Shown here piece after piece: positions 1-43,351 of a stretch of 43,351 bases of DNA. The stretch's first letter is position 1, and each line of letters begins with the position of its first letter. The stretch covers positions 55,340 through 98,690 of the forward strand of contig PANZ01000012.1 of assembly GCA_002707835.1 (NCBI GenBank), read 5' to 3'. Under the pieces are notes generated by a model. It was not told the origin of the DNA. It worked only from the letters and a program-made list of their open reading frames with translations, and did no database searches. This DNA comes from Chloroflexota bacterium. Its GTDB lineage: Bacteria; Chloroflexota; Dehalococcoidia; UBA2979. Made by a program: the position numbers and the translations under genes.

Positions 1-434
1 CCAATCAGAATCCTAGACGTATATTTATCTCCATGCCGGTCAGTTACCTCGAATTGATTTTGAGCTAACCTTCTTACACGAGCTGCAGCGACACCATCAC
101 GAAAATCAACACCTGACTTTTGTGCTTGTTCAACAAGAAAAGAATCCAACCGGCTTCGTTGAGTCATGTATGTTATAGGCTTAGAGGTATGGCGAGTAAT
201 TATTTGATTGTCACGCAATCGCAAATGTGCTCCGTAGACTACATCTTCAATTACGGGATCAAGTGAAAAAGGTAAAAGTTCATCCGTCCGTATCGTAACA
301 CCACCACCACAAGGCTTATCACGAGGAAAGCGTGATTTATCTAAAAGGAGAACTTCCCATCCCAAAGAAGATATCTCTCTAGCAGCAGTAGAACCAGCAG
401 GGCCAGCACCAATTACAATCACTTCTTTATCCAT
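1..434 (-). CDS. FAD-dependent oxidoreductase, geranylgeranyl-reductase-like family (3' end outside window)
   Basis: Reverse-strand translation from ATG at 434 starts MDKEVIVIGAGPAGSTAAREISSLGWEVLLLDKSRFPRDKPCGGG (Rossmann GxGPAG and PCGGG motifs); runs off the window edge. Not in the ORF track. Confidence 0.85.
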   Translation of the reverse strand, partial: MDKEVIVIGAGPAGSTAAREISSLGWEVLLLDKSRFPRDKPCGGGVTIRTDELLPFSLDPVIEDVVYGAHLRLRDNQIITRHTSKPITYMTQRSRLDSFLVEQAQKSGVDFRDGVAAARVRRLAQNQFEVTDRHGDKYTSRILI

Positions 435-531
435 AATTAGATGCTACGACAGGCAGACTCTTCAGTCAGGTAATTATTCTCAATTTTGGAAAAGGTAATT
501 TTAAAATTTACCAATAAGTCACCATAACTAG

Positions 532-561
532 TTGACTTATTGTGCGAATCCTGATGATACT
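532..561 (+). promoter_or_regulatory. candidate sigma70-type promoter for the ilvB leader transcript
   Basis: TTGACT at 532-537 and GATACT at 556-561, 18-nt spacer; a start about 7 nt downstream would place the 5' end next to the leader ATG at 571. Confidence 0.4.
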
Positions 562-570
562 ATTAGAACT

Positions 571-666
571 ATGCAGAACAACACATCAATAAGCGTTGAC
601 CGTTCCGTGGTCTTATCTGGCCTCAGCTTATTGGTGCCTTCTAACGTCTTACTAGTCCTTACATAG
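571..666 (+). CDS. putative branched-chain amino-acid leader peptide, 31 aa
   Basis: ATG at 571 to TAG at 664-666 encodes MQNNTSISVDRSVVLSGLSLLVPSNVLLVLT; 14 of 31 residues are Leu/Val/Ile, 8 of them in the last 12; followed by a strong hairpin and then ilvB. Confidence 0.75.
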   Translation: MQNNTSISVDRSVVLSGLSLLVPSNVLLVLT

Positions 667-702
667 GCGATACTGTCGTCCACCTGACGAGCAGTGTCGC
701 CT
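665..702 (+). promoter_or_regulatory. strong RNA hairpin in ilvB leader (attenuator component)
   Basis: AGGCGAUACUG-UCGUC-CACCU-GACGA-(G)-CAGUGUCGCCU folds into about 16 bp (one G-U) with a single bulged G and a 5-nt loop; its base overlaps the leader stop codon. Confidence 0.75.
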
Positions 703-768
703 AAAAAACCCGCAAGGGTGGTTTGTCTTGCAAATAAAAAAATCAATGAAATTCACAGGAAGAACAAA

Positions 769-2463
769 ATGAAGAAGATTACTGGAGCAGATATAGTCCT
801 TGAATCACTCAAAAAAATTGGTATCGATACTGTCTTTGGATATCCAGGCGGTGTGGTTCTTCCATTATACGATCGATGGCCTTCACATCCTGAAGTACGC
901 CATATTTTAGTTCGTCATGAACAAGGCGCTGGACATGCAGCCGAAGGATATGCAAAAGCTTCAGGAAGATTGGGTTGTGCTTTAGCTACTTCAGGTCCTG
1001 GAGCAACGAATCTCGTTACAGCTATTACTGACGCTATGATGGATAGTATCCCTGTACTTTTCATAACTGGAAATGTTGCCCGAAACCTTTTAGGAAGAGA
1101 TGGCTTTCAAGAAGCAGATATCACTGGTATTACAATGCCAATTACTAAACACAATTATCTCGTAATGCGAGCGGAAGATATCGCACCAACTTTTGCTGAG
1201 GCAGCTTATATAGCCACTACTGGCAGGCCAGGTCCAGTACATATTGATATTCCTAAGGATGTATTTATCGAAGAAGCTGATTTCGAGTGGCCAGAGCAAA
1301 TTTCTATTAGAGGATATGAACCATTTCCTTCCGTTAATGAAGATGAAATCAAGAATGCAGTTCAGCTAATTCGCAGAGCTGAGCGACCAATAATTTTTGC
1401 TGGACACGGTATTATTCAAGCAGATGCATCTAAAGAGTTAATGGAATTTGCTGAAAAATCAGGTACTCCAGTTCTCAATACCTTATTAGGTCTTGGATCA
1501 ATTCCTCAAGATCATGTTCTCTCCTATGGAATGATGGGGATGCACGGATCTTATTGGGCCAACCACGCTGCATCAAATGCAGATCTTATAATAGGATTAG
1601 GTATGCGCATGGATGATCGTGCATTAGGTCGCTTTGCCGATCTCAACCCTACGGCAAATGTCATACATGTAGACATAGATCCAGCAGAACATAACAAAAA
1701 CATAATCACCACCACGCCAATTGTAGGTAACGTCCGGGAAGTATTAAAAATACTAATCACACAATTCGAGCCATTATCACACATTGATTGGATCCATTGG
1801 ATCGATGAATTACGTAGAGATCATAAGGATTCATTTAAAGTACCTGAGGTAGATGAGCTAACTCCTCAATACATTGAATCTCGAATAGCTGAAAAAATTG
1901 GGAATGAAGGAGTTGTAGTAACAGGAGTTGGGCAGCACCAAATGTGGGCCGCACAACTAATGAATATTTCAAGGCCTCGTCAGCTAATTACTTCTGGTGG
2001 TTTAGGTACTATGGGTTTCGAGGTTCCTGCAGCGTTAGGAGCTCAAGTTGCCGAACCAAACAGAACCGTTTGGACAATTTGTGGTGATGGTGGATTTCAA
2101 ATGACTAATCAAGAAATTGCCACAATGATCGATGAAAATTTACCTGTCAAAATGGCAATCATGAACAATGGATTCTTGGGAATGGTTCGACAATGGCAAG
2201 AACTTTTTTATGGGAATAACTATGTTTCCGTCAATATGTCACAGCCAGACTTTGTTAAACTTGGTGAAGCATATGGTATAAAATCACTTCGTGTAAGCCA
2301 TAAGTCAGAAGTTGATGATGTAATTATAGAAGCAAATAATCATCCCGGTCCCGTTTTAATTGATTTCCAAGTGGAAACTGAAGGAAATGTTTGGCCGATG
2401 GTGCCAGCTGGCGCTGCACTTAGTGAAACTGTTGAAACATCAGATCAAGTTAAGGCTTTGTAG
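769..2463 (+). CDS. ilvB: acetolactate synthase large subunit
   Basis: TPP-enzyme fold: KKITGADIVLESLKKIGIDTVFGYPGG, HEQGAGHAAEGYAKASG, GDGGFQMTNQE. Start at 769 preferred over 694 because of AGGAAG SD and domain start. Confidence 0.97.
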   Translation: MKKITGADIVLESLKKIGIDTVFGYPGGVVLPLYDRWPSHPEVRHILVRHEQGAGHAAEGYAKASGRLGCALATSGPGATNLVTAITDAMMDSIPVLFITGNVARNLLGRDGFQEADITGITMPITKHNYLVMRAEDIAPTFAEAAYIATTGRPGPVHIDIPKDVFIEEADFEWPEQISIRGYEPFPSVNEDEIKNAVQLIRRAERPIIFAGHGIIQADASKELMEFAEKSGTPVLNTLLGLGSIPQDHVLSYGMMGMHGSYWANHAASNADLIIGLGMRMDDRALGRFADLNPTANVIHVDIDPAEHNKNIITTTPIVGNVREVLKILITQFEPLSHIDWIHWIDELRRDHKDSFKVPEVDELTPQYIESRIAEKIGNEGVVVTGVGQHQMWAAQLMNISRPRQLITSGGLGTMGFEVPAALGAQVAEPNRTVWTICGDGGFQMTNQEIATMIDENLPVKMAIMNNGFLGMVRQWQELFYGNNYVSVNMSQPDFVKLGEAYGIKSLRVSHKSEVDDVIIEANNHPGPVLIDFQVETEGNVWPMVPAGAALSETVETSDQVKAL

Positions 2464-2487
2464 TCTTAGGTAATTTGGAGAATTAAA

Positions 2488-3063
2488 ATGAAACACACTC
2501 TAGCAGCTTTAGTTGAAAATCATCCTGGAGTTCTTAATCGCGTTGCTTCATTATTTCGAAGACGCGGTTTTAATATTGAATCTTTAGCTGTAGGAACTAC
2601 AGAACAAGAGGGCATCTCGCGGATGACTTTTGTAGTGGAAGGAGATGATAATGTAGGTGAACAAGTAGAAAAACAACTTTACAAACTAATCGACATTATT
2701 AAAGTTTCTGACCTTAGCCGTGAAGAATCAATAGTTAGAGAAATTGCACTTATTAAGGTTCGATCTGAAAAAAATAATCGTAGGGACATCCTCGACTTAG
2801 TAGAAATATTTAGGGCACAGGCAGTAGATATCACAGAATATAGTGTAGTTATACAACTTGTGGCTCATCCAGAAACTGTCGATAGCTTACTAGAAAATCT
2901 CGCAGCGTATCCCATTATTGAAATGGTAAGAACTGGGCGTATTGCCATGTTAAGAGGCCCACAAGCAATTTCTGTCCCAACTACTGAACCAGTTGAAGTT
3001 GCTAGATTTCATCAAGCATCAGGTAGACGCCCTGAGGGAGAATTACCCTACGTCTCAGAATAA
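2488..3063 (+). CDS. ilvN: acetolactate synthase small (regulatory) subunit
   Basis: ACT-domain N-terminus MKHTLAALVENHPGVLNRVASLFRRRGFNIESLAVG; directly downstream of ilvB. Confidence 0.97.
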   Translation: MKHTLAALVENHPGVLNRVASLFRRRGFNIESLAVGTTEQEGISRMTFVVEGDDNVGEQVEKQLYKLIDIIKVSDLSREESIVREIALIKVRSEKNNRRDILDLVEIFRAQAVDITEYSVVIQLVAHPETVDSLLENLAAYPIIEMVRTGRIAMLRGPQAISVPTTEPVEVARFHQASGRRPEGELPYVSE

Positions 3064-3094
3064 GTTTATGTATATAAACTAATAGGAGTTGAAA

Positions 3095-4630
3095 ATGAGT
3101 AATAGCGAAAAAGTTTATATCTTTGACACGACGCTTCGCGATGGTGAACAGTCTGCAGGTATAGGATTTACAGTAAACGAAAAACTAGAAATTGCTCGAG
3201 CACTTGCAAGATTAAATGTTGATATTATCGAAGCTGGATTTCCTATATCTTCACCAGGAGACTTAGAATCAGTTGCAGAAATTGCTAAACAAGTCAAAGG
3301 ACCAGTAATCGCAGGCCTCGCTCGAGCAGCCTTTAATGACGTAGATGCAGCTTGGGAAGCTGTAAAACATGCAGAGACTCCACGAATACATGTTTTTCTA
3401 TCTTCAAGTGATATCCATCTAGCACAACAGCTACGAAAAAATCGTGAGGATATAATGGAAATGGCCCGAGCTGCAGTTTCAAGAGCTGCAAAATATACCT
3501 CGGATGTCGAATTTTCTCCTATGGATGCTACACGATCTAGACCAGAATTCGTTTATCAACTTGTTGAAGCAGCAATCGAAGAAGGGGCAACGACAATTAA
3601 TATTCCTGATACTGTCGGATATGCTATTCCTGAAGAATTTGAAGCCTTCATACGTTCTCTTCCTGAAAATGTACCAAACATGCATAAAGCACGAATATCT
3701 GTACATTGTCAAAATGACTTAGGAATGGCAACTGCAAACTCTTTAGCAGGAATTCTTGGTGGTGCACGTCAGGTTGAAGGGACAATTAATGGAATTGGAG
3801 AAAGAGCTGGTAATGCATCTTTAGAAGAAATTATCATGTCGATACGTACACGTGACGATTTCATGAATGTACATGTAGATGCAAAGCCACAGGAAATTTA
3901 CTCAATTAGTAAATTGGTTGAACGTGCATCAGGTATGACATTACAACCACATAAAGCAATTGTTGGGAAAAATGCTTTTCGGCATTCATCAGGTATCCAT
4001 CAAGATGGTGTTCTAAAAATGAGAGAGACTTATGAAATAATGGATCCTGTTGAATTGGGTATCCCAGGTGGTTCAGCTATTGTACTGACAAAAACGTCGG
4101 GTCGGCATGGTCTGCAATCGAGATTAGAATCTCTAGGAATTGAACCCTCAGAAGATGAATTCCAAAGAATATGGGATGCGTTTTTAGATGTTGCTGATGC
4201 CAAAGATGAAGTTGATGATCGCGATCTAATGGCCATTGTCTCTGAGCAAACACAAATTCAAGTACAAGATGCCTGGACATTAGATCTTGTCCAAGTATCA
4301 ACTGGTGACCACGGTACTCCCACGGCAACAGTCCGATTAATGGATCCAGATGGCAATACCTCTGAAGATGCAGCGATAGGAACAGGACCAGTTGACGCCA
4401 TTTATAGAGCAATAAATCGTGTCACAAATACCGAAAATTCATTAACAGAATTCTCTGTGAAGTCAGTTACAGAAGGAATTGATGCACAAGGAGAAGTAAC
4501 CATTAGAGTCGAAACAGATGGTGATGCATATCAGGGCAGGGCTGCAGATACAGACATCTTAGTAGCGAGCGCCCGAGCTTACTTGCATGCGCTAAATCGA
4601 GCTATTGCTGTAAAGAACATTGCTGAATAG
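3095..4630 (+). CDS. leuA: 2-isopropylmalate synthase
   Basis: DTTLRDGEQSAGIGF, VHCQNDLGMATANSLAG, HSSGIHQDG motifs; AGGAG SD upstream of ATG 3095. Confidence 0.96.
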   Translation: MSNSEKVYIFDTTLRDGEQSAGIGFTVNEKLEIARALARLNVDIIEAGFPISSPGDLESVAEIAKQVKGPVIAGLARAAFNDVDAAWEAVKHAETPRIHVFLSSSDIHLAQQLRKNREDIMEMARAAVSRAAKYTSDVEFSPMDATRSRPEFVYQLVEAAIEEGATTINIPDTVGYAIPEEFEAFIRSLPENVPNMHKARISVHCQNDLGMATANSLAGILGGARQVEGTINGIGERAGNASLEEIIMSIRTRDDFMNVHVDAKPQEIYSISKLVERASGMTLQPHKAIVGKNAFRHSSGIHQDGVLKMRETYEIMDPVELGIPGGSAIVLTKTSGRHGLQSRLESLGIEPSEDEFQRIWDAFLDVADAKDEVDDRDLMAIVSEQTQIQVQDAWTLDLVQVSTGDHGTPTATVRLMDPDGNTSEDAAIGTGPVDAIYRAINRVTNTENSLTEFSVKSVTEGIDAQGEVTIRVETDGDAYQGRAADTDILVASARAYLHALNRAIAVKNIAE

Positions 4631-4642
4631 TCCATTGCAACT

Positions 4643-5560
4643 TTATGCATTTGCTGTAGCTAATTGTTTAAGTTTCTGAATTGCTTCAGCCTTCTTACGC
4701 GAATCATGAACAGCGCTTTCGTATGCAATATCAAAAAGTGGAGCCATATTAATTAGAACTTCGACTCGTTTGAAAAAATATGTATCCAACGAATTGTTGT
4801 AGTTAATCATGATCTTATCCAAGAACTCTTTAGGCATATCATTTAATATACCTGCAAAATCAATAGCAAAATCACTGATCATAGTGTCACCAAAGTCAAT
4901 TACACCACATAAATTATATTCAGAATCAACTAATAGATGTTCGCCACTTATATCACCATGCACAAGAACTGGAGATTGCGAAAAATTATTATCATAATGA
5001 CGAAATTTCTCTTGCAATTTTTTTAAATACGTGTACGAATATCCATCAATATCATCCTTCGCAATTTTAAGCATTGGAATATAATGATCATCCAATAAGT
5101 TTATTGTCTGTATGTCGATACTATTCAAACTATCGAGTGAAATAGTGTGTAACTGGTAAAAGAAATTAGCAATTTGAATCGCCAATGTATTAAGTTTAGA
5201 CTCCGGTATTGTAACTGAACTTAGATTTCTTCCCTCTATGAATCGGTAAATCATAGCGAAATGACCATCTTGAGATTCGACCAATTGAGCATCTTGGGGG
5301 GTAATACCTGAAACAATTATATCTTGTAGATAATTGAGTAATTTCACTTCTTGGCGAAAAGAATTAATTTCGGAATATACACATGACTTTGCTATAGATA
5401 TAGCCCAATATGTTTGTCCATCAGAAACTCGATAGACTCTTCTATTCATACCAAAGCCAATCTGTTCCACACTTTTGTACTCGATAGTTGGAAGTACTAT
5501 CTGAACAGAACGAAAAACGCTCTCCGGTAACGGAACATTATCGACATTAGCAGTCATCAA
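4643..5560 (-). CDS. aminoglycoside phosphotransferase (APH)/choline-kinase-like protein
   Basis: LVHGDISGEHLLVD and GVIDFGDTMISDFAIDFAG kinase-like motifs; start overlaps leuD stop by 4 nt. Confidence 0.85.
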   Translation of the reverse strand: MMTANVDNVPLPESVFRSVQIVLPTIEYKSVEQIGFGMNRRVYRVSDGQTYWAISIAKSCVYSEINSFRQEVKLLNYLQDIIVSGITPQDAQLVESQDGHFAMIYRFIEGRNLSSVTIPESKLNTLAIQIANFFYQLHTISLDSLNSIDIQTINLLDDHYIPMLKIAKDDIDGYSYTYLKKLQEKFRHYDNNFSQSPVLVHGDISGEHLLVDSEYNLCGVIDFGDTMISDFAIDFAGILNDMPKEFLDKIMINYNNSLDTYFFKRVEVLINMAPLFDIAYESAVHDSRKKAEAIQKLKQLATANA

Positions 5561-6177
5561 TTTATCTTTAGACTATCCTGACCAGCTTGATCTGTACTTG
5601 GTAAAAAACTCGAACGTATCTCTTCAAAAGAAGAAATCTTCTGTTCATTTGCCAGTGTAATTCCTATATCATCCAAACCATTAAGTAATCGATGCTTTAC
5701 AAATTCATCAATTTTGAATTGTCGTGACCATTCTGAACCTATCATGACGGTCTGATTTTCCAAATTAATTACAATCTCTCCCTCGGGTAGTTCTTCAGCA
5801 CGAGACATTAAGTAATCAACATCATCTTGATCAAGTTGAATAGTCAGGAGTCCAACTTTAGAACAATTATTGCGAAATATATCACCAAAACTTGGAGCAA
5901 TAATTGCTTCGACACCCATATCTTCTAAAGCCCATACAGCATGTTCTCTACTAGAACCACATCCAAAGTTTTGCTGTGCAAGCATAATCGGTGCATCCTT
6001 ATATTGAATTCGATTAGTAATGAAATCATCATCTTTACGCCAATCAAAAAAAGCGAATTCACCATAACCGGTCCGCTCTATACGTTTCAAAAATTGCTTA
6101 GGAATTATTTGGTCTGTATCAACATCAGCACGATTTAAGGGAATTGCATTCCCACGAACTTGTTTAACTGCTTTCAT
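5557..6177 (-). CDS. leuD: 3-isopropylmalate dehydratase small subunit
   Basis: NAIPLNRADVDTDQIIPKQFLK and NFGCGSSREHAVWAL motifs. Confidence 0.96.
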   Translation of the reverse strand: MKAVKQVRGNAIPLNRADVDTDQIIPKQFLKRIERTGYGEFAFFDWRKDDDFITNRIQYKDAPIMLAQQNFGCGSSREHAVWALEDMGVEAIIAPSFGDIFRNNCSKVGLLTIQLDQDDVDYLMSRAEELPEGEIVINLENQTVMIGSEWSRQFKIDEFVKHRLLNGLDDIGITLANEQKISSFEEIRSSFLPSTDQAGQDSLKIN

Positions 6178-7583
6178 CAGATTATCTCCCTAACATCTAC
6201 AAAATTACCCGCAATCGCTGCTGCTGCTGCCATTTCAGGACTAACAAGATGTGTTCTTCCACCTGCACCTTGACGTCCTTCAAAATTTCTGTTGCTTGTA
6301 GAAGCACATCTTTCTTGTGGCAATAAAATATCCGGGTTCATTCCTAAGCACATTGAGCAACCAGGTTCACGCCACTCAAAACCTGCATCTTTAAAAATTA
6401 GATCTAAACCTTCTTCTTCTGCTTGTTGTTTTACTTTACCCGAACCAGGAACAATCATTGCACTGACTGAAGAAGACACTTTTTGACCTTCTATGATAGT
6501 TGCTGCCCTTCTTAAGTCTTCTATACGTCCATTAGTACATGATCCAATAAATACTCGATCTATACCTATATCAGTAATCGCAGTTCCTGCCTCTAATCCC
6601 ATATATTTCAATGCTCTCTGCGCAGTTTCTCGTGAAGAAGCAGTCGTAGCGTCGTCAGGGTTAGGTACCACATCGCTAACTGGAACGCTTTGTGCAGGTG
6701 TAGTTCCCCAAGTCACATGTGGTGCTATGTTGTTCCCATCCAAAACAATCGATTGATCGAAAACTGCGCCCTTATCACTCACAAGCTTTCCCCAATTTTC
6801 TACCTGTTGATCCCAATCTAATCCAGAGGGTGAAAATTCTTTACCAAGTAAATATTCAAAGGTCTTTTCATCAGGAGCTATTAATCCTGCTCTGGCGCCA
6901 CCTTCAATAGTCATATTACAGACCGTCATTCTTTCTTCCATTGAGAGCTTACGAATAACATCACCACGATATTCAATTACATGACCAACACCACCATCAA
7001 CCCCTGTACGCTGAATAATGGCTAAAATTACATCCTTGGCTGTGACACCAACTCCAAGTTCACCTGTAACCTCAACCGACATCGTTTTCGGTCGACTTTG
7101 TGGTAATGTTTGTGTAGCGAGAACATGTTCAACTTCTGAAGTACCAATACCAAAAGCTAAAGCACCAAATGCACCATGCGTTGAAGTATGACTATCACCG
7201 CAAACAATGGTCATGCCAGGTTGAGTTAGCCCGTGTTCAGGGCTAATGATATGAACAATACCTTGCCTTAAATCAAATATGTCCCACAACGGGATATCAA
7301 AATCCTTGCAATTTGTTCTCAAAACTTCTATTTGCTGAGTTGATAAAGGATCAGGATTAGGTAGTGTACGATCTGTCGTAGGCACATTATGATCTACAGT
7401 TGCTAAAGTAAGATCAGGACGACGCACACTTCTGTTTGTCATTCTTAATCCATCAAATGCTTGAGGTGAGGTAACTTCATGCACTAAATGTAGATCGATA
7501 TATAAAAGGTCAGGTTTACCCTGCTCTGCATGAACAACATGTTGTTCCCAAATCTTATCTACAATTGTTTGCGGTTGAGTCAT
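6177..7583 (-). CDS. leuC: 3-isopropylmalate dehydratase large subunit
   Basis: [69 protein letters not shown]. Start MTQPQ at 7583 chosen for GGAG spacing. Confidence 0.96.
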
Positions 7584-7614
7584 TTCATACTCCATTCTAA
7601 GTATCAATTAAATT

Positions 7615-9270
7615 TCAAACACCTTGACCCCAATGAAAGAGCCAATATTCGTAAGCATCTTGTAACGCAAGCCATGATGCCCCAACAACATCCGTAGAAG
7701 CTCCAACTGTTCGCCATAAACGTATACCATCACTGGATTCAATCAGAACACGAACAGCAGCATCAGCACCAGCACCAGAATCAATAATTCGAACCTTATA
7801 ATCTACTAAGCGAACTTGAGATATTTCTGCGTGCACTTCGGACAAAGCTTTTCGCACAGCAGCATCTAAGGCAGATACAGGTCCATTCCCATCAGCAGCT
7901 ACTTGCGACAAATGATCGCCTATACGCATTTTTACCATGGCCTCTGCTTGCATTTCTGCCATATATGAATCACCGCTAATATTTCTTCCATGCTCTACAA
8001 TCAGAAAATCTTCAAGATTAAAAAGAGGTGTGTAGCCATCTTGCAAACGACGCACAAGTAGTTCAAAACTAGCTTCAGCTGACTCAAATTGGTAGCCACG
8101 TGCTTCTTGATTTTTCAAGTCAGAAAGAACTTGAGCAACTTGATTATCATTTAACTCAACTTCCACACCCTGCTCACGAAGTTTCTCTACAATATTTCTT
8201 CTACCTGACAGTTCAGAAATCAAAACTCGCTCTTTATTACCCACTAATGAAGGACTAATGTGCGTGTAAGAACCTGGTGATTTTGTAACTGCAGCAACAT
8301 GTAGCCCTGCTTTATGGGCAAATGCCCCACTGCCCACATATGGTTGCTGAGAATTAGGAGTGAAATTAGCAAGCTCTGATGCAAATAGTGCAGTTTCCGT
8401 AAGTCGTTTAAGCTGCTCTTCACCAACTACATCTAAACCTAATTTTAATTTAAGATTTGGAATCACTGAAATCATATTTGCATTACCCGTGCGCTCACCC
8501 CATCCATTTAGACAAGCCTGTATTTGCGTAGCGCCTTCTTCAACCGCTGCTAAGGTACTCGCAACAGCCATATCCGTATCATTATGACAATGAATACCGA
8601 TATCACATTCAATAAGACCACGAATTTCTGTAATAATCTGTCGTATTTGTGAAGGAATAGCTCCCCCATTTGTATCACACAATGTAACAGTAGAAGCACC
8701 GGCTTTTTGTGCTGTGAGAATACAAGCTATCGCATAATCTTTATCTTCTTTATAACCATCAAAAAAATGCTCTGCATCAAAAATGACCTCTTTACCTTTA
8801 TTTTCAAGATATTGAATTGATTCAGCAATCATTAATAAATTTTCTTCTTCTGTGGTTTCTAAAACCTCTAATACTTGGCTCTTTGACGTTTTTCCTACAA
8901 GAGTAATTGCCGCGGTACCAGCATCAAGAACGGCACGAAGTGCCTCATCTTTTTCTACTTCATTACCAGGTTTTCGTGTAGAACCAAATGCCACGAGCAC
9001 AGCACTAGATAACGATATTTCTTTTGCGCGGTTAAAAAAATCTGCATCTTTAGGATTAGACCCTGGATACCCACCTTCAATGTAGTGAATACCCAAATCA
9101 TCAAGTTTCTTTAGAATTAATAATTTGTCCTGTAAGGAAAGACTTAATCCTTCCATTCCAAGGCCATCACGCAATGTGGTGTCGTATAAGCGGATATCAG
9201 ATGCATTTGGTAAAAAAGATTTCACAGCATCAGAAGAGCCACTATCTGGGGAGTTTATATGGTCAGCCAT
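7615..9270 (-). CDS. cimA: citramalate synthase (LeuA-like superfamily)
   Basis: RLYDTTLRDGLGMEGLSLSLQDKLLILKKLDDLGIHYIEGGYPGSNPKD plus LeuA-type allosteric C-terminal domain; characteristic of the CimA clade. Confidence 0.88.
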   Translation of the reverse strand: MADHINSPDSGSSDAVKSFLPNASDIRLYDTTLRDGLGMEGLSLSLQDKLLILKKLDDLGIHYIEGGYPGSNPKDADFFNRAKEISLSSAVLVAFGSTRKPGNEVEKDEALRAVLDAGTAAITLVGKTSKSQVLEVLETTEEENLLMIAESIQYLENKGKEVIFDAEHFFDGYKEDKDYAIACILTAQKAGASTVTLCDTNGGAIPSQIRQIITEIRGLIECDIGIHCHNDTDMAVASTLAAVEEGATQIQACLNGWGERTGNANMISVIPNLKLKLGLDVVGEEQLKRLTETALFASELANFTPNSQQPYVGSGAFAHKAGLHVAAVTKSPGSYTHISPSLVGNKERVLISELSGRRNIVEKLREQGVEVELNDNQVAQVLSDLKNQEARGYQFESAEASFELLVRRLQDGYTPLFNLEDFLIVEHGRNISGDSYMAEMQAEAMVKMRIGDHLSQVAADGNGPVSALDAAVRKALSEVHAEISQVRLVDYKVRIIDSGAGADAAVRVLIESSDGIRLWRTVGASTDVVGASWLALQDAYEYWLFHWGQGV

Positions 9271-9389
9271 TTTATCCGCTCTATTAGAAATTAAGCTTAG
9301 GTACTTTTACATAAATTAATCAAACATATAAAACAAGAATTTATTCCGTTAAACTTACTACTAACGTTCAGAAAAGAAAATAAATAAAA

Positions 9390-9896
9390 ATGACCACAAT
9401 TCATAATTTAAATCCTGAAAAACGCCCCGGTGCTCGTGTACTTCTTTTCGACTGCGAAAAGAATTTGTTGCTTTTTGAAACATCTACAAATCCATCAGAT
9501 TCTAATGATGAAATTATTTGGATGACACCTGGTGGTGCCTCCGAATTAAATGAAAAACCTTCAGAGACTGCTCTAAGAGAATTGTATGAAGAAACAGGCT
9601 TTTCTCCCCCATTAAAAAAATGTGTTTGGGTGCGTGATTGGATTTGGTATCACAGTGGATATGAAAAATGGTATGACACACATGAATACTTCTATGTTGC
9701 TGAGCTCACGAGAGAATCTCCAAAAATCAAACCAACAAAAGACGATGAATTGGTTACTCTAATGTCTTATAAATGGATGAATTTAGAACAAATTTCACAA
9801 TTAAAAGAAAAAACTTCCCCTATAAAACTAAAAGAATTGTTAATTCCAATAATTACAGGTAACTACCCAGAAAAACCTTTATCAATTGGACAATAA
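9390..9896 (+). CDS. NUDIX hydrolase
   Basis: Nudix box: GGASELNEKPSETALRELYEETGF. Confidence 0.93.
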   Translation: MTTIHNLNPEKRPGARVLLFDCEKNLLLFETSTNPSDSNDEIIWMTPGGASELNEKPSETALRELYEETGFSPPLKKCVWVRDWIWYHSGYEKWYDTHEYFYVAELTRESPKIKPTKDDELVTLMSYKWMNLEQISQLKEKTSPIKLKELLIPIITGNYPEKPLSIGQ

Positions 9897-9900
9897 ATAA

Positions 9901-10992
9901 TTAATTACCTAATCGAGATAAAACTTCATCGGCAATTTCAATAGTATTCAATGCATTACTTTCAGAAGTCAAATCAGCAGTTCTCAGTCCATCTTCGATT
10001 ACTTGACTAACCGCCTCTTCAATAGCTACTGCCTCTTCTTCAAGTCCACACGAGTGACGTAACATCATTGCAGTACATAAAATCATTGCTAGTGGATTGG
10101 CAATATCTTTACCAGCGATATCAGGCGCAGAACCATGTATAGGTTCATACATGCCAAAGGCAGTTCCAACTTCTCCAGGTGTAGATAAAGATGCTGAAGC
10201 GAGCATTCCCATAGATCCAATCAACATGGAAGCTTCATCTGTAATTATGTCACCAAACATATTGCCCGCAATAACCACATCAAAGTCACTAGGCCGCTTA
10301 ATCAAGTGCATAGTCATAGCGTCAACTAACACATCTTCATATTCAACTTCAGGAAATTCTTTTTGTACTTCATGCACAATTTCTCTCCATAGTCGAGATG
10401 ATTCCAATACATTAGCTTTATCAACATTGGTTAATTTATTACGTCTTTGCTGTGCAAGTTTGAATCCGAGTCTTGCAACTCTCTCAACTTCATCTTCACG
10501 GTAATAAATTGTATCAACAGCAGCGCGGAGATTATTTTCATTTCTTCTTTCTTTTGGTTCACCAAAATACGCACCACTAGTTAGCTCTCTTATAACCATA
10601 ATATCGGTACCTTCAAGAATTTCTTGTTTTATAGATGAAGAATCTAACAACGCAGGAATTGCTTTCACTGGACGTAAATTAGCCCACAATTGCAACTCCG
10701 ACCTTAATGCAAGCAAACCTTGTTCAGGACGAACAGGCGCTGTCGGATCATCCCACTTTGGTCCACCTACGGCTCCAAACAAAATTGCATCAAAATCTCG
10801 AGCATCTTGGAGAGTCTGTTCACGTATCGCAACACCAAATTTGTCTATACAGTCTCCGCCGACAGTATCATGTTTAAGGCGGAAGACATGTTCATATTGT
10901 TGTCCGATTAACTCTAAAGTCCTAACACCTTCTTTAGTAACTTCCGGACCTATTCCATCACCAGGTAACACGAGAATATCAAAACTAGCCAT
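9901..10992 (-). CDS. leuB: 3-isopropylmalate dehydrogenase
   Basis: ILVLPGDGIGPEVTKEGVRTL, LRSELQLWANLRPVK, EPIHGSAPDIAGKDIANPLAMI. Start MASFDIL at 10992 has AGGAG SD; the 11034 start is an extension. Confidence 0.96.
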   Translation of the reverse strand: MASFDILVLPGDGIGPEVTKEGVRTLELIGQQYEHVFRLKHDTVGGDCIDKFGVAIREQTLQDARDFDAILFGAVGGPKWDDPTAPVRPEQGLLALRSELQLWANLRPVKAIPALLDSSSIKQEILEGTDIMVIRELTSGAYFGEPKERRNENNLRAAVDTIYYREDEVERVARLGFKLAQQRRNKLTNVDKANVLESSRLWREIVHEVQKEFPEVEYEDVLVDAMTMHLIKRPSDFDVVIAGNMFGDIITDEASMLIGSMGMLASASLSTPGEVGTAFGMYEPIHGSAPDIAGKDIANPLAMILCTAMMLRHSCGLEEEAVAIEEAVSQVIEDGLRTADLTSESNALNTIEIADEVLSRLGN

Positions 10993-11093
10993 GAAATTAA
11001 CTCCTAAAATTTTTAAACTAATGCGCAATATCATATAAATTAAAATTTTGATTTCAGGGCAAAATTTTGTAACAAGTCTATATTTTAAGCAAG

Positions 11094-11122
11094 TAAATCC
11101 TTTGCCAAAGGCAAAGGATTTA
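11094..11122. terminator. perfect 13-bp inverted repeat with 3-nt loop; possible bidirectional terminator
   Basis: TAAATCCTTTGCC-AAA-GGCAAAGGATTTA between the zinc-ribbon gene and leuB; no long U tract on either strand. Confidence 0.55.
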
Positions 11123-11150
11123 TACTTACCATTACATTATAAAGATAAAA

Positions 11151-11363
11151 TTATAAACGAAGTTTCCCATGTGATGGTTGACGACGACGCTGCTTACCAG
11201 CTAACAAACGTTCTTCTTCCTCAATATCTTTGGGATCACAACGTTCACTGTCATGCACATAGCCACATGCAATACAAGTACCGAATTTTCCATACCAATC
11301 ATCTTCAATTAACATGAGACCACGACATCGGGGACAATTCTTAGGTGGCGTACTCACTATCAT
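11151..11363 (-). CDS. small zinc-ribbon protein with basic C-terminal tail
   Basis: MIVSTPPKNCPRCRGLMLIEDDWYGKFGTCIACGYVHD...AGKQRRRQPSHGKLRL; CxxC...CxxC; AGGAG upstream of ATG 11363. Confidence 0.85.
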   Translation of the reverse strand: MIVSTPPKNCPRCRGLMLIEDDWYGKFGTCIACGYVHDSERCDPKDIEEEERLLAGKQRRRQPSHGKLRL

Positions 11364-11413
11364 GCCTGCACTCCTATCTAGTGCTCCGGTAAATTACCGA
11401 ATTGGCCTGAAAA

Positions 11414-11545
11414 TTGCTTACGAGGTTAGCTGACGGGTTCGGGTTGTCAGGACACCCGCTCTTCGCGAAGAGTTCACCCCAATTAATGGTTCCCCCGATC
11501 TCAATTATGAAATTCATAATTAAAGATTCAGCAGCTATACAACCT
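11414..11545 (-). ncRNA. c-di-AMP riboswitch (ydaO-yuaA type)
   Basis: Minus strand reads GCUGAAUCU...GAGAUCGGGGGAACCAUUAAUUGGGGUGAACUCUUCGCGAAGAGCGGGUGUCCUGACAACCCGAACCCGUCAGCUAACCUCGUAAGC. This carries the conserved ydaO blocks GGGGGAACCA, GGGGUGAA and CCGAACCCGUCAGCUAACCUCGUAAGC in the right order. Confidence 0.92.
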
Positions 11546-11682
11546 AGTGGTTGTGATTCTTTTAACAAGATCATACTTATCTCTGACAACATGTCAATAG
11601 AATACGCTAAAAATCTTAAATTTAAATATCCACATTCTTTCTTCTATACAAACAACAAAGTAAATTTCATAGGGAGAATAAA

Positions 11683-12765
11683 GTGGCTAAGTTATCAAAA
11701 GATCAATCTTTAATTGCTACAAATTGTGCAGCAATCTCACACATAGACACTGCAATTCAAGACAAAGTCAAAAAACAACAAGCGAAACTTACTAAACCAG
11801 AAGGATCGCTTGGTAGGCTTGAAGATTTAGCAGTTCATATAGCAGGCATAAAACAAAAAAAAGATCCCACACTGATACACAACCTTGTGGTCGTTGTAGC
11901 AGCAGATCATGGAGTTGCACAAAAAGGTGTATCTGCGTATCCACCAGAAGTAACAAAACAAATGATGGAAAATTTTATAAATGAAGGAGCTGCTATCAAT
12001 GTTCTAGGAAAATCAATAGGTGCACGTTTAGTACTTATTGATGCTGGAATCAACAATGGAAATTTTGAGGATGCTCCTGTTGTTTCGTTGAGTATTGGAA
12101 AAGGTACAGATGACTTTACTCGTGGACCAGCAATGACAAGAAAAAATGCTGAAAAAGCTGTGGCCTCTGGTATTACATTTTTTAACAATGAACTACAAAA
12201 TAATCAAATCGATATAGTTGCGTGTGGAGAAATGGGAATTGGAAACACAACATCCGCTGCTGCAATCACAGCTGCAATTACTGGAAAAAAAACCCAGATA
12301 GTTACAGGCAGAGGAACGGGTATAGACGATTTCACCTATAAGAAAAAATTATCTGCTATTGAGCGAGCTCTAAAAATCAACATTTTCGATCCAGAAGATG
12401 CAATCAGCTTACTTTCTGCCCTTGGTGGTTATGAAATTGCAGTAATGGCAGGTATCTATATAGGTGCAGCTAGAAATAGAGTCCCAATAATAATTGATGG
12501 AGTAATTTCATCAGTTGCTGCTCTAATTGCAGTTATCTTAGAACCTAAAATTAGTGAATACTTAATATCTTCCCATCTATCACCAGAGCCAGCACATCAA
12601 ATTATCCTCGACCATATGAATCTAATTCCATTATTGGATCTAGATTTGAGATTAGGTGAAGCGACCGGTGCTGCATTGGGATTATCTTTATGCATTTCTG
12701 CATGTAAGTTACTAAACGAAATGGCTACTTTTACTGACGCGCAAGTAGCTGAAAAAATTACTTAA
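11683..12765 (+). CDS. cobT: nicotinate-nucleotide--dimethylbenzimidazole phosphoribosyltransferase
   Basis: QAKLTKPEGSLGRLEDLAVHIAGIK, VVAADHGVAQKGVSAYPPEVTKQM, CGEMGIGNTTSAAAI, GRGTGIDD; GTG start. Confidence 0.96.
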   Translation: MAKLSKDQSLIATNCAAISHIDTAIQDKVKKQQAKLTKPEGSLGRLEDLAVHIAGIKQKKDPTLIHNLVVVVAADHGVAQKGVSAYPPEVTKQMMENFINEGAAINVLGKSIGARLVLIDAGINNGNFEDAPVVSLSIGKGTDDFTRGPAMTRKNAEKAVASGITFFNNELQNNQIDIVACGEMGIGNTTSAAAITAAITGKKTQIVTGRGTGIDDFTYKKKLSAIERALKINIFDPEDAISLLSALGGYEIAVMAGIYIGAARNRVPIIIDGVISSVAALIAVILEPKISEYLISSHLSPEPAHQIILDHMNLIPLLDLDLRLGEATGAALGLSLCISACKLLNEMATFTDAQVAEKIT

Positions 12766-12774
12766 TAGGAAAAT

Positions 12775-13320
12775 ATGGGCGATCTGATCTTCATAACTGG
12801 AGGAGTACGCAGTGGGAAAAGTACTTTTGCTGAGAAATTAGCAACTGAAGAAGATATCCCAACTGTATATCTTGCGACCTTAGAGCCTTTGGACCTTGAA
12901 ATGAAAGATCGTATTAAGCAACATCAAAAAAGACGCCCCTCGCATTGGAAAACAATCGAAACAAAATTTGATATCGCAAAAGCCTATCAATCTATTCAGA
13001 ATGACCATTGCATTTTATTTGACTGCTTATCTATGTGGGTTACAAACCAACTTTTGATCTATGAAAATGATCTCACTAGTGAAAATATTGAAAAAACATA
13101 TGAAAGTCTATTTTTAGAACTAAGTTCCATTTATTCACACACAAGGAATCGCAGTGCCAAAACAATTATTGTAAGTAATGAAGTAGGTGGAGGTATTGTT
13201 CCGACATCGAAGTTGGCCAGAGTATATAGAGATATGCTTGGCACAATTAATCAATCTGTCGCTTCACATGCCAATGATGCATGGCTACTTGTTGCTGGAA
13301 GACCGATAAAACTTCCGTGA
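12775..13320 (+). CDS. cobU: adenosylcobinamide kinase/adenosylcobinamide-phosphate guanylyltransferase
   Basis: FITGGVRSGKSTFAEKLA P-loop, HQKRRPSHWKTIE, VSNEVGGGIVP. Confidence 0.96.
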   Translation: MGDLIFITGGVRSGKSTFAEKLATEEDIPTVYLATLEPLDLEMKDRIKQHQKRRPSHWKTIETKFDIAKAYQSIQNDHCILFDCLSMWVTNQLLIYENDLTSENIEKTYESLFLELSSIYSHTRNRSAKTIIVSNEVGGGIVPTSKLARVYRDMLGTINQSVASHANDAWLLVAGRPIKLP

Positions 13321-13328
13321 AATAGCAG

Positions 13329-14615
13329 TTACTGCCACGCAATAAAGGTAACAGGTATTACAATTTCCTTAGATCCACGCAATACAGTTATATTTACTTC
13401 ATCGCCAACATCATGCTGATCAATTTTTGCAGCAAGATCAGTAAAACCTTTAACTTCGACATTATTAAATTTTATAATAATATCTTCTGCAATTATGCCA
13501 GCTTGTAATGCAGCTCCTACAGATTCAATAACAAGTACTCCTCTAACAGGATCAGGATTTTCTTCTGTGAGTATTGAGTTTAGTGGACGCCCTGTAATAC
13601 CTAATTGAGGGTGTTTTATTTTCTCACCAATTTTCATCTCAGGAAGAAATCTTTTAACTGTGTTCGAAGGAACTGCAAAACCTAAGCCAACATTTCCTCT
13701 AATCGGTCCAGAAATAGATGTATTTACACCTATTACATTTCCTGCAAGATTAAAAAGAGGCCCTCCTGAATTTCCTGGATTAATTGGAGCATCAGTCTGA
13801 ATGACATTTAAAATTTGACGATTCGTAAAACTAGACATTGTATTTCGATCTACGGCAGAAACTATCCCAGCAGTAACACTAAAATCTTCTCCAAAAGGAT
13901 TACCAATAGCAAAAACATCGTCCCCAACTAGAACTTTTGAAGAATCAGCAAATTCAACAGGTGTCAATGTCACTAGATCTGAAGAAATTCGCAAAACGGC
14001 AAGATCATTACTTGGGTCTGTTCCGATGAGTTCTGCTGATAATCTATCACCACTTAGAGTACTTACTATGATTACATTACCACCTTCAATTACATGATAG
14101 TTCGTGATTATGTGACCATAACTATCAATCACAAATCCAGTGCCTCCGCCCCTAGCGGGTCCTCTCTCCACTTCTATTACAACAACACTAGCTTTAACGC
14201 TATCAATAACAGCATGTAGATCTGTATTAAAACCTTCTATATTTCCTAATTCGTTTTTAAGAACATTAATTGTTTCATTTGTATTTAAGTAATTTTGTTC
14301 AACTTTCGAAATCAAATCCTGTGTTTTTTCGATTGCCGACTCGAGAACATCAATATTCTCTTGCGAATGAACTGAAGAAATTTCAAAGCCTTCTAAAGAT
14401 TGCTCAGTTGTTAGTAATGAATCACTTATCTGATTTAGTGCTTTTTCTGAATTAGAAAATTCCTGTTCGATAAAATTCTGCCGAGCATCAATTTCAATCA
14501 TTGTTTGCTTGATTTCAGAAAGATCGGAACCAGAATCATTGAACAATTGAGTGGCAACAAAACCACCTAAAATAGCTGATAAAAGAATAAGTAACCCAAA
14601 TCGAAAAACATTCAT
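13329..14615 (-). CDS. HtrA/DegP-like trypsin-fold serine protease with PDZ domain, membrane anchored
   Basis: GTGFVIDSYGHIITNYHVIEGG (His), SNDLAVLRI (Asp), NPGNSGGPLF (Ser), C-terminal PDZ; N-terminal TM segment and coiled coil. Confidence 0.94.
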   Translation of the reverse strand: MNVFRFGLLILLSAILGGFVATQLFNDSGSDLSEIKQTMIEIDARQNFIEQEFSNSEKALNQISDSLLTTEQSLEGFEISSVHSQENIDVLESAIEKTQDLISKVEQNYLNTNETINVLKNELGNIEGFNTDLHAVIDSVKASVVVIEVERGPARGGGTGFVIDSYGHIITNYHVIEGGNVIIVSTLSGDRLSAELIGTDPSNDLAVLRISSDLVTLTPVEFADSSKVLVGDDVFAIGNPFGEDFSVTAGIVSAVDRNTMSSFTNRQILNVIQTDAPINPGNSGGPLFNLAGNVIGVNTSISGPIRGNVGLGFAVPSNTVKRFLPEMKIGEKIKHPQLGITGRPLNSILTEENPDPVRGVLVIESVGAALQAGIIAEDIIIKFNNVEVKGFTDLAAKIDQHDVGDEVNITVLRGSKEIVIPVTFIAWQ

Positions 14616-14680
14616 CAGAATTCCCCTTCAGAGTATTTTATCTCGTGAAAGGCTAATCTCTGAAAAGAAAATCCATACAA

Positions 14681-15487
14681 TTATCGCCCAGTATAATTAG
14701 GTGGTCGCTTCTCCCTAAAAGCCAAAGGCCCCTCTTTAGCGTCTTCTGTAAGCTGAGAAATAGTAAATGCGTGTTGAGCAGCGTTTAATGATTCAACGAA
14801 TGAAAGACTATCAGCTCTCTTCACCAATTGCTTCCCTAATTGAATAGCTACTGGAGGACCTTTTGCAAGCTTTTGAGCATAGTCCATTACTTCATCCATT
14901 AAATTGTCATGCGGAACTACTTTCAATAAGTATCCCATTTCAAGTGCTTCTTCAGCACCAAAAATTTCACCACTCCAAATTAGATCCAAGGCTTTTTGTT
15001 TTCCAACAATTCGAGGCAATAACCAAGCTCCACCATCACCTGGGACTAGGGCAACATTTATATACGACATACCAAATCTGGCTTTATCGGAAGATATACG
15101 AATATCAGCCATCGAAGCCATATCCATACCAGCACCTACAGCTGCACCATTAATTGCAGCAATATATGGTTTATCTAATTGTTCTAAAGCATGTGGAACT
15201 CGATAAACGCTATAGCGAAGTGAATTACGTCTCTCAGCAGGACCTGCTTCTTGCATTAAAACTGTGTCTTGATCTCCTGTTGCTCTTAAGTCAGCTCCTG
15301 CGCAGAAAGCCCTTCCTGCACCAGTGACTACAACAACTCTTACAGAATCATCCTCTTGGCAACGTACAATAGCATCTGCCCACTCGCTTAATAATGCATC
15401 ACTGAAAGTATTCATACGTTCTGGACGATTTAAGGTAATTACAGCAATACCATCATTGACATCGAAAAGAATAGCTTCATAGTCCAT
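14681..15487 (-). CDS. enoyl-CoA hydratase/isomerase family protein
   Basis: ITLNRPERMNTFSDALL, VVTGAGRAFCAGADLRA, INGAAVGAGMDMASMADIRI. Confidence 0.94.
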   Translation of the reverse strand: MDYEAILFDVNDGIAVITLNRPERMNTFSDALLSEWADAIVRCQEDDSVRVVVVTGAGRAFCAGADLRATGDQDTVLMQEAGPAERRNSLRYSVYRVPHALEQLDKPYIAAINGAAVGAGMDMASMADIRISSDKARFGMSYINVALVPGDGGAWLLPRIVGKQKALDLIWSGEIFGAEEALEMGYLLKVVPHDNLMDEVMDYAQKLAKGPPVAIQLGKQLVKRADSLSFVESLNAAQHAFTISQLTEDAKEGPLAFREKRPPNYTGR

Positions 15488-15610
15488 TATGATTCCTTAG
15501 CACACTAATTTAGTATTATTTAGATTGAGAAAAGTTTACAGTTTCTGTAATTATGTTGCGAGAGACTTTTTATTATATTTTTGGTTAACTAATGCTGAAT
15601 TGGAGGAGTC

Positions 15611-16756
15611 ATGGATTTTTCATGGAATCACGACGAGAAAATCTTTAGAGAAGAAGTCCGCACTTTTTTTAAGGAATATTGGTCAGAAAGTACTGATACA
15701 CCAGAAAGATCAATTGAAAAAAATCATGCATTCGAAAAATTACTTGCTGAACATGGTTGGTTAACTATGGCATGGCCTACTGAATACGGTGGCAAAAATG
15801 CGACACATATTGAACAAATGATATTTAGAGAAGAAGCAACTCTTCATGAAGCCCCTACCGGTGGAATGGGGCCATCAATGATAGGCCCTTGTCTGATCGT
15901 TCATGGAACAGAGGAACAAAAGAAGGAACATCTGCCAGTAATTGCCAGGGGAGAATCACATTGGTGTCAGGGCTTTTCAGAACCAGGTTCTGGTTCAGAT
16001 CTTGCATCTTTACAAACGCGAGCCACCAGAGATGGTGATGACTGGGTAATTAATGGACAAAAAATTTGGACTTCTGGTGCACAACACGCAGATTGGATTC
16101 ATGTACTCACACGAACCGATCCTGAAGCACCAAAGCATCGTGGAATCAGTTATTTTATGCTAGATATGAAGACAGACGGTATCTCTGTGCGGCCTATTGA
16201 ACAGATGCATGGTGCTCGAGGTTTCAACGAAACATTTTTTGAAGAGGTACGTGTCCCTGATAAAAATATGATCGGCGATGAAAATAGAGGATGGTATGCG
16301 GCAACTACGACTTTAGACTTCGAAAGATCTGGTGCACATAGAGCGGCTGCAGTCCAAAGAGCATTCACGCGTAATCTTGATTTTCTTACTGCAAACAAAG
16401 AATATTCCACAAAAGGAAATAACAGAATTTTGATGGCAGAAACTGCTACAGAATTAGAAATCGGACGCTTATTTGGCTATCGTGTAGGTTGGATGCAATC
16501 AAAAGGACTAGTCCCGAATTATGAAGCATCGATGTCAAAAGTATATAATTCTGAATTAACACAAAGACAAGCACGTAGATTCATCAATATGCTTGGTTTG
16601 TATGGGAATCTTTCAAGTCACTCAGATTATTCGGCACTTAATGGATTAGCTACAAGAGAGTATATGAGTACTGTTTCTTCAACAATTGCTGCAGGGACAT
16701 CAGAAATTCAAAGAAATATTATTGCAACACGAGGATTAGGACTACCACGTGGATAA
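15611..16756 (+). CDS. acyl-CoA dehydrogenase family protein
   Basis: WCQGFSEPGSGSDLASLQTRA, DDWVINGQKIWTSGAQHADW, AGTSEIQRNIIATRGLGLPRG. Confidence 0.95.
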   Translation: MDFSWNHDEKIFREEVRTFFKEYWSESTDTPERSIEKNHAFEKLLAEHGWLTMAWPTEYGGKNATHIEQMIFREEATLHEAPTGGMGPSMIGPCLIVHGTEEQKKEHLPVIARGESHWCQGFSEPGSGSDLASLQTRATRDGDDWVINGQKIWTSGAQHADWIHVLTRTDPEAPKHRGISYFMLDMKTDGISVRPIEQMHGARGFNETFFEEVRVPDKNMIGDENRGWYAATTTLDFERSGAHRAAAVQRAFTRNLDFLTANKEYSTKGNNRILMAETATELEIGRLFGYRVGWMQSKGLVPNYEASMSKVYNSELTQRQARRFINMLGLYGNLSSHSDYSALNGLATREYMSTVSSTIAAGTSEIQRNIIATRGLGLPRG

Positions 16757-16817
16757 GCAAAACAATGCAATCGTGCTTTGAAACTATTACGAGGAACAGC
16801 GGGTAACTTTGTTATAG

Positions 16818-18413
16818 ATGTTATTTACTAGATTATTTTTATTAACAATCAGCACACTATTATTATGTTCTTGTGCCAAGACCAGTGAACTAATCCCAGG
16901 TGGTGCAGTTCCTGACACTACAGTTGGTAACGTTCAAAAAACTCCCACACCTATAATCTTAACTCCTACGCCAGCGTCAGTATCAGACAGGACTCAAATT
17001 GATATAACAGAACAAGATCAATTGTTAGCGCAATCAGTTATAAAAGTACATGTCGAAAGTAAAAATTCCTCTATCACAAAAAATCGAACTGGCACCGGCG
17101 TAATAATTGATGGGGAAAAAGGATTAATTTTAACTTCGTATTCTCTGGTTAATCCCTACCAAATTAATGGCTCATTCTCTAATGATACAATTTATATTTC
17201 AACAGATCTGATTAACAATAAAAGTTCAATACCAGACTTCCAAGCTATTCTTATAGATGCTGAGGTCCAACTAGACCTAGCAATTTTAAAAATCAATCAG
17301 GACCAAAATGGAGACGAATTAGAAAATGAATTAGATTTACGGTCTGCAATTATAGGCGATTCTGAATTAGTTGAATTCAATGACCGACTTAGATTATTTG
17401 CCTACACACATCCAAAAGATGATCACGCTTTAACCATCACGCGAACAAAAATCAAAACAATTAGGAAAGAAAACATCCAGTCCAGCATTGAAAAGTGGGT
17501 TGTCAATGCTGAATTAGATTATTCAGCAACTGGAGGACCAGTATTTAATGGAGGTGGAGAATTAGTAGGAATTCTGATTCCTGAACAATACTCCTTAATT
17601 GCACCTGTTACACAGATAAGACCTCTAAGTGTAGTGAAGGAATTAATAGAAAGAACAATCCAATCTTCAAAAACAGAACACCATACAATTCCTTTATTTT
17701 CCGGAAGTACTCAAAAAGAAATTGATTTTACAGAGAATGCTTGGGTGGGTGCCCCTAAATTTTCTGATCAAGCAAGCTATACAGACAATGAGCTATATCT
17801 AACTAATTACCGCAATCACTTTTTGGAAGGTACTGAAAATATATACTTCGAGTACTGCCTACAAAACTTAGGGAAAAACATCCTCATAGAAGAGCGATGG
17901 TATCTCGATGATATTTTACAAGACTCATTATCGGCAAGTTACGTTTGGAATGGCGAAGCTTTTGCGATTATAAGTGACAAAATTGGCGTACCTTCTTCTT
18001 CGGGATTGCCTTCAGGAAATTGGAAATTGGAAATATGGGCAAATCGGATCCTACACTCCACAAATTCTCTAACCATTGGTAAATTCTCCGAAAGTCCTCG
18101 ATCAAACAATACAAAACTAGGAAGTGCACTATCAAAAAATGGAACGTTGATCCAAGGTGTTTCTGAGGATACCAAACAAATTTTGTTGCAATCTGAATTA
18201 TCTGAAATGGAAATGACGAAAAACTTTAGTTGGATCGTTACTCACAATGATAAACTAAAATATAGCTCTCCTACTTTGAATTGGACTGAAACACCAAATT
18301 CAGAATTTTGGGTAGGATATGCCCAAAAGGAAACTTTAGATAAAGGAAATTGGTCGTTGAAACTTTTTGTAGATGGATTAATACTGACTGAAGGAACAAT
18401 AGTAATCAATTAA
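16818..18413 (+). CDS. lipoprotein with degenerate HtrA-like (probably non-catalytic) protease domain
   Basis: Signal peptide and lipobox (LLLCSCAKTS). GTGVIIDGEKGLILTSYSLV, LDLAILKI and DYSATGGPVF align to HtrA His/Asp/Ser blocks, but His becomes Ser and Ser becomes Thr. Confidence 0.8.
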   Translation: MLFTRLFLLTISTLLLCSCAKTSELIPGGAVPDTTVGNVQKTPTPIILTPTPASVSDRTQIDITEQDQLLAQSVIKVHVESKNSSITKNRTGTGVIIDGEKGLILTSYSLVNPYQINGSFSNDTIYISTDLINNKSSIPDFQAILIDAEVQLDLAILKINQDQNGDELENELDLRSAIIGDSELVEFNDRLRLFAYTHPKDDHALTITRTKIKTIRKENIQSSIEKWVVNAELDYSATGGPVFNGGGELVGILIPEQYSLIAPVTQIRPLSVVKELIERTIQSSKTEHHTIPLFSGSTQKEIDFTENAWVGAPKFSDQASYTDNELYLTNYRNHFLEGTENIYFEYCLQNLGKNILIEERWYLDDILQDSLSASYVWNGEAFAIISDKIGVPSSSGLPSGNWKLEIWANRILHSTNSLTIGKFSESPRSNNTKLGSALSKNGTLIQGVSEDTKQILLQSELSEMEMTKNFSWIVTHNDKLKYSSPTLNWTETPNSEFWVGYAQKETLDKGNWSLKLFVDGLILTEGTIVIN

Positions 18414-18448
18414 TTGTCGATTTTTTAGAGATAGTGAAAGGGCTACCA

Positions 18449-19114
18449 ATGCATCGTATTGCAATAATTGGAGGGACTGGACCTGAAGGAAAGGGCCTCG
18501 CTACAAGATTTGCTATTGCAGGTCATAAAATTACAATTGGTAGTCGCAATGAAAAGCGTGGTGAAGATGTAGCATCTGAGCTTTCGGAAACTCTTTACAA
18601 GTCATTTACTCATAAATTAGATATTTCCGGAACAAATAATGAAGATGCGGCCAAAAAATCAGATATCGTTATCATCGCAGTCCCTTACGAAGCACATTTA
18701 GAAACTTTATCTGAATTAGCACCATATTTATCAGAGAAAATAATCATAGATGCAGTAGTACCTGTAAAATTTGAACGTGGCCCAAGACCTATTCATGTTG
18801 AAGCAGGTTCTGCAACTGAAGAAGCTGCGAAATTACTTAATGAGAGTTCTGTCATTGGTGCCTTTCACAATCTATCCGCTGAAAAGCTCTTAAAACCAGA
18901 CCTATCATTAGACTCTGATGTACTTATAACTGGTAATAATTCTGATGCAAAAAATATTGTCATCGATCTAGCAAATGAAATTAAAGGGGTTAGGGCTATC
19001 GACGCAGGACCATTAAGATATTCGCAATTTATAGAGAATTTAACAGTTCTGTTAATAGGTATAAATGGGCGGTATAAAATTGAATCAGGATTAAAAATTT
19101 CGGGTATCGATTAG
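18449..19114 (+). CDS. npdG: NADPH-dependent F420 reductase (NpdG-like)
   Basis: MHRIAIIGGTGPEGKGLATRFAIAGHKITIGSRNEKRGEDVA, characteristic N-terminus; next to cofE. Confidence 0.88.
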   Translation: MHRIAIIGGTGPEGKGLATRFAIAGHKITIGSRNEKRGEDVASELSETLYKSFTHKLDISGTNNEDAAKKSDIVIIAVPYEAHLETLSELAPYLSEKIIIDAVVPVKFERGPRPIHVEAGSATEEAAKLLNESSVIGAFHNLSAEKLLKPDLSLDSDVLITGNNSDAKNIVIDLANEIKGVRAIDAGPLRYSQFIENLTVLLIGINGRYKIESGLKISGID

Positions 19115-19126
19115 AAAGATATTAAG

Positions 19127-19885
19127 ATGGAAAAAAAAGAAATTCGAGTAATTCCAGTTGTTGGAATACCAATCATAAAATCTAATGACAACTTAGCTTT
19201 GCATATTCTGGAAGCAGCAAAAAATCAAAATTTAGAAATCACAGAAGACGATATCATAGTTATTACCCAAAGAATTGTTTCAAGGTCTGAAGGCCGTATT
19301 CGGCATTTAGACGAATTTATTCCTTCACCTTTTGCTTTACAATATGCCGAAAATCACCAAAAAGATCCTCGAGTAGTTGAAGCTGTATTAATGGAATCTA
19401 AAAGAGTCATTAGACAGGTAGGTGGCGTTTTGATTACAGAAACACACCATGGATTTAAGTGTGCTAATGCTGGAGTAGATGCTTCAAATGTCGGAAACTC
19501 AGAAATGATTTCACTCTTACCAATTAACCCCGATAAATCATGTACTATAATTCGAGAAAACTTCCTAAAGCTCAACGGATCTAATGTCGCTGTAATTATG
19601 ACAGATACATTCGGACGCCCTTGGAGACATGGGCAAACAAATGTTGCTATTGGCGTTGCAGGGATGTTGCCTTTCCGTGATTACGTTGGTGAAGTAGACA
19701 TGGATGGCAGAGAATTAGCAGTAACGACAATTTGTGTCGCCGATGAATTGGCCGGAATGGCAGAATTAGTCATGGGAAAAAGTGACGGAATTCCTGTCGC
19801 TGTAATAAAAGGATATCCTTTTCCTAAAGGTAATGGCTCTTCAAAGGAAATTGTTCGTGAAACTGCATTAGATCTTTTTCCTTAA
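19127..19885 (+). CDS. cofE: coenzyme F420-0:L-glutamate ligase
   Basis: ITQRIVSRSEGRI, ITETHHGFKCANAGVDASNVG, VIMTDTFGRPWRHGQTNVAIGVAG. Confidence 0.94.
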   Translation: MEKKEIRVIPVVGIPIIKSNDNLALHILEAAKNQNLEITEDDIIVITQRIVSRSEGRIRHLDEFIPSPFALQYAENHQKDPRVVEAVLMESKRVIRQVGGVLITETHHGFKCANAGVDASNVGNSEMISLLPINPDKSCTIIRENFLKLNGSNVAVIMTDTFGRPWRHGQTNVAIGVAGMLPFRDYVGEVDMDGRELAVTTICVADELAGMAELVMGKSDGIPVAVIKGYPFPKGNGSSKEIVRETALDLFP

Positions 19886-19916
19886 CAAAAATCTAGTATT
19901 ACTACTGAAGGCATTT

Positions 19917-20147
19917 ATGAGAATAAAAAACATCGAATTCTTAAAAAATACTCTAGTCAACGATGACGATCCACGTTTCCCAATCTGGCTACCTATACCA
20001 GCTCTATTTGTTACTCTTGGATGGGTTTTTTATTCTGTTACAACTAGCTCAGCAGAGTTTCTCGAAACATTAATTTGGCCTGGATCAGCCATATTTTTTT
20101 GTACCTTGATTGCCACTTGGTTAGGCTGGCAAATTGATATCGATTAG
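19917..20147 (+). CDS. small membrane protein of unknown function
   Basis: 76-aa ORF with two predicted TM segments (LPIPALFVTLGWVFYSV; IWPGSAIFFCTLIATWLGW); sits tightly between cofE and holA. Confidence 0.6.
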   Translation: MRIKNIEFLKNTLVNDDDPRFPIWLPIPALFVTLGWVFYSVTTSSAEFLETLIWPGSAIFFCTLIATWLGWQIDID

Positions 20148-20158
20148 GCAGAAACACT

Positions 20159-21187
20159 ATGCTACATATTTTTTACGGTACTGATGAATTCCAAACATCC
20201 CAAGAATTATCTGCGTTAAAGAAGAAGCTGGATGATGGAATGTTAGATTCGAATACAACAGTACTCCAAGGGCGTAGATTAACTGCTGAAGTATTAATTC
20301 AAAATATCATGGCTGTTCCTTTTCTTTCTAACAATAGACTTGTAATTGTTGAAGACCTTATAGCGACATTAGGTTCACGAAAGGGCATATTAGAAAATTG
20401 GAGACCATTTTTAGAACTTCTCCCTACTATGCCACCATCGAATCATTTGGTTTTAATTGAGCAACCAACACAAAATCGAGAGAATACCTCGAGAAGTTCA
20501 TTATTTAAAGAAATCTCACAATTAAATGATGTACACATAATTGAATCAAAGGAACTTAAAAACTGGTCATTCCAAGGGCAATCTGAATTAGGAACTTGGA
20601 TTCAAACAAGAGCGAAAGAAAAAAACATTGATATTACCGATGATGCAATCACATCTATCACTGAATTGATGGGGACAAATTTACGTTCTATCGATAATGA
20701 ATTAGAGAAATTAAAAACTTTTGCTGCTGCGAAAAATAATAATTCGATTTCGTTGGAAGACATCGCATTATTAACACCGATGTCTAAAGATGAAAATTTA
20801 TTTACACTTGTCGATTCCATAGTTGAAGGTAATATTTCCAAATCATTTAAATTGATGAATAATATCCTAAATTCTGGAAAGGTCGCACCGAGTCGTGTCA
20901 TGTCATTAATTTCAAGACAAATTAGATTGATGATTCGTACTGCAGAGTTATTAGAACAAGGTACGCAAAAAAAAATGATAGGAGAAATAATTGGTGTTCG
21001 CTCTAACTATCCTTTGAACAAAATAATTAAACAAACACAAAAAAATGACCCAAAAAAGTCAATTTCCGATTTAAAATATTTAGAACTTACCGACTCGTAT
21101 ATTAAGCAAGGAAAAATGACAGAACAATTAGGTCTTGAGTTAATTATTTGTAATTTTGCAGCCAAGACAGCGCAAAGAAACAGTTAA
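20159..21187 (+). CDS. holA: DNA polymerase III delta subunit
   Basis: FYGTDEFQTSQELSALKKKL, NRLVIVEDL, NLRSIDNELEKL, DENLFTLVDSIVEGN architecture. Confidence 0.88.
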   Translation: MLHIFYGTDEFQTSQELSALKKKLDDGMLDSNTTVLQGRRLTAEVLIQNIMAVPFLSNNRLVIVEDLIATLGSRKGILENWRPFLELLPTMPPSNHLVLIEQPTQNRENTSRSSLFKEISQLNDVHIIESKELKNWSFQGQSELGTWIQTRAKEKNIDITDDAITSITELMGTNLRSIDNELEKLKTFAAAKNNNSISLEDIALLTPMSKDENLFTLVDSIVEGNISKSFKLMNNILNSGKVAPSRVMSLISRQIRLMIRTAELLEQGTQKKMIGEIIGVRSNYPLNKIIKQTQKNDPKKSISDLKYLELTDSYIKQGKMTEQLGLELIICNFAAKTAQRNS

Positions 21188-21218
21188 ACACAATTATATA
21201 ATCAACGAAAAATCAAAC

Positions 21219-21857
21219 CTACATCGAGCGAATAGCTGTAACTACCCGACCTTGAATTTCAATATTTGCAGGGTCAACATAAATTGGACTCATAGTTGCA
21301 TTCATCGGTTGCAATCGAATTTTTTCACCTTCATGGAAAAATTTCTTCAAAGTGGTCTCATTTTCACTCTTTAACCATACAGCAACCATTTCACCATTAT
21401 CACAACTTGAAGTTGGTTCAAGGACAACAATATCACCATCATTAATTAATGCATCAATCATCGAAGTACCTTCAACCATCAATGCAAATACTTTCTTACC
21501 TTGAGTTTGATCTTCTGTAAGTTCTAACATTTCCTGGTCAGAAGACCAGACATCACTTTCTGACGGCATTGGTAATGGCACACCTGCAGCAATTTTACCT
21601 AAGATAGGAACGGGTATTGTCCGTTTACTTTGGTTACTCTCAAGGGAAATTGAACGAGAAATTTCTTTGCCACGATGGATATAACCTTTTTCTTCTAAAC
21701 GTCTCAAGTTGTAGTCAACAACAGAAGTAGATGAAATGTCACATCCATCTTGAATTTCTCTCACTGATGGTGGATATTGATTATCATCCATAAATTCGAT
21801 TAGAAATTGCAAAATTTTCTGTTGGCGTGATGATAGTTCTCCCATTTGAGAATACAT
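21219..21857 (-). CDS. lexA: LexA repressor
   Basis: LSSRQQKILQFLIEFMDDNQYPPSVREI, VPILGKIAAGVPLP, VEGTSMIDALINDGDIVVLEP. Start MYSQMGELS at 21857 has AGGAG SD. Confidence 0.95.
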   Translation of the reverse strand: MYSQMGELSSRQQKILQFLIEFMDDNQYPPSVREIQDGCDISSTSVVDYNLRRLEEKGYIHRGKEISRSISLESNQSKRTIPVPILGKIAAGVPLPMPSESDVWSSDQEMLELTEDQTQGKKVFALMVEGTSMIDALINDGDIVVLEPTSSCDNGEMVAVWLKSENETTLKKFFHEGEKIRLQPMNATMSPIYVDPANIEIQGRVVTAIRSM

Positions 21858-21887
21858 AGAAACTCCTAAAAATTCGATCCAAATCAA

Positions 21888-21899
21888 AAACATATGTTC
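21888..21899 (-). promoter_or_regulatory. LexA (SOS) box, Gram-positive type
   Basis: Minus strand GAACATATGTTT, near-perfect palindrome matching Bacillus-type GAAC-N4-GTTY; about 30 nt upstream of the preferred lexA start. Confidence 0.75.
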
Positions 21900-21968
21900 T
21901 AATTAACATACCACCAGCAAAAATATAATCAACTGATAGAATTAATAAAACATGTATGACTACAAATT

Positions 21969-22745
21969 TTGATTAGGTTAAAGAGAATGCGAACTGGACT
22001 AGAAGATATTTTGGGAGAACAAATCTCAGGCGAACTAAATCCAGACATGGATAATGGAGAATACAAACGAGCATTAGTAATTGCAGCTCATCCTGATGAT
22101 GCAGATCTTGGAGTAGGTGGGACAATATCGAAATTATCTCTTAATGGATGGGAAATTCGATATTTAATTGTGACAGATGGAGCAAAAGGAACAAATGATA
22201 TTAAGAAAACATATGATGAAATAGTTAACATCCGCCAGAAAGAGCAAATTAGCTCAGCCGCTTGTACTGGTGTAACTGATGTAAAATTCTTGGGGTATCC
22301 TGATGGTGAATTATATTCGTCAAAAGACTTAAGACAAATTCTGGTAAAAGAAATACGTGAATTCCGTCCTTTTACAGTCTATACACACGATCCTGAACCT
22401 ATCCTCATTAATAATCAAATAGTCAACCACTCCGATCATCGAACCACCGGGTTTGAAACTATCAATGCTATCTATCCATCAATCAGGGATCCAAAATATT
22501 TTCCGGAACATTTTCATAAAGGCATTTTGCCACATAAAGTGAGAGAATTGATTCTTTGGGGAACTAATAACGTCAATTATGAAGTCGATATAACTTCAAC
22601 AATCAAAGATAAATTACGAGCACTAATTGCTCACGAAAGTCAGTTCGATTTTACATCAAAAAAACTTTCAAAAATTGCTAAAGATTGGTCAAAAAGTAAT
22701 AAGAAATTTACAGAAGCATTTCGACGAATTATCATTTCTGAATAG
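21969..22745 (+). CDS. PIG-L/LmbE-like N-acetylglucosaminyl deacetylase family protein
   Basis: ALVIAAHPDDADLGVGGTISKL and NHSDHRTTGFETINAIYP metal-binding motifs. Exact start (ATG 21987 possible) uncertain. Confidence 0.92.
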   Translation: MIRLKRMRTGLEDILGEQISGELNPDMDNGEYKRALVIAAHPDDADLGVGGTISKLSLNGWEIRYLIVTDGAKGTNDIKKTYDEIVNIRQKEQISSAACTGVTDVKFLGYPDGELYSSKDLRQILVKEIREFRPFTVYTHDPEPILINNQIVNHSDHRTTGFETINAIYPSIRDPKYFPEHFHKGILPHKVRELILWGTNNVNYEVDITSTIKDKLRALIAHESQFDFTSKKLSKIAKDWSKSNKKFTEAFRRIIISE

Positions 22746-22753
22746 AAAAAACT

Positions 22754-23257
22754 ATGAAACTAACAAGTGAGCAAATCAAATTTTGTCCTCTTTGTGGAAC
22801 GCAAATCGAAAACACTTCACCACTTGATAACCCGACATGCCCAAATAATCATTTTGTTTGGTATCAAGACCCAAAAGTAGCCGTAGGAACGTTAGTAAAA
22901 AGAAATGACAAACTATTATTTGTCAAAAGAAAATTCCCTCCACATGTTAATAAATGGTCTTATCCTTCTGGATTCGTTGATGCAGGTGAAAAAGTTGAAG
23001 ATGCTGCAAAAAGAGAAGTATTAGAAGAAACAAATATTAATATCGAAATCGACAAGCTTCTAGGTGTCTATTCAAGTACCAATAATGACACAATTTTTAT
23101 TGCATACTCTGCACGTGCGATCAATGAAAATATAGTCATCGGATCCGAATCAGTAGATGTATCTTGGTTTGAAGTCAATCATTTGCCTTCTTTAGCTTTT
23201 AAACATGACCAGAAGATATTGCAAAGATGGAAAGATCTTTACTACAAGAGTAGTTAG
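22754..23257 (+). CDS. NUDIX hydrolase with N-terminal zinc ribbon (NudC-like)
   Basis: KFCPLCGTQIE...DNPTCPNNHFVWYQDPKVAVG followed by Nudix box GFVDAGEKVEDAAKREVLEETNI. Confidence 0.93.
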   Translation: MKLTSEQIKFCPLCGTQIENTSPLDNPTCPNNHFVWYQDPKVAVGTLVKRNDKLLFVKRKFPPHVNKWSYPSGFVDAGEKVEDAAKREVLEETNINIEIDKLLGVYSSTNNDTIFIAYSARAINENIVIGSESVDVSWFEVNHLPSLAFKHDQKILQRWKDLYYKSS

Positions 23258-23320
23258 ACTACACAAGCTAATAAAATTAAAAATGAATATTGAAATTCTA
23301 AAAATAGATAGGTAGCACCA

Positions 23321-24814
23321 ATGGCGGGCCATTCAAATCCAAAAAATTACACTGAACTAGAGAAAATTTTTCACCCACAAAGTGTAGCAATTGTTGGTGT
23401 CCCTTCTGGATCTGGTCAGGCAACTATGGCTAGTGGATTCCTTAATTCTCTTTTAGAACTAAAATTTCAAGAGATTCATTCTCTGTATCCAGTCAATCCA
23501 AAAATGGACGAAGTTGAAGGTTTGAAATGTTATAAAAACCTACTCGAAATCGATGGTGAAGTTGATCATGTTATTTCGATGGTACCTGCGCATGTCGTAC
23601 CACAATTAGTTGAGGATTGTGTCACTAAAAAAGTTAACTCTGTTCACTTTTATACAGCTGGCTTTTCTGAGACTGGAGATCCTGCGATGGTCGAAAAAGA
23701 GAAAGAATTAATCACAAAATTAAAAGATGCTGGTATCCGTGCAATTGGTCCCAATTGTATGGGTTTATACGTTCCTTCCGAACGAATAGGGTTTATGAAT
23801 GGATTCCCTCCTGAATCAGGCAATGTTTTCTTACTCTCACAATCTGGTGCAAATGCCGGAGACGTAGTTCATGGACTTGCAAAACGAGGTGTTCGATTTT
23901 CTAAAGCAGTTTCATTTGGCAATGGTGCTGATATTAAAGCACATCATCTTCTAAACTATGCCGCGCAAGATCCTGAAACTGAGGTGGTTGCAGCATATAT
24001 GGAAGGTGTCCAAGAAGGCCGTGATTTCTTTCAAGCTCTAAAAATGTGTGCTTCCATAAAACCTACCGTAATACTAAAAGGTGGGATTCATGCAGCTGGT
24101 GCAAGAGCAGCCAACTCGCATACAGGATCATTAGCTGGATCTATCCAAATTTTTGAAGCTGCATGCCGACAAGCTGGTGCAATGCGAGCTGAAACAATGG
24201 ATGATCTACACGATTTGATTATTACTCTAACAACAAATGCAAAATCAATAAAAAATTCAGGAGTTGCTTTAGTTTCTGGCGGAGGGGGATACGCAGTTCT
24301 TTCCTCTGATGCCATTGCTACTGCAGGGCTAGACGTACCACAAATGCCTACAGAAACAGTTGAACAGTTACGCGAGTTTATCCCTGTAGCTGGGACAAGT
24401 GTGAATAATCCAATTGACACAAATCTTTCAGATAAAGATTTACAGGTAAAAATGCTCGGGATAGTCGCGAACTCTACTGTAACCGATGTGGTCTTTACCA
24501 ATGCGCAATTTAATACACCCAGAAAGAATAAAGAACAAGAAACTCCTGCAGATAAAACAGAATCCGTTCGAAGTGAATCTCTTGAATCAGCAAACACTAT
24601 TGCATCACTCCAAAATCAAACAAAAATACCATTCATAGCAATACAAAGGACTCGTTCTTTTGGAGAATTAGCTGGTATTGCTAACGATACTTTCGCCAAT
24701 GAAGCTTACCGCAATGGGATAGCTGTGTATCCCACTGTTAGTAGAGCTGCAAGAAGTTTAGGATTAATACTTGATTGGCGAAAACGTAGAACGGGACTTC
24801 CAGAAATTTTTTGA
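23321..24814 (+). CDS. CoA-binding/succinyl-CoA ligase-like (NDP-forming acyl-CoA synthetase) protein
   Basis: HPQSVAIVGVPSGSGQ CoA-binding domain, IGPNCMGLY, LLSQSGANAGDVVHGLAKRGVRFSKAVSFGNGADI. Confidence 0.88.
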   Translation: MAGHSNPKNYTELEKIFHPQSVAIVGVPSGSGQATMASGFLNSLLELKFQEIHSLYPVNPKMDEVEGLKCYKNLLEIDGEVDHVISMVPAHVVPQLVEDCVTKKVNSVHFYTAGFSETGDPAMVEKEKELITKLKDAGIRAIGPNCMGLYVPSERIGFMNGFPPESGNVFLLSQSGANAGDVVHGLAKRGVRFSKAVSFGNGADIKAHHLLNYAAQDPETEVVAAYMEGVQEGRDFFQALKMCASIKPTVILKGGIHAAGARAANSHTGSLAGSIQIFEAACRQAGAMRAETMDDLHDLIITLTTNAKSIKNSGVALVSGGGGYAVLSSDAIATAGLDVPQMPTETVEQLREFIPVAGTSVNNPIDTNLSDKDLQVKMLGIVANSTVTDVVFTNAQFNTPRKNKEQETPADKTESVRSESLESANTIASLQNQTKIPFIAIQRTRSFGELAGIANDTFANEAYRNGIAVYPTVSRAARSLGLILDWRKRRTGLPEIF

Positions 24815-24910
24815 TTTTGAGTATAGTGACTAGATAACCATACGTAATACAAGTATCGTGACAGTGTGATACTAAGCTAAGTTTTGATGCAGTTTCTGAA
24901 GGGGAATAAC

Positions 24911-26005
24911 ATGCAAGCAGCCGTAATGCGAAGTGGTGCCAATCAATTACAAGTAGAAAACCTAGAGCAAGCACAACCTAAATCTGGTGAAGTACTCATT
25001 CGCACAGGAGCAGCAGGACTTTGCGCGAGTGACATTCATATAATACACGGTACTGCGCAAGTTCCTTTGCCGTGTGTTCTAGGGCATGAAGGTGCTGGAA
25101 CAGTAGAAGCAATAGGTGAAGGAGTAACAAATGTAAAACCTGGAGATAGATGTGTTCTTTCTTTCGTTTCTAATTGTGGGCATTGCAGAATGTGTAGATC
25201 TGGCCATCCCCATCTATGTGATGTCAATGCACTTTCGGGTGCAAAACAATTTGATGGGACTACCAGATTAACAGACCAAAATGGGCAGGAAGTTTTTCAG
25301 ATGTCCAAATTGGGGGTTTTTTCTGAATATCAAGTAGCACCAGCACAAGCGTGTTACCCCATGCCTGATGCTGTACCTATGGAGGTAGCTGCATTAATCG
25401 GATGTTCTGTCACAACTGGTGTAGGAAGTGTAATCAATGCACCAAAAGCTCGTGCAGGTATGACTGTAGTAGTTATCGGAGCAGGTGGTGTAGGAATTAA
25501 TGCGATCCAAGGAGCACGTTTAATGAACGCATCTCGCATTATTGTAGTTGATATTGCTGAACACAAACTTGAATTTGCAACCCGTTTTGGAGCAACCGAT
25601 ATTATTGACGCGACAACCACATCAGCTACAGATGCAATTCTTGAATTAACTAATGGAGGAGTAGATTTAGCGTTAGATACTTTTGGTGGTATCGAAACAA
25701 CTCAACAAGCCATTGGGTCATTGCGTAAAAATGGAGTTGCTGTTGTAGTCGGCCTAGCAGCATTAGGTGACAAAGCAAATATTGATCTTGTTGATATAGT
25801 TAGAATGCAAAAAACTGTAACTGGTGCCTACTATGGATTAGCAAGTCCACATGAAACTTTTCGTACGATGATTGAACTTTACCTAAAAGGAGATTTATTA
25901 ATTGATGAAATAATTGAACGCCGCTACAACCTTGAAGAAATAAATGAAGGTTTTGAAGCTCTTGAACGAGGTGAAAACGGTAGAGGTGTTCTTGTTTTCA
26001 ATTAA
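24911..26005 (+). CDS. zinc-dependent alcohol dehydrogenase (MDR family)
   Basis: GLCASDIHIIHGT, LGHEGAGTVEAIGEGVTNVKPGDR, CGHCRMCRSGHPHLC, VIGAGGVGINAIQGA. Start at 24911 (SD AGGGGAA). Confidence 0.95.
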   Translation: MQAAVMRSGANQLQVENLEQAQPKSGEVLIRTGAAGLCASDIHIIHGTAQVPLPCVLGHEGAGTVEAIGEGVTNVKPGDRCVLSFVSNCGHCRMCRSGHPHLCDVNALSGAKQFDGTTRLTDQNGQEVFQMSKLGVFSEYQVAPAQACYPMPDAVPMEVAALIGCSVTTGVGSVINAPKARAGMTVVVIGAGGVGINAIQGARLMNASRIIVVDIAEHKLEFATRFGATDIIDATTTSATDAILELTNGGVDLALDTFGGIETTQQAIGSLRKNGVAVVVGLAALGDKANIDLVDIVRMQKTVTGAYYGLASPHETFRTMIELYLKGDLLIDEIIERRYNLEEINEGFEALERGENGRGVLVFN

Positions 26006-26018
26006 GGAAATATAATTC

Positions 26019-27050
26019 ATGAAATCTCCTGCTTTTGGATTGAACAGATTCGACTTTTCAACTCCAAATTTATTTGCTGAAGATGTCAAACGTGCTGAAG
26101 ATCTAGGGTGGGATTATGCTTTTGTCCCTGATTCACAGTTACGTCGACATGATACGTACGTATTACTAGCATCTGCAGCTTCTAAGACTTCCAAAATTAA
26201 TCTCGGTACTCTGCTCGCAAACCCAATCACAAGACACTTAACAGTCACTGCGGGATCAATAGCGACTGTAGATGAAGTTTCAAACGGAAGAGCACTATTA
26301 GGTCTTGGAATAGGAGATACAGCTGTTCGATTAGCAGGATTAAGTCCAGCAAAAGTCACAACTCTTGAAAAAAGCACAAAATCAATTCGTGCTCTTCTTA
26401 GAGGCAAAGAAATCGAACTTGGAGCAGTAAAACCATCACATCTTCCACATCACCGCCCTGTTCCAGTATGGATAGCTGCTGCAGGACCTCGAACCTTGCG
26501 AGCAGCAGGACGAGTAGCAGATGGTGTTTTTATTCGTGTCGGAATGCATCTTGAAAATATAAAATCGTCAATTGAACAAATATTCTCTGGTGCACGTGAA
26601 GCAGGTAGAGATCCTAACGAAATCAAATTAGGATTGGTAGTCCACACAATCTTAGAAGATAATATTGATAAAGCAGTACTAATGGGTAAATCCATGGCAG
26701 CTGGATATTATGAATATTCTCCATTTCTCTTCGATAAACCTTCCATTCCATGGGAAGGTCCTGACGTTGAACATCTTAAAACTAAGATACATCCTGATTT
26801 TCACCATCATACAGATCTTGTTGAGTCAGGTGGCTTAGTCAATTTCTTACCTGATAGTGCAGCATATTCTTTTGCCGCACTGGGATCGGCAGAAGATATA
26901 ACACAACAATTTCAGACCGTACTCTCACAAGGAATAGAATTTGATATCGTTGTACCACATCCTGTTCCTAATCCAAGGACAAAATCAAATGTTAAAAAAC
27001 AAACTTACATGGAAATTATGGGCAAAGAAGTCCTCCCCAAATTAAAGTGA
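26019..27050 (+). CDS. LLM-class (F420-dependent-like) oxidoreductase
   Basis: LGWDYAFVPDSQ, INLGTLLANPITRHLTVTAGSIATVDEVSNGRALLGLGIGD, RPVPVWIAAAGPRTLRAAGRVADGVFI. Confidence 0.93.
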   Translation: MKSPAFGLNRFDFSTPNLFAEDVKRAEDLGWDYAFVPDSQLRRHDTYVLLASAASKTSKINLGTLLANPITRHLTVTAGSIATVDEVSNGRALLGLGIGDTAVRLAGLSPAKVTTLEKSTKSIRALLRGKEIELGAVKPSHLPHHRPVPVWIAAAGPRTLRAAGRVADGVFIRVGMHLENIKSSIEQIFSGAREAGRDPNEIKLGLVVHTILEDNIDKAVLMGKSMAAGYYEYSPFLFDKPSIPWEGPDVEHLKTKIHPDFHHHTDLVESGGLVNFLPDSAAYSFAALGSAEDITQQFQTVLSQGIEFDIVVPHPVPNPRTKSNVKKQTYMEIMGKEVLPKLK

Positions 27051-27075
27051 TTAGAAATAGACTATTGGAGTAATC

Positions 27076-27411
27076 ATGGAAATAAAATTAACTTTGACTG
27101 AAAGAGGTAATGACCATCACGAGGCAGTACGACTATTATTACAGGAAGCAATGGCGGAGGCTGGAGTTTCATCAACAACTATTGATGAAACAATCATACG
27201 TAGCGACGAAGAAGCCATCAATATAAAATGCTTAGGTTCACCAACTATAAGAATTAATGGATTAGATATTGAATATCGCGAGAGAGAACCTGAAGAAACT
27301 ACAGCAGGTGTTCGTTACTATAATACTCCTGCTGGTTGGAAATCTATCCCGGAAAAAGGTTTAATTATACGAGCTTTAGAAAGAGCATTAACAGATGAAG
27401 AAAATATCTAG
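27076..27411 (+). CDS. conserved hypothetical, DUF2703/thioredoxin-fold-like
   Basis: KCLGSPTIRINGLDIEYREREPEETTAGVRYYN...GWKSIPEKGLIIRALERAL; resembles small thioredoxin-like DUF2703 proteins. Confidence 0.55.
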   Translation: MEIKLTLTERGNDHHEAVRLLLQEAMAEAGVSSTTIDETIIRSDEEAINIKCLGSPTIRINGLDIEYREREPEETTAGVRYYNTPAGWKSIPEKGLIIRALERALTDEENI

Positions 27412-27426
27412 AGAATTAGTCTACGC

Positions 27427-27777
27427 ATGAAAAAATCAAAAAAAAATCTCTTTACATCTCGTATCAAAAAAATTTCAGAAAGTGTACGAGAAAACGCAAA
27501 AGAGTTTACTGACCAAAATATTGAGTACACGCAATATAATAATGCGCTTGAAAACGCAAAGAAAAAAATTTCCCCCCGTCTTAAAAGTGCTGCAAAAAAA
27601 ACCGAAAATTATATTAAAGAACATGAGGAAGAAATTACTGAAAACACCCAAAAGAGTGGAAAATTTATTGCTCAGCAAGCATTACGAATGGCAACACCAC
27701 CTATACTAAGGCCTGCTATTGACGCGATGAAGGAAGAATTGAATAAGAAAGAGAATAATTCTGACAACAAAGATTAA
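27427..27777 (+). CDS. hypothetical lysine-rich protein
   Basis: 116-aa ORF starting just downstream of the previous gene; Lys/Glu-rich. Confidence 0.6.
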   Translation: MKKSKKNLFTSRIKKISESVRENAKEFTDQNIEYTQYNNALENAKKKISPRLKSAAKKTENYIKEHEEEITENTQKSGKFIAQQALRMATPPILRPAIDAMKEELNKKENNSDNKD

Positions 27778-29021
27778 TTTGTAAGATCCAATCCTAAGAC
27801 TTGACTCATCTCTAAAATAGCAGAAGCACCCATTTTAGAAGAAATCTCATCAGCAACAATTAGAGTAGATATATCTCTTAGTGCATCAATCGCTAAGGGA
27901 GTATTCAAGTCATCATCCATAGCATCCATAAAAACATTTCGTAAAGATTGCAGTTTTATAAGACCCTTACTTTCAGTATGATTATTTTTGACAGCATTCT
28001 TAAAAAGTTTTATATCGCTGTGCGCTTGGCTTAACTGGTCTTTCGAAAAATCCCTGTCATCTCTATAATGCTCCATAAGCAAACTTAATCTAATTGCATT
28101 ACCTGTAAAACCATCGTTGAGAAGTTCATGTACTTTTACTAAATTGCCAAGTGACTTGGACATTTTTTCACCGTTTAATTGCATAGTCCCATTATGCACC
28201 CAATATGAAACAGCAGGTTTAGCACCTGTTAAAGATTCAGTCTGTACAATTTCAGAATCATGATGAGGATAAGCTAAATCTTTACCACCACCGTGAATAT
28301 CAATTTGATCGCCTATATTAGAACGTGCCATTACAGAACATTCTATATGCCAACCTGGGCGACCTTTTCCCCAAGGGGAATCATACATTGCTTCAGGGTG
28401 TTGAGAAGGTTGCCACAATAGAAAATCAGAACTGTTTACCTTTAGATGTTCAGGTTCATCTGGCATCGTATCAGTGCGAGGCATAGTCGATAATTTATCA
28501 AAACTATATCCTGATAAAATTCCAAATGATCTTGTATTTGACGTATTGAAAAACACATAACCATCAACATTATATGCAAATCCTTGCTGTTCAAGAATAA
28601 TGATACTTTGAACAATGTCTTGAATATAATCTGAAACAAGTGGAAATTTATCAGGGCGCATCACATTTAATGCATCCATTTCTTCTAAATAAATTGAATG
28701 ATTTTTTTCAGTTAAATCTGCTATCGATATATCCAATTCAACAGATTTACGAATCATATCATCATCAATATCAGTAATGTTTTGTATATGGGTTACTTCA
28801 TAACCTGAAAAATCTAACCAACGATGCAAGGTGTCTTGCACAGAATAAACTAGTGCATGCCCCAAATGACCCACATCGTAAGGGGTAATTCCACAAACAT
28901 ACATTGTTGCTTTACCTTCATCTAAAGGAATAAAAAGCTCTTTAGTACGTGTTTTTGAATTGTATAATTTAAAGCCATCCATATGACGTGGTTGCAAGTC
29001 TAAATTTAAGCCATCGACCAA
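27774..29021 (-). CDS. class-I cysteine ligase: cysteinyl-tRNA synthetase or MshC-like
   Basis: MYVCGITPYDVGHLGHA, IQNITDIDDDMI, GWHIECSVMA, HGGGKDLAYPHHDSEI, KMSKSLGN; 415 aa. CGITPYD is MshC-like whereas typical CysRS reads CGPTVYD. Confidence 0.85.
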   Translation of the reverse strand: MVDGLNLDLQPRHMDGFKLYNSKTRTKELFIPLDEGKATMYVCGITPYDVGHLGHALVYSVQDTLHRWLDFSGYEVTHIQNITDIDDDMIRKSVELDISIADLTEKNHSIYLEEMDALNVMRPDKFPLVSDYIQDIVQSIIILEQQGFAYNVDGYVFFNTSNTRSFGILSGYSFDKLSTMPRTDTMPDEPEHLKVNSSDFLLWQPSQHPEAMYDSPWGKGRPGWHIECSVMARSNIGDQIDIHGGGKDLAYPHHDSEIVQTESLTGAKPAVSYWVHNGTMQLNGEKMSKSLGNLVKVHELLNDGFTGNAIRLSLLMEHYRDDRDFSKDQLSQAHSDIKLFKNAVKNNHTESKGLIKLQSLRNVFMDAMDDDLNTPLAIDALRDISTLIVADEISSKMGASAILEMSQVLGLDLTN

Positions 29022-29100
29022 GAGGCACCTCGCTCAAACAAGTAGAATATGCTAAAAAAAGCTCTTTGCATATTGATTTTTATCAATCTTAACAATCCAA

Positions 29101-29538
29101 TCACTGATCCCAAATTATCCGTCTAGCAAAACAATGGTCACATAAAACTGCTGATATTTTTTGAGAATTGCCCATCCCAAATTCTATGATATCCGCAATT
29201 TTCAAATGCAATTTACAAAAAAGATACTGACACCTATTACATTGTATTTCCATAACTGAATCACAATTCTCAATAGCACAAATTTGTTCTTCATTCGCAA
29301 CTTTTACTCGAAGCTTCCATTGCAAATGCATTTCTACATCTGTTTTTTTAGCCAAACATCCATTTCTATTACAAACTTCTAAATAGTTTGGGCCGACTAC
29401 CCCATGACTCTCACAAAATCGGAAATTGCAGTAAACACACTGACCTACTGAATCAACTCGACATTTCCTACGGAAAATACTTTCACGCCAATTACAAAAA
29501 TCTGGTGATCGTTTTATAAAATTTAAATAATTTTTAAT
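29101..29538 (-). CDS. Cys-rich zinc-finger protein; N-terminus longer than ORF-track call, start uncertain
   Basis: In-frame upstream extension of the 84-aa ORF: IKNYLNFIKRSPDFCNWRESIFRRKCRVDSVGQCVYCNFRFCESHGVVGPNYLEVCNRNGCLAKKTD...; no ATG/GTG/TTG between the TAA at 29541-29539 and the TTG at 29355. Confidence 0.65.
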   Translation of the reverse strand: MKNYLNFIKRSPDFCNWRESIFRRKCRVDSVGQCVYCNFRFCESHGVVGPNYLEVCNRNGCLAKKTDVEMHLQWKLRVKVANEEQICAIENCDSVMEIQCNRCQYLFCKLHLKIADIIEFGMGNSQKISAVLCDHCFARRIIWDQ

Positions 29539-30693
29539 TTAATTGCTACTCTCAATTCTAATTGACACGATTGTAATATTCTCCTTATCGACATCAGGTT
29601 CAATTGAGAGAATACCGTTATAACCTAAATTAGTATTTTGAAAACCTAATAAACTAGATGATTCTCGAGACATATCTTCAACCAATTCCCATCCTTGAGT
29701 ATTTAGTAACTCGCGGTACAAATCTGCTATTGCCGAGACTGTCTCATTAGACTGTAATGAACTTTGAAAATTTGTAGCGCCTTGATCTACAGACCAATTA
29801 AGATCGGTAACCACTGAACCTTCTAGAAAAAGAAATTTAGCAGGAAATTTTTTAGGAATAGGGCGTGATATGGATTGTACTGTTGTTCTTATATCAAATT
29901 CCATATCCGATTCAATATCTAACCGATACATTACGGATGATTTTGCAGAAGTAATTTCATCTAAATTGGCCATAACATTATCAAGATCATTTATTGATTC
30001 AATTTTATTACCTTCAATTGATGCAATTATGTCACCATTAATCAAGTTGGCATGATATCCCGAATCTGTTACGACTAGCGCATTACCTTCTTCTTCGTAA
30101 GTCAAACTGAGAAATGGTGCAATGCTTCCACGAGGGAATTCCACCAAAACTGATTCCTTATCACGTAAGATTTCCATATCAATCTTTAATGTGGGAGGTA
30201 AAGCCTGTATGGTCGCTAAACCTGTAATAGCTGGACTTTCAGTATTCCTAAAGGAAACAACCGAAAAAGTACTGCTTGATTGTCCACCGTCCAATTGCCA
30301 TGGACTAATATTCAATTGCTTTTGAATATCCTCTTCAACTCTTACAGCATTATCAAGAACATCGAAAATTAACCATACTACATGTGAACCATTCTGCTTT
30401 AAGACATGATAGGAAGTTAATAATTCTCCTTCTGGGTGAACAGGGAGCGCCATAGGTTCTTCACGAGTTTGATAAGTTGTTGAGTTTAATAAATATGATA
30501 AGTACGGAGGTAAGCTTTTTTCAAAATAAAATACCTGACTGTCTGTATCACTACCTTCAAACAAACGAAAATATTGATCAGATCCATTGGAAAAATTTGA
30601 TAAATCTTTTGAATCTTCTCTATCGACAAAACAAGATAAACCAAGACACGCAATAATAGTTATTAAAAAATAAATTCTTTTTGACATAGACAC
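29539..30693 (-). CDS. lipoprotein with PDZ-like domain
   Basis: Signal peptide/lipobox IIACLGLSC; PDZ-like segment ALVVTDSGYHANLINGDIIASIEGNKIESINDLDNVMANL. Confidence 0.7.
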   Translation of the reverse strand: MSMSKRIYFLITIIACLGLSCFVDREDSKDLSNFSNGSDQYFRLFEGSDTDSQVFYFEKSLPPYLSYLLNSTTYQTREEPMALPVHPEGELLTSYHVLKQNGSHVVWLIFDVLDNAVRVEEDIQKQLNISPWQLDGGQSSSTFSVVSFRNTESPAITGLATIQALPPTLKIDMEILRDKESVLVEFPRGSIAPFLSLTYEEEGNALVVTDSGYHANLINGDIIASIEGNKIESINDLDNVMANLDEITSAKSSVMYRLDIESDMEFDIRTTVQSISRPIPKKFPAKFLFLEGSVVTDLNWSVDQGATNFQSSLQSNETVSAIADLYRELLNTQGWELVEDMSRESSSLLGFQNTNLGYNGILSIEPDVDKENITIVSIRIESSN

Positions 30694-30700
30694 TCATAAA

Positions 30701-30777
30701 TGGGGTGGATGATGGGATTTGAACCCACGGTCTCCTGGGCCACAACCAGGCGCTTTAACCACTAAGCTACACCCACC
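30701..30777 (-). tRNA. tRNA-His (anticodon GUG)
   Basis: GGTGGGTGTAGCTTAGTGGTTAAAGCGCCTGGTTGTGGCCCAGGAGACCGTGGGTTCAAATCCCATCATCCACCCCA: cloverleaf, anticodon loop TTGTGGC, extra G-1 opposite C73, encoded CCA. Confidence 0.96.
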
Positions 30778-30862
30778 ATGTAAATCACTATCAATGAAAT
30801 GATCGTAACATTTAGTTAGCAAGAGATCCCATTATGCTACTAATAAACAAAATAAAATACTG

Positions 30863-31366
30863 CTATTCAGCTTCCTTCGCAAGTTTTCGATATCGACCTT
30901 TGAAAAATAAAAGCGGATCAACAGATGAGTCATTTGAGGAAAAATCGACAACCTCACCCACAACTATAGTATGATCTCCACCAGGAAATTGATCACGCAC
31001 CTTACATTCAGCAAATGCTACGCAATCATCTAAAATAGGAGTCCCTAAAATACCCGCATGATAAGGAGTTCCGCCAAGAGGCTCTTCCATTCGTCCATGT
31101 TTGGCAAATAGAGTAGAAATGCCTTCTTGATTTTCACCCAGTATGTTAACTGCAAATGAACTCGTCTCCGATAGTGCTTCATGCATTGAAGCAGTTTTGG
31201 CAACACAAATTAATAGCAATGGTGGATCTAAGGATAATGAAGAAAATGCATTGGCAGTCATTCCATATAGCTCTTTAGATTCTAGAGTAACAACAGTCAC
31301 TCCTGTAGCAAAAATTCCCATCGTGTCTCGAAATGATCTGGAATCTCCTGATTTTTCTTCACTCAT
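30863..31366 (-). CDS. flavin reductase domain protein (FMN-binding split barrel)
   Basis: FRDTMGIFATGVTVVTLESKELYGMTANAFSSLSLDPPLLLICVAKTASMHEAL. Confidence 0.93.
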   Translation of the reverse strand: MSEEKSGDSRSFRDTMGIFATGVTVVTLESKELYGMTANAFSSLSLDPPLLLICVAKTASMHEALSETSSFAVNILGENQEGISTLFAKHGRMEEPLGGTPYHAGILGTPILDDCVAFAECKVRDQFPGGDHTIVVGEVVDFSSNDSSVDPLLFFKGRYRKLAKEAE

Positions 31367-31397
31367 TCAACACCTCAGATTCAAAATAATCACTAGT

Positions 31398-31494
31398 TGG
31401 CGGGAGTGCGTGGGAGTCGAACCCACCCAGGACTACGACGTAGCCCCGCAACGGTTTTGAAGACCGCGAACACCACCAGGCACTATCCACTCCC
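31398..31494 (-). tRNA. selC: tRNA-Sec (anticodon UCA)
   Basis: GGGAGTGGATAGTGCCTGGTGGTGTTCGCGGTCTTCAAAACCGTTGCGGGGCTACGTCGTAGTCCTGGGTGGGTTCGACTCCCACGCACTCCCGCCA: 97 nt, anticodon loop CTTCAAA (UCA), long variable-arm hairpin, T arm GTGGG-TTCGACT-CCCAC, G73-CCA. Position 8 of the 8/5 acceptor is a G/G mismatch. Confidence 0.92.
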
Positions 31495-31585
31495 ACACAC
31501 ATCATACTTATAGATTAGGAATTGGAGTATCACTAATCATGTATTATTATGCATAAAGATAATTATATAAGAGCAGGTAAAAAAA

Positions 31586-32089
31586 TTGACAATCGAACAA
31601 CCTTCAGAAGACGATCTTTCGCAAGCTTCACCAGACAATATCAATAAGATGCGCAAGTTTGTTAATAATTTTGCAGAAAAAAGTGGTAGCTTTTTACACC
31701 CACAATCTGAGATTACAGAATTTCTAGTAATCGGTTTAGCAAAAAATATTGATGAGGTAGGACGACCTCTTTGCCCATGTATGTTTTTTGAAGACAAGGA
31801 AGAAGAGATCGAAAAGAAATTTTGGATTTGCCCTTGTGAAGAAATGCAGAGATGGAAATATTGCCACTGACTACTCTTTTGCGACGAGGAAGGTCTTCCC
31901 GTCACAGAACATTTACCAGAAGATCATGAAGGCCGAGAAGCTTATGGTCATCGCAAAGACCCAGACCCTAGTAAAGGTAGGGCTTTAGGAAAGCTTGAAG
32001 AAAAACAAGGTAGGTCACTTAAAAAAGGACAGCGAGCCAGTGAAGACTCCGATCAAACTGAAAATCAAAATCCGAAAAATGTTATTTAG
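31586..32089 (+). CDS. selenoprotein: ferredoxin:thioredoxin reductase catalytic (beta) subunit-like, Sec at TGA 31868-31870
   Basis: TTG start; ...[38 protein letters not shown][U][39 protein letters not shown]... to TAG 32087-32089. CPC-X16-CPC-X8-CHU matches the FTR signature CPC-X16-CPC-X8-CHC. SECIS-like hairpin follows; selC is adjacent. Confidence 0.9.
31871..31905 (+). promoter_or_regulatory. bacterial SECIS element
   Basis: Downstream of TGA: GACG-(A)-GGAA-[GGUC]-UUCC-CGUC (31883-31903), 8 bp with one bulged A and apical GGUC; the loop GG lies 21 nt after the TGA. The AGGUCU apex matches that of E. coli fdhF. Confidence 0.85.
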
Positions 32090-32409
32090 AGTACCGCATC
32101 TATATGCTTGGCAAGTTCACTTTTTGGACGAAATCCTATAACTTGACCAACATTTTCACCACCTTTGAAAAGTAATAATGTTGGGATAGAACGAATTCCA
32201 TACTTACCTGATACTTGAGGATTCTCATCAGTATTTAGCTTCACAAATTTAACTTGTCCATCGTAGTCATCAGATAATTCTTCTACAACTGGAGCCACCA
32301 TCCTGCAAGGTCCACACCAGGGAGCCCAAAAATCTACCAAAACAGGTAGTTCAGAATTTAAAACATCAACTTCAAATGTTGAATCTGTAGTATCCGTAGG
32401 ATGTGCCAT
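32086..32409 (-). CDS. trxA: thioredoxin
   Basis: [42 protein letters not shown]. Confidence 0.97.
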
Positions 32410-32497
32410 TTTTCACCCGCTCTCTCTTCTCTTACTAGTATAATATAGTACGCAACGTAGCACTTGTTGGCCAGTTTTAACTTATAAACAAATATAA

Positions 32498-33496
32498 TTA
32501 AGTATATCGCGAAGAAATTATTGATTGAACTTGCTGGTGTATACCTAATTGATCTGTTTGGGCGGCATTTATTATCGCATTACTGACTGCGATAGCATCA
32601 CCACGACCATGGCCAATGAAAACTGCTCCCTCCACACCTAATAAAGGTGCAGCACCATATCTACGATAATCCAAATTAGATCGTACTTCACGAAGAGCTG
32701 GTAAAAGTAAAGCTCCTCCTAGACGAGAACGAAAAGATTTACGAGCTGTTGACCTCATGACATCAAACATCATAGAAACTGTCCCTTCCATAATTTTTAG
32801 GGCATTATTCCCAGTAAAACCATCTGTGACAATTACTTGGCAAGATCCCGTTACTATGTCACGTCCTTCGATGTTACCCACAAAATTTATAAATGAATCA
32901 TTTTCTAACTTTGCATAAGCTTCCTGAATGAGAGTTGAACCTTTTGAGGCTTCCTCACCAATAGACAAAAGACCAACTTTAGGTGAATCAAATCCATGAA
33001 TCATTTTCATATATACTGTACCCATATCAGCAAATTGAACTAAATGTGATGCTCGCGATTCAGCATTAGCACCTCCATCAATCAATAAAGATGGCCCACC
33101 TGGCGTAGGCAAAACTATTGCAAGTCCAGGACGTTCTACTCCTGGAAGTCTTCCTAGGTGAAGAAGAGCTGCAGCCAACATTGCACCTGTATTACCCATC
33201 GAAACAAATGCATCAGCTTTTTTACTTTTTACCAAGTCCATTCCAGTCCATATTGAAGATTCTGTACGATTACGTATCTGCATGCCCACATGTTCTTCCA
33301 TAGTAATTACATCAGAAGCATGTACTATCTCTAATGAGCTAGGAAAATCTCCCAACTTATTTATTTCTTGTTCCAATATGCGTTGATTGCCAATCAATAT
33401 AATCTGAACACCTTCATTAGCAGCTAATAAAGCACCTGCAACAGCAGATTCAGGTGCAGCATCACCTCCCATCCCATCAACAGCAATAACACTCAA
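32498..33496 (-). CDS. plsX: phosphate acyltransferase PlsX
   Basis: IAVDGMGGDAAPESAVAGAL, SMGNTGAMLAAALLHLGRLPGVERPGLA, VTDGFTGNNALKIMEG. Confidence 0.96.
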   Translation of the reverse strand: MSVIAVDGMGGDAAPESAVAGALLAANEGVQIILIGNQRILEQEINKLGDFPSSLEIVHASDVITMEEHVGMQIRNRTESSIWTGMDLVKSKKADAFVSMGNTGAMLAAALLHLGRLPGVERPGLAIVLPTPGGPSLLIDGGANAESRASHLVQFADMGTVYMKMIHGFDSPKVGLLSIGEEASKGSTLIQEAYAKLENDSFINFVGNIEGRDIVTGSCQVIVTDGFTGNNALKIMEGTVSMMFDVMRSTARKSFRSRLGGALLLPALREVRSNLDYRRYGAAPLLGVEGAVFIGHGRGDAIAVSNAIINAAQTDQLGIHQQVQSIISSRYT

Positions 33497-33517
33497 TTAA
33501 AAAACCCTCCGAAAAAT

Positions 33518-34348
33518 CTAAATATCGTTAGAAAAGACTAGAATCATCCTCTCCGATTCCTCACAAAAAACTCCATAATCATAATCGCCCCAAACATTTT
33601 CAATCTTTAAGCCTGCCATCTGGGCTACAAGGCTTAGCTCAGAAAAACTGAAGGAACGTAACTCAAACTGTGTACTCATTCTTCTAAGATAACCACTAGC
33701 TTCTTGTGTATCAAAATGCCAAGTTACATCCCGCAAAGAATGCACCGGATCATTAACAACACTCACCCATTTAGTGACTTGATATGTTAGATCATTCTTA
33801 ACATACTCCCTTGTCCAGTGTTCCAATACCGGTTGTATTCCTGCAACAGAAAGTTCTGGGTTGGTGCTTTCGATATCAATAATTAGACGACCATTTTTGT
33901 TTAAGTGCTGTTTGATATTTTTAAAAATTAAAACAACATCTTCTATATCAACTACATGTTGAAGCCCACCTAAAGGAATTAAAATGACAGAAAATTTTTC
34001 TTTAAATCGGAAATTTTTAAACTCAGCTAAGTGCAATTCAAGATCGATATTAGCAAGTCGATTTTTAGCGATTTCCAGCATAGATACACTATTATCAATC
34101 CCTACCAAATTTACATCAAGATCTATCAACGCCTCTAAGACACGTCCTGTACCACACCCTAGCTCAAGTACACTTCCAGAGTAATCTTGTACAAACTGCC
34201 TATAAAAGAAAAGATCATCCACGTATCCATCTAAATCTAGGTCATAAAATTGAGCAATATCAGCAAAAGGATCCTTCAAAAACGAATTTGTAATAATAGT
34301 TACTCCCAAAACAAAATTTTGCGTGATTACACAGCAATAATCGTTCAA
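33518..34348 (-). CDS. SAM-dependent methyltransferase
   Basis: GSVLELGCGTGRVLEALIDLDVNLVGIDNSVSMLEIAKNRL. Start uncertain. Confidence 0.9.
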   Translation of the reverse strand: MNDYCCVITQNFVLGVTIITNSFLKDPFADIAQFYDLDLDGYVDDLFFYRQFVQDYSGSVLELGCGTGRVLEALIDLDVNLVGIDNSVSMLEIAKNRLANIDLELHLAEFKNFRFKEKFSVILIPLGGLQHVVDIEDVVLIFKNIKQHLNKNGRLIIDIESTNPELSVAGIQPVLEHWTREYVKNDLTYQVTKWVSVVNDPVHSLRDVTWHFDTQEASGYLRRMSTQFELRSFSFSELSLVAQMAGLKIENVWGDYDYGVFCEESERMILVFSNDI

Positions 34349-34455
34349 TATGTAAAATAGTCAATAACTCACATTACGCAATAATTAATATAACATTGTG
34401 TACACCTAAATAATTTTTACTGACAACAAAATTAAGAAAGAGCACGTCATCCAAA

Positions 34456-35370
34456 ATGGACTCTACTGGTAGTGAATCGACCTTATTTGATGAGTATTAT
34501 CACATTCGTAATATGACTAGTTTACGCGAAATAGAGTCAGAAATATCAAATGACCGTTCATTTTCAGCCTATGCACTAGGACACTTAGAAAAAGAGCTAT
34601 TCGAAAAATCAAAATTCTATTTATCAGAAAGTACAAACAGTAGAGGTATAGTTATGCATTCTACTGGATTAGGAAACACATCAATTACGATTGGGGATTC
34701 TAAGGCAATCTCTGCAATCCTTTCCATTTATCCCGGAAATAGACATTCGTATTTGGTAACAGGAGCTGAAGAACATCTGCCAATTTTGAGAAAATATTAT
34801 CACGTCGAAAAAATAACTTATTTGCAAAGAATGATGGTGAACCCTCAACATTTTTCACCTCAAAATGGACAAGTTGAAAGATTATCAGGTACGCACATTA
34901 ATGCACTCAATAATCTATATTTACCAGGCGGGGGACCATATTTTTCACAATCTAAAACTGTAGAACAGGCTGTATATTTTGGAATATTCAACAATGGAAT
35001 CCTTGTAGCAGCTGGCGGATCTCATGTGGTCGCACCTAATCAACAAATTGCTGTAGTCGGTAACATCTTTACAGATTTCAATTTTCGCGGGAAAGGCTAT
35101 GCTACGAATATTACCTCTGCCATTACACAACAACTACTAGACTACGGTTGTACTGATGTAATTCTAAGTGTGGACCCTGAAAATAAGCCCGCTGTGCTAG
35201 CTTATAAAAAATTAGGATTTCGTTTTAAATCTTATGTGACAGAAGCAAAATTAAAAAGGAAAGATTCTATTGGATTAAGAGTGAATATTCGTCGACAATT
35301 GGCTAAACGAAAAGGTCATACTTATCTAAAGTCCAAATCAACATTCTTGGTTCCCCTAAATAATAGCTAA
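34456..35370 (+). CDS. GNAT-family acetyltransferase
   Basis: [46 protein letters not shown]. Confidence 0.88.
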
Positions 35371-35411
35371 TAATAGTATGGCAGTTAAGGACGTCAGCGA
35401 AGGAGGCCGTA

Positions 35412-36683
35412 ATGAATAGCAAATCCTATCAGGGCGATATCAAAGATCCATCATTGATCGACCAAGGAATTCAAAGAATTAATTGGGCAGCTAGAGAAAT
35501 GCCAGTTCTCCAAAAAATTAGAAATAGATTTCAAACAGAACTACCATTAAAAAATATTCGTATCGCTGGATGTCTACATGTTACCTCTGAAACTGCGAAT
35601 TTAATGATTACTCTTAAGGCGGCTGGTGCAGATATACAATTGGCAGCTTCAAATCCCTTGTCCACACAAGACGACATCGCAGCTGCTCTTAGCCTGGAGT
35701 ACGATGTCCCGACATATGCTATTAGAGGAGAGGATAATGATACTTACCATCAACACCTCGAGAAAATATTAGATTTCAAGCCTCAACTTACAATGGATGA
35801 TGGAGCTGATCTAGTAGCTTTATTACATTCAAAAGATCCAAAAGAAAGTGTTGGTGTAGTTGGAGGTACTGAAGAAACGACTACAGGTGTAATACGGCTA
35901 AGAGCTTTGGCAAGTGAAGGAAATCTTCGTTACCCCATAATTGCAGTAAATGATGCAAATACTAAGCATTTTTTTGATAATCGATATGGTACTGGTCAGT
36001 CAACATTAGATGGGATAATTCGCGCAACCAATATATTGCTTGCTGGAAAAACTTTAGTAGTTTCTGGGTATGGATGGTGTGGAAAAGGCCTTGCCCTAAG
36101 AGGTAAGGGAATGGGGGCACGCGTAATTATAACTGAAGTTAATCCTTTACGTGCATTAGAAGCAGTCATGGATGGTTTCCAAGTACTTCCGATGCACAAT
36201 GCAGCACAAGAAGGAGATATTTTTGTAACAGTTACAGGTGATATTAATGTGTTGGACTATAGTTCATTTCAATTGATGAAATCTGGAGCAATACTTGCGA
36301 ATTCAGGACATTTTGATTCAGAAATAAATTTACCAGTCTTAAATAACATTTCTGAATCAAAACATAAATTAAGCGAATTCATGGAAGAATATACTCTCCC
36401 AGATGGAAGACAATTAATTGTTTTAGCAGAGGGACGTTTAGTTAATCTTGGCGCGGCTGAAGGTCATCCTGCCTCAGTCATGGATATGTCTTTTGCAAAT
36501 CAAGCATTAAGTTTGGAATATATGGCACAAGAGCACAAGAAATTAAAACCAAATGTTTACGAAGTTCCTTCTGCAATAGATGATGAAATAGCAAAACTGA
36601 AACTTGATGCTATGGGAATTAACATAGACAGTCTAACTGAAGAACAAGAAAATTATCTGAATTCATGGACTCTGGGTACTTAA
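35412..36683 (+). CDS. ahcY: adenosylhomocysteinase
   Basis: [83 protein letters not shown]. Confidence 0.96.
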
Positions 36684-36716
36684 AATTGTATTCAATTTCG
36701 AAAGGATTATCCTAAT

Positions 36717-37925
36717 TTGAGCATCACTTTTATGACTGCACCATCTTTACTCTTTACAAGTGAATCCGTAACAGAAGGACATCCTGATAAATTATGCGAT
36801 CAAATTTCAGACGCAATTTTGGATGAATTTATAAAAAATGATCCTTCAGCAAGAGTCGCATGTGAGACTGCTACTACTAAAAATGCTGTTTTCGTAATGG
36901 GCGAAATCACAAGTAATGCCAAGGTCAATATAGAAAAAATTGTCCGCAAAACAATAGTAGATATCGGTTATACAGACGAATCAATAGGTATCAATGGCAA
37001 TACCTGTGATATAACCATAAAACTTAAAGAACAATCACCAGACATAGCAATCGGAGTTAACAAGTCCTTCGAAGTAAGAAATCAAACCTTAGAGTCTGAT
37101 CCCTACAATTTAGCAGGTGCTGGAGATCAGGGGATGATGATCGGATTTGCTTGTATTGAAACGCCTGATTTAATGCCATTAACTATTTCACTATCACATC
37201 AAATAACAAAAAAATTATCAGAATTGCGCCATGCTGCGATTTTGCCTTATCTATGCCCAGATGGAAAAGCACAGGTGACAATCGAATATAGCTACGGGAA
37301 ACCTAAACATATCTCTGCAATAGTAATTTCTTCCCAACATTTACCATCTGTTAGTGATCAGTTATTACGAGATGATTTATTAAAATATGTTGTAACTCCA
37401 ATCTGCCCACCTGAACTAATGGACAAAAACACAAAAATATTTATCAATCCCACTGGAAGGTTCGTCACAGGTGGACCTTTAGGCGATGCAGGTCTGACAG
37501 GAAGAAAAATTATCGTTGATACTTACGGAGGAGTTGCAAGGCATGGGGGGGGAGCATTCAGTGGAAAAGATCCCTCCAAAGTAGACCGATCTGCGGCATA
37601 TGCTGCACGACATCTTGCAAAAAATATTGTGGCAGCAAAAATTGCAGAGCGCTTCGAAGTACAAATTTCATATGCAATTGGTATGGCACAACCTACTTCA
37701 ATCGATTTTGAAACTTTTGGTACTGAAACAATCTCACGTGAAAAAATAACAAAATTAATAAGTGAACAATTCGACCTCAGACCCGCAGCAATAATTGATA
37801 GGTTCAAGCTTCAAAGACCTTTATATCTACAAACTGCATCATACGGTCACTTTGGAAGATCTGATCTAAATCTTCCTTGGGAAGATATTTCAGTTGCAGC
37901 GTCTCTAAAACACCTGTTGAATTAG
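36717..37925 (+). CDS. metK: S-adenosylmethionine synthetase
   Basis: [59 protein letters not shown]. Start TTG 36717 or ATG 36732. Confidence 0.97.
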
Positions 37926-37931
37926 AGGTGA

Positions 37932-39371
37932 TTGTTGTCAACAATACGTTTTGGAACAGATGGTTGGCGAGCAATAATAGGTGAAGATTTCACTTTTACT
38001 AACGTAAGACTTTTAACACAAGCACTAGTTAAGTACTTATCTAAAGAACAACTCATTTCGAATGTTGTGGTAGGTTATGACACACGTTTTCTATCTTTTG
38101 AATTCGCAAAAACAGTTGCTGTTATAATTGCGCAAAACAACATTCCCGTGACAATGACATCATCTTTTGTACCAACTCCAGCGCTGTCATATTGCATCAC
38201 AGAATTGGGAGCAGACGCAGGCGTAATGGTTACTTCTAGCCATAACCCCTTTAATTGGAATGGAATAAAAATAAAAACCAGTGAAGGCATTAGTTTCCCT
38301 GATAGCGAAACCGCAATAATAGAATCTTATATCGACGATTCACGAATTTTTGATGTAAATGAACGTGAACTATTCGAGAAAAATCTTTCTGAAGGTCTCA
38401 TTAGATGGTACGACCCCCAACCTTCTTATATAAAAAACTTAGAAAATTTGGTAAATATAGAATCTATAAAACATTCAAACTTAAGAATTCTAATAGACCC
38501 CATGCATGGTTCTGCGCAAGGTTGGATGTTAAAAATCTTAGAAAAATCTACAATTGTACCCACTGAAATTCATGGGGATATCAATCCATCTTTCCCTTCA
38601 TTACACGCACCTGAACCTATAGCGCAAAATTTAACAGACTCTTTTAAACTGATGCATAATAACGAATATGATGTTTGTTTATCAACTGATGGAGATGGTG
38701 ACAGATTTGGCATCATCGACGACAAAGGTAATTTTATCAATCAATTAGAAGCTTTCGCTCTGCTGGTTTACTACTATTTTGAAATTAAGGAACTACAAGG
38801 TCCTCTCATAAGGTCAGTCACGATGAGTCGGATGATCGATAAATTAGGAGAAAAATATAATTCTCCAGTATTCGAAACTCCTGTTGGTTTCAAACACTTA
38901 AGTCAAAAAATGCTAGAAACCAAGGCATTACTAGCTGGAGAGGAATCAGGAGGTGCAGCTTTTATTGGCCATATTCCAGAGCGAGATGGAATACTAGCAG
39001 GATTAATTATCCTTGATTTAATTACAAGTACAGGTGAAAAAATTTCTGATTTACTGAGTGAGTTATACAAAATAGTAGGTCCCCACTCCTACCATCGCCT
39101 CGACATACCATTCGACAATACAAGAAGAGATGAAATACTTGATCGTCTAGAAAATATGCAACCCAATGATATCGCAGGATTCAAAATACTAAAAAAAGAC
39201 AATCCAGATGGTTACAGATTCACACTTACCGATGATTGGTGGCTATTAATCAGAATTAGTGGCACTGAACCATTAATAAGGATTTATGCCGAGATGCCAA
39301 ATAGCAATCTTGTAAAAAGGGCCTTGGATGAAGGTCAAAAATTATTATTTAATAATAATTTTCAAGATTAA
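37932..39371 (+). CDS. phosphoglucomutase/phosphomannomutase family (phosphohexomutase)
   Basis: IRFGTDGWRAIIGEDFT, GVMVTSSHNPFNWNGIK, LSTDGDGDRFGIID, ISGTEPLIRIYAE. Confidence 0.94.
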   Translation: MLSTIRFGTDGWRAIIGEDFTFTNVRLLTQALVKYLSKEQLISNVVVGYDTRFLSFEFAKTVAVIIAQNNIPVTMTSSFVPTPALSYCITELGADAGVMVTSSHNPFNWNGIKIKTSEGISFPDSETAIIESYIDDSRIFDVNERELFEKNLSEGLIRWYDPQPSYIKNLENLVNIESIKHSNLRILIDPMHGSAQGWMLKILEKSTIVPTEIHGDINPSFPSLHAPEPIAQNLTDSFKLMHNNEYDVCLSTDGDGDRFGIIDDKGNFINQLEAFALLVYYYFEIKELQGPLIRSVTMSRMIDKLGEKYNSPVFETPVGFKHLSQKMLETKALLAGEESGGAAFIGHIPERDGILAGLIILDLITSTGEKISDLLSELYKIVGPHSYHRLDIPFDNTRRDEILDRLENMQPNDIAGFKILKKDNPDGYRFTLTDDWWLLIRISGTEPLIRIYAEMPNSNLVKRALDEGQKLLFNNNFQD

Positions 39372-39375
39372 ATCA

Positions 39376-39786
39376 CTATCGTTTTGTAAATTGTGGAGCT
39401 TTTCGAGCACGCTTCAGTCCAGGTTTTTTACGTTCCTTAACCCGTGCATCTCGAGTAAGTAAACCTTCTGCACGTAAAAGCGCCTTATTAGTGTCATTAT
39501 AAACAACAAGTGCGCGTGAAACTCCATGACTTATAGCACCAGCCCAACCTGAAACACCACCGCCTTCAACACGTACTTGAATATTAAAGTTGTTTACATT
39601 ATCAGTTGCTACTAAAGGACGCAGAATCTCATTACGTAAAGACTCACGAGGAATAACTTCTTCCATTGGTTTACCATTTACTACAACTGTTCCCTCACCG
39701 GGATAAAGGCGAACTCGTGCAATTGCAGATTTGCGACGTCCTAATCCATAAAAGTATCTTTGCTCAGTAGTCATATTAATCCTCAA
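39376..39786 (-). CDS. rpsI: 30S ribosomal protein S9
   Basis: YFYGLGRRKSAIARVRLYPGEG ... KKPGLKRARKAPQFTKR. Confidence 0.98.
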   Translation of the reverse strand: MRINMTTEQRYFYGLGRRKSAIARVRLYPGEGTVVVNGKPMEEVIPRESLRNEILRPLVATDNVNNFNIQVRVEGGGVSGWAGAISHGVSRALVVYNDTNKALLRAEGLLTRDARVKERKKPGLKRARKAPQFTKR

Positions 39787-40465
39787 CTATCTGGGGGTGC
39801 TGCTCATAATATTCATTAATTGCAGATACTACATCACCTTTTTTCCAGCCTGTTAAAATATCTATCCCAATTCTTTTAGCTTCCGTATCTAATTCTGCAC
39901 GCTTATATCTATTTAATGAGCCTGTCAGTCTATCACCAACCACTATTTTTTCTTCATCTGTTTTTATTACTGTAGTTGAATCAACAGACTCTGTAACAAC
40001 ATTATTTTCCTGGCGAACTCTTTTTCTGGCTCTTTCACCAGTACCCTCATTAAGCTGTGCTTGATGAGGGTGATCTCCTCCAGAATAGACATTCAAATGA
40101 CGGAAAAGCTCTCTACCTCGTGCGTTATGAGGAAGCATACCCTTAATGGCTTGTTCGACAACTTTTGTAGAATCTCTTTCCATTTGCTCTGAAAATGATC
40201 TCGCACGTAATCCGCCTGGATACCCTGAATGCCGATAGTAAGTTTTGTCTCTTGTTTTTGTACCAGTAACTACAATTTCATCAGTATTGATTATTACGAC
40301 AAAATCTCCCATTGGTAAGAAAGGTTCATAATTTGGTTTATGTTTACCTAACAATAATTTTGCAGCTTCACTTGCAATTCTACCAAGAGGTATACCTTTT
40401 GCATCAATAAGGCGCCAACTCCTATCCATGGATTTGCCGCTAAGCCTAAAAGTTTTAGAAGTCAT
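39776..40465 (-). CDS. rplM: 50S ribosomal protein L13 with C-terminal SAP/Rho_N-like extension
   Basis: L13 core DRSWRLIDAKGIPLGRIASEAAKLLLGKHKPNYEPFLPMGDFVVIINTDEI...YSGGDHPHQAQ, then about 85 extra residues ending YKRAELDTEAKRIGIDILTGWKKGDVVSAINEYYEQ. Confidence 0.95.
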   Translation of the reverse strand: MTSKTFRLSGKSMDRSWRLIDAKGIPLGRIASEAAKLLLGKHKPNYEPFLPMGDFVVIINTDEIVVTGTKTRDKTYYRHSGYPGGLRARSFSEQMERDSTKVVEQAIKGMLPHNARGRELFRHLNVYSGGDHPHQAQLNEGTGERARKRVRQENNVVTESVDSTTVIKTDEEKIVVGDRLTGSLNRYKRAELDTEAKRIGIDILTGWKKGDVVSAINEYYEQHPQIVED

Positions 40466-41268
40466 AATACATCCCTGTTTTTATTATTATCCCAATCAAT
40501 TATTGATGATTCATACTTAACGTCTAATAAGGTTAATCCATGGGCTGGTGCAGTCGGACCTGCACTTCCGGGACCTTGATCTAAAAAACCAACATATTGT
40601 TGAGGCGTAATTGCGCCACAACCTACTTTTTCTAAAGCTCCCACCATTCTTCTCACCTGATGAGGAAGAAAACCACTAGCTTCAACGGTAACGGACACTT
40701 GATTAGGGGCAACTCTTTTCACATCATAACCATACAATTTTCGAATTGTAGAATACCCTTCAGGCACAGGCCCCCCAAAAGCCGACCAGTCATATTCACA
40801 AAGTGGTAGTGCGCTAGCAGCTTTGGTCATAGAAGATACATCAAGAGTTTGTTGCCGAAACCACATATAACCTCTGTTGATAGGTGACCGTACTCCTCCA
40901 TCCTTAATTTTATATCGATAAATTCGAGACCTTGCATGGCGCCTAATATCCATCTTCAATGGAATATCAATCATAGAAAGAACAGCTATATCTTCAGGTA
41001 AAAAATGATTCAATGCTGAAATCGAGCTTTGCATATCGTATTTTTTCTCTGTCTCAAAGGTTGCAACCTGACCCAATGCATGAACACCTGAATCGGTACG
41101 GCCAGCAAAGTTTGCTCTAGAACGTTCATTAGTAAAATTCCACCATGCTTGTTCTAGTTCGCCTTGAATTGTCCTCAGCCCTTTTTGTAATTGAGATCCT
41201 GAAAATAACGTTCCATCGTACTCCAACTGCAAGGCTACGCGTCGTAATGCCACATTCGCTCCCCTCAA
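40462..41268 (-). CDS. truA: tRNA pseudouridine(38-40) synthase
   Basis: LQLEYDGTLFSGSQLQKGLRTIQGELEQA, FAGRTDSGVHALGQVA, ASGFLPHQVRRMVGAL. Confidence 0.96.
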   Translation of the reverse strand: MRGANVALRRVALQLEYDGTLFSGSQLQKGLRTIQGELEQAWWNFTNERSRANFAGRTDSGVHALGQVATFETEKKYDMQSSISALNHFLPEDIAVLSMIDIPLKMDIRRHARSRIYRYKIKDGGVRSPINRGYMWFRQQTLDVSSMTKAASALPLCEYDWSAFGGPVPEGYSTIRKLYGYDVKRVAPNQVSVTVEASGFLPHQVRRMVGALEKVGCGAITPQQYVGFLDQGPGSAGPTAPAHGLTLLDVKYESSIIDWDNNKNRDVL

Positions 41269-41615
41269 ACCAATTCAATTCTTGCAATACGAGAACCATC
41301 ACCTTTACGACGACCAAGCTTTATTACTCGTGTATATCCACCAGGTCGTTCTGAATATCGTTCAGCAAGTTCGCTAAATACTGTAGCTACAACATCTGGA
41401 TCATAAACAAACGCAAGTGCACGACGACGATCGTGTAAAGAACCACGCTTGCCTAATGTAATCATTTTCTCGACAAAAGATCTTAATTCTTTAGCACGTG
41501 CTTCCGTAGTCTGCACATAACCATCTCGTAAAACGTCCGTAGTTAAGTTTCTGAACATCGCACGCCTTTGAGATGTAGGCATATCAAAACGTCTTCCACC
41601 TCGTCTATGCCTCAT
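41265..41615 (-). CDS. rplQ: 50S ribosomal protein L17
   Basis: MRHRRGGRRFDMPTSQRRAMFRNLTTDVLRDGYVQTTEARAKELRSFVEKMITLGKRG. Confidence 0.98.
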   Translation of the reverse strand: MRHRRGGRRFDMPTSQRRAMFRNLTTDVLRDGYVQTTEARAKELRSFVEKMITLGKRGSLHDRRRALAFVYDPDVVATVFSELAERYSERPGGYTRVIKLGRRKGDGSRIARIELV

Positions 41616-41648
41616 GTCTACCTCCTCAACAACCTAAAATACAATCGC

Positions 41649-42749
41649 TTAGTTATCTGATTCGCGACCAGCTTGCTTCAAGGCCTCAACTAATGCTGCA
41701 CCTAAGGCACCCACTTCATCAGTGTTAGTGTTTGCAACATTCTCTGATGCAGAAGTAGAAGAATTATCAATACCAATTGGGGTCGCCGGATCTTCCCAAC
41801 TATCATTTCGATCTCTATATGAATCGATACGTGGAGGTGGGAAACCAGAATTAATTAGCTTATCACGTAGCTCGAAATATGATTTCTCACCAAAATTTCT
41901 AAGAGCTAATAATTCTTCCTCAGACTTTTCTAAAACCATTGCAACAGTCATTAAGCCAGATCTTCTTAGACAATTATAAGCCCGAACTGATAGCTGTAGC
42001 TGCTCAATAGGCATTTCAGTCCTATCTGGTTCTACAGGTTCTTCTATTTCAATAACTTCTTCTTCAACAGGAGTAATTAGCAATTGGAATGTGGAAAATT
42101 GTTCTCGCAGTATATCTGAGGCATGTGTAACAGCTTGCTGGCCATCCATAGTGCCATCAGTCCAAATTTCTAAGTCTAAACGATCGTAATTTGTATCTTG
42201 ACCAACTCTAGTATTAGAAACACGGAAGTTGACTCTTCGGATAGGTGTAAAAATCGCATCAACAGGAATCATTCCAATAGGTAAGCCTTCAGAAACTGTC
42301 GCAGGAACATATCCACGACCAGTTTCAACATTTAAATCAGCAACTAAAGATGTATCTGCACCTTCTAAATTAGCTAGAACAAAATCAGGATTTACTATCT
42401 CATAATCAGCAGTTACCTCAATTTGACCAGCAGTAATGGGGCCTTCACCAGAAACTTCCAAAAAAAGTCTGGCAGGTCTATCAGAGAATGCGCGGAGACG
42501 CACTTCTTTTAGATTAAGAAGAAATTCTGTCATATCTTCTTTCATTCCATCTTTAGTGGAAAATTCATGATCAATTCCATCAATACGGACTGAAGTTATA
42601 GCCGCTCCTGGCAATGAAGCCAATAAAACACGTCGAAGGGCATTACCTACAGTATTACCAAACCCTTTTTCTAACGGTTCAGCAACTATGTGTACGTAGT
42701 CCAATCCTTCAGATTCAACTCGTATTTCAGGTTTTAGTAAATCAAACAA
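41649..42749 (-). CDS. rpoA: DNA-directed RNA polymerase subunit alpha
   Basis: GFGNTVGNALRRVLLASLPGAAITSVRIDG; alpha-CTD LQLSVRAYNCLRRSGLMTVAMVLEKSEEELLALRNFGEKSYFELRDKL. Confidence 0.98.
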   Translation of the reverse strand: MFDLLKPEIRVESEGLDYVHIVAEPLEKGFGNTVGNALRRVLLASLPGAAITSVRIDGIDHEFSTKDGMKEDMTEFLLNLKEVRLRAFSDRPARLFLEVSGEGPITAGQIEVTADYEIVNPDFVLANLEGADTSLVADLNVETGRGYVPATVSEGLPIGMIPVDAIFTPIRRVNFRVSNTRVGQDTNYDRLDLEIWTDGTMDGQQAVTHASDILREQFSTFQLLITPVEEEVIEIEEPVEPDRTEMPIEQLQLSVRAYNCLRRSGLMTVAMVLEKSEEELLALRNFGEKSYFELRDKLINSGFPPPRIDSYRDRNDSWEDPATPIGIDNSSTSASENVANTNTDEVGALGAALVEALKQAGRESDN

Positions 42750-42805
42750 GAGTCACCTCTTTCCCACAGTCCTCCTATGAGAACTCCAGCATTACAAATC
42801 TTAAA

Positions 42806-43351
42806 TTAGCGAGAATAATACTCAACTACAGCACTCGGTACAAAATGAGAATCCCAATCACCCATTCCAGGTTGTGAAATCATACGACCTTTCAATGATT
42901 CACGATCCAGATCTATCCAGCCTGGAATATCACGTGCACCAATCTGCTCTTTTAAAATAGAATGGTATTCAGATCGCTCACCACGTTCTGTAAATCCTAT
43001 TTCTTGACCAATTCTTACACGTGCACTAGGAACATCTAACTTCGCACCATTTACTGAGATATGACCATGTGTCACCAACTGACGTGCCTGTGGTCTAGTC
43101 TCTGCAAATCCCATTCGAAAAACAATATTATCCAAACGCTCTTCGAGCATTTGCATCAGATTATCACCTGTTACACCTGATCTTCTAGAGGCATGCTCGT
43201 ACAAACGTCGAAATTGTTTCTCCATCAATCCATATGCAAAACGAACCTTTTGCTTTTCAATTAACTGTTGCCCACGATCAGAAATTTTTCTTCTTCGTAT
43301 AGGTCTTGGCCCAGGTGGATAAGCTCGCCGCATTGATTTTGGATTACCCCA
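42806..43351 (-). CDS. rpsD: 30S ribosomal protein S4 (5' end outside window)
   Basis: AYPPGPRPIRRRKISDRGQQLIEKQKVRFAYGLMEKQFRRLYEHASRRSGVTGDNLMQMLEERLDNIVFRMGFAETRPQARQLVTHGHI. The frame stays open to the edge (GNPKSMRRAYPPG), so ATG 43333 is probably internal. Confidence 0.95.
   Translation of the reverse strand, partial: WGNPKSMRRAYPPGPRPIRRRKISDRGQQLIEKQKVRFAYGLMEKQFRRLYEHASRRSGVTGDNLMQMLEERLDNIVFRMGFAETRPQARQLVTHGHISVNGAKLDVPSARVRIGQEIGFTERGERSEYHSILKEQIGARDIPGWIDLDRESLKGRMISQPGMGDWDSHFVPSAVVEYYSR

Follow-up and report, generated by a model that had tools for sequence, protein, structure and literature searches.

The window, by which we mean the whole stretch of 43,351 nucleotides that was analysed, derives from a MAG of 1.64 Mb that is 94% complete (G000 below). 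It carries a tRNA gene divergent from a gene for ferredoxin-thioredoxin reductase (FTR), and the features of this region are as follows.

30701 to 30776, minus strand: tRNA-His (GTG), 3' of the flavin reductase gene (ARAGORN; Rfam)
30863 to 31366, minus strand, as selC: flavin reductase-like gene directly 3' of selC (Pfam PF01613, E=2.2e-42)
31398 to 31494, minus strand: selC, tRNA-Sec (UCA) with encoded G73 and CCA (ARAGORN; RF01852, 74 bits; covariation across 31 relatives)
31458 to 31460, minus strand: UCA anticodon of selC (ARAGORN, tRNA position 35)
31487, minus strand: 5' G of the 8th acceptor pair, opposite G at 31409 (direct reading; G.G in every selC of the family examined)
31495 to 31585, no strand: gap of 91 nt between the divergent selC and FTR genes
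31586 to 32089, plus strand: Sec-containing FTR catalytic subunit, 167 aa, U95 in a CHU motif (Pfam PF02943, E=1.7e-23; translation with TGA=U)
31868 to 31870, plus strand: in-frame TGA of FTR, predicted Sec
31877 to 31909, plus strand: predicted bacterial SECIS hairpin, apical loop GGUC, core GGAAGGUCUUCC (fold -13.5 kcal/mol, z=-2.59)
32086 to 32409, minus strand, as selC: trxA, thioredoxin (WCGPC; Pfam PF00085, E=9.9e-34)
32498 to 33496, minus strand: plsX, a member of the conserved neighbourhood (Pfam PF02504, E=9.4e-98; synteny)

The FTR gene begins with a TTG codon at 31586, a longer frame being excluded by an in-frame TAA at 31568, and its stop codon is overlapped by the 3' end of trxA. 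The initial annotation had placed the tRNA about 90 nt from the FTR start on the opposite strand, which agrees with the measured gap of 91 nt. A scan for consensus promoters returned nothing above chance and none in this gap, where no shared promoter motif was found either; the sequence between selC and FTR differs freely between genera. The flavin reductase-like gene is equally placed beside selC in the sister genome G002. Elsewhere in the window, a c-di-AMP (ydaO/yuaA) riboswitch was matched on the minus strand at 11400-11543 (Rfam, 83.6 bits), approximately 370 nt upstream of an unexpected neighbour, an isocitrate/isopropylmalate dehydrogenase gene (9901-11034, minus strand, PF00180).

The minus strand from 31398 to 31494 was called tRNA-SeC (tca) by ARAGORN. 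Against Rfam RF01852 this gene scored 74.0 bits (E=1.8e-13; gathering score 47), the highest of all tRNAs in the genome; the runner-up was a tRNA-Ser at 49.4 bits, and the remaining matches that were checked proved to be ordinary Ser, Leu, Tyr, Trp and Arg tRNAs. The covariance model gave a tRNA-Sec call above the cut-off rather than a Ser or suppressor call. With the genomically encoded GCCA included the tRNA is 97 nt long, and it has a D stem of 6 bp with a 4-nt loop and a long variable arm with a stem of 8 bp. Read on the minus strand, its 5' part is GGGAGUGG AU AGUGCC UGGU GGUGUU ... CUUCAAA and its 3' part is GUGGG UUCGACU CCCAC GCACUCCC G CCA. The acceptor strands (5' GGGAGUGG, 3' GCACUCCC) give 7 canonical pairs and a G.G at the eighth layer, and the T stem adds 5 canonical pairs, making 12 canonical pairs over 8+5 nt on both strands. 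Direct reading therefore confirmed the pair count and the G/G of the earlier description, while its 97-nt UCA tRNA-Sec with long variable arm and 6-bp D arm was borne out by ARAGORN, RF01852 and covariation. The folding energy by itself was unremarkable (z=-1.9). In an alignment of 31 related genes, 96.3% of cells were paired versus 86.3% in shuffles, and 22 of 32 pairs had changed on both sides versus 8.8 in shuffles, with none of 500 shuffles as good; the D stem was paired in 99.5% and the variable arm in 98.8% of cells. This pattern of sequence change indicates that the cloverleaf is under strong selection.

The eighth acceptor layer was examined across the lineage. In the 31-sequence alignment the eighth pair was non-canonical in 29 sequences, while the seven outer acceptor pairs were unbroken and the T stem was 100% paired. 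All selC genes of the family that were examined have G.G at layer 8, followed in almost every case by G-C at layer 9 and U-A at layer 10, and G.G also occurs in several other Chloroflexota families. Among wider Chloroflexota selC genes the layer is G-C, C-G, U-A, G.G, G.A, A.A or U.C, a variety that marks it as a tolerant position. Infernal chose an alternative register, a possible reading, in which G8 pairs with C65 and G66 is bulged. Decay to a pseudogene was considered as the origin of the G.G and rejected, as it is common to all family members examined and to several other Chloroflexota families. The mismatch had been put forward as an imperfection of the usual 8/5 geometry; the G/G is real but, being conserved and typical of the lineage, does not appear to be a warning sign; tRNASec variants with a 12-bp acceptor/T helix are documented (PMC5330540). 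Those variants include Dehalogenimonas, of the same class, and resemble the window tRNA in having 12 canonical pairs and looking functional; they differ in that the published forms have a 7-bp acceptor (7/5) and are mostly bulged, whereas the window tRNA has 8-nt strands with a mismatch. In its UCA, G73, encoded CCA, 6-bp D stem with 4-nt loop, long variable arm and 8-nt plus 5-nt strands it is like the bacterial tRNASec of RF01852, but its eighth layer is G.G and its ninth and tenth are G-C and U-A, versus G.U and C-G in E. coli. In E. coli tRNASec the pairs C7-G66, G49.U65 and C50-G64 act as determinants for SelB and as antideterminants against EF-Tu (review PMC9976931). All three counterparts are changed in the window selC (G.G, G-C, U-A), and we hypothesize that the G.G may stand in for these SelB-determinant and EF-Tu-antideterminant pairs.

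The same genome contains selA (E=2.0e-152), selB (E=1.0e-93) and selD (E=8.2e-108, with one TGA inside); the initial annotation had named a lack of selenium machinery as counting against its reading, and selA, selB and TGA-selD are all present. The TGA of the FTR gene lies at a conserved Cys position and gives CHU at residues 93-95. Of 53 distinct Sec-FTR genes, 46 share the 12-nt core of the SECIS hairpin without a change and 52 have the GGUC loop, while the hairpin is not kept in 28 Cys homologues. Mean entropy at third codon positions within the hairpin was 0.37 bits in the 53 Sec genes versus 1.56 in the 28 Cys genes; outside the hairpin it was 0.99 (Sec) versus 1.09 (Cys). Compensating changes (15-31 C-G or T-A) hold the helix pairs in Sec, not Cys, FTR genes. 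Together with selC, selA, selB and TGA-selD this hairpin strongly supports reading of the UGA in the FTR of this lineage as Sec, as had been proposed for the TGA-interrupted gene. By record titles, the closest FTR relatives belong to MAGs of Dehalococcoidia or Chloroflexi. Sec-FTR as such has already been published, in the GOS survey (PMC2398784) and, for the CxU motif, in a 2026 review (PMC13188914). Two FTR genes of the class (G039:C130:3368-3643 and G059:C120:23056-23322) have two in-frame TGA codons and recall the double-Sec FTR from GOS. One UGA-type FTR with apical loop GGUU (L137) came from a record titled Proteobacteria bacterium, through transfer or misbinning.

To relate Sec-FTR to selC, 44 genomes of the family were searched, 37 of which have FTR. 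Sec-FTR was found in 33 of the 44, and selC was detected in 29 of these 33; four genomes have Cys-FTR alone, at other loci, and selC was detected in none of them. This co-loss gave a Fisher p=0.001 with kin genomes counted as independent. The genomes compared are MAGs in which contig breaks are frequent near the tRNA, and of the four Sec-FTR genomes in which selC was not detected, three (G021, G025, G064) have a contig end no more than about 250 nt from FTR on the selC side. Cys-type FTR genes L172, L173 and L174 lie at unrelated loci, two with a tRNA gene (Val, Ala) within approximately 1.2 kb; they occur in G061 and G062, where no selC was detected, and in G003 alongside Sec-FTR.

The window tRNA might instead be an opal suppressor, a Ser-tRNA variant, a selC-like tRNA-Cys or a pseudogene. 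The acceptor-T helix with only 12 canonical pairs would fit such an identity, and selC-like tRNAs of other identities exist (review PMC7609411), but G73, the 6-bp D stem and UCA are present, covariation is strong, the genome has the full Sec machinery, and selC is lost together with Sec-FTR; we regard this alternative as extremely improbable. That the window tRNA is a genuine bacterial tRNA-Sec, and that it serves Sec decoding, is well supported by these comparisons. It is very probably a functional selC whose targets would include the neighbouring FTR and SelD, located in an inherited thioredoxin neighbourhood that is old in Dehalococcoidia. Under this explanation tRNASec would be serylated by SerRS, SelA would convert the serylated tRNA to Sec-tRNASec, and SelB would deliver it to UGA codons bearing a SECIS hairpin. 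Sec would take the place of the second Cys of the CHC motif in FTR, with SelD as a further target, and FTR would presumably act on TrxA.

Linkage was then compared among genomes in which the genes share a contig. FTR and selC are on one contig in 20 family genomes, and in 19 of these FTR is divergent from selC and lies at most 5 kb away on its 5' side; 12 of these pairs are direct neighbours and 7 are spaced 1.4-4.2 kb apart, with trxB (NADPH-thioredoxin reductase) separating FTR and selC in several of the latter. For trxA, a position at most 5 kb away on the 5' side of selC, in the same orientation, was seen in 16 of the 18 family genomes that have the two genes on one contig and in 8 of 10 such genomes from other families. 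Where genomes of other families have no FTR at the locus, selC still follows closely on the 3' side of trxA or trxB, in the same orientation; the distance to trxA ranges from 17 nt to 1.3 kb (17 and 83 nt in two further families). trxB was found between selC and FTR or trxA in ten genomes (G006, G008, G011, G014, G016, G030, G040, G049, G056, G058). The trxA-trxB pair is retained in G004, G012, G027 and G034, where no selC was detected. The synteny is not universal: selC is located elsewhere in roughly half of the further families that were looked at, and outside the class only a single sampled Chloroflexota selC (L254) had a full trxA match in its flanks. On contig G053:C68 (L209), which also carries selA, selD and selB, there are two selC genes approximately 4.5 kb apart.

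Because it is kept in these proportions inside and outside the family, and is met with in many families of the class, some of which lack FTR, the same-strand association of selC with trxA (often with trxB and plsX) looks like the older, class-wide one, and the adjacency of FTR looks derived, at the level of the family. The inherited neighbourhood consists of plsX, trxA, often trxB, and selC on one strand and is probably of long standing in Dehalococcoidia; in the family of the window, Sec-FTR has its place on the opposite strand between the thioredoxin gene and selC, so that where trxB is missing from this spot selC and FTR are direct neighbours. The direct adjacency in the window would then be the result of trxB leaving. 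The initial annotation had taken the tRNA beside FTR as independent support for Sec decoding and had asked whether the linkage is conserved. Linkage is conserved in the family and Sec decoding is well supported; the adjacency, laid over an older class-wide selC-trxA(-trxB) synteny, is not specific evidence about FTR.

Two accounts of this synteny were weighed. The first is inherited gene order without function, Sec-FTR lying by selC since FTR lies by trxA. selC is found beside trxA even where no FTR was detected (G036, G040, G052, G056), the Sec-FTRs of other clades (L100-L117, L130-L149) have no selC nearby, and the intergenic sequences are free to differ between genera; what may speak against it is that order and strand have survived much rearrangement, in 16 of the 18 family genomes and 8 of the 10 others noted above. 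We consider this account somewhat the more probable one. It concerns what the linkage means and is compatible with a functional selC. The second account, in which selC, FTR and trxA form a functional selenium-thioredoxin module, is possible but doubtful, and was ranked lower. Here Sec-FTR or TrxB would reduce TrxA, TrxA would reduce selenite towards selenide for SelD, and the locus would balance tRNASec supply with selenoprotein demand. Retention over many genera and several other families fits such a module, as does the presence of another thioredoxin reductase, trxB, between selC and trxA in G006 and G011, where FTR was not detected; published work has TrxA both reducing selenite and being of importance to bacterial selenoprotein synthesis (PMC8538045). 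The absence of a shared promoter motif from the 91-nt gap speaks against it, neutral retention of the ancestral order accounts for the same facts, and a further TrxB-like protein is encoded elsewhere in the genome. This protein (G000:C3:72000-72887, L198) has a CATC motif, falls under the curated TrxB cut-off and may be a divergent thioredoxin reductase or one of the ferredoxin/flavin type; the idea that FTR is the only thioredoxin reductase of the genome is unsupported for this reason.

With respect to known systems, the FTR of the window is like the reported Sec-FTR in being an FTR catalytic subunit with Sec in a CxU motif and a SECIS hairpin, but those reports (PMC2398784, PMC13188914), in the parts consulted, describe the protein family and mention no selC or trx linkage. 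Operons of selA-selB-selC with neighbouring fdhA (PMC1794560) likewise place a selenoprotein gene next to selC; in G000, however, selA, selB, selD and selC each sit on a separate contig and the neighbours of selC are FTR and trxA. The arrangement in G000 looks vertically inherited, unlike a transferred operon. A search of the open literature on selC-trx linkage or SAR202 selenoproteins found nothing relevant, and the class-wide selC-thioredoxin synteny seems unreported so far.

These data offer, within one family, a natural comparison between Sec-FTR with selC and Cys-FTR without it, and the conserved G.G lends itself to a clear-cut test, in a system other than E. coli, of the acceptor pairs that SelB and EF-Tu recognize. 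More speculatively, and in our view improbably, Dehalococcoidia may keep tRNASec in the thioredoxin locus because selenite assimilation runs via TrxA; the TrxA reductase of the family would itself be a selenoprotein (Sec-FTR), so that a single locus would encode a selenium circuit that reinforces itself, with G.G replacing the E. coli SelB/EF-Tu pairs. The position of selC beside thioredoxin genes, one of which, in the window, needs Sec, suggests that the use of selenium and the reduction of thioredoxin may be connected, and the class-wide selC-trxA synteny is a testable genomic hint that thioredoxin may be the route of selenium into selenoproteins.
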